Shown one piece after another: positions 1 through 64,000 of a DNA stretch of 64,000 bases. Positions within the stretch are counted from its first letter, which is position 1. Each line of letters starts with the position of its first letter. Location of the stretch: the NCBI GenBank assembly GCA_938036315.1, contig CALHPK010000011.1:1-64000 (forward strand), given 5' to 3'. A model generated the notes under the pieces. That model worked only from the letters and a program-made list of their open reading frames with translations. It was not told the origin of the DNA and searched no databases. A program made the position numbers and the translations under genes. The DNA comes from an uncultured bacterium (GTDB taxonomy: Bacteria; Calescibacteriota; Calescibacteriia; Calescibacteriales; Calescibacteriaceae).

Positions 1-1401
1 TACCGAATCCTCCTCGAACAACTCTCTGTAGAATTTTTTAGCTCTTTCTTTCTTTTGTGAATCTGAAGAATTGTGGTAATTCCTTATGTAGGAAAGTTTT
101 TTAAATGTGTTTTCGTATTCGTCAAATCTTGCTTTTAGGTCTTCGTCAAAAACTATGGTTGATTTTTTAGGAATTGTGAAAAGTTTTAGAAGTGAGAATA
201 TGTCAGATGGGCGATTATTAAAAGGTGTAGCTGTAAGGAGAATGACGATTTTCCCTCTGCATATTTCATGGAGATAGTGGTATCTTTGAGTTTCTTCGTT
301 TCTAAACCTATGTGCCTCATCTACTATAACTATCTGAATATCTTCATGCTTTTTGACAAATTCAAAAGTTTCCTCGAGTTTACCGAGTGAACGAACTTCC
401 CAATCGTATAATTTGAAATCTTCAAGATATTTTCTCCATCCGAAAGTTTTGTTCTCATCACCCATCAGATGCGGTGGACATACAACAATGCCTCTTTTGC
501 CAAGCATCTTAGCTATAACACATGCAATTACTGTTTTACCCATTCCTACCACATCAGCAAGCAAAACACCGTTGTGCATTTCACAGATTTTTAAAGCTTG
601 TAACACTGCCTCAATCTGGTAATTGTAAGGTCTATACCCAGCTTTTTCAAAATATCCCCTTACTTTATCAATTTCTTTCTCGTCGGTTTCTGTATGCAAA
701 TCAAGATAAACCTTTAAAAGATAAACCCAAGCTTGAAATGGGCTGACTTCCCTTAGAAAAGTTTCTTTGTTTAAAATTTCAATTATTTTCTTAACATCAT
801 CATTGGTAAACTCAACCGATTCTTCCCAAAATTTGTCAAAGTATTTTTCAGCATCTTCAAAGCCATAATCTTTTATTTCAACATTAAACTCATCCTGACT
901 TTCAAGTCCCGCTTTTGTTAAGTTGCTACTTCCTGTAATAAATAATTGAGGCGCAGCTGTTTCGTGGAGCTTGAAAAGATAGAGTTTTGAATGATTCGGT
1001 TTTTTGGTTTTTCTTATGACGAGCTTACCTTCGTTTAGAAGCTTTATGAAAAAACCTGATTGTTCATAGATTTCTTTTCTATCTAAATCTTTGGAAGTAA
1101 AGGCTTTTATTAAAGAGCGTAAGAATGCTTCTTTAACTTCATTTTGATTATATTTTTTTGTATCCCTCGCATACTCATAAAGACCGTTTATCCCCTCGTC
1201 AACTTCCATTCCTACGAGAATTTTTAAAAATTCCGGCTTTAGTTGCTTACTGTCATCCAATTTCTTTAATGCCTCATAAAGCTCTTTTATGCCCGAAAAA
1301 TAAAAATATCCAACAAGAAATTTAAGTTCAATACTTTTCTCTATAAGTTCACTTATTCTATCTTTTAATTTTATATCTCCTTCATTTGTTATAAGTGGCA
1401 T
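1..1401 (-). CDS. Partial (runs off left edge) SNF2/DEAH-type helicase with N-terminal PLD-like nuclease domain
   Basis: Manual minus-strand translation from ATG at 1401: MPLITNEGDIKLKDRISELIEKSIELKFLVGYFYFSGIKELYEAL...; PLD-like NHSKLYLFKL...TGSSNLTKAGL; Walker A GVLLADVVGMGKTVIA; DEAH IVIVDEAHRFRNE; motif III LLTATPFNN. Absent from the ORF track because it has no stop in the window. Confidence 0.85.
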   Translation of the reverse strand, partial: MPLITNEGDIKLKDRISELIEKSIELKFLVGYFYFSGIKELYEALKKLDDSKQLKPEFLKILVGMEVDEGINGLYEYARDTKKYNQNEVKEAFLRSLIKAFTSKDLDRKEIYEQSGFFIKLLNEGKLVIRKTKKPNHSKLYLFKLHETAAPQLFITGSSNLTKAGLESQDEFNVEIKDYGFEDAEKYFDKFWEESVEFTNDDVKKIIEILNKETFLREVSPFQAWVYLLKVYLDLHTETDEKEIDKVRGYFEKAGYRPYNYQIEAVLQALKICEMHNGVLLADVVGMGKTVIACVIAKMLGKRGIVVCPPHLMGDENKTFGWRKYLEDFKLYDWEVRSLGKLEETFEFVKKHEDIQIVIVDEAHRFRNEETQRYHYLHEICRGKIVILLTATPFNNRPSDIFSLLKLFTIPKKSTIVFDEDLKARFDEYENTFKKLSYIRNYHNSSDSQKKERAKKFYRELFEEDSV

Positions 1402-1474
1402 AAAGTTTTTTCACACCTAAATTATTTAAATTCTCTTGCTACCAAAGTAAAAGTAAAAAACAACACTTTTTAAA

Positions 1475-1636
1475 TTAAAATTTAACAACTAAAATATCTA
1501 TTTTATTTCGCATTCCAACAATTTCTTTCCACTTTATTTGTGGGTATCTCTTTTTAATCTCATCAGTATTTTCTTGCTTGCCTCTCCAATTACTTCTAAG
1601 CTTCTTACAAATTACAAATGCCCCTGAATTCTTCAT
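1475..1636 (-). pseudogene. HepT/DUF86-like C-terminal remnant
   Basis: 53-aa reading MKNSGAFVICKKLRSNWRGKQENTDEIKKRYPQIKWKEIVGMRNKIDILVVKF; the KKRYPQIKWKEIVGMRN block resembles the HepT/DUF86 C-terminal signature; the rest of the domain is missing. Confidence 0.5.
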
Positions 1637-1893
1637 TTTTCAAAAAGCGGACTTTAAAACCAAATCTACCTTTCTCTTGAGTTTTCTGAACAAAAAATTT
1701 TCAATAGTTTTTACTTTTCTCTTTATTTTCTTTCTCCTAAGTAAAGTGACAGAATAACTTCTCCCTTTTCTTCTGCTAAAGGTTTCGCTCCTTTTATTTT
1801 TTACATTTCGGTTCTACTTTGATTGCTACTTTACCTGAGCACAAGTAAAAAAAATATTAATCAGTCAGTCAGTATGTATATACTATGTATATA

Positions 1894-2283
1894 CTAATCA
1901 AGGACGTGTTTTTTAGTTATAACACACAGAAATTCTCCCTCAAGGACTTTTTCACCATCTTTAAAGACCTCAACGGAAACTATTCTTTTGCTACCTTCAG
2001 ATGAAACGACCTTAGCCTTGCTCAGGATTCTATCTCCAACTTTGACTGGTCTCAAGAACTTAACCTTAGCTTCTGCAAGAACTACAAAAGGGTGATTTAC
2101 AGCAACCATAGCAGAAAGATCTGCAAGAGAGAAAGTAAAACCTCCGTGAACTAATCCTTTCTCATCGACTGTCATCTCTGGAGTAGCCAAAAGTTCTACC
2201 TCAGCTTCTCCGTCTTTTATCTTCAAAACCCTACCGCAAAACTTCTCATTAGCTAAAAGATGTGTTCTCTGCTCACCAATCAT
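1894..2283 (-). CDS. Hotdog-fold thioesterase (PaaI-like)
   Basis: VHGGFTFSLADLSAMVAVN...AEAKVKFLRPVKVGDRI, typical hotdog thioesterase pattern. Confidence 0.8.
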   Translation of the reverse strand: MIGEQRTHLLANEKFCGRVLKIKDGEAEVELLATPEMTVDEKGLVHGGFTFSLADLSAMVAVNHPFVVLAEAKVKFLRPVKVGDRILSKAKVVSSEGSKRIVSVEVFKDGEKVLEGEFLCVITKKHVLD

Positions 2284-2323
2284 AACTTTAGATTCCCGTT
2301 ATATACAAATTTTCTAATCATAA

Positions 2324-2773
2324 TCATAAGGATATCAGAGAAAATCCGAAAGATAGGGAAAGAATATATCCTCCTCGGGGTCCGATGTAACCTCCAAAAA
2401 CTGGGGATATGTAAGCAGAAAATCTTCGAGGGACAATATAAGTTCCGATTTTCAGATTTGTTCCAAGGTAGAGATTTGCGAAGTTTTTCTTATCTTCAAA
2501 TGATATAGCCGGTCCCAGTCCCGCTCCAAGAGAAATCAGGAAGCTTTCTGAATCGAACCTCATAGCAACAGAAGTATCGAGTGAGAATAGGTTTATCTGT
2601 GGGAAAGCTAGGAGATTAGCACCGGCTGAGAAGTAGTCGAACTCAAGGATTCCAAGTCCCAATGAAACTACAAGTGAGTTTTTTTTATCTTGGGCTACAC
2701 TTTTGAACGGGAAAGCGAGTCCCGCGTTCCAGTCTATAAAGAATGAGTATCCTATGACCAGCAGTGATATCAT
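2324..2773 (-). CDS. Hypothetical exported/outer-membrane beta-rich protein
   Basis: Start reassigned to MISLLVIGYSFF; upstream part of the 166-aa ORF is translated tRNA sequence. Alternating hydrophobic/Gly pattern, C-terminal GGYILSLSFGFSLISL. Confidence 0.55.
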   Translation of the reverse strand: MISLLVIGYSFFIDWNAGLAFPFKSVAQDKKNSLVVSLGLGILEFDYFSAGANLLAFPQINLFSLDTSVAMRFDSESFLISLGAGLGPAISFEDKKNFANLYLGTNLKIGTYIVPRRFSAYISPVFGGYIGPRGGYILSLSFGFSLISL

Positions 2774-2779
2774 TTTATA

Positions 2780-2867
2780 TGGTGGGGAGGGAGGGATTTG
2801 AACCCCCGAAGGCGCTGGGGCCACCCGGTTTACAGCCGGGCCCGATTGACCGCTCCGGCACCTCCCC
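2780..2867 (-). tRNA. tRNA-Tyr (GUA)
   Basis: Minus strand ggggaggtgccggagcggtcaatcgggcccggctgtaaaccgggtggcc...ggttcaaatccctccctccccacca: 7-bp acceptor, anticodon GTA, long variable arm, TTCAAAT loop, encoded CCA. Confidence 0.95.
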
Positions 2868-2869
2868 CC

Positions 2870-3625
2870 TCAGGCAGAAGCCATTATCTTTTCAAATTCA
2901 GTATCTTCAATCTCAAAATTTGCCCACACCCTTTGAACATCCTCCGCATCCTCAAGAGCATCCAATAGCTTCATAAGAGTCTCTGCATCCTTCCCAGAAA
3001 CTTTGACCGTGTTCTTCGGAACAAACGAAACTTCAGCCCTATCGAACTCAAAATCTTTAAGCTTCTCCTTCAATCCCTCCAAATCCTTTGGTTCACAGTA
3101 AAATTCAATGGTATCTCCTTCTTCATTTATATCCTCAACCCCATTTTCTATAGCTATATCTATAACTGTATCCTTTTTATCTCCTAGCTTACTTTTAGAA
3201 AAGGAAATTATCCCTTTTCTTTCAAATATCCATGAGACAGACCCCGCCTCTGCCAAACTACCTCCGAACTTTGAAAATAGCGAGCGAATCTGTGCAGATG
3301 CCCTGTTTCTATTATCTGTTATAACAGAAACATACAGAGCAACACCAGCCGGACCGTATCCCTCAAAAAATATCTCCTCTATATTCTGAGCTTCAAGTTC
3401 CCCTGTAGCTCTTTTTATAGCTTTATCAACATTATCCTTTGGCATATTCGCTTCCTTTGCCATCTCAATTGCCAGTCTCAGGCGTGGGTTGCTATCAGGA
3501 TTTGCCCCACCTTGTTTCACAGCAACCATTATCTCGCGTATCACCTTGGTAAAGAGTTTTCCTCTCTTCTGATCTTGTGCCATCTTCTTATGCTTTATAT
3601 TGTGCCATTTTGAATGCCCTGCCAT
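2870..3625 (-). CDS. yebC: YebC/PmpR family protein
   Basis: MAGHSKWHNIKHKKMAQDQKRGKLFTKVIREI signature. Confidence 0.97.
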   Translation of the reverse strand: MAGHSKWHNIKHKKMAQDQKRGKLFTKVIREIMVAVKQGGANPDSNPRLRLAIEMAKEANMPKDNVDKAIKRATGELEAQNIEEIFFEGYGPAGVALYVSVITDNRNRASAQIRSLFSKFGGSLAEAGSVSWIFERKGIISFSKSKLGDKKDTVIDIAIENGVEDINEEGDTIEFYCEPKDLEGLKEKLKDFEFDRAEVSFVPKNTVKVSGKDAETLMKLLDALEDAEDVQRVWANFEIEDTEFEKIMASA

Positions 3626-3780
3626 AGCCTATACCTCTTCTCAATCCCCCTAAAAGATAAATATAAAAACCTCAAACAACTAAAATACAAATTTAATCAG
3701 GTGCAAAACAGCTCATCAGAAAAACTGAAAAAATTATTATCATCTATTTATAAGAACAAGCAAATCACAAATTAAAATCT

Positions 3781-6459
3781 ATGAAGAAAAAAAGAATCTT
3801 TAGTCCAGATGTCATCCTTGTAGATGGCTCATCTCAATTTTACAGAGCTTATTTTCAGCTTTCCTCACTTATAAACTCACACGGTATGCCAACAGGAGCT
3901 ATCTACGGCTTCACAAATATAGTAAAACATATAATCGATGAATTCGAACCGCAATACATCGCAATAGCCTGGGACTCTCACAGAAAAATCAGAAGCGAGA
4001 GATTTTCTCAGTATAAAGCCACCAGAACCAAAATGCCAGACGATCTCAAAGTCCAAATCCCATATATAAAAAGAATAGTATCAGCATATGGAATCCCAAC
4101 CTACGAATATGAAGGCTACGAAGCAGACGACATAATAGCTACTGTGGTGTCAAAAATAAGCTCCGTAAACCCATCATTAAAAATTCTCATAGTAACCTCA
4201 GACAAAGATATAACTCAGATAGTTTCTGATTCAGTGTGGATATATGATCCAAGGAACGCAGACGAAGAATCAGAATCCTTTTACTCACCACAAAAAGTCA
4301 AAGAAAAATACGGAGTAAGACCAGAACAGATCCCTGATTACATTGCTCTTGTAGGAGACCAGACCGACAATATACCAGGAGTAAGAGGAATTGGACCTGA
4401 GGGGGCGAAAAAACTTCTTGAAAGATTCGGAACAGTAGAAGAAATATTTCAAAATCTAAATCAAATTGAGCCAAGGTATCGCAGTCTACTCCTTGGCGAA
4501 AAACAAAATGTCCTTCTTTATAAAGAATTGGCAAAACTCAAAATAATAGATGAGCTCGATGTCAAATTAGAAAAATTCTCTCCAAATATAGATGCGCTCA
4601 TAGAAGTCTTCAAAGAATTAGAATTCTCCTCGCATCTGAGAACATTGAGTGAAACTTACCCTCAAAAATTCCAGAGATTTGATAAATCAAACTACTTTCT
4701 TGTTGATTCAGAAGAAAGATTAAATGAACTAATATCAAAGATTGAAGCTAAGGGGTTTTTCTCTATAGATTGCGAAACCACATCATTAAATCCAGTTGAA
4801 GCTGAAATAGTCGGGATCTCCATAGCTTTCGAAGATCTTACAGCATATTACATAGAGAAAAAAGAATATATCGAAAAAATCAGAACATACATAGAAGATA
4901 ATAAATATGGCAAAATTGGTCACAACATCAAATACGATATTGCAGTCCTGAAAAGGAATGGTATTAACATCGATGGTATAAAAGATGATTCTATGGTCCA
5001 AGCTTGGCTTCTTAATCCAGATAGAACAAAAATAGGACTTGACGAACTCTCACTGATATACCTTGGACACAAAATGACAACATACAAAGAAATAACAGCT
5101 GACGGGAGAATCCCATTCAAGAGAGTAAATGTTGAAAAGGCAAAGGACTACTCCTGCGAGGATGCAATAGCCTCACTCAAACTAAGTGTAATCTTAAAAA
5201 AGCATATGCAAGAAAAAAACCTTATCCCCCCCTATGAAAACATAGAACTGAAAGTTATTCCTGTTTTAGCTGATATGGAACTTGCCGGCGTAAAAGTAGA
5301 TAAAAATTTTCTTATCAAATTCGGTGAAGAGATAAAGTCTCAACTGCAGATCTTGGCACAAGAAATCTACGGGATCACAAAAGTAAGATTTAACATAGAT
5401 TCCCCTCAACAGCTGTCAGCAGTTCTTTTCGAGAGAATGAAAATTCAGCTCGAAGAGATGAAGAGGACCAAAAAAATGAAAATGTACTCAACAGATAACG
5501 AAGTACTTCAGGAAATAGCTTCAGAAGGTTATGAAATCGGGAATCTGCTACTCAAATATAGAAGTCTAAAAAAGCTCCTATCAACATATATACAACCATT
5601 GCCAATGCTCATTAGCCCAAAAACTCAAAGAATACACTCATCTTTCAATCAGACAAAAACCGCAACAGGACGTATATCAAGCTCTGATCCAAACCTGCAA
5701 AACATACCATCTAAAGGGGAGGAGGGGGAAAAGATAAGGCTCGGATTCATTGCTGATGAAGGTAATATCCTTGTTTCCGCAGATTACTCACAGATAGAAC
5801 TAAGAGTACTTGCTCACCTTTCCGGAGACCCAAATCTCATCAAAGCTTTCGAAGAAGATAAGGATATCCACTCAGAAGTTGCTTCCGCACTCTTTGGCAA
5901 GGACAAAATAACTAAAGATGAAAGAAGAATAGCTAAAATAGTGAACTTCGGGATAATATACGGAATAAGTCCGCATGGACTTAAGATTCAGGCAAAGCTA
6001 AAGTCACGCCATGATGCGCAGAAACTAATTGATTCATACTTTGAAAAATACCAAAAAGTAAAAGAATGGAGAGATAAAATTATTTTTGAAGCAGAAAGAC
6101 AAGGCTTTGTCAAAACAATCTCAGGAAGGCTAAGATATATTCCTGAACTGAAGGCTTCAGACAAGAATATAAGGAGTGAGGGGGAAAGAAGAGCAGTAAA
6201 CACCCCGGTGCAGGGGTCAGCAGCGGACATTATGAAAATCGCAATGATCAAAGTTCACTCAAGTCTTAAAAAAGAAATCCCTCAAGCCAAAATAATAATG
6301 CAAATCCACGATGAGATCATAATTGAGTGTCCAGAGGGTTCTGAAGAAACTGTCTCAAAAATCCTGCTTGAAAATATGAAAATAGAAGAAGAAATAGGAT
6401 TTTCTGTTCCTCTAAAAATAAATATTAAAGTTGGTAGAAACTGGGCAGAACTTGATTAA
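3781..6459 (+). CDS. polA: DNA polymerase I (5'-3' exo, 3'-5' exo and polymerase domains)
   Basis: VGDQTDNIPGVRGIGPEGAKKLL, DCETTSLNPVEAEIVGIS, VSADYSQIELRVLAHLSGD, RRIAKIVNFGIIYG, MQIHDEIIIECPE. Confidence 0.98.
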   Translation: MKKKRIFSPDVILVDGSSQFYRAYFQLSSLINSHGMPTGAIYGFTNIVKHIIDEFEPQYIAIAWDSHRKIRSERFSQYKATRTKMPDDLKVQIPYIKRIVSAYGIPTYEYEGYEADDIIATVVSKISSVNPSLKILIVTSDKDITQIVSDSVWIYDPRNADEESESFYSPQKVKEKYGVRPEQIPDYIALVGDQTDNIPGVRGIGPEGAKKLLERFGTVEEIFQNLNQIEPRYRSLLLGEKQNVLLYKELAKLKIIDELDVKLEKFSPNIDALIEVFKELEFSSHLRTLSETYPQKFQRFDKSNYFLVDSEERLNELISKIEAKGFFSIDCETTSLNPVEAEIVGISIAFEDLTAYYIEKKEYIEKIRTYIEDNKYGKIGHNIKYDIAVLKRNGINIDGIKDDSMVQAWLLNPDRTKIGLDELSLIYLGHKMTTYKEITADGRIPFKRVNVEKAKDYSCEDAIASLKLSVILKKHMQEKNLIPPYENIELKVIPVLADMELAGVKVDKNFLIKFGEEIKSQLQILAQEIYGITKVRFNIDSPQQLSAVLFERMKIQLEEMKRTKKMKMYSTDNEVLQEIASEGYEIGNLLLKYRSLKKLLSTYIQPLPMLISPKTQRIHSSFNQTKTATGRISSSDPNLQNIPSKGEEGEKIRLGFIADEGNILVSADYSQIELRVLAHLSGDPNLIKAFEEDKDIHSEVASALFGKDKITKDERRIAKIVNFGIIYGISPHGLKIQAKLKSRHDAQKLIDSYFEKYQKVKEWRDKIIFEAERQGFVKTISGRLRYIPELKASDKNIRSEGERRAVNTPVQGSAADIMKIAMIKVHSSLKKEIPQAKIIMQIHDEIIIECPEGSEETVSKILLENMKIEEEIGFSVPLKINIKVGRNWAELD

Positions 6460-6546
6460 AAAATCTTAATATTTTTAATATTTTTAAGAACAATATATTT
6501 TACTATATCAATTATTCTTTGAAGATGGATTATATTTTAGACTGGT

Positions 6547-6618
6547 GAGCGTGTAGCTCAGTGGAAGAGCGCTGCTCTCACAAGGCAGAGGTCGGAGGTT
6601 CGATCCCTCCCACGCTCA
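6547..6618 (+). tRNA. tRNA-Val (CAC)
   Basis: gagcgtg...cacgctc acceptor stem, ctgctCTCACAAggcag anticodon arm, ggttcgatccctcc T arm; no encoded CCA. Confidence 0.93.
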
Positions 6619-6630
6619 CAAATCACAATC

Positions 6631-7326
6631 ATAAAGTCAGGCGATTGGTACCAATTCTTCGAAAAATTATATAGCTCCTCAAAACCATTTTTCATAAGGG
6701 CTGGCTATGGTTCTCTATCATCGCTTACCGCAAGAAAACTAGAAGTCAAGTACATCGTCCAAAACTTTTATAAAGACGGCAAAGTTCTTGACGCAGGATG
6801 CGGAATAGGAAATTTTGCCGATCTCTTCCCACAAAATTATATCGGAGTTGACTTTTCAAAAAAAGCTATAACCGAGTTTAAAAACAAAAGTAATAATAAG
6901 CTTTTAGTTGTAGCCGATATCTCCGCTCTCCCATTCAAAAAAGAAACCTTTTCCTTCATAAACTCAGTCGAAGTTATCCAATACCTTGACGATTTCGATC
7001 AAATCTTTTCGGAATTTTCCCGTGTAATGAAAGCTGGTTTCTGTCTCGTTATCTTTCCATCTAAAAACTCACTTTTCTGGAAACTAAGGCAAAAAATAAA
7101 AGGAAAATCTCCACTGAAATTTCTAAGCATAAGCGACATAAAAAAACTCAGCGCAAAATACCACTTCAAAATAGTCAAAATCTCAGGAATATTACTTGCT
7201 CCACCAAGAATAAACTTTTTAGCAAACAGAATTATAGAAATACTACCTCCCACTATCAGGAATCTTATTTTGGATGTATTCTCAAAATCACTCGTTGTTG
7301 TGCTTCAAAAAAATGAGCATCTATAA
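6631..7326 (+). CDS. Class I SAM-dependent methyltransferase, no canonical start codon
   Basis: Manual translation: IKSGDWYQFFEKLYSSSKPFFIRAGYGSLSSLTARKLEVKYIVQNFYKDGKVLDAGCGIGNFADLFPQNYIGVDFSKKAITEF...VVADISALPFKKETFSFINSVEVIQYL then the 99-aa tracked ORF (7027..7326). Motif I VLDAGCGIG. 5' end uncertain (ATA at 6631 used as a placeholder). Confidence 0.7.
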   Translation: MKSGDWYQFFEKLYSSSKPFFIRAGYGSLSSLTARKLEVKYIVQNFYKDGKVLDAGCGIGNFADLFPQNYIGVDFSKKAITEFKNKSNNKLLVVADISALPFKKETFSFINSVEVIQYLDDFDQIFSEFSRVMKAGFCLVIFPSKNSLFWKLRQKIKGKSPLKFLSISDIKKLSAKYHFKIVKISGILLAPPRINFLANRIIEILPPTIRNLILDVFSKSLVVVLQKNEHL

Positions 7327-7370
7327 GATGAGTATCTATCCTCATGAGCATCTATAAAATGAGCATCTAT
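7313..7370. repeat. Four copies of ATGAG(C/T)ATCTAT
   Basis: Copies at 7313, 7328, 7344 and 7359; the first contains the methyltransferase C-terminus just before its stop. Confidence 0.95.
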
Positions 7371-7402
7371 CCTTCTCCTTTGCCAGATAAAAACTGCCCC
7401 GC

Positions 7403-7705
7403 TCACATTCCCACCTTTACAATCTTTGTAACAAACCTTTCTATATCTTTGGCAAGATCGATATCTTTATAAGTTACGCACTTTTCAGAATGTGTCATAA
7501 GTTTTACTTTTATCTTTTTATATCCAAACTCAACATCTGGATGGTGAAAGTGGGCTTCAGAAAGTCCACATATCAAATTTACAATCAAAACCGTCTCTTT
7601 GAAATTATTGGTTGTTATCTCACAAATAAGACAATTACTATTCTCGTCATACCTCCAAAGCCTTGAGCTACTTAACTCTTTTTCTATCTCTTCTTTACCA
7701 AGCAT
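7403..7705 (-). CDS. 4a-hydroxytetrahydrobiopterin dehydratase (PCD/DCoH)
   Basis: LICGLSEAHFHHPDVEFGYKKIKVKLMTHSEKCVTYKDIDLAKDIE. Confidence 0.9.
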   Translation of the reverse strand: MLGKEEIEKELSSSRLWRYDENSNCLICEITTNNFKETVLIVNLICGLSEAHFHHPDVEFGYKKIKVKLMTHSEKCVTYKDIDLAKDIERFVTKIVKVGM

Positions 7706-7711
7706 AACAAT

Positions 7712-8824
7712 TCACCATCCCTCAAAAAACCAACCATCAGCAAAATCCCAAAGCAAAAATCCAACAACAGAAAATTTTTCAGCAGAACTTCCTAATATTA
7801 TTCTTCTGAAACCCAAAGATAAAGCAACATGTCCTCTTTTAGTCATAGCTAAGTAAACCTGCGGAGAAAGATAAAATCTTCCAGATCTGAAATCATTCTC
7901 ATATATAAACTCAAAAATCGGAGATATTATTCTTCCTGCTGCAAGGGTTATATCGTAAGCAGAAGCAATGCTTGAGATTAAAGCCAAATTGCCATTTTTA
8001 GGATCATGCTTGAACTTTAAATTTCCCTGCAGTGATAAATCACCACTACTTCCAAGACCCTTACCGAAACTCAAATATGGTATATAGCTCCATCCTCCCC
8101 TATAAACCGAAAATTCAATCCCTACTGATGACAAGAACAAGATTTCTTTACTGTGAAAGAAGCACCACTTAAATCCTCCCTCTAATTCATTCTCAAGCTC
8201 ACCATCTGAAAATTCTCCCACTCCCTTTATCTCTATCTGATAAACTGGCCCAAACCTTTTTGCTAAATAAACAGTGTTTTTAAAAGAATTTCTATTAGCT
8301 TGGGTAAAATTTACAATATAAAGAAGCTCATCCTCTGGGAAGGCTTTAGTTGTAAAAAAGGGTCTTGTGAAATTAAGTTCTCCCTGGGGATATCTTTTAT
8401 CATATCCGATACTTTTCAGATATGAAACTAAATCTTTTATATTCTGCTCAGTTAATATTCCTCCAAAAGCAGGCATAAAATGTGAATATCCGTACGTTTT
8501 TCCTCCGTATTTTATGACCCCTTCCCAGAAACTTGCTGGCTCTCTTGAATTGAATTTTGGATCACGAAAATTCGGGGGCATAGTATCTAACCCCAGTTTT
8601 TTTCTCTCTTCGTCAGAAATTCCTCTCCCATCTTTCCCATGGCACGTTGAACATATGCTTTGAAATATCTCCTCCGCTTTCATATCATCTAATTTCATAT
8701 AACTTGGTGATTCTTCATCCTTTGTATAATCTTCTGATGATTCCTGCGCTCTTGATCTGATAGGTAAATAAGCACTGAAGATAGCAATAAAAATAATAAT
8801 AAAAATATACCTAAATCTTAGCAT
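7712..8824 (-). CDS. c-type cytochrome with long beta-rich C-terminal extension
   Basis: N-terminal signal, CSTCHGKDGRG heme site, HFMPAFGGILTEQNIKDLVSYL, then ~200 aa beta-strand-rich region. Confidence 0.8.
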   Translation of the reverse strand: MLRFRYIFIIIFIAIFSAYLPIRSRAQESSEDYTKDEESPSYMKLDDMKAEEIFQSICSTCHGKDGRGISDEERKKLGLDTMPPNFRDPKFNSREPASFWEGVIKYGGKTYGYSHFMPAFGGILTEQNIKDLVSYLKSIGYDKRYPQGELNFTRPFFTTKAFPEDELLYIVNFTQANRNSFKNTVYLAKRFGPVYQIEIKGVGEFSDGELENELEGGFKWCFFHSKEILFLSSVGIEFSVYRGGWSYIPYLSFGKGLGSSGDLSLQGNLKFKHDPKNGNLALISSIASAYDITLAAGRIISPIFEFIYENDFRSGRFYLSPQVYLAMTKRGHVALSLGFRRIILGSSAEKFSVVGFLLWDFADGWFFEGW

Positions 8825-8978
8825 ATCGTAAATTTACACATATCATATAACTGGATATATATACAAATCATACATACACAAATAACAATATCTGACACAT
8901 CGCAGTATTTTAATTTGAATAGTTTTAATTTTTTGATAATTTAGAATTTTTAGATCAGGCAACTATAGTAAAAATGCT

Positions 8979-9302
8979 ATGGCGTCTGTAAAGTCAAGGG
9001 AATATATAAGAGATTTGGAATCTAAATTTTTAAGAAATGACCTTCCTGAACTGAAAACTGGACAAAAAATAAAGGTATGGACAAAGTACAAAGAGAAAGA
9101 TAAAGAAAGAGAGGTTCCATTTGAAGGAATAGTGATATCGGTAAGAGGTTCTGGCACAAATAAGACTTTCACGGTCAGGAATACTACCAGCGGTGTACAA
9201 GTAGATCGAATTTTCCCATATCATTCCCCTTATATAGTAAGAATAGAAATTCTTCAAGATTCTCCACGGAAAAAAGCTAAACTTTATCATCAGCAGTTCT
9301 GA
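8979..9302 (+). CDS. rplS: 50S ribosomal protein L19
   Basis: ELKTGQKIKVWTKYKEKDKEREVPFEGIVISVRGSGTNKTFTVRNTTSGVQVDRIFPYHSPYIVRIEI. Confidence 0.95.
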   Translation: MASVKSREYIRDLESKFLRNDLPELKTGQKIKVWTKYKEKDKEREVPFEGIVISVRGSGTNKTFTVRNTTSGVQVDRIFPYHSPYIVRIEILQDSPRKKAKLYHQQF

Positions 9303-10186
9303 TCTTCACCGATAAGATTGAATATAACAGCTTTAGGGTTCAGAAATAGTTCTATATTCCTTCTTACAAGCTTAATCTTGTCTTTAAGTTTTACTCCATT
9401 CTTCCCCAATTTTTCTATATTCTTTGCTATAAATGCTTCGGCAGAATCGAGGATTTTTCTGGCTTCATCTCTACCTTGAACATACTCATCAACAAGCTTT
9501 ACAAAATTGAGCTTTGATATCTTATCATCTTGGGCTGAAATCAGAAATTTGATAATATCCACAAGGGTATGGATCTCTTGCAAGTCACTTATTTTATCCA
9601 GGATAGATGGATTGAGAAAACTTATATCAATCAGCATCTTCAAATCATCTTGTCCAATTTCTCGGAATTTTTCGTATATTTTCTGTTTTATGAAGTCATC
9701 AAGGTTTTTTGGGAAAAGTCTTATCTTGATACAACGTGAAAGGATAGTGAGGGGCAAAAGCTCTGGCTTTGATGTGATCAGAAAAAAAGTTGTGAATGAT
9801 TTTGGTTCCTCTACTGTTTTCAGCAAGGCGGAAAAGCTCTGCTGAGTCATAAGATGAGCTTGGTGAAAGATGACAAATTTATGAAACGAATAGGGTGGGA
9901 TCTTTGAAAATTTTATAGCTTCTCTGACGAGTTCCACTTTCACTCTCTCATCTTCATCTCCTTTTTTTACAACGAATACATCTGGATGATTCTCGAAGAC
10001 ACACTGAGAACAAAACCCACAAGGTGGCATAATACCACATAAGAGACTGCGCGCAACAAAAACTGAAAAATTCAAACCGTCTTGCTCATCCATACAGGAG
10101 AATAGATATGCATTAGCTATTTTGTGATTCCCAATTTCTCTTACAAACAGAGAATATACATCTGGATATATTTTTTCATAATCCAT
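9290..10186 (-). CDS. holB: DNA polymerase III delta' subunit / ATPase
   Basis: CGFCSQCVFENHPDVFVV, VKVELVREAIKFSKIPPYSFHKFVIFHQAHLMTQQSFSALLKTVEEPKSFTTFFLITSKPELLPLTILSRC; Walker A lost, as is common in delta'. Confidence 0.88.
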   Translation of the reverse strand: MDYEKIYPDVYSLFVREIGNHKIANAYLFSCMDEQDGLNFSVFVARSLLCGIMPPCGFCSQCVFENHPDVFVVKKGDEDERVKVELVREAIKFSKIPPYSFHKFVIFHQAHLMTQQSFSALLKTVEEPKSFTTFFLITSKPELLPLTILSRCIKIRLFPKNLDDFIKQKIYEKFREIGQDDLKMLIDISFLNPSILDKISDLQEIHTLVDIIKFLISAQDDKISKLNFVKLVDEYVQGRDEARKILDSAEAFIAKNIEKLGKNGVKLKDKIKLVRRNIELFLNPKAVIFNLIGEDQNC

Positions 10187-10199
10187 AACCGGTAATAAA

Positions 10200-10586
10200 C
10201 TATTTTCTTTGTATATTTGGGGGGTGATATTCCTCGCTATGTTTTGCCATAATAAACTTCGCTACGAAAATTTTCTTTTCCGCATCCCAGAAGCCCTCAA
10301 CAATTGTACCCTTAGCTTTTCCAAAGAGATCCGGGGGGATTCCTCTGAAAGTCACAGGGACAGAATACTCCCCGTCGGTGATTATGAAAAAGTGTTCTAG
10401 TCCATTGACCTGCAGTTCACTAACAAACCCACCCAACCTCAGTCTTTTTCCAGCGTATTTCTGATAATTTTCAAAAAATTCTTTTGGTGTGATGTAAAAA
10501 GAAATACTCTCTTTCATACCCGAGAATATAAGGTACGCAGAAATTACTGAAAATACAAGGAATATAATTGTAAACTTTTTCGCCAT
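10200..10586 (-). CDS. ccmE: Cytochrome c maturation protein CcmE
   Basis: N-terminal TM; RLGGFVSELQ...FIITDGEYSVPVTFRGIPPDLF...IVEGFWD; AKHSEEYHPP heme-handling His/Tyr motif. Confidence 0.87.
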   Translation of the reverse strand: MAKKFTIIFLVFSVISAYLIFSGMKESISFYITPKEFFENYQKYAGKRLRLGGFVSELQVNGLEHFFIITDGEYSVPVTFRGIPPDLFGKAKGTIVEGFWDAEKKIFVAKFIMAKHSEEYHPPNIQRK

Positions 10587-11864
10587 CTATTGTTTTATCA
10601 TTTCTATTTTAGTAATTATATCTGATATCTCTTGTATACCTGTTATTTTTAGTGACTTTTCGAAATTTTCCTTAGCTTCTCTGAAATTCTTTTCTCTAAA
10701 AAGCATCATCCCCTTTGAGAAACTTTCCTGAGCATCCCTTATATCCAGAACAGATTTTACTATACCCATGGTAAATCCAATCAAAAATCCTAAAGCCAAG
10801 GCAAAGCTTTGAATTCCTCTGATACTCAAAGACAATAAAGATGGCTTATCTTTTTTTCTTTTCGATCTCCTCTTCTCTTTTGTGTTTAAAGAAATTCCCC
10901 CCGTTGTGTTTAAAGAAATTCCCCCCGCCTTACCAGTTTTTTCGATATTCAACTTTGCCAACTCTCTTTCTTCAGATAATATCTTTTGCTCTTCTTCTTT
11001 TATCCTTTTGTGAAAAACATCTTTTATAAAGGCTGAAAAGTCATCCTGAAATATCGGCTTTATCCCTTTATTCCGAGAAAATTCTTTTATGCTTTCCGTA
11101 ATTTCTCCGATATCCGCATAACGCAGATTTGGAACTTTCGCAAGTGACTTTAGAACAATTTTATCTAATTCTGGGGGGACAAGCGGATTTATCTCCGATG
11201 GTGGTTGGATTTCAGAATTCAGAATTTTTTTCTTCACCTCCTCCCTGCTCTCTCCAGAGAAAAGCCTCTGTGATGTGAGCATTTCCCAAAAAAGAACCCC
11301 AACACACCATATATCTCCAAGCTGACTCCACCGACCCCCCGTAAGGATCTCAGGCGGAGTGTATCCCACCTTACCGAACGGATCAATTTCAGACCTTGTA
11401 GGGAGAGTTATCCCAAAATCTGTAAGCTTAACCCCACCTGTCCACGAAATCAATATATTTCTCGGATTTATGTCTCTGTGTACAAGAAATTTCCCTTCAA
11501 ATCTGTGTATGTACTCAACCGCACTCAGAATTTTCTCCGCAATAAAAAGAAAGATATCTATCTGAACCTCTTTTACAACTTCCATAAACTCCCTCAAATT
11601 CACTCCTCTTATATACTCCATTGCTAAGAAAAATTCATCCCCTACTCTCCCAAAATCTATTGTTTTGACAACATTTTCATGCTCGAACCTGGCTGAAATT
11701 TTAGCCTCGTTTATGAAAAATCTGAGATCCTTTTGAGACTTCAATATTTTTATGGCTATAATTTTCTTAAATCCTTCATGAGAAAACTTCCATGCTCTGA
11801 AAACTTTTCCCATTCCACCTTCACCAATTTCAGCAGTGAGTATATATTCACCAAAGGGTCTCAC
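10587..11864 (-). CDS. Serine/threonine protein kinase (Hanks type) with C-terminal TM and TPR-like tail
   Basis: GEGGMGKVFRAW, IAIKIL, HRDINPRNILIS, DFGITL. Confidence 0.93.
   Translation of the reverse strand: MRPFGEYILTAEIGEGGMGKVFRAWKFSHEGFKKIIAIKILKSQKDLRFFINEAKISARFEHENVVKTIDFGRVGDEFFLAMEYIRGVNLREFMEVVKEVQIDIFLFIAEKILSAVEYIHRFEGKFLVHRDINPRNILISWTGGVKLTDFGITLPTRSEIDPFGKVGYTPPEILTGGRWSQLGDIWCVGVLFWEMLTSQRLFSGESREEVKKKILNSEIQPPSEINPLVPPELDKIVLKSLAKVPNLRYADIGEITESIKEFSRNKGIKPIFQDDFSAFIKDVFHKRIKEEEQKILSEERELAKLNIEKTGKAGGISLNTTGGISLNTKEKRRSKRKKDKPSLLSLSIRGIQSFALALGFLIGFTMGIVKSVLDIRDAQESFSKGMMLFREKNFREAKENFEKSLKITGIQEISDIITKIEMIKQ
10880..10927. repeat. In-frame 24-bp tandem duplication in kinase gene
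   Basis: ttgtgtttaaagaaattccccccg repeated twice; encodes GGISLNTT/GGISLNTK. Confidence 0.95.
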
Positions 11865-11922
11865 ATTTGAAATTTTAAAATTTCAGAAGCCCCATATCTT
11901 TGATAGATCAGTTATTTATTTT

Positions 11923-11948
11923 TATTTACAAAATGTATTTACAAAATG
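11923..11948. repeat. 13-bp tandem duplication
   Basis: tatttacaaaatg x2. Confidence 0.95.
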
Positions 11949-12214
11949 AGAGGATATTATATACTTTAGAATTGTCTCTGGAGCAGTCTCAAGTTCAGAT
12001 GAATCACTCCTTGTGAGAGAAGATTCGGCGCTATCATCTAACTTGTCTGCATCCTCAAAAAGCAATGAAAAATAGAGTAGAAAAAGAAGAGAAATTAGCT
12101 GATCTGAATGTGATCAAATCGTAATATATTTTTAAATAGAATAAAATAAAATGAAACGGGAAAACTTTTTGCATTACACAAAACTTAATAAAGTTACCGA
12201 AAATTGAAGTAAAT

Positions 12215-13216
12215 ATGGCAGATGTAAAAGTATATTACGATAAAGATGCAGATATATCATATATAAAGGCGAAGAAGGTAGCAATAATTGGGTTCGGCAG
12301 TCAGGGGCATGCACATGCGTTGAACCTCAAGCAGTCAGGCGTTCAAGTTGTAGTCGGTTTGAGAAAAGGTGGAATTTCCTGGAGTGTGGCAAAGAATATG
12401 GGGCTTGAAACTATGGGAGTAAAAGATGCGGCGCAATGGGCAGATGTTATTATGATCCTTATCCCTGATGAAGAACAGCCCAAAGTATATAAGGAAAGCA
12501 TAGAACCTGTACTTGATAAGGGTAAGTATCTAGCATTTGCACATGGTTTCAACATACATTTCAGACAAATTGTTCCTCCAGAATTTGTCAATGTTTTTAT
12601 GGTTGCTCCAAAGGGGCCAGGGAAACTTGTCAGAGACGAATTCGAAAATGGTCGAGGTGTTCCTGCGCTTCTGGCGGTTTACCAAGATTATACGGGAGAT
12701 ACAAAGGAGGTGGCATTAGCCTATGCTAAAGGTATAGGAGCAACCCGCGCTGGCGTCATAGAAACAACCTTCAAAGATGAAACAGAAACAGATCTGTTCG
12801 GAGAACAATCCGTCCTCTGTGGAGGGCTAACTTCACTTATGCGCACAGCATTTGAAACTCTTGTTGAAGCAGGCTACCCCCCAGAACTAGCTTACTTTGA
12901 GTGCATACATGAGATGAAACTCATAGTCGATCTTATATATCAGGGAGGGTTCAAAACAATGCGTAAATTCATATCTAACACTGCAAAATACGGCGATCTT
13001 ACACGCGGTCCACGCATCATAGACGAAAATGTAAAAAAGAAAATGAAGGAAATCCTTGAAGAAATAAGATCCGGAAGATTCGCAAAAGAGTGGGTTTTAG
13101 AGAATATGTCCGGAAGACCAATATTCAACGCACTGCTCGCAGAATGGGAAAACCACCTCGCAGAAAAAGTTGGAGAAAAACTAAGAGCTATGATGCCATG
13201 GCTCAAAAAAGAATAA
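12215..13216 (+). CDS. ilvC: Ketol-acid reductoisomerase
   Basis: [94 protein letters not shown]. Confidence 0.98.
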
Positions 13217-14793
13217 TAATACCATTAATTTTAAAACTAATATTAATATTTATCTGCATCGCAGATACTACACAGATCCTCGCCCAGACCCCCGAAGAAG
13301 AAAAATATACTAAAAAATCAATAACTTATCTTAAAATTGTCTTCACCCCAGAGGTAGATCGGGTATCTAGAGTAACTGATTTTCTCACAGGATTTAATGT
13401 CAAGGAATATCTCGAGAAAAAAATACGAGAGGAGATCGAGATGAGGAGGTTTGATTACAACCCAGTTGAAGTCCCTGGCAATACAGACCTTGAAGCCTTG
13501 GCAAAACTCGTTAAGGAATATGTTGATATGGTAAAGGTAGATCGAGCAAAAGCTGAAGCTCAGATGGATTGGAGATTCAAAGACCTAGTTATCACCGCCG
13601 AAGATATCAGAAAAATTGCCAACTCAGCATATATATATTGGCCAGAGGTGAAAAAATTCAATGTAATAGTATCACCAACAAGACGGAAAGATGAAGTCAG
13701 GCTAGCTATTACGGTAAAGCTTGGAGTAAAAGTAAACTACTACAGAGTCGATTTTGAAACAGGCAAGCCAATAAAGATTGCTGAAATATATGAAGAGCAC
13801 GCAGAAAGTGGAGTAGTTGGAGAAATAGAGCTACTGCCATTGCCATTTCCACTATCCTTACTTTCCCCATCGGTCGAAATACCTGAGACACCTTGGGACA
13901 CATTTGCAAGATGTAGCGAGAAAGCGATATACTGGATATCAAAAAAGATTAACAAGGCTACGCGTAAAATACCAGATTTCACACTGCATGCAAGGATTGC
14001 TTCAAAATCAATTGCAGAAGTTTTTTCTCCTCTGCAAGAAAAAGATGGAGTATATCTTGATTCAGATTTTGCAGTAGTGGAGGAGGTGGAAGGAGAAGAA
14101 GGCAAGATTTCCCAAAGGCGAGTAGGATGGGTAAGAGCTCGCAAAATTGCAGATGGCAAAACACAGGAACTTTCATCATTCCAGATATTGAGCGGTTCAC
14201 CGCAGATTGGACAAAAAATTGTCGAGTACCCGCTTGTAGGAATCGGGCTCTTGCTAGAGGGAATTCATTCACCGGCAAGCTCAATATTAGTTAACGATCC
14301 TGAATTTGAGAAAATAGAAGGTAAAGGCGGAACCGGTATTAGTCTCCTTGGAAGAATTAACTTTGCTACAGCATTTGGTGTCAAAATATCGGAGCTTTAC
14401 CTACTCGGGGGCCCCCACATCCTGTTTGTAAATGGTGGATTAGATGCTGGAGGAAATATAGGTCTGAAGAAGAAATTTTACGTGATAAGATATTTAGCAG
14501 CATCTCCAGAATTCCTCTTTAATATATCTTTTCTGTATGTGGGACTTACAAAAAAGGATACTAAAGAAATCTACTCTGGCAGGGGGGTATCCTTGGGGAT
14601 TGTTCCCAAAGTACACCTTGAGTGGTTCTTACATCCGAGATTTTCTGTATTCTTGGGTGGAGGATACAGACTCTCAAGCGAAATAACAGAAGCTACAGTG
14701 TCAAAAGATGAGAACACATCAGTAACTATCCCAGTAAGCTACAAACCTTCAGGTCCCATTTTCTTTGGAGGTTTAGAATTTGTATTTTGGTAA
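13198..14793 (+). CDS. Exported/outer-membrane hypothetical protein
   Basis: Start reassigned to [30 protein letters not shown] (signal peptide); C-terminus [15 protein letters not shown] resembles an outer-membrane beta-signal. Confidence 0.65.
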
Positions 14794-14871
14794 TTTGCAA
14801 ATCGATACTCTTACCCAGGCAATATCAAAAAAACATATTTTTGTGCAATCGTAATTAATTTATTAAGTATA

Positions 14872-15507
14872 ATGGGAGAAGTAGTTATGGAGAGATCAGC
14901 CAAGAGTGAACAATATAGTTACTTCAGATCTATACCGTTTTTATTTGATTATCCTAAAAATTTCTCACTGAAGGATGGGAGGAAGGTGATGGTGAGACCT
15001 ATGCTACCTTCAGATGTAGACGAGCTATACGCGTTCTTTGCTAATTTAGATAGAGAAGATAAGCTTTTTTTGAGAGACGACGTTAGCGATATATCTGTGA
15101 TAAAGCGATGGGCAGAAAATCTCAATTATGATATCGTGCTACCACTCCTTGCTTTTTATGATGGTAAGGTTGTAGCAGATGGTACTTTACATGCATCGAA
15201 TTTTTTGTGGACACGCCATGTTGCAGAAATAAGAATAGCTGTCTCAAAAGACTTCAGAGGAGTGGGACTTGCCAAAAAAATAATATCGGAGTTGTTCTTC
15301 ATCGCTATAAAGAGAGGCTTTAAAAAAGTTATTGCTCAGATCCCCTTTCACCAGCAGAATGTAATTCATATTTTTGACTCATTGGGATTTGAGAAAGAAG
15401 CTATCCTTCGAAAGCATATTATGATTCAGGGTAAAGGATTTTCAGACCTTCTAATAATGTCGGCATTTGTGGGCAATGCGATACAGCAACTGAAAAGAGT
15501 TTCCTGA
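14872..15507 (+). CDS. GNAT family N-acetyltransferase
   Basis: LKDGRKVMVRPMLPSDVDELYAFFANL...AEIRIAVSKDFRGVGLAKKIISELFFIAIKRGFKKVIAQI. Confidence 0.88.
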   Translation: MGEVVMERSAKSEQYSYFRSIPFLFDYPKNFSLKDGRKVMVRPMLPSDVDELYAFFANLDREDKLFLRDDVSDISVIKRWAENLNYDIVLPLLAFYDGKVVADGTLHASNFLWTRHVAEIRIAVSKDFRGVGLAKKIISELFFIAIKRGFKKVIAQIPFHQQNVIHIFDSLGFEKEAILRKHIMIQGKGFSDLLIMSAFVGNAIQQLKRVS

Positions 15508-15568
15508 TCACTCAACTCTAGCAATGCGACACAGCAACTGAAAAGAGTTTCTTGATCACTCAACTCTA
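15473..15568. repeat. 48-bp tandem duplication spanning the 3' end and stop of the GNAT gene
   Basis: gcaatgcgatacagcaactgaaaagagtttcctgatcactcaactcta followed directly by a copy with 2 mismatches. Confidence 0.97.
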
Positions 15569-15584
15569 CAGGAGCGCCTATATT

Positions 15585-16241
15585 TTACTTTATTACTCCT
15601 CCGCCCAAGATTTCTCCTTTGAAGATCCAAACTTTTACTCCGTTTGTTCCCCATTTAGTTTTTGCAACTGCAAAGCCGTAGTCTATGTCTGCTCTTATTG
15701 TTTGCAGAGGCAATCTGCCCTGTAAAATCCATTCAGCTCTGGCCAGTTCTACCCCTCCTAGTCTTCCCTCACAGTTGATTTTTATTCCTTTAGCACCAGC
15801 TCTTATTGCGGACATAATTGCTCTTTTCATAGCTGGTCTGTATGGTAATCTTTTTTCCATCTGTGAGGCTATGCTCTCTGCAATAAGTTGAGCTCGCAGA
15901 TCCGCATCCCTTACTTCAATAATATCCATCGTTATGTTATCCTTTGGAATACCTGTAACCCGTGATACGAAATCTTTTATTCTATCAATCCCAACTGCCC
16001 TTTTTCCAATAATTATCCCAACTTTCACGCAGTGGATCTCTATCTGTATTTTGTCAGATATTCTTTTTATGATTATCTTATCTATGGCAGCGTTATAAAA
16101 CTCTCTTTTTATCCAATCTCTTATTTTCAGGTCTTGGTGAAGAAATGTCGCATATTCTTTCTTGCGTGGAGCAGTCCATATAGAATAATGACTTTTATTC
16201 ACGCCTAATCTGAAACCGATCGGATGAGTTTTTTGTCCCAT
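15585..16241 (-). CDS. rpsC: 30S ribosomal protein S3
   Basis: MGQKTHPIGFRLGVNKSHYSIWTA, VGIIIGKRAVGIDRIK, GRLGGVELARAEWILQGRLPLQTIRADIDYGFAVAKTKWGTNGVKVWIFKGEI. Confidence 0.98.
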   Translation of the reverse strand: MGQKTHPIGFRLGVNKSHYSIWTAPRKKEYATFLHQDLKIRDWIKREFYNAAIDKIIIKRISDKIQIEIHCVKVGIIIGKRAVGIDRIKDFVSRVTGIPKDNITMDIIEVRDADLRAQLIAESIASQMEKRLPYRPAMKRAIMSAIRAGAKGIKINCEGRLGGVELARAEWILQGRLPLQTIRADIDYGFAVAKTKWGTNGVKVWIFKGEILGGGVIK

Positions 16242-16258
16242 TATTTATTCCTCCTCCT

Positions 16259-16615
16259 TCACTCTATTTTTCTTTCAAGTAAAACTGAAATATGAGTTGT
16301 TTTTCTTGTAATTGGCAGGGCTCTTCCGTAAGCTGAAGGTTTCCATCTTTTATATACAGGACCTTTATCTATTTTTATAGTTTTTATATAAAGTTGGTTG
16401 CTGGGTATTCTGAAATTGTGCTCTGCATTTGCGATTGCAGATCTGAGAACTTTTTCGATGAGTCTTGCTGGTTTTCGCTTTATAAACTTCAGTTTCTCCA
16501 GAGCTTCAAGCGCCTTCATTCCCTTGATACCTCTAACAACAAATAGTGCTTTCTTTGGAGAGCATCTTGCATACCTCAAGATAGCGTATGCATCTGCCTC
16601 ATCTAACCAGCCCAT
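16259..16615 (-). CDS. rplV: 50S ribosomal protein L22
   Basis: YARCSPKKALFVVRGIKGMKALEALEKLKF...VLRSAIANAEHNF...GPVYKRWKPSAYGRALPITRKTTHISVLL. Confidence 0.95.
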   Translation of the reverse strand: MGWLDEADAYAILRYARCSPKKALFVVRGIKGMKALEALEKLKFIKRKPARLIEKVLRSAIANAEHNFRIPSNQLYIKTIKIDKGPVYKRWKPSAYGRALPITRKTTHISVLLERKIE

Positions 16616-16627
16616 ATCAAATCCCTC

Positions 16628-16933
16628 CTATTTTTCCCCCGGCTTTCTGATCTCAACTTTTTTCACTTTATCTGGATGTCCTCTAAATGTTCTTGTTGGA
16701 GAAAATTCACCGAGCTTGTGCCCTACCATCTCTTCAGTTATATATACAGGAATAAAAGTTTTCCCGTTATGCACAGCAATGGTAAAACCAATCATCTCAG
16801 GTATTATGGTTGACCGCCTTGAGTATGTCTTAACAACAACTTTTTCCCCTTTAAGGACTCTGGGGCGCAAACTAATTATTTTGTCCAAAAGATATTCATC
16901 TATAAACGGCCCTTTCCTTAACGATCTTGGCAT
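16628..16933 (-). CDS. rpsS: 30S ribosomal protein S19
   Basis: [19 protein letters not shown]...[51 protein letters not shown]. Confidence 0.98.
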
Positions 16934-17021
16934 AACAACTTTCTATTTATTATAATTCTACATTCAGGAAAATATTTTTCCGAAAAGTTTAAGTGCAAAA
17001 TAAAGTAAAAGCGCCCAGAGA

Positions 17022-17060
17022 GGAAATATCCAAAGGAAATATCTAAAGGAAATATCTAAT
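17022..17060. repeat. Three 13-bp tandem copies of ggaaatat(c/t)(c/t)aa(a/t)
   Basis: ggaaatatccaaa / ggaaatatctaaa / ggaaatatctaat. Confidence 0.93.
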
Positions 17061-17185
17061 AGATCTTCTTCATAATGGCAGAGTAAAAAATAGCTTTTTT
17101 AAAAAACCCAAAAAGAGCCCTTAAAATGGATAGAATAAAATTTTATAGATAATAATAAAATAATAAGATAATATAAATAGATAAA

Positions 17186-18607
17186 ATGAGCTTTACGACA
17201 AAAACACAGCTTTCAGCTGAGAAAATTGAGAGCCAATACTCAGGCAATAATAACAATAAAACAATAACAGATGACATCAATCTGAAGAATCTGAAGATAT
17301 TCGTAAAAACATTTGGTTGTCAGATGAATGAAAAGGATAGTCAGAGGGTTCTCGCAAAAACCGGTATGATTCCGGTGAACTCTTGGGAAGAAGCAGACGT
17401 AGTCATAATAAACACATGCGCAGTGAGAGAAAAACCAGAACACAAAGTCTATTCAGAAGCAGGAAAATATGTGAAAATCAAAAAGGTAAAGCCTCAACTT
17501 AAGGTGGGAATCATCGGATGTGTGGCACAACTCAAAGGAGAGGAGATTTTAAATAAAACCGGTGTGGATTTTGTTGTTGGAACCCAAGCCATACACAAAA
17601 TCAATGATATAATAAAATCTGTCATCAGGGGGGCCAAGATAGTAGATATATCTATTACAACAAATCTGAACGATAGATTCGAAAGCCCTATTCCAGAACC
17701 ATTGTATATGGAAAGTCCCGTCAAAGCATACGTAACAATACAGGAAGGGTGTAATCAATTTTGCACCTTTTGTATAGTTCCAATTACCAGAGGAAGAGAA
17801 GTAACCAGACCATCACAAGATATCATAAAAGAGGTAAAGGAACTTGTTTCAAGAGGAGTCAAGGAAGTAATTTTACTCGGACAAAATGTCAACGCTTACG
17901 GGCGCAACACCCCAGGAGAACTTACCTTCGCAGAACTGCTATATGAACTTGACAAAATCCACGGATTAGAAAGAATAAGATTTACAACATCAAACCCTCG
18001 CTATATGGATGATGATTTAATCTCAGCTATGGCAGAATGTAAAAAAGTTTGTGAACATCTACATCTACCCGTCCAATCAGGCTCAAATAGAATCTTGAAA
18101 AAAATGGGAAGAAGACACACTATCGAGGAATACATCGAAATCATTCAGAAAATAAAAAAAGCTATACCTGGAATAGCAATAACAACAGATATAATAGTAG
18201 GGTTTCCAGGTGAGACCGAAAAAGATTTTGAGGAGACAGTAGAACTTGTCAAAATGATAAAATACGATGATATATTCTCTTTTATGTTTTCTCCAAGACC
18301 AGGTACAGCAGCTTCTCGCATGCAAGAACAACTCCCCCAAGATGAAAAAGAAAGAAGGTTGAAATATCTGCAGAAAATTCAGGACGAAATAACTTTGAAT
18401 ATTATGAAAAGCTACGTAGGGAGGACTGTTGAAATCCTCGTTGAGGGGTCAGCTGTGAGAAACCCAGAAAAAGATTCAACAGGAAGAACTAGAACAAACA
18501 AAATTGTAAACTTTGAAGGTAAATTCACACCAGGTGACATAATCTATGTGAAAGTAAAGGAAGCTACAAGAAATTCTCTGCGCGGTGAGGTTCTAAAGTT
18601 CAATTAA
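17186..18607 (+). CDS. miaB: tRNA-2-methylthio-N6-dimethylallyladenosine synthase MiaB
   Basis: FVKTFGCQMNEKDSQRV, EGCNQFCTFCIVPITRGREVTRP, LHLPVQSGSNRILKKMGRRHT, C-terminal TRAM domain. Confidence 0.96.
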   Translation: MSFTTKTQLSAEKIESQYSGNNNNKTITDDINLKNLKIFVKTFGCQMNEKDSQRVLAKTGMIPVNSWEEADVVIINTCAVREKPEHKVYSEAGKYVKIKKVKPQLKVGIIGCVAQLKGEEILNKTGVDFVVGTQAIHKINDIIKSVIRGAKIVDISITTNLNDRFESPIPEPLYMESPVKAYVTIQEGCNQFCTFCIVPITRGREVTRPSQDIIKEVKELVSRGVKEVILLGQNVNAYGRNTPGELTFAELLYELDKIHGLERIRFTTSNPRYMDDDLISAMAECKKVCEHLHLPVQSGSNRILKKMGRRHTIEEYIEIIQKIKKAIPGIAITTDIIVGFPGETEKDFEETVELVKMIKYDDIFSFMFSPRPGTAASRMQEQLPQDEKERRLKYLQKIQDEITLNIMKSYVGRTVEILVEGSAVRNPEKDSTGRTRTNKIVNFEGKFTPGDIIYVKVKEATRNSLRGEVLKFN

Positions 18608-18625
18608 GTTCTAAAGTTCAATTAA
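18590..18625. repeat. 18-bp tandem duplication at miaB/fmt convergent junction
   Basis: gttctaaagttcaattaa x2; copy 1 ends miaB, copy 2 carries the minus-strand stop of fmt. Confidence 0.97.
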
Positions 18626-19606
18626 GGTATCCCCAACTTTGAGTCTCATCCCATTGGCAAAATCTCTACCGCTAACAATCTTTCTCCCTTCTCGTTGCAG
18701 TTCAGACAATATTATTATACTTCCATCTTCTTCTAAACTAAATCCGGGCATATCTCTTTTCCTGCTTTCACTGCCACTTATGTTTTCACTGCCACATACA
18801 ACCCAAATTCCTCTTTCATCGATTTTGTAAATTTGACTTACCTTACAATGGCTAACTCTGACATTTTTTGGTAATTCAGTTTTATGCACCTTAACGATTT
18901 CTCCTTTTATCTTCGTGAATATCTTAGGCCATATATAAAAAGCTCTCATTTTCCTGTGTATAAGCTCGGCCGATTCATAAAAAGAGAAGAAACCATCTTC
19001 TTTCTTTATAGCTCTGGCCCAAACTACCCCTTCTTCAGATTGATTCCACGGTACGACTTCTCCCCGAGTAATCTTTTCCATAAGGCCTTCCAGAACCTCA
19101 GCAGCTATGAAAAATAATCTTGAACTCAATGTGTAGGCATTATCATCCTCAAAAATTGGTTCTTCCTTCTGGAAGAATATCTTCCCTGAATCTACTTTTT
19201 CAGAAACCGAAATTATAGAAACTCCTGTAACTTTATCTCCACTTAAGATAGCCCACTGAACAGGAGCAGGCCCCCTCCATCGGGGAACAAGAGAAGGATG
19301 AATATTAAGCCTCCTTTCCTCATCGACCAACTCTAAAATCTCCTTTGGAATGATCTTGCCATATGAAGCCACAACAAAAAAGTCCGGAGAAAAATTTGAA
19401 ATTTTTTCCTTGACCTTACCCCAGCTATTATCTTCAACAAATTGTATGGAGTTCCTGATGCAGAAGGATTTTACTGGATTTGGTTGAAACTGCAGTCCCC
19501 TTCCAGCCGGCTTATCTGGAGATGTAATGACCAAGACTCTGTGATCTAAAAACTTCTTAAGAACAATTAAAGATAAATCAGAATTCCCGAAAAAAACCAC
19601 ATTCAT
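18611..19606 (-). CDS. fmt: Methionyl-tRNA formyltransferase
   Basis: MNVVFFGNSDLSLIVLKKF, ASYGKIIPKEILELVDEERRLNIHPSLVPRWRGPAPVQWAILSGDKVTGVSII; start reassigned from 19657. Confidence 0.93.
   Translation of the reverse strand: MNVVFFGNSDLSLIVLKKFLDHRVLVITSPDKPAGRGLQFQPNPVKSFCIRNSIQFVEDNSWGKVKEKISNFSPDFFVVASYGKIIPKEILELVDEERRLNIHPSLVPRWRGPAPVQWAILSGDKVTGVSIISVSEKVDSGKIFFQKEEPIFEDDNAYTLSSRLFFIAAEVLEGLMEKITRGEVVPWNQSEEGVVWARAIKKEDGFFSFYESAELIHRKMRAFYIWPKIFTKIKGEIVKVHKTELPKNVRVSHCKVSQIYKIDERGIWVVCGSENISGSESRKRDMPGFSLEEDGSIIILSELQREGRKIVSGRDFANGMRLKVGDTLIEL
18763..18798. repeat. 18-bp in-frame tandem duplication in fmt
   Basis: tgctttcactgccactta / tgttttcactgccacata; encodes ..CGSENISGSESRK. 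Confidence 0.85.
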
Positions 19607-19684
19607 ATGACAGAAAATAATAAAACTGACAACAGCTTTTTGAAAAAGGTGAATCATTTGGCAATCACGGAATAATAATTTAGT

Positions 19685-20461
19685 ATGTGGGTTTTACTCA
19701 TACACGGCATGATGGGTGGCGGATGGTATTGGGAAAACTATAAAGGCTTCCTCGAGTCAAAGGGTATAAGATGTCTCTCTCCGGATTTGAGATTTCATTC
19801 AAAAGGAGGAGGGAAAATAGATGAGCTTGGGAAAGTAAGTATAAACGACTATGTTGCAGATTTGGAGAACTTGATAAAGAAGGAGAACGACCTTCCTGTT
19901 ATAGTCGGACACTCTATGGGTGGACTTATTGCGCAGATATTAGTAAGCAAAGGACTTGCAAAAGCTGGAATTTTTCTCACTCCAGCTCCACCTTATGGAA
20001 TTATGCACATATCTTTTTCTCAGCTATATACATTTTCTGATGTCATGGTAAAACCCCAGTGGTGGAAAAATCCATTTAAACTATCGCAAAAGAAGTTCGC
20101 ATACTCTATTTTGAATATGCTGACAGAAGATGAAATCAGAAACATTTATCCAAACTTCTGTTACGAGTCAGGACGAGCTCTTTTTGAGATAGGTTTATGG
20201 TTTCTTGACAAGAACAAAGCATCTGCAGTCAATTTTAAATCGGTTTCATGTCCAATCCTTCTTGTGTCGGCAAAAAAAGACAAAATTACCCCGTACAAAC
20301 TTGTGAAAAAAATCGCAGAAAAATACCGAAAATTAAGCCAAGCCAAAGTGCACTATGAAGAACTCAATGAAAATGGACATTGGGTAGTTGGAGAAAGGAA
20401 CTGGAAAGATATTGCTGATTTGATCGCAACATTTATATTAAGAAAAGAGGTAATTCACTGA
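19685..20461 (+). CDS. Alpha/beta hydrolase
   Basis: VLLIHGMMGGGWYWENYKGFLESKG, VIVGHSMGGLIAQIL, C-terminal NENGHWVVGERNW. Confidence 0.9.
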   Translation: MWVLLIHGMMGGGWYWENYKGFLESKGIRCLSPDLRFHSKGGGKIDELGKVSINDYVADLENLIKKENDLPVIVGHSMGGLIAQILVSKGLAKAGIFLTPAPPYGIMHISFSQLYTFSDVMVKPQWWKNPFKLSQKKFAYSILNMLTEDEIRNIYPNFCYESGRALFEIGLWFLDKNKASAVNFKSVSCPILLVSAKKDKITPYKLVKKIAEKYRKLSQAKVHYEELNENGHWVVGERNWKDIADLIATFILRKEVIH

Positions 20462-20539
20462 AAAAACCTAAAAAAAAATGAAAAAAGTGAAAACATCACC
20501 GAAATAAATTAGTATGATACTGATATAATACTAAACTAA

Positions 20540-20893
<354 letters not shown>

Positions 20894-20905
20894 TTAACAA
20901 AAATA

Positions 20906-21274
20906 ATGGGCTTGGTACACAGATTAATAATAATAACGTCCTCTATTGCAATTTTCTTGAGTAATTGCCAAACAATAAGTTTGGAAGAAATCACAAAAGC
21001 AGAAAAGGATATAAAAAGTCTTAAAGAAGAGGGGGCTGAAAACCTGCTCACCGATGAATTCAAAAATCTCGATACCCTACTTCAAAAATTGAAGTTTGAA
21101 TATGAAAGGGGACAGAAAAGAAAAGCTCAAAGCACCCTCAAGGAGATAGAAATAAGAATCAGTCTCATCAAGGAAAAACTACAAAAGCTGAAGCAATCAT
21201 CTCATTCCCAAATGGAATCACTACCTTCTGTCACTCAGGTACCTCCCCTCCCCCCTCCTTCACTCGAACCTTAA
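20906..21274 (+). CDS. Small putative lipoprotein/coiled-coil protein
   Basis: IITSSIAIFLSNC lipobox-like N-terminus followed by charged helical region. Confidence 0.5.
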   Translation: MGLVHRLIIITSSIAIFLSNCQTISLEEITKAEKDIKSLKEEGAENLLTDEFKNLDTLLQKLKFEYERGQKRKAQSTLKEIEIRISLIKEKLQKLKQSSHSQMESLPSVTQVPPLPPPSLEP

Positions 21275-21319
21275 TTCAAAGCCTTTATCAAGAAAATAAG
21301 GTATAGGGTTTCTAAACTG

Positions 21320-21610
21320 TTACTTTTTAATTATCTTTATCAGTTCATCTATTTCAGTAGCAGGCATAGTGAGGGTTTGGACTGTACCTCGTGACCCAAG
21401 CTCAATAGCCATCTTCAAAACGGAATCATTATCTGGAGCTTCTACAATGTTTACAAAGTCATAAGGTCCCATTACTATAAACTGGTTCAGCACCTTAACC
21501 CCGTAATTTTTTGCTATCTCTGTATTTACTTCCCTTATCCTCTCTGGATTTTCCTTTAAAGTTTTAAGACCTTCATCTGTGAGCTTTGTAAGGATTACAT
21601 ACTTTGGCAT
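21320..21610 (-). CDS. GYD-domain protein
   Basis: MPKYVILTKLTDEGLKTLKENPERIREV...GVKVLNQFIVMGPYDFVNIVEAPDNDSVLKMAIELGSRGTVQTLTMPA. Confidence 0.85.
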   Translation of the reverse strand: MPKYVILTKLTDEGLKTLKENPERIREVNTEIAKNYGVKVLNQFIVMGPYDFVNIVEAPDNDSVLKMAIELGSRGTVQTLTMPATEIDELIKIIKK

Positions 21611-21635
21611 TTTTTTCACCTCCTTTTTCTATCCC

Positions 21636-22919
21636 CTATATCTTATTCAATCTTCTTGACTCTATTGCTTCTAGCAAGAAAACTAAAAACAAACCTAACA
21701 TAAAAGATGAAGCAAATCCAACAACAACCATAAGTTTTCTCTTCGGTTTGTACCTTTTATCAGGAACATAAGGATAATCTATGACTTGAAACGCTACATC
21801 TTCTTTCGCTTCATCTATCTTTGCTTTCTCCAAGGAAGTGAGAAGAACTTTATAAACTTCTGTTTGAACCTCTAACTCTCTTCTTCTTCTCAAATATTCA
21901 AGTCCGACATCAGGAATATTCTCCAATGGAATTATTAATCTCTTGTCTCTGTGGACAACATAACCTGACACCTTTTGCGTTCTTTGCCCCTCATCTAACT
22001 CCTTCAACTTCTTCCTTAACTCTTTTATTTCGTATTCTAAGGATATCACTTGAGGATTCTCTGGAGACGTAATTTTTTTCAAAACCTCAAGTTCAACCTC
22101 TTTCTGAGATATAAGCCCTACAAACTGAGCGTAAAGTTTCACACCTTCTTCCATCTGCTTACCTATTTCAATCACATTGTATTGTTCTTGAAATTTTCTG
22201 AAATCTTCCTCAGCTTTTTCCAAACTTTTTCTTGCTAACTCAAGTCTTTCCTCAAGAAATATTCTATTTTTCTTTGCCAATGTGTAAGCCTTTTCATTCA
22301 GCATAATCTCGAGTTCCCTGAGATACTGATTGACAATTATATATGGCAAAGTTGGACTATATGGGAAAATTACAGCAATTTCAATAGTACCGGTCTTTTT
22401 ATCATCATTAACAGCAAGGTTATCTTTTAAAAACCTTTCTGCTACAAAATCAAGAGATGGTATTTTGTGCTCGGAAATATCTTTTCTAAAGGAATTAGTG
22501 TCTTCATCCCAATATTCTATATAAAGATATTTTTTTATGCCCGAGTTCTCTATAACTCTTTTGGTAAGTTCCCGAGAAAGAAGAACTGCTTTTATTATAC
22601 CAGCTTTAGATTTGAACATTCCTCCTAAATCTCCTAGTCCGAGCAATCCAGAAAATTGAGCCAGAGGAATAACACCTCTGCCACCTTCCTCTAATGGAAT
22701 TATCTTGGCAGATGATCTAAAAACTGGCTTAGCAACTAAAGAGATTACTAAAGATAACAATGTGCCAAGAATAGTTACAGCCAGAACAATTTTTTTTCTT
22801 TTCCATATGATACTTACAAGCTGAAAGATATCTATCTCGTCCCCATTTGTGTTGCGAGTTTGTTCATTCTGATGTAGATGATCTTTTCTATCTTCTGCTG
22901 GCATCTTTTGTTGACACAA
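21636..22919 (-). CDS. Wzz/chain-length-determinant-like polysaccharide export protein
   Basis: IDIFQLVSIIWKRKKIVLAVTILGTLLSLVISL, coiled coils, C-terminal PYVPDKRYKPKRKLMVVVGFASSFMLGLFLVFLLE. Confidence 0.88.
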   Translation of the reverse strand: MCQQKMPAEDRKDHLHQNEQTRNTNGDEIDIFQLVSIIWKRKKIVLAVTILGTLLSLVISLVAKPVFRSSAKIIPLEEGGRGVIPLAQFSGLLGLGDLGGMFKSKAGIIKAVLLSRELTKRVIENSGIKKYLYIEYWDEDTNSFRKDISEHKIPSLDFVAERFLKDNLAVNDDKKTGTIEIAVIFPYSPTLPYIIVNQYLRELEIMLNEKAYTLAKKNRIFLEERLELARKSLEKAEEDFRKFQEQYNVIEIGKQMEEGVKLYAQFVGLISQKEVELEVLKKITSPENPQVISLEYEIKELRKKLKELDEGQRTQKVSGYVVHRDKRLIIPLENIPDVGLEYLRRRRELEVQTEVYKVLLTSLEKAKIDEAKEDVAFQVIDYPYVPDKRYKPKRKLMVVVGFASSFMLGLFLVFLLEAIESRRLNKI

Positions 22920-22946
22920 TCAAACCTAAGGTTTTATAATTTTATT

Positions 22947-23300
22947 GTGGATCTTATTTTAAGGAGAATTTGCAGCAATATTGTAGATAGAAGTTTTTGT
23001 ATCATACTTTCAGGGAGTATAGCAAAACTCGGTGGAATAAATGTCATGGATCTTATACTACTTTTTATAATTAGTGATTTTTTTATATATGTTGTGATTC
23101 GGAGCTTATTAATAAGGACTCCGGGTGATATAATGTTTGGTATAAGGATATCTACTTATTCTCTAAGATGCACGAGAATATTTTTACGGTGGCTTTTGGG
23201 GTATCTTTCTCCACTGACAGCTTTTCTCCTTCACATCCCGGCTATAAATCACAGAAGCCTATGCGACGTTATTTCGGGGATCAGGATAGAAATTATATAA
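22947..23300 (+). CDS. RDD-family membrane protein (putative GTG start)
   Basis: VDLILRRICSNIVDRSFCIIL...LLIRTPGDIMFGIRI...RIFLRWLLGYLSPLTAFLLHIPAINHRSLCDVISG. Confidence 0.6.
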   Translation: MDLILRRICSNIVDRSFCIILSGSIAKLGGINVMDLILLFIISDFFIYVVIRSLLIRTPGDIMFGIRISTYSLRCTRIFLRWLLGYLSPLTAFLLHIPAINHRSLCDVISGIRIEII

Positions 23301-23324
23301 GGGGGCCTTTGTTCAAAAGCCCCC
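23301..23324. terminator. Putative stem-loop between convergent genes
   Basis: gggggcctttgttcaaaagcccc(c): GGGGGC/GCCCCC stem; no strong T-run. Confidence 0.45.
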
Positions 23325-23333
23325 ACAAATTCT

Positions 23334-23594
23334 TTAGGCATCAGGTACTTCAAGAATTATTCTTTTGTTATACTTTGCACTTGCCGCAGAAACAAGTGCC
23401 CTTATTGATTTTACTATCTTTCCATTTTTCCCTATTACTTTTCCAACTTCGTCTTTATTAACTCTTAGTTCAACTATTGCAGTTCTTTCACCCTCAACTA
23501 TGTTTACCTTCACTTCATCCTCTTTATCAACTATAGTTTTTGCTATCTTTTCTACCATATCCTTTACATTTTGAACAGAGTTGCGCGTTGACAT
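23334..23594 (-). CDS. khpA: KH-domain RNA-binding protein (KhpA/YlqC-like)
   Basis: AIVELRVNKDEVGKVIGKNGKIVKSIRALVSAASAKYNKRIILEV. Confidence 0.87.
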   Translation of the reverse strand: MSTRNSVQNVKDMVEKIAKTIVDKEDEVKVNIVEGERTAIVELRVNKDEVGKVIGKNGKIVKSIRALVSAASAKYNKRIILEVPDA

Positions 23595-23705
23595 AGATGT
23601 TCACCTCCTTTTCTTAACCTTCATTTGAATAGTAATCAGTAAAAATTTTACCATCTGACAAAGTAAGAATACTTTTTTCAGATATTCTACCCAATAATCC
23701 ACTTA

Positions 23706-23762
23706 TATTCTTACTCCCCATATTCTTACTCCCCATATTCTTACTCTCTATATTCTTAATTC
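23706..23762. repeat. 15-bp tandem array, ~4 copies
   Basis: atattcttactcccc / atattcttactcccc / atattcttactctct / atattcttaatt.. Confidence 0.95.
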
Positions 23763-23807
23763 TTACTCTTCATACCCCCTATCTGCTCTATAGCAGAAAG
23801 ATATCTA

Positions 23808-23835
23808 GATGAAGCAAATCCAACAACAACCATAC
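23808..23835. repeat. 28-bp exact dispersed repeat (second copy at 21705..21732)
   Basis: agatgaagcaaatccaacaacaaccata occurs identically at both positions, same orientation. Confidence 0.95.
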
Positions 23836-23920
23836 GATAGATTGATATACTATTGTGAACAATATTTAAAATATTCTTGGATTAGGGAATATAAAAGCGC
23901 TTTGAAGCGGAGGTGTTACT

Positions 23921-25567
23921 ATGAAGATATTTCACAAGATATTTTTGGGGATGATATTTTCAGCAGGGTTACCTCTTGCCGTATCTGGCTGGTGGACGAC
24001 AAAACTTGTAAAAAAAGAAAATTCAGAGAGAATCTTCATTTTACTTTCCTCATCCGCGCAAAATCTTGCTGATGCTATATCAAGATATATAAAAACGAGT
24101 GTAAACTTAGTAGAGGCCAGCTTAAAAAATCTCCCCATCGATGAAGAATATGTGCTCAGAGAGGTTGCTTCAGCATTCGAGAATATCCACTACATAAGTG
24201 TAAACGGGAAAATGATAGGAGATATGTCATTCAGCAGAAAGAACTATGGTGATGGAATCTTCTTAGAAGATAATGCTATAGTCTATTCATCTGGCAAACT
24301 AAAGGTTGCACTATCGGTTGAACCAGTTAAAAAAATCATTCATTCATTCTCCGTGGGTAAGACAGGAAGCTCATCAATAAGAAAGCTTACAAAAGACACC
24401 ACATCTGAAATTCTGGAAATTTCAGAAAACGGTAAAAGATATATATCCGCATACTATAGGATTGAAAACTCAGATTTCGGGGTATATGTTATGATTGAGA
24501 AGAACGAGGTAGAGAATCTCTGGAAGAATATACTTTATCAAGTTCTTTTCTGGATAGGAATTGGGATAATTCTTGCCTTTTCATCAGCATTTGTTATAAC
24601 TGGTGGGATAACTACTCCTTTGAAGAGGTTATCCGAAGTTGCACGCGAGTATGCGAGACTTAACTTTTCGGTAAAAGCCATCTATAAAGGCTCAGCAAAG
24701 GATGAAATCTCAGATTTCACAAAAGCCTTCTCAGTTATGTCAGATGAAATTCAAAGAGCTTGGGAGGAGATAAAGATGTGGAACACCGAACTTGAAAAAA
24801 GAGTCGAAGAGAGGACACTCCAACTCAAAAAAACCCATGATAATCTTCTTATTTCAGAAAAAATAGCAGCGGTCGGAACTTTAGGAGCAGGAGTTGCCCA
24901 CGAGATAAATAACCCTCTCGCTGCTTCCTTGGGTTTCATTCAAATTCTCAGAAAAAAAGTATCCGATGAAAATCTTAAAAAGTATTTCGATTCGATCTTC
25001 AATAACCTACAAAGAGTCAGAGGAATCGTCGAGAAGCTAAGACAGTTTTCAGAAGTTCAGATGAAAGCAGACTACAAATTAATAAATGTAAATGAGGTGA
25101 TAAAAATAGCAATAGATGAAATACCAGAAGAACTAAAAACTAGCAAAGAGCTAGAAATTTCTTCTCAGGAAGTACCAGAAATATATTCTAATGAAGAGCA
25201 GTTCAAAACAGCAATATATGAAATACTTAAAAATGCATATATAGCCTCTGAAAGTAAAGTTAAAATAAGAGTCTACAGTGACAACAACTCCTTATTTGTA
25301 GAGATTGAGGATGATGGTAAAGAGGGAATTCCCCAGGATATAATTACAAGAATATTTGATCCGTTTTTCACCTTGAAAAAATGGGAGGGAGTGGGTCTAG
25401 GATTGACTGTGGCAAGAACAATAATCCAGAATATCAGGGGAATAATTGAAGTTGAATCTTCGCCCGGGAAGACAATATTCAAAATATCAGTAGATCTACA
25501 AAAGAACAGGGAAATCGGAGAGTTCTTGAAGGAAGAGATTGATAAGATAAAAGCACATCTTGTATGA
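23921..25567 (+). CDS. Membrane sensor histidine kinase (extracytoplasmic sensor, HAMP, HisKA, HATPase)
   Basis: VGTLGAGVAHEINNPLAASLGFIQIL H-box; KNAYIASESKVKIRVYS N-box; EIEDDGKEGIP, GVGLGLTVARTIIQN; two TMs and HAMP. Confidence 0.94.
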   Translation: MKIFHKIFLGMIFSAGLPLAVSGWWTTKLVKKENSERIFILLSSSAQNLADAISRYIKTSVNLVEASLKNLPIDEEYVLREVASAFENIHYISVNGKMIGDMSFSRKNYGDGIFLEDNAIVYSSGKLKVALSVEPVKKIIHSFSVGKTGSSSIRKLTKDTTSEILEISENGKRYISAYYRIENSDFGVYVMIEKNEVENLWKNILYQVLFWIGIGIILAFSSAFVITGGITTPLKRLSEVAREYARLNFSVKAIYKGSAKDEISDFTKAFSVMSDEIQRAWEEIKMWNTELEKRVEERTLQLKKTHDNLLISEKIAAVGTLGAGVAHEINNPLAASLGFIQILRKKVSDENLKKYFDSIFNNLQRVRGIVEKLRQFSEVQMKADYKLINVNEVIKIAIDEIPEELKTSKELEISSQEVPEIYSNEEQFKTAIYEILKNAYIASESKVKIRVYSDNNSLFVEIEDDGKEGIPQDIITRIFDPFFTLKKWEGVGLGLTVARTIIQNIRGIIEVESSPGKTIFKISVDLQKNREIGEFLKEEIDKIKAHLV

Positions 25568-26369
25568 TATGGAAGTTGTTATAAAACCACCGAGAGCAAG
25601 ATATATCGTTCTTCTTACGAGTATCATCTTGGTCTTTTTTGTGGCCAACAAAGTTTATCTCCATCTTTTCCCCCAAGAACCAACCATTTCAGCTTTATAC
25701 GGTGAGATTGAGATATACGTAGGTGGAGTGTGGGTACCAGCTAAGGCCGGGATGAATATACAAGGAGCAAAGATCAGAATAAAGGAAGGCGGAGCATTAG
25801 CTTTGGGAGATAAAATCATAAAAGCAGAAAAAGATACAGAATTCCAAATCATAGAAAATCAAGTAAAGATTGAGGAAGGAAATATAGTAATCGAAGAAAG
25901 GAAAAAGACAGTAACAGAAAAGTCTCAAGAAACAGAAAGCAAATATACAGAAAAAAAACCAGAAAAAATAGTAATCGAAGAAGCGGAAAAGACAACAACA
26001 GAAAAACCCCAAGAAATAGAAAGTAAATATACAGAAAAAAAACCAGAAAAATCAGAAAGCAGAAGAATAATTAATGTATCCATAGAAAATGCATTATCTT
26101 CAGAGGGTCAAAAGATCCTTAATTCGAAGTACGCAATAATAAAGGTAGAAACAGAAAACATAAACACTCTGGAGATCAATGGTATAATTTACAATTCAGA
26201 TATAGGAAATTTCGAAATAAGTCTGCCCTTGAAAGAAGGAGATAATCATATAGAGATCATCGGACTTGACAAAAATAGGAGGGTTATCGATAGAAAGGTT
26301 GAGACAGTGCATGTTGATACAACTCCGCCCACACTCAATAAAAGTAAAATCAAGATCAGATGGGAATGA
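25560..26369 (+). CDS. FecR-domain-like membrane-anchored protein with 28-aa internal repeats
   Basis: N-terminal TM; ISALYGEIEIYVGGVWVPAKAGMNIQGAKIRIKEGGALALGDKIIKAEKDTEFQI; possible start at 25569. Confidence 0.65.
   Translation: MYDMEVVIKPPRARYIVLLTSIILVFFVANKVYLHLFPQEPTISALYGEIEIYVGGVWVPAKAGMNIQGAKIRIKEGGALALGDKIIKAEKDTEFQIIENQVKIEEGNIVIEERKKTVTEKSQETESKYTEKKPEKIVIEEAEKTTTEKPQEIESKYTEKKPEKSESRRIINVSIENALSSEGQKILNSKYAIIKVETENINTLEINGIIYNSDIGNFEISLPLKEGDNHIEIIGLDKNRRVIDRKVETVHVDTTPPTLNKSKIKIRWE
25884..26051. repeat. 84-bp coding tandem repeat, 2 copies
   Basis: IVIEERKKTVTEKSQETESKYTEKKPEK / IVIEEAEKTTTEKPQEIESKYTEKKPEK. Confidence 0.93.
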
Positions 26370-28357
26370 TTACATACTTTTTCTTCTTCTTATTGTCTAA
26401 TACAGAATTGCCAAAATACGATATCTACATAGCAAACAAAGATTTTATATGTAGTGCAGCAGAAGAAACTTTTGCTTTCTGTATCAAGGATGGATTTAAA
26501 TTCCCTTGCAAAGATTTTTCTGCAAGCGTACCATATGAAATTCAAGGTGAGGGAATTTTGAAAGTATTTGTTAGAACACCCACAGATTATATTGATTTCA
26601 GTTTCAAAGAAGACGAAAATTCAATCCAAAAATCCATACCGATAAACTTCTACTGCTTCGAAGAACTAAACCTTGAGCCTAAAATAATTGAGAGAAATAA
26701 GAACTTAAGGATAGAAATTTCTACTAAAATACATCCCGAAAATGTGTCCGGTAAAGTTCTATATGGGAAGATAGCAAATTTGAACCTCTCAAGTAATTCA
26801 ATCATCATAGATTATGAGAAACAATTCAATTATCCCTATAAAGATCTTCTTATCTTATACCTTTCTAAAAGTGGCAAAATATACGTAAGCTTTGTAGAAA
26901 TAATCGTGCCCTCTTACCTATCTATAGAGAGTCAAACAGAACCACTCTCAAAGATAAAGATAATAACAAAATATAGTGAATATTCAGCGAGAGCGGACTC
27001 TAAAGGAAACTTCAGAATAAGATTTAAAGTTTTCCCTGATGAAAAGGAAATCAAAATAAAGGTAGAAGATAGAGCTGGAAATATATCATGGGATAAATTA
27101 GAGCTCAACTTTCCTGAGCGTGAAGTTAAATATCTTGAAGCCATAAGTTTCGAAGACAAAGCATTGTTTCTCACTTACAATATCAAGCATAATACTATAC
27201 AAAATAAACCAGATCTGAAAAAAATCAGCAATCACATTATTGCATTTGTACCAAATAAACCAGGAGAACATTCAGTAGAAATCGATGATAGAAAATTTAA
27301 GTTCGTTAGAAAAAGTATACCGGCATTCCTGACAATATCCTATAGTCCTGCACAAAACCAGATCTATGCTGATGGAACCTCTAAAATTATATTTTCTGCA
27401 AAAATTTCAGATACCTTCGGAGAAGAGTTGCAATTACCTGTGGAGCTCACTCATAACTATGATAAAAACAAAATAGAAATTAAGAAGGAAGAAGGGAAAA
27501 ATGAATTTACCATATCTGTTAAGAAAAAAATAAAAGATGAATTGAAAATAGTTTTTAAGCATGGCTTTCTCAAAGAAGAGATAGATTTCTGGCTTCTCCC
27601 GGGTGTACCATCAGAGATATACGTGGAACTTGACAGAGATTATATTGTAGCTGATGGGGAAGATCAGCTAAAAATTCTGGCTTACGTTCAGGATGCTGGT
27701 GGAAATGTAGTTCCCATAGATGACTTGGGAATCAGCAGTAACATTGGCAAAATAAATAAATCTAAAAAAACCGATGGAACATTTGAAATCACCTACTCTG
27801 CAACATCGAAACAAGAATTGAGCAGTGAGATAGCTTTCAGATTTGAGAATATATCTAAAAGAGTTCCGGTGAGAATCATTCCGAGGCGATTGTTTTTTGA
27901 AGGATCTGCTGGAATAGGTATTATCAACAATCTTGGAAAAGTTTTTGCTCCAGCAATATTTATAAACTTCTCAATGGCTAATCTCCTTTTTGGAAAGTAT
28001 ATTTTTCTGGATTTGCAAGCTGGATACCTTTACGCAAAGGTAGAAACGGTAAGCTTCAATTCTTTATTCATTTCCGGAGGTTCTTCCTATGAGCTTTGGT
28101 CCGCAAGAGTAGGAATTGGAGGCTCACTTTTCCTGCACTCAGCAAGTTCAGAACATCACAGCGGGAAAATAACAGAAAACTTTTACCAGGTGGCTCCATA
28201 CATCAGATTGGGATATATCTTAGGATCAAAAAAACATAAGATTTTCCCACATATCTCTGTATTATTCCCGATAAGCAAAAAAGAAGAAGGTTTAATTCAA
28301 GTTGAAAACTCTTTTGAAAACATAATGCTTTTAACAAGCTATATACTTGAATTTTGA
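26360..28357 (+). CDS. Surface protein with Ig/invasin-like repeats and putative C-terminal barrel
   Basis: YSPAQNQIYADGTSKIIFSAKISDTFGEEL and VELDRDYIVADGEDQLKILAYVQDAGGNVV (invasin-like); C-terminal beta-rich region ending ENIMLLTSYILEF. Confidence 0.65.
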   Translation: MGMITYFFFFLLSNTELPKYDIYIANKDFICSAAEETFAFCIKDGFKFPCKDFSASVPYEIQGEGILKVFVRTPTDYIDFSFKEDENSIQKSIPINFYCFEELNLEPKIIERNKNLRIEISTKIHPENVSGKVLYGKIANLNLSSNSIIIDYEKQFNYPYKDLLILYLSKSGKIYVSFVEIIVPSYLSIESQTEPLSKIKIITKYSEYSARADSKGNFRIRFKVFPDEKEIKIKVEDRAGNISWDKLELNFPEREVKYLEAISFEDKALFLTYNIKHNTIQNKPDLKKISNHIIAFVPNKPGEHSVEIDDRKFKFVRKSIPAFLTISYSPAQNQIYADGTSKIIFSAKISDTFGEELQLPVELTHNYDKNKIEIKKEEGKNEFTISVKKKIKDELKIVFKHGFLKEEIDFWLLPGVPSEIYVELDRDYIVADGEDQLKILAYVQDAGGNVVPIDDLGISSNIGKINKSKKTDGTFEITYSATSKQELSSEIAFRFENISKRVPVRIIPRRLFFEGSAGIGIINNLGKVFAPAIFINFSMANLLFGKYIFLDLQAGYLYAKVETVSFNSLFISGGSSYELWSARVGIGGSLFLHSASSEHHSGKITENFYQVAPYIRLGYILGSKKHKIFPHISVLFPISKKEEGLIQVENSFENIMLLTSYILEF

Positions 28358-28465
28358 AAGGTTACAACTTTTGTATATATTCTTATCTAAACCATGATAT
28401 CCAAAATTTCCTAGCTAAGAACAATTTCAATTAATAAAAATGTTTAAATTTACTACGGCTATATT

Positions 28466-30085
28466 ATGAGGAAATCCAAAGTAGTAATCATAGGGATCAG
28501 TAATAGTATTGTAGATGACGTTATTAATTTACTTGGAGGGAGTTATGATATAGAAATCAGGTCTAAACACACCGAAGAATTTTCTCTAAAAGATTGTGAT
28601 ATAGTTCTTGCGGGAGCAAATACTGAAGGTCTTCCAGCAGTAGAAATTTCTGAAACACTCAGGACTCTAAAGAAAGATATCCCTGTAATAGCTATATCAG
28701 AATCGGATATCAAAGATAGCTCGTTAATATTCTCCGCAATAAAATCAGGGGTTGCGGATTGGATAAATAAGGATGAGCTTTACAAGATCAGACCAATTGT
28801 AGAACGCGAGATTCTCAGAGCAAAAGAGAGAAAAATAATGAAATGGAATCTCGAATTTGTAAGGGAACATAGCTTGCTAGACCTGCCGAATATCACAAAA
28901 TTCCAAAGGGAACTAGATAAACTTATAAAAAGAAGCAATATCTCAATAGCAGTAGCACTCATCGATATAAGTTTCCCTATATCTGAAATTCAGGAACAAG
29001 ATGATACAGTAGTGATAGCAAAAATTTCCGACTCAATTCTGCAGAACCTAGATTCATCGGATCTTATTGCCCACATAGCGGGAAGAAGATTTGCGATTGC
29101 GACTGAAAATATCAAAGATATAAGCTTAAAGTTACAGTCCATCAGAGAATCGATAAATTCAGCAATAACTATTCCTTTCTACATGAATGCCGGAATAAGT
29201 CTTTTTCCTGCTGATGGAAGTGATTCACAAACTCTTATCAAAAACGCAGAGGTAGCTCTTATAAGATCTAAAGATAGGAAAGGTGATAGCTTTCTATTCT
29301 ATAGAGCAGAAATGAAAGAAAAGATGGATGAAATCATAAAAATTGTAAACAAACTTATAAAATTTGACAGTGGAGGTGAACATTGTCTTTTCTACCAACC
29401 CATCATTGACATAAAGAGAAAAGATACTTTTGGATATGAGGCACTGCTGAGAATAATAAGTCCTGATCTACCAAATATTTCAATAGCTCAAGTATTAGAG
29501 CTGGCTTATGAATCAGACATAATTTTTAAAATTGAAAGATGGGTTCTTCATAACGCATGCGCACAGGCCAAAAGATGGACATCACCTACAATAGCCCCTA
29601 AAATATCTGTTAATATCTCGGCAAAGAGCATATGTTATGGTAATATAAGCAAAATGATAAAAGATACTCTATCAGAAACCAGACTCGATCCAGAACAGCT
29701 TATCATAGAAGTAACCGAAAGCGTTATCTTAGAAAACATCAAAGATAGCAAAGAAGAACTCAAAAAAATAAAGGATCTTGGAGTCAATATAGCAATAGAT
29801 GACTTTGGAAGCAAATACAATAGCATAAAATATCTTAAACATCTACCTTCAGATTATATCAAAATTAGCAACGAGATTTTACACGATGTACCAGAATCGG
29901 AGCCAGATAGTGTAATAATTTCTGCAATGATAGAGCTTTTCCACAGGCTTGGAAAGTTCTTAATAGCAGAAGGAGTTGAAAGAGAAGAACAATTCGAATT
30001 CCTTAAAAAAGAAGGATGTAATTACGCTCAGGGTTTTCTCTTCTCTAAACCTTTACCTCCAGACGAAATACAAAAGTTTCATTAA
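28466..30085 (+). CDS. Receiver-like, degenerate GGDEF and EAL domain protein
   Basis: FGYEALLRI (EAL), ISVNISAKSI, IEVTESVIL, AIDDFGSKYNSIKYLKHLPSDYIKI, EGVEREEQFEFLKKEGCNYAQGFLFSKPLPPDEI; GGDEF motif replaced by AGRRF. Confidence 0.9.
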   Translation: MRKSKVVIIGISNSIVDDVINLLGGSYDIEIRSKHTEEFSLKDCDIVLAGANTEGLPAVEISETLRTLKKDIPVIAISESDIKDSSLIFSAIKSGVADWINKDELYKIRPIVEREILRAKERKIMKWNLEFVREHSLLDLPNITKFQRELDKLIKRSNISIAVALIDISFPISEIQEQDDTVVIAKISDSILQNLDSSDLIAHIAGRRFAIATENIKDISLKLQSIRESINSAITIPFYMNAGISLFPADGSDSQTLIKNAEVALIRSKDRKGDSFLFYRAEMKEKMDEIIKIVNKLIKFDSGGEHCLFYQPIIDIKRKDTFGYEALLRIISPDLPNISIAQVLELAYESDIIFKIERWVLHNACAQAKRWTSPTIAPKISVNISAKSICYGNISKMIKDTLSETRLDPEQLIIEVTESVILENIKDSKEELKKIKDLGVNIAIDDFGSKYNSIKYLKHLPSDYIKISNEILHDVPESEPDSVIISAMIELFHRLGKFLIAEGVEREEQFEFLKKEGCNYAQGFLFSKPLPPDEIQKFH

Positions 30086-30188
30086 CCCTATAATTACTAA
30101 AGCAAAAGTTAATACAATAAAAATAAAGGTAATGGCAATGAATAATAAATAAATAATAATAAAATTAAAATAAATAAATAAAAATAAA

Positions 30189-30923
30189 ATGCAAAGTAAA
30201 GAAGCCCGAATGGAAGAAAAGGAAAGCGAGATAAGTAGACTTGCTGAGGTTGGACTTATGACTCCATCAATAATACATGATATCAGGGGATACCTTGCAG
30301 TCATAAAAGCTTATGCTCAACTTGGTCTGAAGGACTTTGATCATGAAAGGATGCTGTCAAGATTTGGGAAAATAGTTCAAACAGTAAATTCAATTGAGGA
30401 GCTGATAGAAATTTTTAGAAGCTTTTACATAAAAGGAGAGGTTGTAAAGAGAGAAGTTAAAATTTCAGAAATTACTGAGGAAGCGTTATCAGTAAACTCT
30501 CCAAGATTAGGAGCGGTGACGCTTGTAAAAGATATTGAGGATTTTAGTTTGCAGGCGAATAAAATTCTGCTGAGGCAGGCAATTGCTAATCTCATTTCAA
30601 ATGCTCTGGACGCCGTTGAAAATTCCCAAGAAAAAATCATAGGTATAAAAACTCGGAAAAAAACAAATGAAGGATTCATATGGATATTTGATTCGGGAGA
30701 CGGGATCCCCCCTGAGATCGAAGAGAAAATTTTTTCTCCCTTCTTTACAACGAAAGAAAAAGGGACAGGACTCGGGTTACACATTGCAAAGAAAGTAATA
30801 GATGCTCACGGTGGCGAGATAAAAATCTGCAAGGATTTTCAGGAGAATTTTCCTAAAATAAATAGCAAAAACAGTAACATAATAAAGACAGCTTTTGAAA
30901 TAAAACTTCCTTTAAGGAGGTAA
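30189..30923 (+). CDS. Soluble histidine kinase
   Basis: LMTPSIIHDIRGYLAVIKAYAQLGL (H-box), ANLISNALDAVE (N-box), FDSGDGIPPE, FFTTKEKGTGLGLHIAKKVIDAHGG. Confidence 0.92.
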   Translation: MQSKEARMEEKESEISRLAEVGLMTPSIIHDIRGYLAVIKAYAQLGLKDFDHERMLSRFGKIVQTVNSIEELIEIFRSFYIKGEVVKREVKISEITEEALSVNSPRLGAVTLVKDIEDFSLQANKILLRQAIANLISNALDAVENSQEKIIGIKTRKKTNEGFIWIFDSGDGIPPEIEEKIFSPFFTTKEKGTGLGLHIAKKVIDAHGGEIKICKDFQENFPKINSKNSNIIKTAFEIKLPLRR

Positions 30924-30926
30924 TAT

Positions 30927-31382
30927 ATGAGCGACGACAAAATTCTTATAGTTGATGACGAGCCCGATGTCGCGGAAGTTCTCAATGAAATTTGCACTAT
31001 GGAAGGGTTCAAAACAGATTATGCAAAAACTGGGGAGGAAGGACTTTTGAAGCTCCAGAAAGATGATAATATAAAAGTGGTCTTGCTTGACAAAAACCTC
31101 CCTGGTATTTCAGGTCTTGAGTTTATAAAAAGGGCAAAAAATGATCTGAAGCACTTTGCACAGATAATTTTGGTCACAGGGTATCCATCTGCAGAAGCCT
31201 TCAGAGAAGCAATTAAATCAGGAGCATATACATGTATCACCAAACCGTTTGATGTTGATGAGATATCAAGAGTAATAAAAGATGCCCTAAAGCATTATGA
31301 AAGGGCAAAACAACTCAGACAAGTCGTAATAAGAGATGAAGAAAAAGCTCTAAAGGAGTCTCTTGCCAGACTAAAAAGCTAA
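30927..31382 (+). CDS. Response regulator (receiver domain, short C-terminal tail)
   Basis: ILIVDDEPDVAEVLNEI, VVLLDKNLPGISGLEFI, ILVTGYPSAEAFREAIKSGAYTCITKPFD. Confidence 0.95.
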   Translation: MSDDKILIVDDEPDVAEVLNEICTMEGFKTDYAKTGEEGLLKLQKDDNIKVVLLDKNLPGISGLEFIKRAKNDLKHFAQIILVTGYPSAEAFREAIKSGAYTCITKPFDVDEISRVIKDALKHYERAKQLRQVVIRDEEKALKESLARLKS

Positions 31383-31478
31383 CCTACAAGATCCCTCCAC
31401 ACCTGCAAATCACTCTTAGCATACAAGACCTAAAATAATGCTTAATTTATATAAGGGAAGTATATAAGAGATATTACA

Positions 31479-34400
31479 ATGTACAAGTTTATAAAAAGGA
31501 GCTCGCTTTCATATCTGATTCAACTATATCTGATCCAATTTATTTTAACCTTAACAACCTGCAAAAGAACTGATATTTCACCCAAGATAGAAAAGGTAAT
31601 ACCTGATTTCGCCTGGACAGGTCAAGAAACCCAAGTTCTAATCATAGGAAACAATTTCATCCCAGCGGTTAAAGTAAAGGGCAAAGAAGCAAAAACGGAA
31701 GAAATCCCCCCACTGGTAAAGCTCGGAGATACAGAGCTAAAAATTCTTTCCTTTTCTGAAAGCAAACTAGAGGTGGTTGTACCACCTAAAAAAATTCCGG
31801 GCGAGTATAAGCTTAGGGTTGAGCTTGCAAACAAGGAATCTGCTTCTACAAAATTCAGAATAACAAGGCTACCCAAACCTTATGTAAAGGCAATAACACC
31901 CACCACTATATCAAATAGCAGTGACACAGAAGTTACAATAATAGGTGAAGGTTTTATCGAGATAAGCGAAATCATACTAATAAGCGATTCAGGAGAAACA
32001 ATATCTATAAAAGATTTTAGCTCCTCTTCAACTTCGTTAAGCTTTAAAGTTCCAAAAAAATTTAAAGCTGGAAGTTACAAAGCTATAGTAAAAAATACCG
32101 AGGGTATAACCTCAGAACTCACAGGTGAAGCAATCAAAGTCCTGAAAGGTTCATCACTAAAGGTAAGCACCCAATACAAACTAGATCCATCAACAGGAAA
32201 AATCACTCTGATTTTCAATATTACAAACGAAGGTGAAGTCACAGCCGAGAATATAGATATACAAATAAAATCACAAAATAACACACTCAAAAAAGTAAAC
32301 CTAAGTGAAGTTCCGGGAGGTCAAACAAAAGAAATCTCGGTAGAAATTGAAATAGATGAATCAACACAAATCCTGTACAGCATAAAATTTGAAGACTCTC
32401 TGAACCCTGCCGAACTCTATGAATCCGGAGAGGTAAGCATATGTAAAAATAAGTGGTACAAAGACACCGATGGAGATGGATATGGTAACTCTGACGAAAT
32501 ACTCTACTCCTGCGATAGACCCTCAGGTTACACTCAAAACAACCTTGATTGTAATGACTCAGATAGCAAAATAAACCCAGAAACAGTATGGTTCAAAGAC
32601 CAAGATTCAGATGGATATTCTGACAGCACAACTTACATCGGATGCCAAAATCCCACAGGATACATACTGACCCCACTAAGTCTGGATGACTGCAACGATT
32701 CTGACCCCAATATGAATCCCCAAACCCGCTGGTACATTGACCGCGATGCAGATGGGTACTTCGGCTCATATATTACGCAATGTACTCCCCCAACAATGCA
32801 AGGAAACGTCACGTACATTGCAAAACCACTGGACGATTGCGATGACAACAACCCCAACATAAACCCCAACACTTTATGGTTCAAGGACCAAGACGGAGAT
32901 GGATACTCAGATGGAACAAAGCTAAAGCAGTGCCAAAGACCTGTGGGATTCAAGCTCCCGGCAGAACTTAAAGCAGAATCAGGTGATTGCGATGACACAA
33001 ACCCAGCGCTAAATCCAGAAACAGTCTGGTTCAAGGATCAGGATGGAGACGGATATTCTGACGGGGTAACTTCTAATCAGTGCTTAAGACCCCCTGGCTT
33101 CAAATTATCATCCGAACTTATATCTACATCTGGAGATTGTAACGACGGAAACCCAAAAGAAAAGCCGGGACAAGTCTGGTTCAAAGATCAAGACAATGAT
33201 TCATACTCCGATGGAACTACACAAGTTCAGTGCCCAAGACCTTCAGGATTTAAGCTTCAGGAGGAGCTTGTATCCACTACTGGTGATTGTGATGATTCAG
33301 ATAATTCGGTTCACCCCAATGCTTCCTTGGATTGCAACGATAATAAAGATAACAACTGTGATGGAAAAATTGAAACCTGGGCATATACTGATCTAGATGG
33401 GGATAGATACGCACCTTCCCCAGTATCCGTGTGCGTGGATGTAGTTCCATTCCCAGGACAAATAACAGTAGGTTATGAACTCGGAACTAATGACTGTGAT
33501 GATTCAAATAAAGATATAAATCCAGAAACAGCTTGGTTTAAGGATACAGACAACGATGGATACTCAGACGGCACAACTCAGGTCCAGTGTCCCCAACCCC
33601 CCGGGTATAAACTGCCCGGAGAACTTATAGCAACATCTGGAGATTGTAATGATAGCAACGCCTCTATATACCCTGGAGCTCCTCTGAATTGCAACAACGG
33701 ACAAGATAATGATTGCTCTGGACAGGTTGAAACCTGGTTCTGGCAAGATCAAGATTCAGATACTTGGACAACATCGGTTTCTATCTGTGCAAATACAATG
33801 CCTGAAGGGTTTACCTCTGTTTCAAAGCCCACTGATTGTGATGATAATAACGCCTCTATATACCCTGGTGCTCCTCTGAATTGCAACAATGGAAAAGATA
33901 ATGATTGCTCCGGACATATTGAAACTTGGTTCTGGCAAGATCAGGATTCAGATACTTGGACAACATCGGTTTCTATCTGCGCAAATACAATGCCTGTGGG
34001 GTTTACCTCTGTTTCAAAGCCCACTGATTGTGATGACCTTAATCCGGATGTAAATCCGGGAACTATCTGGTTCAAGGATGCAGACTTTGATAATTACTAT
34101 CCTGTGGGAGGTTCGCAGGTCTCCTGCACTGACCCCTACCCTGAGAACTCTACATATGCTGTTTTATCTCCTGGAGATTGTGATGATAACAACCCAAGCA
34201 TAAACCCTGGTGCTTCTGAAGTTTGTAACGGAATAGATGATAACTGTAATCTCTTAGTTGATGAAGGTTGTGGACTGCCACCCTGTCCAACTTCAATAGT
34301 TGTTTCATCGTATTTGGCAACTGCAACAGGTAGAGTAGACGTGTTTATAACATGGAATGACATAGCTACAAACGAACAAGGCTTTGTTGTAGAAAAGAGC

Positions 34401-37202
34401 AAAACACAAGATTTCACTGAAAAACTGACTTATATCATTCCTACCCCAAATATTACATCATTTACTGAACAGTTTGTGGAACCTCTAACGAGGTTGTACT
34501 ACCGTGTTTATGCATATAACCAAACAGGAACTTGCACACCAACCATCTATTCATCAGTTGATACACCAGCTGGACTTCTCTTTGCCTACGCACTAACAGG
34601 TACAATATCGGACACAATGGGCATACCAATAAATCCACTTGTGTTTGATCTCAATAATGATGGTAAGAAAGAAATTATCATCTCCGACAATTCAAATTAC
34701 CTTTATGCCATATCCTTTCAAATTACCTTAAAAGTATCTGCTACCCCACTATGGGTATACTATACGGGACTTTTAGGCGGAATAATATCAACTCCAGCAC
34801 TCGCAATTTACAATGGAAATGCAACCATTATAGCCCCTGTGCAAAACGTTGCTAACTCTTCGATTCGACTTATTAAGCCAACCGGGAATCTCGAAAGGAG
34901 TATACCTGTTACTTTGGGCAACCCATATCCTGTTGTAGTAACCGATATAAACTCTGACGGAATTTTCGATATGATCATAGTTGTAAATTCCTCATCCTCA
35001 TTAGACTCATCAGTTATGGGATACAGTGCAGGTGGCTCTCAACTTTTCTCGAAAAACTTTACATTAACATTAGAGCGAATGATGTCTCACTCTGCAATAG
35101 TAAAATTCCCTAATGCCTCTACAACCTATGCTATCTGCTCAAATAAAGGTAGACTCCGAGTTATGAGAGGAGCAGAAGAAGAAATGGTTTACTATATTTC
35201 TGGTGAGCCCCAGATCTATACTCCGCAAGTTGCAGATGTTGACAAAGATGGCATATATGAAATAGCTTTCGGAGCAAGTGACAATAAATTCAGAATAATC
35301 AGAGCAATAAAAAATCCAATCTTGAAATATACCACAGGTGGAGAAATTATATCAAAACTTGCATTCTCAGATTTCAATCAAGATGGCGTCACAGATCTGG
35401 TCTTCACCTCGCTTGATAGAAAATTCTACGCAATAAGTGGAACGAACCAAGCACTAATATGCCAAATAACAACTGGCGGCAATATTTGGTCATCTCCCGC
35501 AACGGTAGATATAAACTCAGATGGAATCCCAGATGTAGTATTTGGCTCAGACGATGGAAAACTTTATGCAGTGCGAATTTCACCTTGTTCAACCTTATGG
35601 ACTTTTAACGCTGGTCAAGGTGAAATAAGGTCATCACCAACTATAGCAGATATAGATCTTGATGGAAGTGAAGAAATAGTTTTCGGATATAAGGAAGGGG
35701 GTACAGGAGCGGTTATTGCGCTTTCAAAAAGTGGAACTCCTAAGTGGGTAACTCAAACAATAGGAGGGGTTTTATCTACTCCAGCCATTGCCGACATAAA
35801 TGGAGATGGAACAGTCGAAGTGGTTGTTGGAAGTGAGGACCCTGGCGGAGCACAACCGGGGTCGGTGTACATAATATCTGGTACAAATGGTACAATACTA
35901 AAAAGAGTTACAAATGATGGGCAAGGTAGTAATTTAGCTCATGTCAGAGTCAGTCCAGCTTTGTATGATATAAATGGGGATGGATTCCTTGATGTAATCT
36001 TTGCTGATTCTAATGAGAAACTTTATGCACTAAGCGGAACAAGTGTAAATGCACCTCAGAACCAGTATTACTACCTTTGGGTAACAACCTATCAAGGTAT
36101 CGGGAAACAAGCACCAGCCCCGGGTGGACTCCCCTCGTCTCCTATAATTTTCAAATATGGAGGCTCAATATATATTGTCATCGGCTCGGAAGGAAAAGGA
36201 GTTTATGTTATAAGCGCCGGAGCAAATGGAACAAGCTTATACAGTCAATTTGTTACTGGGCAGAGATGCTACTCAACTCCTGCAACATCTGACTTCAATT
36301 TAGATGGAGTTCCTGACATAGTCTTCGGATGCGATGACCGAAAAGTTTATATATATGATATGAATTCGAACCTTTTAAACTCGTTCGAAACCGCTGGTCA
36401 AGTTCGTTCATCACCACAAATTTATGACTTTAACGGAGACAAACATCCAGATATAGGTATAGGATCAAATGACAAAAATGCATATATACTTGATCCGCAA
36501 CTTATCTGTGAATATAATGTCGGCGCTCAAGTTCGGACTCCACCTGCTTTCTTTGATTTACAAGGAGATGGATTACTTGAAATTGTCTTCGGCGATGAAA
36601 ATAACAGAGTATATGTTATAAGGGCAACAAATTGCTCCCTGGTGTGGAATAAGACATTCTCGGGATCAGTCCGGTCCTCTTTCTCTTCTTTTGATGCAAA
36701 TCAAGATGGGATTCCTGATATAGCCTTTGGAATTTCTAATGCAAAAGAGATCTTAATCATCTCTGGTTTAGATGGTCAAAATATATCTCCATTCCCATTA
36801 ACCGCAGAAGGTGAACCAATAGCAACCCCTGTAATTTCAGACATAGATGGAGATGGTCATATTGAAATTGTGGTTGCTGCTGGGAGTAAAGTCTATGCGT
36901 GGAGATTAACAACCTCGGCTACAACATCTGTTCCCTGGCCAGAATATGCTAATAACAGGCACAGAACAGGTCTATTTGGTTATGAAATCTCATCTTTGAT
37001 GGCGCCGGCTTACCCCACTGGACTTGTAGAGTCAGCCAATACAGATAAAGTAGATGGCACCAGCATCGGCTTCTACAATGATTTCAATTACGGTTGCTCA
37101 ACTTCACAAAAGCCTATCATTACACTTATCACCTCCATAATCCTTATAACAATGATAATAAATAAAATAATAAATAAAAAAAGAAAGATGATAAGTAAGT
37201 AA
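31479..37202 (+). CDS. Giant surface protein: IPT/TIG domains, MopE-type metal-binding repeats, FG-GAP-like repeats, C-terminal Cys-TM-basic tail
   Basis: 1907 aa; IPT-like VIPDFAWTGQETQVLIIGNNF; many DCDDxNPxxNPxTxWFKDQDGDGYSDG repeats; many DINSDGIPDVVFGSDDGKLYAV repeats; tail NYGCSTSQKPIITLITSIILITMIINKIINKKRKMISK. Confidence 0.9.
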   Translation: MYKFIKRSSLSYLIQLYLIQFILTLTTCKRTDISPKIEKVIPDFAWTGQETQVLIIGNNFIPAVKVKGKEAKTEEIPPLVKLGDTELKILSFSESKLEVVVPPKKIPGEYKLRVELANKESASTKFRITRLPKPYVKAITPTTISNSSDTEVTIIGEGFIEISEIILISDSGETISIKDFSSSSTSLSFKVPKKFKAGSYKAIVKNTEGITSELTGEAIKVLKGSSLKVSTQYKLDPSTGKITLIFNITNEGEVTAENIDIQIKSQNNTLKKVNLSEVPGGQTKEISVEIEIDESTQILYSIKFEDSLNPAELYESGEVSICKNKWYKDTDGDGYGNSDEILYSCDRPSGYTQNNLDCNDSDSKINPETVWFKDQDSDGYSDSTTYIGCQNPTGYILTPLSLDDCNDSDPNMNPQTRWYIDRDADGYFGSYITQCTPPTMQGNVTYIAKPLDDCDDNNPNINPNTLWFKDQDGDGYSDGTKLKQCQRPVGFKLPAELKAESGDCDDTNPALNPETVWFKDQDGDGYSDGVTSNQCLRPPGFKLSSELISTSGDCNDGNPKEKPGQVWFKDQDNDSYSDGTTQVQCPRPSGFKLQEELVSTTGDCDDSDNSVHPNASLDCNDNKDNNCDGKIETWAYTDLDGDRYAPSPVSVCVDVVPFPGQITVGYELGTNDCDDSNKDINPETAWFKDTDNDGYSDGTTQVQCPQPPGYKLPGELIATSGDCNDSNASIYPGAPLNCNNGQDNDCSGQVETWFWQDQDSDTWTTSVSICANTMPEGFTSVSKPTDCDDNNASIYPGAPLNCNNGKDNDCSGHIETWFWQDQDSDTWTTSVSICANTMPVGFTSVSKPTDCDDLNPDVNPGTIWFKDADFDNYYPVGGSQVSCTDPYPENSTYAVLSPGDCDDNNPSINPGASEVCNGIDDNCNLLVDEGCGLPPCPTSIVVSSYLATATGRVDVFITWNDIATNEQGFVVEKSKTQDFTEKLTYIIPTPNITSFTEQFVEPLTRLYYRVYAYNQTGTCTPTIYSSVDTPAGLLFAYALTGTISDTMGIPINPLVFDLNNDGKKEIIISDNSNYLYAISFQITLKVSATPLWVYYTGLLGGIISTPALAIYNGNATIIAPVQNVANSSIRLIKPTGNLERSIPVTLGNPYPVVVTDINSDGIFDMIIVVNSSSSLDSSVMGYSAGGSQLFSKNFTLTLERMMSHSAIVKFPNASTTYAICSNKGRLRVMRGAEEEMVYYISGEPQIYTPQVADVDKDGIYEIAFGASDNKFRIIRAIKNPILKYTTGGEIISKLAFSDFNQDGVTDLVFTSLDRKFYAISGTNQALICQITTGGNIWSSPATVDINSDGIPDVVFGSDDGKLYAVRISPCSTLWTFNAGQGEIRSSPTIADIDLDGSEEIVFGYKEGGTGAVIALSKSGTPKWVTQTIGGVLSTPAIADINGDGTVEVVVGSEDPGGAQPGSVYIISGTNGTILKRVTNDGQGSNLAHVRVSPALYDINGDGFLDVIFADSNEKLYALSGTSVNAPQNQYYYLWVTTYQGIGKQAPAPGGLPSSPIIFKYGGSIYIVIGSEGKGVYVISAGANGTSLYSQFVTGQRCYSTPATSDFNLDGVPDIVFGCDDRKVYIYDMNSNLLNSFETAGQVRSSPQIYDFNGDKHPDIGIGSNDKNAYILDPQLICEYNVGAQVRTPPAFFDLQGDGLLEIVFGDENNRVYVIRATNCSLVWNKTFSGSVRSSFSSFDANQDGIPDIAFGISNAKEILIISGLDGQNISPFPLTAEGEPIATPVISDIDGDGHIEIVVAAGSKVYAWRLTTSATTSVPWPEYANNRHRTGLFGYEISSLMAPAYPTGLVESANTDKVDGTSIGFYNDFNYGCSTSQKPIITLITSIILITMIINKIINKKRKMISK
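33660..34043. repeat. 192-bp in-frame near-identical tandem repeat, 2 copies
   Basis: Both copies encode ASIYPGAPLNCNNG(Q/K)DNDCSG(Q/H)(V/I)ETWFWQDQDSDTWTTSVSICANTMP(E/V)GFTSVSKPTDCDD. Confidence 0.93.
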
Positions 37203-37393
37203 ATAAGTAAGTAACTTTATATCCTCCTCAAACTTCCTACGTCTATCAGAAAAATAAAATCTCCTGCTACTGCAATTACATCACAGCAAAGGAAAATGAA
37301 ATTTGAATTGAATGGAGAATTGAACCGAAATGAATCCAGAAAGAACATGAAACATCAGCCATAAAAGTACAAAATTTTAAAATTAAATAAACG

Positions 37394-39472
37394 ATGAGTG
37401 TTGTAACAGAAGGATGCGAGAAAATGCTCTGGGAGATTGCGTATAATCTTTGGTGGTCTTGGGACCCCAAAGCTAAAAACATATTTGAAATACTTGACCC
37501 AATAGTATGGCAAGAATCTATAGAAAATCCCATAGAATTTCTGGGAAAAATTGACCTGCAAGAGCGCCTCAAAAACCAGCAAATAGTAAACTTGATAAAC
37601 TATGTATACACAAGATTCAAAAACTATATGATGAAACACTCACATTATGAGGACATATTTAAAAACCCTATTGTTTTCATTTCAGCTGAATACGGATTGC
37701 ATCACTCTTTGCCTATCTATGCAGGGGGACTTGGGTTTCTCGCTGGAGATATCCTCAAGGAAAGTAGCGATATGGGATTTCCTATGATTGGTATAGGTTT
37801 TATGTACCCTCAAGGATATGTGAAACAAAAAATAAGAGAGGATGGATGGCAGGAGGAAGAATTCTTCTCAGGAAGTAAGGAGAAGATTCCGGCTCAACAA
37901 CTTGTAGACAAAGATGGAAACCCAATCAAACTATCTGTCCCATTCAAAGATGATAAAATTTTTTTCAAAGTCTGGAAAGTAAACGTCGGAAAAACTCCTC
38001 TTTTCCTTATAGACACCGATACTGAAGAAAATCCTCCTGAAAATAGGGGAATATCATCTAAACTCTACATAGGAGATAAAATAGTAAAGCTTAAGCAGAA
38101 AATAGTTCTTGGATTTGGAGCTATAGCACTTGTGAAAAAATTAGGAATAAAACCAACTGGATTTCACATAAACGAGGATTATCCATCATTTGCATGCCTT
38201 GGACTTCTTGTGGAAGAAGTATCCAAAGGGAAAAGCTTCGAAGACGCTCTAAAATTTGTCAGAGCAAAATTTCTATTTACAACGCACACTCCTCTTCGGG
38301 CTGCAGTCAATATATATCCTCCGGATATGCTAAGAGAATACCTGAGCTTCACAGAAAAATATGGAATCAAAATAGATAAAATTTTAGAACTCGGGGTAAA
38401 TCCCGATAATCCATCTGAGGGTTTCAACGCAACCGTTATGGCAATGAGATTATCAAAATACATAAACGCTGTAAGCAGAACCCATCAGGAAGTCACAAGA
38501 AAAATATGGAAGTTTGCAAGCTATGAAGAAATGAAAATAGATTATGTGACAAACGGGATACACATCCCAACATGGATATGCCCAACCCTAAGAGAAGTCA
38601 TTGAAAAATATCTTGGAGAAGACTGGACAGAACTACAAGACAAAAAATTCGTCTGGGAAATGTTCAACTCAATACCAAATGAACTTTTATGGGAAATTCA
38701 TATCAAGAACAAAAAAATAATGATAGATCACATAATAGAAAGGGCAAGAAGAATCTGGGCAAAAGAGAGAAAACAAAGCATAGTGGCAGAAGGAATTTTT
38801 TTTGACCCCGATTACCTAACCATAGGGTTTGCAAGAAGAATAACTGGATACAAAAGAGCGGATCTAATTCTCTACGACACAGAAAGACTGAAAAAGATTC
38901 TTCTTAACCCAGCAAGACCTGTTCAGATAATCTTTGCAGGCAAGGCTCATCCAGAAGATATAGATGGTAAAAAGACAATCCAAAGAATATACAACATAGC
39001 CAAAGATCCAGAATTTCAGGGTAGAATTGCCTTCATTGAAGATTACGATGAAAGATTGGCACATTATCTTGTCAAGGGAGTAGATGTATGGCTTAACAAT
39101 CCTATGCCGCCACTTGAAGCGTGTGGGACAAGTGGGATGAAAGCATCAGTAAACGGAGTTCTGCATATTTCGGTACTTGACGGCTGGTGGCCTGAAGGGT
39201 TCAACGGCAAAAATGGATGGGCATTCGGTGGAGACAAAACTGAAGACAGCTCACAAGATCCGAACGCCTCAGATGCAAATCAAATCTATAACCTAATCGA
39301 ACAAGAAATCGTTCCACTTTACTACGACAGAAACGAAAAGGGAATTCCAGAAAAATGGGTTGAAAAAATGAAAGAAGCAATAAAAACAATTGCTCCGAAT
39401 TTTTCGGCAAGAAGAATGCTGAAAGAATACATTGATAAATTTTACTCAAAGCTACTAGAAGCCTGCGACTAA
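37394..39472 (+). CDS. glgP: Alpha-glucan phosphorylase (GT35)
   Basis: AYNLWWSWDPKAKNIF, FISAEYGLHHSLPIYAGGLGFLAGDILKESSDMG, EACGTSGMKASVNGVLHISVLDGWWPEGFNGKNGWAFG. Confidence 0.95.
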   Translation: MSVVTEGCEKMLWEIAYNLWWSWDPKAKNIFEILDPIVWQESIENPIEFLGKIDLQERLKNQQIVNLINYVYTRFKNYMMKHSHYEDIFKNPIVFISAEYGLHHSLPIYAGGLGFLAGDILKESSDMGFPMIGIGFMYPQGYVKQKIREDGWQEEEFFSGSKEKIPAQQLVDKDGNPIKLSVPFKDDKIFFKVWKVNVGKTPLFLIDTDTEENPPENRGISSKLYIGDKIVKLKQKIVLGFGAIALVKKLGIKPTGFHINEDYPSFACLGLLVEEVSKGKSFEDALKFVRAKFLFTTHTPLRAAVNIYPPDMLREYLSFTEKYGIKIDKILELGVNPDNPSEGFNATVMAMRLSKYINAVSRTHQEVTRKIWKFASYEEMKIDYVTNGIHIPTWICPTLREVIEKYLGEDWTELQDKKFVWEMFNSIPNELLWEIHIKNKKIMIDHIIERARRIWAKERKQSIVAEGIFFDPDYLTIGFARRITGYKRADLILYDTERLKKILLNPARPVQIIFAGKAHPEDIDGKKTIQRIYNIAKDPEFQGRIAFIEDYDERLAHYLVKGVDVWLNNPMPPLEACGTSGMKASVNGVLHISVLDGWWPEGFNGKNGWAFGGDKTEDSSQDPNASDANQIYNLIEQEIVPLYYDRNEKGIPEKWVEKMKEAIKTIAPNFSARRMLKEYIDKFYSKLLEACD

Positions 39473-39491
39473 GTCCGAGCAATATCAAAAA

Positions 39492-40958
39492 ATGAAAAAG
39501 CTATATCTTCTTTTCTGGTGGCACATGCATCAACCCCTGTATAAAGACCCCGAAACGGAAATATATGAACTGCCCTGGACTCTCCTCCACGCACTAAAAG
39601 ATTACAGGGACTTCCCTTTATATCTTGATGACTTCAAAATCAAATGCAACTTCAACCTGACCCCTGTTCTTATAGATCAGATTCAGGAATACTCAGAAAA
39701 AAAAGAAAAAACAAAGTGTATGCTTCTTGATTGCACTCTAAAGCAACCAGATGAACTTACTCTCCACGAAAAATCATTCCTTGCTGAGCTGATAAAAATT
39801 CTTCCTGAAAAACTACTTTCTGTAATCCCACACCTGAAAAGCGAAGTTATCAACAACTCGGCAGAAAAATTCCCCACCCTTGATGTCCAGATTCTCTATC
39901 TTCTCGCATGGGCAGGAAATAAGGCCAAAAACGCAGAAGCAATAAAAACTTTACTACAGAAGGGCAAAAATTACACCCAAGCAGATAAATATTCCTTGAT
40001 CCAAGAAATATTCAACATAATAAAGGAGGTAATTCCAACATACAAAAGGCTAAAAGATGAAGGAAGAATATCAATATCAACATCTGCATATTATCATCCG
40101 ATTCTCCCGCTTCTATTTAATATTGAGTCAGCAAAAGAAGCTGTTCCCCAAATTCAACTACCAACCATAAAAACAGATTTTTCAACGGATGGTAAGATTC
40201 AGATAGATAAAGCCATAAAAAAATTTGAAGATGTGTTTTCACAAAAACTAAGATTTTTGTGGCCACCGGAAGGGGGCGTAAGCGAAAAAGTATGCTCAGA
40301 ACTGAATGAAAGAAAAATAAAAGCAATAGCCACAGATGAAGAGATCTTATTTAACTCCTACGCAAAAGAAAAATCCCTTATATACAAAAGATGGAATTTT
40401 AACGGAATAACAATCCTTTTCAGAGATAGAGAACTAAGCGACCTTATCGGATTTGTGTATCAAAACTGGGATGCAGAACACGCTACAGCCGACTTCCTCT
40501 CAAAACTCAAAAAAATACACGATAGCGTAGAATGGAATCCTTTGGTATCTGTAATATTAGACGGAGAAAACTGCTGGGAATATTACCCACAAAACGGAGA
40601 TGATTTCATAAAAAAACTTTATTCAAAAATTGAAAAAGAAAAATGGATAGAAACAATAACTCTTGATGAAATTGAAAATATTGATGTGCCAGAAGAAAAG
40701 CTTCCGAAAATAGTAGCTGGGAGCTGGGTAGGAGGCAACTTCCTCAAATGGATTGGGTCCCCAGAAAAAAACAAATACTGGGAGATGCTTGCTGATGCAA
40801 AATTAAAGAAACCGGACTCAAAAAACTATGAAAACTTGCTGGTATCTCAGGGCAGTGATTGGTTCTGGTGGCAAGGAGAAGGAAATGTTCCCTTCGTGCA
40901 GAAATTTGACAAGCTTTTCAGAAATAACCTGAAAAAATTCTCCGAAAATTATCTTTAA
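39492..40958 (+). CDS. Glycoside hydrolase family 57 (alpha-amylase/4-alpha-glucanotransferase-like)
   Basis: LLFWWHMHQPLYKDPETEIYELPWTLLHALKDY, LRFLWPPEGGVSEKVC, VILDGENCWEYYPQNGDDFI. Confidence 0.93.
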   Translation: MKKLYLLFWWHMHQPLYKDPETEIYELPWTLLHALKDYRDFPLYLDDFKIKCNFNLTPVLIDQIQEYSEKKEKTKCMLLDCTLKQPDELTLHEKSFLAELIKILPEKLLSVIPHLKSEVINNSAEKFPTLDVQILYLLAWAGNKAKNAEAIKTLLQKGKNYTQADKYSLIQEIFNIIKEVIPTYKRLKDEGRISISTSAYYHPILPLLFNIESAKEAVPQIQLPTIKTDFSTDGKIQIDKAIKKFEDVFSQKLRFLWPPEGGVSEKVCSELNERKIKAIATDEEILFNSYAKEKSLIYKRWNFNGITILFRDRELSDLIGFVYQNWDAEHATADFLSKLKKIHDSVEWNPLVSVILDGENCWEYYPQNGDDFIKKLYSKIEKEKWIETITLDEIENIDVPEEKLPKIVAGSWVGGNFLKWIGSPEKNKYWEMLADAKLKKPDSKNYENLLVSQGSDWFWWQGEGNVPFVQKFDKLFRNNLKKFSENYL

Positions 40959-40962
40959 AGCT

Positions 40963-41619
40963 ATGCCATCGCTCCTATTCATTCTCTTGCCATTCTTAAT
41001 CCTTACTGAAGCCTACCAATCCCCTTCATCGTCCATACCTGTAAAAAGAATTTCAGAAACATTGGATATCAAAAGCTTAAAATCTCTTACAAACAGAGAT
41101 ATAGTGAACTTTATAAGAGTGTGTAATGATTTAGAGGGGAGAAAAACTTATCTTTCTGTTTCCGCTGGGAAAGTAAAAGCCCCACCTGATATAGTGCGCA
41201 AGGCTTTCTTAGATACCAATATCATCAAAAGTGCTATACCATTTATCAGAAAAGCAAATGTGATAAAAGAAGAAGATCAAAAAACTCATCTTGTGGAATT
41301 TGAAGTTGAATTAAAAATTACGATAGTAAAAACATCTGTAAGTTACATATCAGAGATTTACACTGAAGATGATTTTATCTTTTCTGTTGTAAAAACAGGC
41401 AAAAACAAAGGAGGTTGGAGATTAATTGAATTTTTTGAAGATGGGAAAGACACTCTGGTTATATTTTCAATGTGCGAATATATAAGGGTTGTACCTCTTG
41501 CTAATCAGATATTCGATGCAAGCCCGCAGATAGAGATGGGGGTCCTATCTTCAACAACTCTGATCTCACTTACATCAATGAAAAAATATATAGAAAGCAA
41601 TCTTACTCCTCAATTATAG
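40963..41619 (+). CDS. Exported START/SRPBCC-like protein
   Basis: Signal-peptide-like N-terminus; VSAGKVKAPPDIVRKAFLDTNIIKSAIPFIRKANVIKEE...THLVEFEVELKITIVKTS. Confidence 0.5.
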   Translation: MPSLLFILLPFLILTEAYQSPSSSIPVKRISETLDIKSLKSLTNRDIVNFIRVCNDLEGRKTYLSVSAGKVKAPPDIVRKAFLDTNIIKSAIPFIRKANVIKEEDQKTHLVEFEVELKITIVKTSVSYISEIYTEDDFIFSVVKTGKNKGGWRLIEFFEDGKDTLVIFSMCEYIRVVPLANQIFDASPQIEMGVLSSTTLISLTSMKKYIESNLTPQL

Positions 41620-41640
41620 AAAGCAGTCTCACTCCTCAAT
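41589..41640. repeat. 26-bp tandem duplication at a convergent gene junction
   Basis: tatagaaagcaatcttactcctcaat / tatagaaagcagtctcactcctcaat; 2 mismatches. Confidence 0.96.
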
Positions 41641-42789
41641 CGCAACTGCAAGAGTAATTCCTGCTCCGCTTTTTCCTCTGTATTTTTGCTTCTCCACTAT
41701 GATTTTGGAGTTTTGTCCCGCAGAAAGCAGGGCGCAAGCTTCAGATACAGAAACTACTCCAAGATATTTCTCAGCAAAATGTGAAGGATTCATAACACGA
41801 TCAGAAACCTTTTTTAATTCATCTTTGCTGAAAAACTCCACATCAGCACCGATTCTTTCTTTAAACTCCTCAATAAATCTTTCAAACTCCGTATCACCTT
41901 TTTTAAGATCAACCGTAGAAATTCTTCTTACCGCTAAAAGAGAAATACTAAATTTATCAAAAACTTCTCTGATAAAGTTGTAGAAATCCTCTCGAGTTGC
42001 ACCAGAATCGAATCCGATCCCCACATGAAGCACCGGCGGTCTGTAAAAAACGCATGGAATGAAGATAAAATTCCGATCAACCAATCTATGTGTTATAAAA
42101 AGGCAAGCAGAAAATCCCTTAAGTTTTTCTGGCAACTCATAATCGGAGTGGATGGAAACTTCTTTTACATTATCTGGCAAAGATAAGAATCTTTCACCGC
42201 TTTCTTGAATTATGGCTACGGGTTCGCCATTTACGACTGCCGATGACACCTTAACGAAGGTATCATGATCTGCTTCGGCTTTCCATCCGTATTCGCGCCC
42301 GAATATATCAACTGGAATCGTTCCCAAAGAATCTGATGCTGTAGTTATCACAGGTGTAGCGTTCAAAATGTTTGCTACTTCACGAGCAAGTTCGTTCGCC
42401 CCGCCAACGTGCCCAGAAAGAACACTAATTACAAACCTTCCCACCTCATCTATACACAGCACAGCAGGATCCTCCTCCTTACTTTTCAGATATGGAGAGA
42501 TCAACCTCACAAGCGCCCCCAAGGATATTACAGAAACTATGGCATCATACCTTGAAAAAATTTCTTTTATCACCTCCTTTACACTGCGAAAATATACAGG
42601 CTGAACCTTTGTACATCCCACCTCATCCTTAAACTTTTCTGGAATAAAAATCGTAGTATGAGTGAAATCAATTTTTTCTGAAATTTTTGAGATTATCTTT
42701 GATCCCCCGCGTGTCACCGACAGAAACGCTATGCCGTTTTTGAAAAGAGAACCAAGATACTTCCTCCTTTCATATATTCCATTCATCAA
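41629..42789 (-). CDS. cbiG: Cobalt-precorrin 5A hydrolase CbiG
   Basis: AIVSVISLGALVRLISPYLKSKEEDPAVLCIDEVGRFVISVLSGHVGGANELAREVANILNATPVITTASDSLG; HVGIGFDSGATREDFYNFI. Confidence 0.93.
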   Translation of the reverse strand: MMNGIYERRKYLGSLFKNGIAFLSVTRGGSKIISKISEKIDFTHTTIFIPEKFKDEVGCTKVQPVYFRSVKEVIKEIFSRYDAIVSVISLGALVRLISPYLKSKEEDPAVLCIDEVGRFVISVLSGHVGGANELAREVANILNATPVITTASDSLGTIPVDIFGREYGWKAEADHDTFVKVSSAVVNGEPVAIIQESGERFLSLPDNVKEVSIHSDYELPEKLKGFSACLFITHRLVDRNFIFIPCVFYRPPVLHVGIGFDSGATREDFYNFIREVFDKFSISLLAVRRISTVDLKKGDTEFERFIEEFKERIGADVEFFSKDELKKVSDRVMNPSHFAEKYLGVVSVSEACALLSAGQNSKIIVEKQKYRGKSGAGITLAVAIEE

Positions 42790-42809
42790 CTCTCAATTTA
42801 TTTCTCTTT

Positions 42810-43586
42810 TTACTTACTTTTCCCTTTTTCCTTCGCTTTTCTCACAATGTCAGAATAAGCCTTAGAATAAACAAAAGATTTTGCACCCTTTGACTGTGGC
42901 TGGAAAACCTTTGACACTATAAACAGAGCTTGAGAATCGATACCCTCTTCCTTAGCTTTTATATAAATATCATCCAATGTTCCAAAAAGAATCTTTTCGT
43001 CAGGCCAAGATACCCTGTAACATACCGCACACGGAAAGTCCGGTGAGTATCCCACTTTCATAAGACTATTGGATATTTTCTCTATCATATGAGCTGATAA
43101 AAAAAACACCATTGTAGGCTTCTGCTTAGCTATTTCAATTATATCTTCTGGAACCGGAGTTCTACCAGGATAACGGGTTATAACAATTGTCTGTGTAATA
43201 TCTGGGGCAGTAAGCTCAGTCCTCAAACTAGCAGAAGCACCCAGAAAAGATGATACCCCAGGGATAATCTCAAAGTCAACATTATTTTCCTCAAGTATCT
43301 CGATTTGCTCCTTAATTGATCCAAATATAGAAGGATCACCATCGTGTAGTCTTACAACTTTTTTCCCACCCCGAACATATCTTATCATCAAAGAACAGAT
43401 CTGCTCAACATTCATACCAAAGGAATCTATCTTATCTACTGCTTTCTCTGCAAAATCAAGAATCTTGGGGTTTATGAGTGAACCAGTGTATATCACAACA
43501 TCTGCTTCCTTCAGAATCCTATATCCCCGTAGAGTTATTAACTCCGGATCCCCAGGACCGGCTCCAACAAAATACACTTTCCCCAT
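42810..43586 (-). CDS. cobM: Precorrin-4 C11-methyltransferase
   Basis: MGKVYFVGAGPGDPELITLRGYRILKEADVVIYTGSLINPKIL, VVRLHDGDPSIFGSIKEQIEILEENNVDFEIIPGVSSFLGASASLRTELTAPDITQTIVITR. Confidence 0.94.
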   Translation of the reverse strand: MGKVYFVGAGPGDPELITLRGYRILKEADVVIYTGSLINPKILDFAEKAVDKIDSFGMNVEQICSLMIRYVRGGKKVVRLHDGDPSIFGSIKEQIEILEENNVDFEIIPGVSSFLGASASLRTELTAPDITQTIVITRYPGRTPVPEDIIEIAKQKPTMVFFLSAHMIEKISNSLMKVGYSPDFPCAVCYRVSWPDEKILFGTLDDIYIKAKEEGIDSQALFIVSKVFQPQSKGAKSFVYSKAYSDIVRKAKEKGKSK

Positions 43587-43624
43587 TCTTACCTATTATT
43601 CTCCTTTTTTGACTAGCAAATCAA

Positions 43625-43680
43625 AATTTCAATCTTTCTTTCTTACTTACTTACTTAATTTCAATCTTTCTTTCTTTCCT
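43625..43680. repeat. Tandem duplication ~24-32 bp with internal ACTT microrepeat
   Basis: aatttcaatctttctttcttacttacttactt / aatttcaatctttctttctttcct. Confidence 0.9.
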
Positions 43681-43774
43681 AATACTTCAAATCTTCTTCT
43701 TCAGTTTCACATGTTGTAAATTATACACTACGGATGGTACAACTGATGTGCCGTGTGGATGAGATTCAGGGTAT

Positions 43775-43832
43775 AATGGTTAATACCTTATGATTAATAC
43801 TTCAATGGTTAATACTCCACGGTTAATACTCC
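43775..43832. repeat. ~15-bp tandem array, 4 copies
   Basis: aatggttaatacctt / atgattaatacttc / aatggttaatactcc / acggttaatactcc. Confidence 0.93.
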
Positions 43833-43908
43833 AGAAGTTCCTAAATCCATTATAGAGGTTTGAAATTTTTTATATTGCAAAGGAACAAATTAATTATAGA
43901 TAAAGAAG

Positions 43909-44391
43909 ATGAAACTACCACACCCAAAAAGCGAGGGAAGTTTTGTAATTCATGCTCACAAAGCAACAAAATTACACTGGGATCTAAGACTTGAAGTTCC
44001 AGCTGACAAAGAAGATTTCGAAAATATGGATATAGAATCATACAAAAAACTCGGGATTAATGTAAACAAAAAAAGCACAGTCATGTGGAGTTTTGCCATA
44101 CCTAAAGCGAGATTTCCAGAGGTAAAAGAAAAAATCTTAGCTATAGAAACAGAACCACACCCTGTTGAGTATAACTTTTTTGAGGGAAAAATTCCGGCTG
44201 GTATGTACGGGGCAGGAGATGTTTCAATCTATGATAGAGGAAAAGTAAAATGGATCCAAGTCCAACCGAAAAAAGTCCTCTTCGAGCTTAACGGCGAAAA
44301 AATAAAAGGAAAATTCATACTTTTACTTTTCAAAGAAGATAAGAAGGAGGGAAGAAAATGGTTATTGTTACGGGCGGAGCAGGATTCATAG
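43909..44391 (+). CDS. Stand-alone LigD-type 3'-phosphoesterase domain protein
   Basis: FVIHAHKATKLHWDLRLEV...WSFAIPKARFPEVKEKILAIETEPHPVEYNFFEGKIPAGMYGAGDVSIYDRGK. Confidence 0.9.
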   Translation: MKLPHPKSEGSFVIHAHKATKLHWDLRLEVPADKEDFENMDIESYKKLGINVNKKSTVMWSFAIPKARFPEVKEKILAIETEPHPVEYNFFEGKIPAGMYGAGDVSIYDRGKVKWIQVQPKKVLFELNGEKIKGKFILLLFKEDKKEGRKWLLLRAEQDS

Positions 44392-45344
44392 GGAGTGTCC
44401 TTATATGGAAATTAAATCAGAAAGGTGAAGATAAAATAATAATAGTTGATTCTTTCAAAAATTCAAACTCATCATCTCAGAAATGGAAAAATCTTTCAGG
44501 ATTAAGATTTTACGACATTATTGACAAGGAAGACTTTTTTGATACCATCAGCAAAATGAGGTACAAAATTTCCGCTATTTTCCACTTTGGTGCTAAAACA
44601 TCAACTACTGAATCAGATTTTGGAATACTTCTCAAAGATAACTATGAGTTCTCCAAAAAAATATTCTATCTTGCAGTGGAAAAGAAAGCAAGATTTATTT
44701 ATGCATCTTCAGCAGCAACTTATGGAGATGGCTCAGCAGGATTTGATGATAACGAAGAAAAACTTGAAAAACTAAAGCCACTGAACCCCTATGGATTCTC
44801 AAAACACATCTTTGATCTGTGGATGAAAAAAAATAATCACCTAACTATATCATTGGGACTGAAATTTTTCAATGTGTTCGGTCCAAATGAATATCACAAA
44901 GGGGATATGCGTAGCTTTGTTGTAAAAGCTTACGAGCAGATAAAATCTCAAGGATTTGTAAAGCTTTTCAAATCATACCATCCAGAAATACCCGATGGAG
45001 AACAGAAGCGAGATTTCATATATGTTATAGATGCTATAGATATAACTATATACCTTTTTGAAAGGGGGGTAACTGGCATCTTTAATATTGGAACAGGAAA
45101 AGCTCACTCCTTCAATGAGCTTGTAAATGCAGTTTTCTCAGCTTTAGATCTCCACCCGAAAATAGAATTCATAGATATGCCAGAGCAGATAAAAAATCAA
45201 TATCAATATTTCACCCAGGCAAACATCAGTAAACTCGAAAAGCTTGGCTACAACACCCAAAAACTTCAACTCTTCAAAGAGAAAATCAAAGATTATGTAA
45301 TAAACTTCCTTGAAAAAGATAAAAAAACAATAGGTTCTGTATAA
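44358..45344 (+). CDS. hldD: ADP-L-glycero-D-manno-heptose 6-epimerase
   Basis: MVIVTGGAGFIGSVLIWKLNQKGEDKIIIVDSF, IFHFGAKTSTTESDFGILLKDNYEFSKKIF, LKFFNVFGPNEYHKGDMRSFV. Confidence 0.92.
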   Translation: MVIVTGGAGFIGSVLIWKLNQKGEDKIIIVDSFKNSNSSSQKWKNLSGLRFYDIIDKEDFFDTISKMRYKISAIFHFGAKTSTTESDFGILLKDNYEFSKKIFYLAVEKKARFIYASSAATYGDGSAGFDDNEEKLEKLKPLNPYGFSKHIFDLWMKKNNHLTISLGLKFFNVFGPNEYHKGDMRSFVVKAYEQIKSQGFVKLFKSYHPEIPDGEQKRDFIYVIDAIDITIYLFERGVTGIFNIGTGKAHSFNELVNAVFSALDLHPKIEFIDMPEQIKNQYQYFTQANISKLEKLGYNTQKLQLFKEKIKDYVINFLEKDKKTIGSV

Positions 45345-45524
45345 ATTAGCTCAAGCAACCAAAATCTGGCTGCGCACAAATAAACATCACCTCAAATTTT
45401 ATATTAAAGAACCTTACTGGTAGATCCTGTTAACTCAAAAAATCTCAGAGTATCAAAATCACCACTTTTTCTGAAAAAATGATTATATTATTAACAGAGT
45501 AAAAATACCGGAAGGGGATAAAAA

Positions 45525-48500
45525 ATGGGAAAGAAAATAGGAATTGCTACGGTTCTATTTTTTATCATAGGCCTGTACAATATACAAGAATCAGAAGCAA
45601 CCCCTTTGGGAGTAAACAGATTCCCATACTACCTTAACAATACTATATTCCTGAGACTTACCGGCTGTATGAACAATTGGCTACAACAAGAGCTGGATTT
45701 GATCTTTAGAGATGACGGTGTAGTTAATGGGAATGAATACTGTGGTACAGGAATATGGAACGGAAGCAGTACCACCACTACTAATACCCATTGTGCATGG
45801 AAAACACTAAACCTTATAAACGCTTTAATTATGGATTTTATGGATAAATGGACAAATACTGCTGTTGAATGCTGTTGCGACCCTTCAAAAGATTCTTCAA
45901 ATTGTGTAGGACCAGCCGCTCCTGCTATTTGTCCCCCACAATTTCCCCGCCTTGGAAAATGCACGGATCTGAAGCCTGAAGCCACAAATTATCTGGTCGC
46001 CAGAGGCTATGAAGCATGGGCAACAGGAACAACATCGGCAGCAGGACAAATCACAGCATACTGGTCTGGTCTTTTCGATATCTGCTTACCTGTACCCCTG
46101 ATGGGAACATCTTGCCTTAATATCTCTTTAAATGATGTATGCAATGGTCCAAACTGCGGCCCTATTCGTGCATATAACGGCTCGACTAACCCCGGCTGGT
46201 GTGCATACCCACCATTTGACACCACTACGGACCTGACCCAGTGCTTTGGTCTATACCAAAGCGCAACAACAGATAGGTTCATCTTAAGATACAATCCTGT
46301 AGGTGGAGTATCTTTAGGATTCTCAGTGGGGCAGTCTAATATCCCCTGCGGATTCTCAGGTCTTTATAACTCTAAAAATTTTACAGGAAATGAAGGTTTT
46401 ATAGTAATAGATTTGCAGCTTGGTGCAACTGGAAACCCTGTCAGGATTGATATTGATGCCGCAACTCCATCAATGGGAAGCAGAGTAACTTTTGGGACCT
46501 GGCAGAACCCACTATATCAAAGGGCAACAAATATTGCCCCAGGAAAAACAGATTGTGACCCTAACTCACCCCTACACCAGGGAAACTGTTATGTAAGGGC
46601 ATATCTGCAAGCAGCAGGCATAATTAAACTAAGAGTTGGGGGAACTTTGTACCTTGAGCATAGGACAAATCAGATCCCGCATATGCAAGATATAGGAATA
46701 GCTATAAGACAAATAGATTTCTTAGTACCACCCTGGATTTCTTTACAGCTTGACTGGAGGTGGACAGAACAATCTCCGAACTGCACAAATCCAAGTATCT
46801 GCCCAAGAAGAGATATAACTGTAAAGACCACAAAGCTCATTGAGTTTATTGATTTAGTTTTACGAGGACTATTTGACTATGCTTTCATCCCCTCAAATCT
46901 TCAGCAGTACTTCGGACCTGTTGTCTTTGATATTACAAAACTTACTCAGCAGAAGATTAGCAACATCGCCCCAACTTGGTCAAGGCCAGTCTCCGCTGAT
47001 ACCCTATTTATAGATATCTCTGCAGGGGGTGACCCCGTTTCCGGTACTGATGTACTAAGATCAAGAAGTTGCTTTGCTCAAAATGGAGTCGGACCAACTG
47101 GAAACCAGAACGAGCTTTATCTTATAGGAGCTGCAGAAATTGATACATATTTATATAGAACAGGCTTTGAAGATGACCCGCAACATCTTGCTCCCTCATG
47201 CGGATATCAGGGAAGCCCGACACATCCGGCTTTCACCCCCGCCCCAACTCCAACGGCTGTTTCTCATTTCCCTCATGCTGGTAACCCCGACTCAGGAGCT
47301 GTAAACTGTCAGGGAACAGGCACATACGTAGGGATCTCCATACATCAGAACGTCTTTTCCCATGCTATATCTTCAGTTGCAAGGTCAGGTGCTATGTGCT
47401 TTGCTATCTCAAAGGATGACTCCGGTTCTATGCTTTCGCTTTTTTCAGGAATGTTCACAGCTGGACAGTTCAAACTCCTGATTCCTGAGCTTTACACATT
47501 TCTTGAGCAGGAGTTCGGATCAGGTGCTACAGATATACCATTAGTGTTTGTCCTAAAACCAAAATATGGCGCTATTGTTCCTGGGTTCCCATCTACTCCA
47601 CAGGCATCACTCGTCAGTGATCTGACATCCTGGAACCCACTGCCGATTACAGGGGATGTTCTTTTAACTTTACCGAACAACGATGTTGAAATTTGGGTAG
47701 ATGTAGATAAAGTTGTGGAAAGATGGGGCTGTGGACCTGGAGATACGATATGTCCTACAAGCTGTTCTTTCACTCCTTCAGCATCCTGCTTCGGTGGAAC
47801 TTTTGGTACTGGCGCAACCCCGCCAATACAGTGGCAAATTCCACGTCCCCCTGCAGGCCTCCCCAATGATTTCATCAATAACTTTCCTGATTGTGTAAGC
47901 TTTATAGACTGTGATACAACAATAGGTAATCCAGATAGGGCAAATGAGAGGAGATTTATAGGACAGTTCAATGTCGGAGTAACACTTGGATTAGATCTGA
48001 ACTTTTACGGGTGCGGTAGAGGTAGTGGCAAAGTCTTCTCAAACCTACCCGGTTTCTCCACAACCTGGTACAACCCGTGGAACCCTGCTCAAGCCGGGAA
48101 TTGCACCCATATTTCACACCTAAGAAGAATAGATCTTACTTTAGGAGTTTTATCCAGGGTGGGAGCTGTAAGCATATACAATGATTCAACTGCGGTAAGA
48201 GTTTACTATCCGTTCAGCAATAATACATTTGCAGGGTACCTAGCAGATTTTATTGCAGTATTACTTTCTGGAACTTTAGCACTTGACGCCCAGCTTGGAT
48301 ATACCTTAAGCCCAATCATCGATTCTGGTGATGACCTATACTCATCAATACCTGCTAACAATAATGTTTTAAGGATTGGATCGCATACAGCCGGACAAAC
48401 TGCAGATCGCCTCGCATTCTCCTACATAGCAAGAGATGACGTCGGATGTGCAGGTTGTACCCACCCTAACCTCACATACCAGCAATCTTTTCTGACAATT

Positions 48501-49388
48501 GCGATCGATCTTCAGGGAATAATTCACCCTAATTTCTTTTATGGTTTGATCTCACAACTGTTAGCTGGTAGCACAACACTATTTGCCCCTCCTTTCAATG
48601 GGAATTCAGGAGTGAACAAAATCTTTGATATTATTGATCACGTAAAAAGTGGGAAAGAATATTTTGTGAGTTTTGGGTTTGATGATATTAAAAAATTGGT
48701 GAGACAGGTTGAAGACTCAGGATATGTTATACCATACGACTGGGTAAAAGAACGTCAAATCGAGGACTTCCCGCCAGAAACATTGGTACTTTCTGTATCT
48801 CCCCGCACAGAAAGAACAGTTATAAAACTTGCTTGTGCGGATGATAGGACTCCTTCTAATAACTGCTGGTATTCATGGAGGTGGGCAGGAAGCCGAAAAG
48901 GTCTATGGTATCAATGGCAACAATCTGATGAGATTGAAATAAAAGGACTTCCTGACGGAGTGTACACAATCGAAGTGAGAGCATTAGATGAAATGGGATT
49001 ACCAGATATCACTCCTACAAAAGTTCGGTTTGTTATAGATGACACCCCCCCCTCAATCTTCTTCCCGAAAGTGGCTGAATTTAGAAAAGGAGAGGCTATA
49101 GATGTTCAAGTATGGGATTTCATCACTCCAGCACACAGAGTTCAAGCTTCATGGAAAATCGAGGGAGTCGGAAGCGATGATAAAAATAATGATTGGACAC
49201 CCTGGCAAAACCCATTTATGGTTAGAGAAGGGAGAGGGTCATTTATAGTAAGGCTACCGGATAAAGAAGGAGATTATACACTTTACTTTGTAGCAAGAGA
49301 TTTGAGGGGTAATGAAGAAGTTCGCAAATTTCCATTCAGAATTGGTAAAAAATCCTCCTCATCTATCTTCTCCTGTATTGCAAACTGA
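45525..49388 (+). CDS. Large Cys-containing exported protein with C-terminal Ig-like domains
   Basis: Signal-like MGKKIGIATVLFFIIGLYNIQESEA; multiple Cys-rich segments; C-terminal VYTIEVRALDEMGLPDITPTKVRFVIDDTPPSIFFP and ...YTLYFVARDLRGNEE. Confidence 0.75.
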   Translation: MGKKIGIATVLFFIIGLYNIQESEATPLGVNRFPYYLNNTIFLRLTGCMNNWLQQELDLIFRDDGVVNGNEYCGTGIWNGSSTTTTNTHCAWKTLNLINALIMDFMDKWTNTAVECCCDPSKDSSNCVGPAAPAICPPQFPRLGKCTDLKPEATNYLVARGYEAWATGTTSAAGQITAYWSGLFDICLPVPLMGTSCLNISLNDVCNGPNCGPIRAYNGSTNPGWCAYPPFDTTTDLTQCFGLYQSATTDRFILRYNPVGGVSLGFSVGQSNIPCGFSGLYNSKNFTGNEGFIVIDLQLGATGNPVRIDIDAATPSMGSRVTFGTWQNPLYQRATNIAPGKTDCDPNSPLHQGNCYVRAYLQAAGIIKLRVGGTLYLEHRTNQIPHMQDIGIAIRQIDFLVPPWISLQLDWRWTEQSPNCTNPSICPRRDITVKTTKLIEFIDLVLRGLFDYAFIPSNLQQYFGPVVFDITKLTQQKISNIAPTWSRPVSADTLFIDISAGGDPVSGTDVLRSRSCFAQNGVGPTGNQNELYLIGAAEIDTYLYRTGFEDDPQHLAPSCGYQGSPTHPAFTPAPTPTAVSHFPHAGNPDSGAVNCQGTGTYVGISIHQNVFSHAISSVARSGAMCFAISKDDSGSMLSLFSGMFTAGQFKLLIPELYTFLEQEFGSGATDIPLVFVLKPKYGAIVPGFPSTPQASLVSDLTSWNPLPITGDVLLTLPNNDVEIWVDVDKVVERWGCGPGDTICPTSCSFTPSASCFGGTFGTGATPPIQWQIPRPPAGLPNDFINNFPDCVSFIDCDTTIGNPDRANERRFIGQFNVGVTLGLDLNFYGCGRGSGKVFSNLPGFSTTWYNPWNPAQAGNCTHISHLRRIDLTLGVLSRVGAVSIYNDSTAVRVYYPFSNNTFAGYLADFIAVLLSGTLALDAQLGYTLSPIIDSGDDLYSSIPANNNVLRIGSHTAGQTADRLAFSYIARDDVGCAGCTHPNLTYQQSFLTIAIDLQGIIHPNFFYGLISQLLAGSTTLFAPPFNGNSGVNKIFDIIDHVKSGKEYFVSFGFDDIKKLVRQVEDSGYVIPYDWVKERQIEDFPPETLVLSVSPRTERTVIKLACADDRTPSNNCWYSWRWAGSRKGLWYQWQQSDEIEIKGLPDGVYTIEVRALDEMGLPDITPTKVRFVIDDTPPSIFFPKVAEFRKGEAIDVQVWDFITPAHRVQASWKIEGVGSDDKNNDWTPWQNPFMVREGRGSFIVRLPDKEGDYTLYFVARDLRGNEEVRKFPFRIGKKSSSSIFSCIAN

Positions 49389-49397
49389 TGGGCTACT

Positions 49398-49997
49398 CTA
49401 TTCAGAACTTCCCATAATCTCTCGTTCCTTAGCTTGGGTCAGAACATCTACTTTCTTTGTATTCTCATCTGTTATTTTCTGTATTTCTTCCAGAAGCTTT
49501 CTTGACCGATCTTCTGAGATTATCTTTGAATCCTTTGCCTTTTTTATCTCACTTCTTGCTTTATCTCTTATATTTCTTATGGATACCTTGAATTCTTCGG
49601 CCTTTTTCCTTACGAGTTTGACGAGCTTTTCTCTTGCTTCCTGTGTCAGGGGGGGGATTTTTATACGAATTGATTTGCCATCATTTGATGGGACAAGATC
49701 TCTACCTGACTGAAGGATAGCCTTCTCAATCAAAGCTATAGTACCCTGATCATAAGGTTGAATGAGCAAACTAGAATAAGATTCAACTGTTATAAGTGCC
49801 AGCTGATTTAGTGGGATTTCTGAATCATATGCGAAAACTTTTATTCCATCGAGCAAAGAAGGGTGAGCCCTTCCCGTTCTTATTTTTCTTATCTCTTCAT
49901 CGAACTTAGAAACAGCCGCGGCCATCTCAGCCTTCATTTCAGATATTACCTGTTCAGGGTTTACAGATACTACTGGATTTGCTTTCTCTTTGTTCAT
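49398..49997 (-). CDS. frr: Ribosome recycling factor
   Basis: AAVSKFDEEIRKIRTGRAHPSLLDGIKVFAYDSEIPLNQLALITVESYSSLLIQPYD...IRIKIPPLTQEAREKLVKLVRKKAEEFKVSIRNIRDKA. Confidence 0.97.
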   Translation of the reverse strand: MNKEKANPVVSVNPEQVISEMKAEMAAAVSKFDEEIRKIRTGRAHPSLLDGIKVFAYDSEIPLNQLALITVESYSSLLIQPYDQGTIALIEKAILQSGRDLVPSNDGKSIRIKIPPLTQEAREKLVKLVRKKAEEFKVSIRNIRDKARSEIKKAKDSKIISEDRSRKLLEEIQKITDENTKKVDVLTQAKEREIMGSSE

Positions 49998-50069
49998 ATC
50001 AATAATCTTAGTACAGATAAAAAGTATGATTGATATATATGAATGATTTATTCGAATTTCACCGAACTG

Positions 50070-51026
50070 CTATTGCTGGGCTTCTTTTAGGACTTCTTGC
50101 ATAATTTCTGTCATATTTTCTCGCGGTGGAGCTTTTGAGATCATGTCACGTACTACTTCGTCGAGCTCATCTGGTTTCCAATACTCCTTTTTCGACTTTT
50201 TCCTGAACTCAACTGATCGCCATCCTCTCATAAGCCATATCATATTGCCAACTATTCTGAATACCTGTCCTGTAATTCCGGCCGATTTATCTGAGGCAAG
50301 ATAGACGATAAGTGGTGCAATCGCTTTCGGATTCAGCACATCGAATGGAGCCTGGGCTGCCATTTCAAACAGTGCTGCCAGTTGCGGAGTTGCATCTGTT
50401 GTTAACCTTGTTCTTGCCACCGGTGCAATTGCGTTAACGGTAACATTGTATTTTGCCATCTCATCTGCAACTATTATTGTGAACGCGGCTATTGCGGCCT
50501 TTGCCGCGCCATAATTTGACTGCCCAATATTACCCAAAAGTCCTGCATCTGATGTTGTATTTATTATCCTACCAGAAACAGGATTCCCAGCTTTTGCTTG
50601 ATTTCTCCACCAAACACAAGCATGATGGGTACAATTGAAAGTTCCTTTTAAATGGACAGAAATAACTTTATCAAAATCCTCTTGAGTCATGTTGAAAATC
50701 ATCTTATCTCTCAAGATTCCTGCATTGTTAACCAGAATATCAATTTTTCCGAACTTATCAATTGCGGTGTATATTATCCTTTTGGCTCCTTCAAAGTCAT
50801 CTACAAAATCATAGTTTGCTACCGCCTCTCCACCGATTTTTTTTATCTCTTCTACTACTTCATCTGCAACTTTAGTTTCTTTTCCTTCTCCTGCGAAACT
50901 CACACCGGGATCATTCACTACAACTTTTGCTCCGTGCAAAGCAAAAGTAATGGCCTCCTCTCTGCCTATACCTCTACCAGCTCCGGTTATAACTGCAACT
51001 TTCCCCTCTAAAAGTTTATCCGCCAT
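50070..51026 (-). CDS. Short-chain dehydrogenase/reductase (3-oxoacyl-ACP reductase-like)
   Basis: KVAVITGAGRGIGREEAITFALHGAKVVVNDPG, LVNNAGILRDKMIFNMTQEDFDKVISVHLKGTFNCTHHA, NYGAAKAAIAAFT. Confidence 0.92.
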   Translation of the reverse strand: MADKLLEGKVAVITGAGRGIGREEAITFALHGAKVVVNDPGVSFAGEGKETKVADEVVEEIKKIGGEAVANYDFVDDFEGAKRIIYTAIDKFGKIDILVNNAGILRDKMIFNMTQEDFDKVISVHLKGTFNCTHHACVWWRNQAKAGNPVSGRIINTTSDAGLLGNIGQSNYGAAKAAIAAFTIIVADEMAKYNVTVNAIAPVARTRLTTDATPQLAALFEMAAQAPFDVLNPKAIAPLIVYLASDKSAGITGQVFRIVGNMIWLMRGWRSVEFRKKSKKEYWKPDELDEVVRDMISKAPPRENMTEIMQEVLKEAQQ

Positions 51027-51161
51027 ATTTCTATTTTCCTCCTTTCTTTTTTTATTTTTACATAATTCCAGTTAAATCAATGCGAAAGCTTTACGTTTTT
51101 TCCTGTTTTTTTAATTACGATTCTGGTTGCTTTCGCTCAATTTATCCCTAGCGCGTAAAAT

Positions 51162-51191
51162 AACTAAGATGCTGTAAACTAAAATGCTGTA
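51162..51191. repeat. 15-bp tandem duplication
   Basis: aactaagatgctgta / aactaaaatgctgta. Confidence 0.9.
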
Positions 51192-51349
51192 ATATATGAA
51201 TATGATAGCTTATACGAATAAACATCTTTTACAAAATGGTCTTAAATCTGCTCCGGTCAATATTTCATAATGTAATAAAAAGTTAAAATAAATCATATGT
51301 AAAAAATACAAATTTTTCTATGGATTTTCTGAAAGGATTGAAAATTAAT

Positions 51350-51416
51350 AAAGTTATAATTGACAAAGTTATAATTGACAAAATTATTAAGAGTATTAAT
51401 GGGGAGTATTAATGGG
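51350..51416. repeat. Two adjacent tandem duplications (15 bp and 13 bp); the second duplicates a start-codon region
   Basis: aaagttataattgac x2; gagtattaatggg x2, with ATG at 51399 and 51412. Confidence 0.93.
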
Positions 51417-52023
51417 AACAAAAAACATTAATGAAAATAAAAAGAGTATAGAAATTAGTAATAGAAAGAATAGAAAAATAATAACTGTAGGCGGGATACT
51501 GCTGTTATTATGCATTATAGCTTTTGCTACTGTATTGACAATACAAAACCTGAAAACCCGCAAACTTGAACCGAAGAAATTAGAAAATTCCCTCAAAATT
51601 AACAATAGCAACAAGATCGAAGAAAAGCTCGAAGGAGAAGCTCAAGAAAAAATTACAAACACTGCCCCAGTAGAAGTTAAAAGATATGGATGGAAACCTA
51701 TATACAAAACCGTTCCAACCCCAGGATATATCTGGGAGTGGGCAGTAGAGTTGGAAAATAAAACCCCCCTGGCTCTAAACATATACATAAAATACAACCT
51801 CATCAATGAAGAAGGACTAATAGTAGGGATGGGAAGGGGTGGAGAACTTCTCGAAGGGAAAAGAGTACAGACAATAATTGGTCAAGCAGTAGCTCCTGAA
51901 GAGATCACACAAACCAGAAAAGTCAAGATTGAGATCTCAGTATCTCCGTCAAGAGCTAATGAAACAGAAGACATTGAAAAGTCTTGGTATTGGCCAGACC
52001 CATACATAATAACAATACAATAG
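51412..52023 (+). CDS. Membrane-anchored hypothetical protein
   Basis: Single N-terminal TM IITVGGILLLLCIIAFATVLTI then soluble beta-rich domain. Confidence 0.6.
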   Translation: MGTKNINENKKSIEISNRKNRKIITVGGILLLLCIIAFATVLTIQNLKTRKLEPKKLENSLKINNSNKIEEKLEGEAQEKITNTAPVEVKRYGWKPIYKTVPTPGYIWEWAVELENKTPLALNIYIKYNLINEEGLIVGMGRGGELLEGKRVQTIIGQAVAPEEITQTRKVKIEISVSPSRANETEDIEKSWYWPDPYIITIQ

Positions 52024-52141
52024 CATTGACAATAAGAAAGCTCCGATTGCATCAAATCAGCATGTCCGATCAGCAAAATTTTAGCCACATAGAAATTTGC
52101 GATTAGAACAATTGGCTGAGAAAATAGGAAAATTATTAACT

Positions 52142-53551
52142 ATGGAAGAGTTTCTCACCACTATAGGTCTTGAAATCCATGTGCAGTTGAAGACTGAAAC
52201 TAAATTGTTCTGCAGATGCAGGAGAGACCCAAAAGCTCCCCCCAATGTTAATATATGCCCCATCTGCGTCGGATATCCAGGAGCACTTCCTGTATTAAAT
52301 AAACAGGCAGTAAAATTAGCTCTGCGCGCTTCCCTAATACTCAACATGCACATAAACAAAAAAAGCATATTCGAAAGAAAAAATTATTTCTACCCAGATC
52401 TACCCAAAAATTACCAAATCTCACAGTACAGAATCCCACTCGCGGAGAACGGATACTTAAAAATAAATGGTAAAAAGGTAAGAATTCAGAGACTCCATAT
52501 CGAGGAAGACGCAGCAAAAATGATCCACAGCGAAGGAGTAAGCTTTGTCGATTTCTCAAGAAGTGGTAGCCCACTTATAGAAATAGTAACTATGCCAGAT
52601 ATATCAGATCCACAAGAGGCCCAGCTGTTCTTAGAAACTTTACATAGACTCCTTGTCTGGTTTGATATCACCGAAGGGAGTATGGAAGAGGGGAATTTAA
52701 GATGCGATGCCAACATTTCAGTAAGACCTAAAGGACAAGAAAAATTAGGAACAAAAGTCGAGGTGAAAAATATCAATTCATTCAGATTCCTAAAAGAAGC
52801 ACTAGAATATGAAGCAAATAGACAAATCAATATTCTGAAAAACAACGGGTCAATCACCCAGGAAACCAGAGGATATGATCCCGTGGCGAAAAAAACATTT
52901 ACTATGAGAACAAAAGAGTTTGCTCACGATTACAGATACTTTCCAGAACCCGATCTTCTTCCTCTTATGATAGATGACAACCTTATCGAAGAGGTTAGAA
53001 ATTCGCTCGGTGAATCTCCAGATAGTATGAAACAAAAGTTTATTAGTTCATACGGGCTTTCCGATTACGCAGCAGATGTCCTGGTATCAGATAAAAAAGC
53101 AGCACTATTCTTTGACGATCTATCTCGCAACTTTGAGGATAAAAAACTTCTTGCAAACTTTGTTCTTGAGGAAGTTCTGAGAGCAGTAAACGAAGGGATC
53201 GTGCACTTTGACAAAGACTACGATAGGCTAAAGACATATACCCTTGAGGTAATTCGAGCACAAATTCAGGGAATAATATCAAGAAATTCTGCAAAGGAAG
53301 CATTTAGAGAAGCCCTGACGCAGCATGTGGATATATCGTCTGCTATAGAGAAAAGAAAAATTACAAAAGATATAGCAATAGAAGATGTGATAAGACAAGT
53401 TATTGACGCAAATCAACGAGAGTACGAGCGATATAAAAAGGGGGAGGAAAAGCTATTTTCTTTCTTTATGGGAGAAGCTCTCAAAAAGCTCAAAGGTAAA
53501 GCAGATCCAAAAACCATAATGGAAATTTTGAAAAAATTCCTATCTTCATAG
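52142..53551 (+). CDS. gatB: Aspartyl/glutamyl-tRNA amidotransferase subunit B
   Basis: MEEFLTTIGLEIHVQLKTETKLFCRC, NVNICPICVGYPGALPVLNKQAV, YPDLPKNYQISQY, EGNLRCDANISVRP; start reassigned from 52097. Confidence 0.97.
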   Translation: MEEFLTTIGLEIHVQLKTETKLFCRCRRDPKAPPNVNICPICVGYPGALPVLNKQAVKLALRASLILNMHINKKSIFERKNYFYPDLPKNYQISQYRIPLAENGYLKINGKKVRIQRLHIEEDAAKMIHSEGVSFVDFSRSGSPLIEIVTMPDISDPQEAQLFLETLHRLLVWFDITEGSMEEGNLRCDANISVRPKGQEKLGTKVEVKNINSFRFLKEALEYEANRQINILKNNGSITQETRGYDPVAKKTFTMRTKEFAHDYRYFPEPDLLPLMIDDNLIEEVRNSLGESPDSMKQKFISSYGLSDYAADVLVSDKKAALFFDDLSRNFEDKKLLANFVLEEVLRAVNEGIVHFDKDYDRLKTYTLEVIRAQIQGIISRNSAKEAFREALTQHVDISSAIEKRKITKDIAIEDVIRQVIDANQREYERYKKGEEKLFSFFMGEALKKLKGKADPKTIMEILKKFLSS

Positions 53552-53559
53552 AGCAAACC

Positions 53560-54447
53560 GTGAAAAGGGCAATTGTCCTTTCAGGAGGCGGAGCACGAGG
53601 AGCTTATGAGGTTGGAGCACTAAAATACATATTCACAGAATTCAAAAAGGAATCAGGACTAAATCCGAAATTCGAAATACTCTGCGGAACAAGTATAGGA
53701 GCAATCCACACCGCATTCCTTTCCTCATACATGAAAGAAATTGAAAAAAATGTAAATCTCCTTGAAAAAATATGGCTGGGAGTAAAAATGGAAAACTTTA
53801 TGAGAATAAAAATCAAAAACATAGTTGACCTCATACTTCCCACTGTTAAGGGGAACAAGGGGCTTTTCACAGTAGACTACCTCAACAAAATAATCTCATA
53901 TGGTATAAATTGGCAAAATATAGATAGAAACATAATTGATGACACAATAGAAGCAGTTTGTATATTTGCTACCCAGATATCAACAGGAAAAACAACCGCT
54001 TTCATAAACACCAAAAAAATGATCTCTGAATGGAAAAAAGACCCATTTATGGATTTCTTACTAGTTTCATTACTACCAACGCATGTTCTAGCTTCGGCAG
54101 CAGTTCCTGTAATTTTCCCACCAGTAAATATCGATGGAAAGTGGTACTGTGACGGTGGAATAAGACTCAACACTCCACTGAGCCCCGCAATAAGACTAGG
54201 AGCAGATAAAATATTATCCATCGTCGTAAGATATTATGAACCACAGGAGCACCCAGAGAGAGAAAAAATCTACCCAAGCTTAGTCTATATACTCGGAAAA
54301 ATCCTTAACGCTCTTTTTCTCGACAGAGTTGCATATGAAGTATCAAGGCTTGAGATAGTGAACAGAATTGTAGAACTCATCTATCAAAAAGCTGGTCCTA
54401 CCAAATTCTCTGAAATAAGTAACGAAATGGCAGAATTCAGAGGATAA
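53560..54447 (+). CDS. Patatin-like phospholipase, ends at an in-frame TAA; apparent C-terminal domain continues to 54717
   Basis: VLSGGGARGAYEVGALKYIF oxyanion loop, GTSIGA nucleophile elbow, WYCDGGIRLNTPLSPAIRLGADKIL; GTG start. Confidence 0.9.
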   Translation: MKRAIVLSGGGARGAYEVGALKYIFTEFKKESGLNPKFEILCGTSIGAIHTAFLSSYMKEIEKNVNLLEKIWLGVKMENFMRIKIKNIVDLILPTVKGNKGLFTVDYLNKIISYGINWQNIDRNIIDDTIEAVCIFATQISTGKTTAFINTKKMISEWKKDPFMDFLLVSLLPTHVLASAAVPVIFPPVNIDGKWYCDGGIRLNTPLSPAIRLGADKILSIVVRYYEPQEHPEREKIYPSLVYILGKILNALFLDRVAYEVSRLEIVNRIVELIYQKAGPTKFSEISNEMAEFRG

Positions 54448-54830
54448 GCACTCAGAAAAGTTGACCTGCTGACAATTAGACCTTCACAAGATATAGGAAC
54501 GATAGCCTACGAATGTGGCAAAATCTATTCTAAAATACCACTGACAAAATCTCAAATCCTCATCAGAACTTTACTTGAACTATCTTCAGGAGTTGATACA
54601 GATCTTATCAGCTATATCTTATTTGAGCCAGAATTCACCAATGAATTGATCAAGCTCGGATATGAAGACGCCAAAAAACAATCCGAAGATCTCTACAAAT
54701 TCTTCTCCAAATCATAACAATTTCGAAGATACAACAGAACAATAGCTAAGGAGAAATAGCAAACAATCTTAATCACTTTGAAAATTTGAGTTTAATAAAA
54801 AACTGTATTATAAAATTAAAAAGCTGAGAA

Positions 54831-55811
54831 ATGTCCGCACTCTTTCTTCAGGAGGAAGAAAAGATCAAAATTCCCCCAACAACATATCAGATAGATCTGA
54901 AGAAATCCAATCTACCGTTAGATATTGAAGTGTTGAGAAAATATGCAGGAATGAAAAAATTTCATAAGTTTCAAGTTGAGATAGGCTTTGGGAACGGAGA
55001 ATTCTTGATATCAAAAGCAAAAGAAAACCCCAATGATATCTTTATGGGATTTGAGCTATCTGGTATATGCATAGAAAAATTAAAAAGCAGAATATTTAGA
55101 GAAAATCTGAGAAACATTTTCTATGTAAGAGAAGACGCCTTTTTCGGCTTCTATTTTCTACTCCCAAACTCCTCAGTTGATTTGGTCTATATAAATTTCC
55201 CAGATCCTTGGCCAAAAAAAAGACATGAAACAAACAGGTTGACAACAAAAGATAAGCTTTCCATATTTTTCTCCAAAATGAAAAAAGGAGGGATGATAAT
55301 AATAAAAACAGATGATAAGGCATTCAGAGATTTCACAGTAGAACAATCTGAGGATATGTTCCAGGTAGAAACATCAGCCGAGAATCCCAAAACCGGTTTT
55401 TCAAAATATATGAGGAAATGGATACAACAGGGCAAACAAATCTATACTATATATCTTAAAAAAGAATTTGAAAAAGAAGTTACACTTCCACGACTTCCAA
55501 AACCGAAGATGTTTTTGAAAATAAAAACAAAAAAACTAAACCTTATACCAAAGGAAAACTTTGGATTCCATCTTATGGAAGGTATATTTGTTAAGTTCTT
55601 CAAAATATACAAAAGAGATAATATTACTCTTGTTGAAACTCTAATAAACGAGTTCGGATACGAACAAAGATTTTTTTTGGAAATAGTGGAAATAGATAAC
55701 CAATATACTGTTGATATATCCCCATCAAGCGCGGTGATAAGAACAGAAGGGATAGAATCCCTCATAAAGCATATAGCTGGGCATCCATCGGACCTGATTG
55801 AACCAAATTAG
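54831..55811 (+). CDS. trmB: tRNA (guanine-N7-)-methyltransferase with C-terminal extension
   Basis: VEIGFGNGEFLISKAKENPNDIFMGFELSG, VYINFPDPWPKKRHETNRLTTKDKLSIF. Confidence 0.92.
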   Translation: MSALFLQEEEKIKIPPTTYQIDLKKSNLPLDIEVLRKYAGMKKFHKFQVEIGFGNGEFLISKAKENPNDIFMGFELSGICIEKLKSRIFRENLRNIFYVREDAFFGFYFLLPNSSVDLVYINFPDPWPKKRHETNRLTTKDKLSIFFSKMKKGGMIIIKTDDKAFRDFTVEQSEDMFQVETSAENPKTGFSKYMRKWIQQGKQIYTIYLKKEFEKEVTLPRLPKPKMFLKIKTKKLNLIPKENFGFHLMEGIFVKFFKIYKRDNITLVETLINEFGYEQRFFLEIVEIDNQYTVDISPSSAVIRTEGIESLIKHIAGHPSDLIEPN

Positions 55812-56566
55812 ACCGGGCGGAAGAAAACTATATCAGAGATAGCTCCTGACGCAAGTAAGTAGATATAAAAATCTGCTACCCCTACACTAACAAGGCTCAG
55901 CCAGAAGAAAAGCCCATGCCTTTCATTTAACTTACTTACAAATTTCCACACTTTATAGTTGCGTGTATTTTTTGAGAATATATCTAGTCTTCCGCCGACA
56001 AAGTGTCTGAGGGAATGACATGAAAGAACATACAGGGTGAGGAACACAGCATCTATGGTAAGGATGAGCGAACCGAGTCCAACACCTATGCCGAAAGTGC
56101 CGCCTTCTCCCCATTTTGCAAACGACAACAGTGCATGCGCCCAATGTATTGGAACAAAAAGCAGAACAAGTAATAGGAAATATCTATGTATATTAACCAG
56201 TATGTATGGGAACACACTTTCTCCTTTGTAATCTCTTTTAATTTCTTTAACAGCGCAAGCAGGTGGGTCTGCAAATAAACTTCTGTAATAAACTCTGCGA
56301 CAGAAATAGCAAGTTATTCTGAAGCCAGCTGGAATCCACAGGGTCAGCAAAACAGGAGATATCCATCCGACCTTCAGTGGCAGAGGATAAAGCGGAGATG
56401 TATAAGCCCCGAACTCATAATATTTTGCCTGAAAAGCCCTTACAATAGAATAGATTATGAGCCCACCAAAAACAATAGAGCTTATAACAAACTCCAGCCA
56501 CCACGGATCCCTTCGCGAAGTAGAAAAAGCCCTTTCTGCTACCTCCATAACCTTTAGTTTTCTCAT
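55808..56566 (-). CDS. Polytopic membrane protein with conserved His, possibly SdhC-like cytochrome b subunit
   Basis: Several TM segments; ITCYFCRRVYYRSLFADPPAC, NIHRYFLLLVLLFVPIHWAHALLSF, LTLYVLSCHSLRHFVGG. Confidence 0.5.
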   Translation of the reverse strand: MRKLKVMEVAERAFSTSRRDPWWLEFVISSIVFGGLIIYSIVRAFQAKYYEFGAYTSPLYPLPLKVGWISPVLLTLWIPAGFRITCYFCRRVYYRSLFADPPACAVKEIKRDYKGESVFPYILVNIHRYFLLLVLLFVPIHWAHALLSFAKWGEGGTFGIGVGLGSLILTIDAVFLTLYVLSCHSLRHFVGGRLDIFSKNTRNYKVWKFVSKLNERHGLFFWLSLVSVGVADFYIYLLASGAISDIVFFRPV

Positions 56567-56596
56567 TCTATTTTGATTTTGTCATAAAACAATTTT

Positions 56597-56962
56597 TTAT
56601 GGCTTGACATTGGAAAGAATCTTCTCCTCAAAAGGAAGAATCTTCTCCTCAAAAATAGCCTTTATCTGATGGGATTTTCTCGATGACACATCCTTCTTCA
56701 CTCTTATGACGATATCAAATGGAGGAATTTTATTTTCTCTCAAAAGCTGATACATTGCCTCCCTCACAATCCTCTTTATTCTGTTTCGCTTAACAGCTTT
56801 TTTCACAATCTTTTTTGGTACAACCACAGCAAATCTCGGAAATCCACATTCATTTCTACAGAACCCTATTTCAAAAACATCACTTTTAATTCTTCCACTA
56901 AAACCAGAAAGAGCCCTAATAAAGTTCTTCCTCCTCCTGAGTTTAAATTTTCCAAAACGCAT
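56597..56962 (-). CDS. rnpA: Ribonuclease P protein component
   Basis: FAVVVPKKIVKKAVKRNRIKRIVREAMYQLLRENKIPPFDIVIRVKKD. Confidence 0.93.
   Translation of the reverse strand: MRFGKFKLRRRKNFIRALSGFSGRIKSDVFEIGFCRNECGFPRFAVVVPKKIVKKAVKRNRIKRIVREAMYQLLRENKIPPFDIVIRVKKDVSSRKSHQIKAIFEEKILPFEEKILSNVKP
56615..56656. repeat. 21-bp in-frame tandem duplication at the 3' end of rnpA
   Basis: aagaatcttctcctcaaaagg / aagaatcttctcctcaaaaat; encodes FEEKILPFEEKILS. Confidence 0.93.
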
Positions 56963-57101
56963 CCCAAAACTCTAAAATACAGAAGAAAAATTTATAATGA
57001 ACTATCGGTATCAAACCTTATCTAAAAATCTGCAAATTTTTGTAGTTTTTTTCTTATCCTTGAGCTATCCTAAATTACATAATCACAAAAAATATCTAAC
57101 T

Positions 57102-57884
57102 ATGGAGATGAAAATAGGAATATGTGGGATACTAGGGAGGATGGGAAAAGAAGTAGCCAGGTGCGCTATCGAAAAAAATATAGAAATAGCATTAGGGATA
57201 GAGTCCGAAAGATTCAAAGGAACGAGGTTAAATCAAGAACTTGGAGCAAATTACGAAATACCAATTATCACATCACCAGCTGAGATGATAAAATCAGATT
57301 ATAAACCCGATGTCATCATAGACTTTTCAGAAAAAGGAGTAATTATACCTTATATAGAACAAGTTGTGGAGAGAAAAAAAAAGATAGGTTTTGTGATAGG
57401 AACTACAGGGTTTAGTAATGACGAGATAGAAAAGATCAAGGAGTTTTCAAAAAGTATCCCTATTTTTCTTTCCTACAATATGAGTAGAGGAATAAATCTC
57501 ATTCTTAAAATTCTCCCTCAGATAAGGCAAGAAATCCCAGATTTTGATGTTGAAATAGTTGAAATCCACCACAAAATGAAAAGAGATGCTCCGTCAGGAA
57601 CTGCCCTGAAACTTGCCGATTCAATAGATCCAAATTTGAAAAGAATTTACGGGAGACAAGGATTCCAACCAAGAGAAAATTCAGAAATAGGAATATTTGC
57701 AGTAAGAGGCGGAGACGTAGTTGGAGAACACAGAATTTATTTCCTCGGAGAATCTGAAGTCATAGAAATAGTTCACAGAGCAACATCAAGGAAAGTTTTC
57801 GCAATAGGAGCTCTATACGCATCAAGACTCATTTATGAAAAACTAAAAGAAGGCAAAACGGGATTCTTCACAACATTCAACTGA
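57102..57884 (+). CDS. dapB: 4-hydroxy-tetrahydrodipicolinate reductase
   Basis: MKIGICGILGRMGKEVARCAIEKNIEIALGIE, VIDFSEKG, VIGTTGFSNDEIEKIKEFSKSIPIFLSYNMSRGINL, EIVEIHHKMKRDAPSGTALKLA. Confidence 0.96.
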   Translation: MEMKIGICGILGRMGKEVARCAIEKNIEIALGIESERFKGTRLNQELGANYEIPIITSPAEMIKSDYKPDVIIDFSEKGVIIPYIEQVVERKKKIGFVIGTTGFSNDEIEKIKEFSKSIPIFLSYNMSRGINLILKILPQIRQEIPDFDVEIVEIHHKMKRDAPSGTALKLADSIDPNLKRIYGRQGFQPRENSEIGIFAVRGGDVVGEHRIYFLGESEVIEIVHRATSRKVFAIGALYASRLIYEKLKEGKTGFFTTFN

Positions 57885-57977
57885 GATCACTTGAGTAGAC
57901 AAAATATTGCATCCAGAGTAATCTATATACCATCGATTATAGCTTCAGAACTTAAGCTGTATGGATTTATTGCAAGA

Positions 57978-58937
57978 TTACTCGAAGTGGTCTTTTAGAA
58001 ATTTCTCAATCCTCAGGCAGACGAGTTCGGCATGCTCTACAAGTCCCCCGTGACTCCCCTTTGGAAGAATAAGAACTTCTGAACTCTTTATTCTCTGCGC
58101 CATTCTCATTTGAACATACATAGGTGTGAAGATATCATTTTCTCCAATTATAATTAAAGTTGGAACATTGATTTTCTCAAGAATATCTTCAGCAGAGTGG
58201 TTCTGAGCCTCGAGCGCAATTTTAAAAAATACTGTTATGTCCATCTTCCTGAGATTCTCAAAATATTCTGTAAAGTCATCTGCATAAGCAAGGAGTGGGT
58301 TCAAGAAGAAAAGCTTTTCGGAAATGAGTCCCACAGATTTTCCAACTTTGAAAGCAAAGGATAGAGTCATCAGCCGGGACCAAACTTTCTGAGCAAGAGA
58401 TGGGTTTCTGAATACAAGCTTTGAAACCATCTTCAACATTGTTTCGGTAATGGGCAGATTCATAAAGTAAGAGGCTGGCCTTTCATATGGTCCCAGCGCT
58501 GGGATCAATCCCCTAACCTTGTCAGGAAAAAGCCTAAAGAACTCAAGTATAACCTGCACTCCCAAGGAGAATCCACCGAATACAGCTCCACCTTCAGTGG
58601 TTGCATCATACACAGCCTTCATATCCTTAGCTAAAGCAGATATCGAAACATCTGGAGAAGCCGGATTAAGGCTCCGCCCATGACCTCTGTAATCCCAAAC
58701 TATAACATCCGTTAAATTCGATATATAATCTTCGACATAGCGCCAGTATCTTATAGTAGTTCCTACGCCATTAGCAAAAATAATAGCTGGAAAACTCTTT
58801 TTATTACAAGGTGAAACTTTCCTAAACCAGATATGGGTTCCATCAAAAGATTTAGTATAACCAGTTGTAACTTCTTTCTTTACATCTTTATAGAATAAGG
58901 ACAATTTTCTGTGCTCTATAAAATTCTTCTTTATCAT
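57978..58937 (-). CDS. Alpha/beta hydrolase
   Basis: WDYRGHGRSLNPASPDVSISALAKDMKAVYDATTEGGAVFGGFSLGVQVILEFFR; IIIGENDIFTPMYVQMRMAQRI. Confidence 0.92.
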   Translation of the reverse strand: MIKKNFIEHRKLSLFYKDVKKEVTTGYTKSFDGTHIWFRKVSPCNKKSFPAIIFANGVGTTIRYWRYVEDYISNLTDVIVWDYRGHGRSLNPASPDVSISALAKDMKAVYDATTEGGAVFGGFSLGVQVILEFFRLFPDKVRGLIPALGPYERPASYFMNLPITETMLKMVSKLVFRNPSLAQKVWSRLMTLSFAFKVGKSVGLISEKLFFLNPLLAYADDFTEYFENLRKMDITVFFKIALEAQNHSAEDILEKINVPTLIIIGENDIFTPMYVQMRMAQRIKSSEVLILPKGSHGGLVEHAELVCLRIEKFLKDHFE

Positions 58938-59027
58938 GAATTTTAATCTTCAATAATGAATTTACATCTTTGATAAATTTATACTTTTGTTTCCCCTTTT
59001 AAATTCTTATCTACTTGTGTTTTTGTT

Positions 59028-59429
59028 TCATTTCTTCTTGCTTTTTAAGGTTATGATCCAGTTAGCAAGCTTTCTCGCCTCCTCTTCTGTAACTATTCCT
59101 CTGTTTGGTGGCATAGGAATATTTCCCCAAACACCTACCCCCCCTTGAATAATCTTATTCACAAGATAGTCCACATCTTTTTGATCGTATTTATTAGATA
59201 CCTCAAGCCACGCTGGACCTATTAATTTTTTATCTAATTGATGACAAGCAAGACACCCCTTTGAATTCGCAAGATCCATCATGTCCTTATCATCCGCTTT
59301 TGCCTGCTCCTGCTTCTGAGGGGCTGAATCAGATTTTTTCTTACCTGTCTGAGCAAGTAGCAAACTAACCGACGTGGAGAAGAAAATCAACAGCACCAAC
59401 ATCGAAAACACCTTCTTTTTAATATTCAT
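59028..59429 (-). CDS. Class I c-type cytochrome (c551-like), exported
   Basis: Signal peptide; SKGCLACHQLDKKLIGPAWLEVSNKY; MPPNRGIVTEEEARKLANWIITL. Confidence 0.92.
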   Translation of the reverse strand: MNIKKKVFSMLVLLIFFSTSVSLLLAQTGKKKSDSAPQKQEQAKADDKDMMDLANSKGCLACHQLDKKLIGPAWLEVSNKYDQKDVDYLVNKIIQGGVGVWGNIPMPPNRGIVTEEEARKLANWIITLKSKKK

Positions 59430-59498
59430 AACTTTACCCCTCCTTTTATCTCATTTTGATAATCAAAAAATCGAATTTCATAATTTCCAAAAATTTTA

Positions 59499-60926
59499 TC
59501 AACTTTCAGAATTTTGCAAAGGAGCTTGTCCTATTGAATGTGTAGTCATAAATCTTCTGATACCGAGGATAAACTTATCTCTTTCGCCGTAAAAATCTCC
59601 ACTTGTCATAAAAATTACTGCAGTTTTCTTCCTAAGATCTACAGAAGAAAGGAATTCAATAAACCTTTCTGCTACATTCTGATCATAGACAGCATATTTC
59701 CCTTTACTCCTGAGGTAGGATACTAACTCTGCAGTATTCAACCTTATTTTTTCTGGGATTTTATCCTCTTTGAAAATTTTACCGATAAAGATCGCATCAG
59801 CAAGTTCGAAGGCCTTCTTGAACCCCTCAAGGTGCGCCTGAGTTCTTGAAGTATAGGATCTTGGTTCAAAAGCAACATACACAACATCAAAAAATTCCCT
59901 TATCGAAGCTATACCTGACGCTATCTCAGTAGGATGATGGGCAAAATCATCTATAACTACAAAGTCTTGCGATGAAAAAATCACCTCAAGCCTTCTTCTG
60001 ACCCCCTTAAAATGGGGGATATAATCACAAATTCTATCAAACTTAAGTATATCACTCAAAAGTGAGATCGAAGCTATAGAATTGATAATGTTGTGCCTCC
60101 CAAACAGATTTAATCTGAACTCATAAGGTAAATCCCTGATTTTGAAAGAATAACCAAATTCAACCTTTTTCACACCTGAAGGAAAAAGGTCACTTTCCTC
60201 CCCCCATCCAAATGACACTTTATCTGTTGCCTTAGATTCTGAAACAACCTCCTTAGTTACATCTGAGCTGAAGAAAGCTATTTTATTCTTCACTCTCCTG
60301 GAAAATTCAACAAAAGATCTTTTGTAATCATCAAATGTTTTGTACATATCTGCATGGTCATACTCTATGGGACCTACAACAGCTCTTTCTGGGTTAAAAT
60401 GCCAGAACTTTGGGGTTTTATCAAAAAAGGCAGTATCATACTCATCACCTTCGATAACAAATATATCTCCTTGACCGAGTTTTGCACTGACACCAAAATT
60501 TATAGGAACTCCTCCAACAAGAAAAGATGGACTATATCCGCCCATCCAAAGTAGGAAGCTCACACAGGATGTAGTAGTGGTCTTACCATGAGTCCCCGCT
60601 ATAACGAAGAATCTTTTATCGCCGAAAAGTTCATTTATAATTTCTGGATACGAGTACATTTTCTTGCCGAGTGCGATTGATTCCTGAACCTCTTCATTAT
60701 CCTTGCTTACCGAATTTCCAACCACGACAAAATCGGCATCTTTGATATTCTCTTTTGAAAATTGGAAAGTTGGAATACCATACCTTCTGAGTTGCTCAGA
60801 CATAGGAGGGAAGAAAAGAGAATCTGAACCTGTTACTTCAAAACCATACTCTTTGAGAAGTACGGCAACTCCTCCCATTGCTACCCCGCAAACTCCACTT
60901 ATATGAACCTTTCCTTTCTTTCTCAT
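59499..60926 (-). CDS. mpl: UDP-N-acetylmuramate:L-alanyl-gamma-D-glutamyl-meso-diaminopimelate ligase (Mpl-type)
   Basis: VHISGVCGVAMGGVAVLLKEYGFEVTGSDS, VIAGTHGKTTTTS, FVIEGDEYDTAFFDKTPKFWHF, VIDDFAHHPTEIASGI. Confidence 0.88.
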   Translation of the reverse strand: MRKKGKVHISGVCGVAMGGVAVLLKEYGFEVTGSDSLFFPPMSEQLRRYGIPTFQFSKENIKDADFVVVGNSVSKDNEEVQESIALGKKMYSYPEIINELFGDKRFFVIAGTHGKTTTTSCVSFLLWMGGYSPSFLVGGVPINFGVSAKLGQGDIFVIEGDEYDTAFFDKTPKFWHFNPERAVVGPIEYDHADMYKTFDDYKRSFVEFSRRVKNKIAFFSSDVTKEVVSESKATDKVSFGWGEESDLFPSGVKKVEFGYSFKIRDLPYEFRLNLFGRHNIINSIASISLLSDILKFDRICDYIPHFKGVRRRLEVIFSSQDFVVIDDFAHHPTEIASGIASIREFFDVVYVAFEPRSYTSRTQAHLEGFKKAFELADAIFIGKIFKEDKIPEKIRLNTAELVSYLRSKGKYAVYDQNVAERFIEFLSSVDLRKKTAVIFMTSGDFYGERDKFILGIRRFMTTHSIGQAPLQNSES

Positions 60927-60965
60927 ACACCCCTACCTCAGATAAGTTTAGAAATCATTATATAT

Positions 60966-62414
60966 TCAAGCCGGAATTTTTCTTGCACCAAGAACAGTAT
61001 CCTGGATATAGATTCCTATCTCAAGAAGCTTTTTTCTTATCTCATCAGCTTCACGATACTTCCCTTGCCTTCTCAGTTCATCTCTTTTTTCCACTAATTT
61101 GCATAGCTGTTCATAGCTTACCTTTTTGACTGAACAACGTCTCATAACCTCCTCCTCTATAAAGCTCTTTCCAGACAGGACAGGGATTTTTCCAAAAATT
61201 CCCAAAATATCGTGCACGTAAGATAGAAAAGATAGGAATTCCAAAAATTTATCCCTTGAACCAGACTTTTTCAATTCATCGAAAAATGAAAATACCGTAG
61301 AGATAGCTTCTGGGGTGTTAAAATCATCATCAAGCGCATCCTCGAATTTACTCAATGCTTGAGAACTTGGTTTAACCCCCTCCAAGCTTCTTATTCCAAG
61401 TCTTTCTACCTCAAATTCGATAGTATAATAAAAGTTAATAAGTGTTTTTTCATCTGATCTGATGAGCTCGCTTGAGAACTCAACTGGACTTCTGTAGTGC
61501 GCTTTTAGTATAAAGAACTTAATGACCTCTGGGTGGTATTGTCTGATGAGTTCGGGTACCTGCAAAACATTACCTAATGACTTTGACATCTTCTCTCCGG
61601 CGATAGTGAGATATCCAGTATGGAGCCAGTATCTTACGAATTGTTTACCAGTTGCAGATTCAGATTGAGCTATTTCATTTTCATGGTGCGGGAAGATGAG
61701 GTCTTGTCCTCCTCCGTGTATATCAAATGTTTCACCTAAGTATTTCATACTCATTGCAGAACATTCTATATGCCATCCTGGTCTTCCTTCCCCCCACGGA
61801 GCACGCCAAGCAGGTTCTATATCTTCTTTTCTGGCTTTCCAAAGAGCAAAATCGAGTGGGTTTTTCTTTTTCTCAGAAATCTCTACTCTTGCACCACTGA
61901 GCATATTTTCTTTCGACATCTTAGAAAGCTTACCATAATCAGGAAATTTTTCAACATCAAAATAAACATCTCCATCACTCACGTAGGCTCTACTATTTTC
62001 TATAATCTTTTCGATAAGATTTATAATTTCTGGTATGTGATCTGTAACACGAGGTTCAAAATCTGGCTTTAGGAGCTCAAAAGGTTTGATATCTTCTTCA
62101 AAAAATTTTATGTACTTTTCAGCTATATCAAAAGGTGATATCCCCTCTCTTTTTGCTCTATCTATTATCTTGTCATCAATATCTGTAAAGTTTCTTACAT
62201 ACTTTACTTTGTATCCCTTTTTTCTTAGATATCTTACAATTAAGTCAAATGGAATAAAGCTCCTGAGGTGTCCCAGATGGATTCTGTCATACACTGTAAG
62301 ACCACATACATATATTCCTACGGTATCAGATAGTGGCACAAATTCTTCAAGTTTTCCAGATAATGTGTTTTTAATTTTCATATGCTCTTTCATCAATTTT
62401 AATCTGCAGGGCAT
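60966..62414 (-). CDS. cysS: Cysteinyl-tRNA synthetase (start could be 62393 or 62381)
   Basis: VGIYVCGLTVYDRIHLGHLRSFIPFDLIVRYLRKKGYKVKYVRNFTDIDDKII, GRPGWHIECSAMSMKYLGETFDIHGGGQDLIFPHHENEIAQSE, KMSKSLGN. Confidence 0.98.
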   Translation of the reverse strand: MPCRLKLMKEHMKIKNTLSGKLEEFVPLSDTVGIYVCGLTVYDRIHLGHLRSFIPFDLIVRYLRKKGYKVKYVRNFTDIDDKIIDRAKREGISPFDIAEKYIKFFEEDIKPFELLKPDFEPRVTDHIPEIINLIEKIIENSRAYVSDGDVYFDVEKFPDYGKLSKMSKENMLSGARVEISEKKKNPLDFALWKARKEDIEPAWRAPWGEGRPGWHIECSAMSMKYLGETFDIHGGGQDLIFPHHENEIAQSESATGKQFVRYWLHTGYLTIAGEKMSKSLGNVLQVPELIRQYHPEVIKFFILKAHYRSPVEFSSELIRSDEKTLINFYYTIEFEVERLGIRSLEGVKPSSQALSKFEDALDDDFNTPEAISTVFSFFDELKKSGSRDKFLEFLSFLSYVHDILGIFGKIPVLSGKSFIEEEVMRRCSVKKVSYEQLCKLVEKRDELRRQGKYREADEIRKKLLEIGIYIQDTVLGARKIPA

Positions 62415-62733
62415 CTGCCCAAAGCCCTTCTATATCATAAAATCTCCTCGATTCCTCATCAAAAATATGTACTACAACATCCCCAATATCTATCACACTC
62501 CAGATGGAGTTCGGATAAAAATCTATAAATGTAGCCTCTCCTTTCAGCAATTCATCTATCGCTTCCATCAAAGCTTTTTTCTGCGGAAAACTTTCACAAG
62601 TGCCTATAACGAAAAAATCACATATGTGGTTAAAATCTCTGATATCCACAAGAACGATCTCTTTAATTTTCTTATCTAGCAATAAATTTATAATATCCCG
62701 CAGTTTGCTATTCCCCTCTATGATTGAAGCCAC
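62371..62733 (-). CDS. rsfS: Ribosomal silencing factor RsfS
   Basis: LLLDKKIKEIVLVDIRDFNHICDFFVIGTCESFPQKKALMEAI...SIWSVIDIGDVVVHIFDEESRRFYDIEGLWADA. Confidence 0.94.
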   Translation of the reverse strand: MASIIEGNSKLRDIINLLLDKKIKEIVLVDIRDFNHICDFFVIGTCESFPQKKALMEAIDELLKGEATFIDFYPNSIWSVIDIGDVVVHIFDEESRRFYDIEGLWADALQIKIDERAYEN

Positions 62734-62820
62734 TATTAAAATTCTTACCTCTGCTGATTTTGAATTTTACGAAAATCAAAAATTTATGATAATGAATATT
62801 CCATTAAACTACACTTAATT

Positions 62821-62858
62821 AGATTAAAATTTCTCCATCAGATTAAAATTTCTCCGCA
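62821..62858. repeat. 19-bp tandem duplication
   Basis: agattaaaatttctccatc / agattaaaatttctccgca. Confidence 0.93.
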
Positions 62859-63050
62859 CTACACACAGATAAAACAATTTCTTTTTGGTGCGTAAGTAAC
62901 TTAATAAAAACCACTCTGTTTATTCAGTTTTTGCCAGCAACCGAGAAATGGTAGATACCAAGGTAACATTTTCAGTAGCTTTTCAGAATTAACTCAGGAA
63001 ATACTAAAATTTCTCTAGACTGCAACTATTTCAAGATTAGATTTTAGCAT

Positions 63051-63761
63051 ATGGCAAATAATGGGAAAATCGATAACAACAAGGCTGGCAACAGCAAAGC
63101 AGAGCTCAGCAGCGGGAAAGAAAATGTCAACAATAAAGAAAGCAGATATCAGAAAATTGATGAATTTTATATGAAAGGAAAAAGCAAAATACATTCAGAA
63201 ATAGAAAGAAAAGAAAAATTCCTCAAATACATAAAAGAAATAAGCGAAGAGAGAGAAAGATTAAGCAAAAAACCAAAGTACAGATTCATAAGATTCTTGA
63301 TACCCTTAGCAATAGTAGGATTCGGTATCTTACTTATGTATATCCCCGAAAGGAGAATAGTTGGGAAAAATATCTATGAGTTTTCTCCCCCACCTGAATT
63401 CTATTTTGAAATAGGGAAATACACAGTTGTAAACTTCTTCGCATCTTGGTGTCCCCCTTGCGAAAGCGAAATCCCACAGATTATCGACTTTCATAGGTCA
63501 ACCACAGACTCCTATGTGATAGGAGTAGTCCTAAATGATTCACCAGAAAATATAAATACCATGATAAATAGATATGGGATAGACTATCCAGTAATATACG
63601 ATAATGGAATATTTTCAAAAAAACTTGGAATAGGAGCCCTGCCAGTAACACTTATTCTAGACCCCCAACTCAGAATCAGAAAAGTTATCTACGGTCCTGT
63701 AACAAAAGAAAAACTTTCCAAATCTATCACTGAGCTGAAGTCTACAAAACAAGAAAAATAG
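63051..63761 (+). CDS. TlpA/ResA-like membrane-anchored thiol-disulfide oxidoreductase
   Basis: TM FLIPLAIVGFGILLMYI; VVNFFASWCPPCESEIPQIIDFH; ALPVTLILDP. Confidence 0.92.
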   Translation: MANNGKIDNNKAGNSKAELSSGKENVNNKESRYQKIDEFYMKGKSKIHSEIERKEKFLKYIKEISEERERLSKKPKYRFIRFLIPLAIVGFGILLMYIPERRIVGKNIYEFSPPPEFYFEIGKYTVVNFFASWCPPCESEIPQIIDFHRSTTDSYVIGVVLNDSPENINTMINRYGIDYPVIYDNGIFSKKLGIGALPVTLILDPQLRIRKVIYGPVTKEKLSKSITELKSTKQEK

Positions 63762-63777
63762 CTAACCGTTTATCTTT

Positions 63778-63811
63778 GCCTATTTTTTTGCAAAGCCTAT
63801 TTTTTACAAAT
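63778..63811. repeat. 17-bp imperfect tandem duplication
   Basis: gcctatttttttgcaaa / gcctattttttacaaat. Confidence 0.8.
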
Positions 63812-63966
63812 AAAGCAGAAATAGAAACCCGCAATCAAGATTAGAATTTTTCACACAGCCAGATTCTGCAATTTCTTTCACGAAAGCCTATATTTATATT
63901 TACCTCAAATGAATCTACTCGCTTTTGCTTATCTTTCTCATCTGTGCTTGATGCCATCACAACTTC

Positions 63967-64000
63967 AGAATACCCTAGAATACCCTATACCCTAGAATAC
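63967..64000. repeat. agaataccct tandem array at right edge
   Basis: agaataccct agaataccct ataccct agaatac. Confidence 0.93.

Follow-up and report, generated by a model that had tools for sequence, protein, structure and literature searches.

The patatin-like phospholipase gene at 53560-54717 on the forward strand of the window, the whole stretch of 64,000 nucleotides analyzed here, raises the question why its reading frame is interrupted by a TAA codon. The frame begins with a GTG start and comprises 295 codons up to the TAA at 54445-54447, another 89 codons and a second TAA at 54715-54717. A sequence-only reading of the locus had described the in-frame TAA and the 89 same-frame codons that follow it, which was confirmed by reading the frame. 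The nearest ATG, GTG or TTG 3′ of the premature TAA is located 66 codons downstream, consistent with the earlier statement that there is no start codon near the break. The gene is present as a single copy in the source genome (1.87 Mb in 32 contigs, about 85% complete), which belongs to an uncultured bacterium of the Calescibacterium family from hot springs. Its neighbors in the window are, as we take them to be from their sequences, gatB and a tRNA (guanine-N7)-methyltransferase-like gene. The window genes flanking it are not adjacent to the patatin gene in relatives, so that synteny was uninformative.

The N-terminal part (53560-54447, forward strand) carries the Patatin domain PF01734 at residues 5-211 (E = 3.6e-32). 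With a score of 112.5 bits, compared to a gathering score of 27.7, and a match to profile positions 1-191 of 191, the whole domain was found to lie before the TAA. The 295-codon part contains both catalytic motifs, GTSIG with the serine (S45) and DGG with the aspartate (D198), and the catalytic columns (S42 and D198 in L078 numbering) are near-invariant in the homolog alignment. Judged by its sequence, 53560-54717 is an ordinary patatin-like phospholipase gene with a predicted enzymatic activity. Taken by itself, the part after the TAA matches neither a Pfam nor an NCBIfam entry.

Next, the position of the stop was compared with four family-level relatives, Candidatus Calescibacterium nevadense, Candidatus Calescibacterium sp. 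SKYB43, bacterium HR19 and bacterium BF2.bins.44. The patatin gene was identified in all four and is continuous in each of them, with none broken. In the codon alignment, the codon matching the TAA at 54445-54447 is a tyrosine codon (TAT or TAC) in four out of four relatives. Scanning about 85,000 genomes of bacteria and archaea resulted in 65 loci, 62 of which were long enough to be judged. The sequence-only reading had proposed an alignment to homologs as a check of normal continuity and had named homologs ending at the TAA as contrary evidence; a sense codon was found in the matching column in 61 of the 62 judged homologs. The single exception is a patatin homolog from Binatia (L117:3379-4302), which ends about 90 residues early and close to a contig end, probably due to a frameshift or the edge of the assembly.

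The orphaned C-terminal part (54448-54717, forward strand; 89 codons and the normal stop) shares 47-64% identity with the C-termini of the relatives. The tblastn E-value was 2e-35, determined within a small set of homologous loci, at an identity of at most 65%. Since these 89 codons match the relatives, the open stretch after the TAA is not a product of chance. The near-invariant motifs in this region are PSxD, DxxSYxxFD and GxxDA, and the residues P308, S309, D311, D348, S351, Y352, F355, D356, G367, D370 and A371 (L078 numbering) are conserved in at least 90% of the sequences. Hence the alignment presents the C-terminal part as a conserved feature of this patatin subfamily. In the homologs it belongs to one continuous protein, as the earlier assignment of the downstream part to the C-terminus of the same protein had supposed.

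The intact protein of HR19, which has 384 residues, was modeled with AlphaFold2 at a mean pLDDT of 83.5 and a pTM of 0.87. Beyond the stop position, which corresponds to residue 296, the model shows a strand at 302-306 and several helices, with pLDDT values mostly between 70 and 97. Because the relatives and homologs are continuous with a sense codon, and because the part that is cut off is conserved and confidently modeled, the TAA is regarded as a single change specific to the source genome as assembled.

For an estimate of the age of the stop, branch lengths before and after it were compared. On the branch leading to the source genome, the part preceding the stop has 0.50 substitutions per site and the part following it 0.37, which is a coarse measure given 89 codons and fairly distant relatives. 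In the other lineages the two values differ in no consistent direction. The differences in the part after the stop are still concentrated at third codon positions. An old stop would be expected to leave drift in the orphaned part; no sign of such drift was seen, in line with the earlier observation that there is no decay. The result of this coarse test agrees with a stop that is very recent, or with an artefact.

A conserved and undecayed downstream frame would also be expected if the TAA were read through to give the full-length protein, an explanation that is considered improbable here. The stop occurs in none of the relatives; the conservation expected of a recoded gene is absent, with sense codons in the four family members and in 61 of the 62 homologs. 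Furthermore, no tRNA with a suppressor-type UUA anticodon was detected among the 44 recognizable tRNAs; as the genome is about 85% complete, an unseen one is possible. The RNA structure around the stop was no better than in shuffled sequences (z of −0.89 and 0.30), so that a structured readthrough signal was rejected. In addition, both release factors recognize UAA, and of the stops it is usually the one with the least leakage. Programmed readthrough therefore finds no support. That the TAA is real and an amino acid is inserted at UAA, so that some full-length phospholipase is made and the enzyme exists in two lengths, one short and one long, is rated slightly lower still. The tRNA-Ile(GAT) and tRNA-Ala(TGC) are not among the 44 tRNAs found in the source genome; both are often located within the rRNA operon, and the assembly may lack this operon.

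Stop codon usage was determined in a sample of about 464 kb, consisting of the window and 400 kb from three other contigs. Among the 610 coding-scored open segments counted, some of them in a wrong frame, the stop is TAA in 276, TGA in 202 and TAG in 132. TAA is thus the commonest stop, which argues against readthrough as well as against a reassignment of TAA to an amino acid. Such a reassignment in the source organism, for which the tyrosine position of the TAA would speak, or a separate gene formed by the downstream part, is considered next to impossible. The source genome contains two release factor genes of the RF1/RF2 family, and genome-wide reassignment was rejected on the grounds of stop usage, release factors and tRNAs. 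Elsewhere in the window, TAA stands between a histidine-kinase-type ATPase domain and a response regulator that has an ATG of its own. In this normal same-frame pair (30174-31379, forward strand), the TAA and one codon precede the ATG. The separate gene was rejected since no start codon is near the break, and none of the homologs splits there.

In the 464 kb, no other clear case was identified of a frame that remains coding past a stop and has no start close by. Among nine segments forming five same-frame neighbor pairs in the window, each pair represents two different proteins or consecutive genes. The ten candidate nonsense breaks inspected by eye in the 400 kb of other contigs read as wrong-frame stretches, 3′ tails or neighboring genes. 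At 10203-11882 (reverse strand), a serine/threonine kinase gene ends in TAG and is directly followed by the ATG of a same-frame CcmE-domain gene; this arrangement resembles a broken fusion, but consists of two ordinary genes.

Of the three options offered by the sequence-only reading, readthrough was thus not upheld by the codons of the relatives, the tRNA set or the RNA structure, whereas a recent nonsense mutation and a sequencing error both remain. The favored and probable explanation is a natural, recent nonsense mutation of a tyrosine codon to TAA in a single-copy patatin-like gene. That this case is the only one found in about 464 kb was counted in favor of an isolated nonsense change. 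A consensus or assembly error, in which the organism has a sense codon and the TAA is found only in the deposited sequence, or in which a minority strain allele entered the consensus, is a less likely but serious alternative. It would give the same sequence picture, which counts against the nonsense mutation, and it is likewise in line with the undecayed part after the stop, the single isolated case and the draft state of a genome in 32 contigs. The deposited patatin gene of C. nevadense (L004/L076) contains ambiguous bases, visible as X in the translation; consensus quality is therefore uneven in this group, which also speaks for an error. On the other hand, an error would have to be a substitution, a less usual type than a homopolymer indel, and other broken frames were not seen in the sample. 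The weighting of these two explanations is a judgement.

In the case of a nonsense mutation, a single-base substitution would have turned one tyrosine codon into TAA, and the undecayed state of the orphaned part would mean that this happened recently. The cell would then make a truncated protein of 295 residues, which keeps the catalytic serine-aspartate pair and lacks the conserved C-terminal 91 residues from the stop position onwards, including the predicted strand and five helices. Due to this loss the product is probably unstable or inactive, which we infer rather than assert, since both catalytic residues precede the stop. The patatin gene is found in every family genome examined, which speaks mildly against its dispensability and to this extent against a nonsense mutation.

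Either an isolated nonsense change or an error in the consensus accounts for the TAA in the patatin gene, and a new decoding mechanism does not. Beyond annotation its significance is small: gene callers will give a truncated patatin and leave the C-terminal part unannotated. The locus illustrates cleanly how a sporadic nonsense change can be told from recoding by means of homologs, the tRNA set and the usage of stops.

The best solved-structure matches of the HR19 model are CapV-type and PlpD patatins, with an identity of about 16%. The CapV-type structures, cGAMP-activated phospholipases of CBASS systems (NF041079; PDB 8zr9, 9kh6), are the top matches of this intact relative and have the Patatin catalytic domain in common with it. 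An assignment as a CBASS effector was rejected, since the NF041079 score of 63.5 bits is far below the cut-off of 200; unlike in CBASS, no nucleotide cyclase was seen beside the patatin gene in the window. PlpD (PDB 5fqu, 5fya), the best PDB match by sequence profile (about 16% identity), shares the Patatin catalytic core, and the likeness noted is that of this core. The closest similarity is to a subfamily of uncharacterised PF01734 patatin-like phospholipases of about 385-420 residues from Calescibacterium, Myxococcota, Deltaproteobacteria and Binatia. The window gene shares with them the whole Patatin domain, the catalytic serine and aspartate motifs and the C-terminal motifs and, in contrast to them, is interrupted after residue 295 by a TAA.
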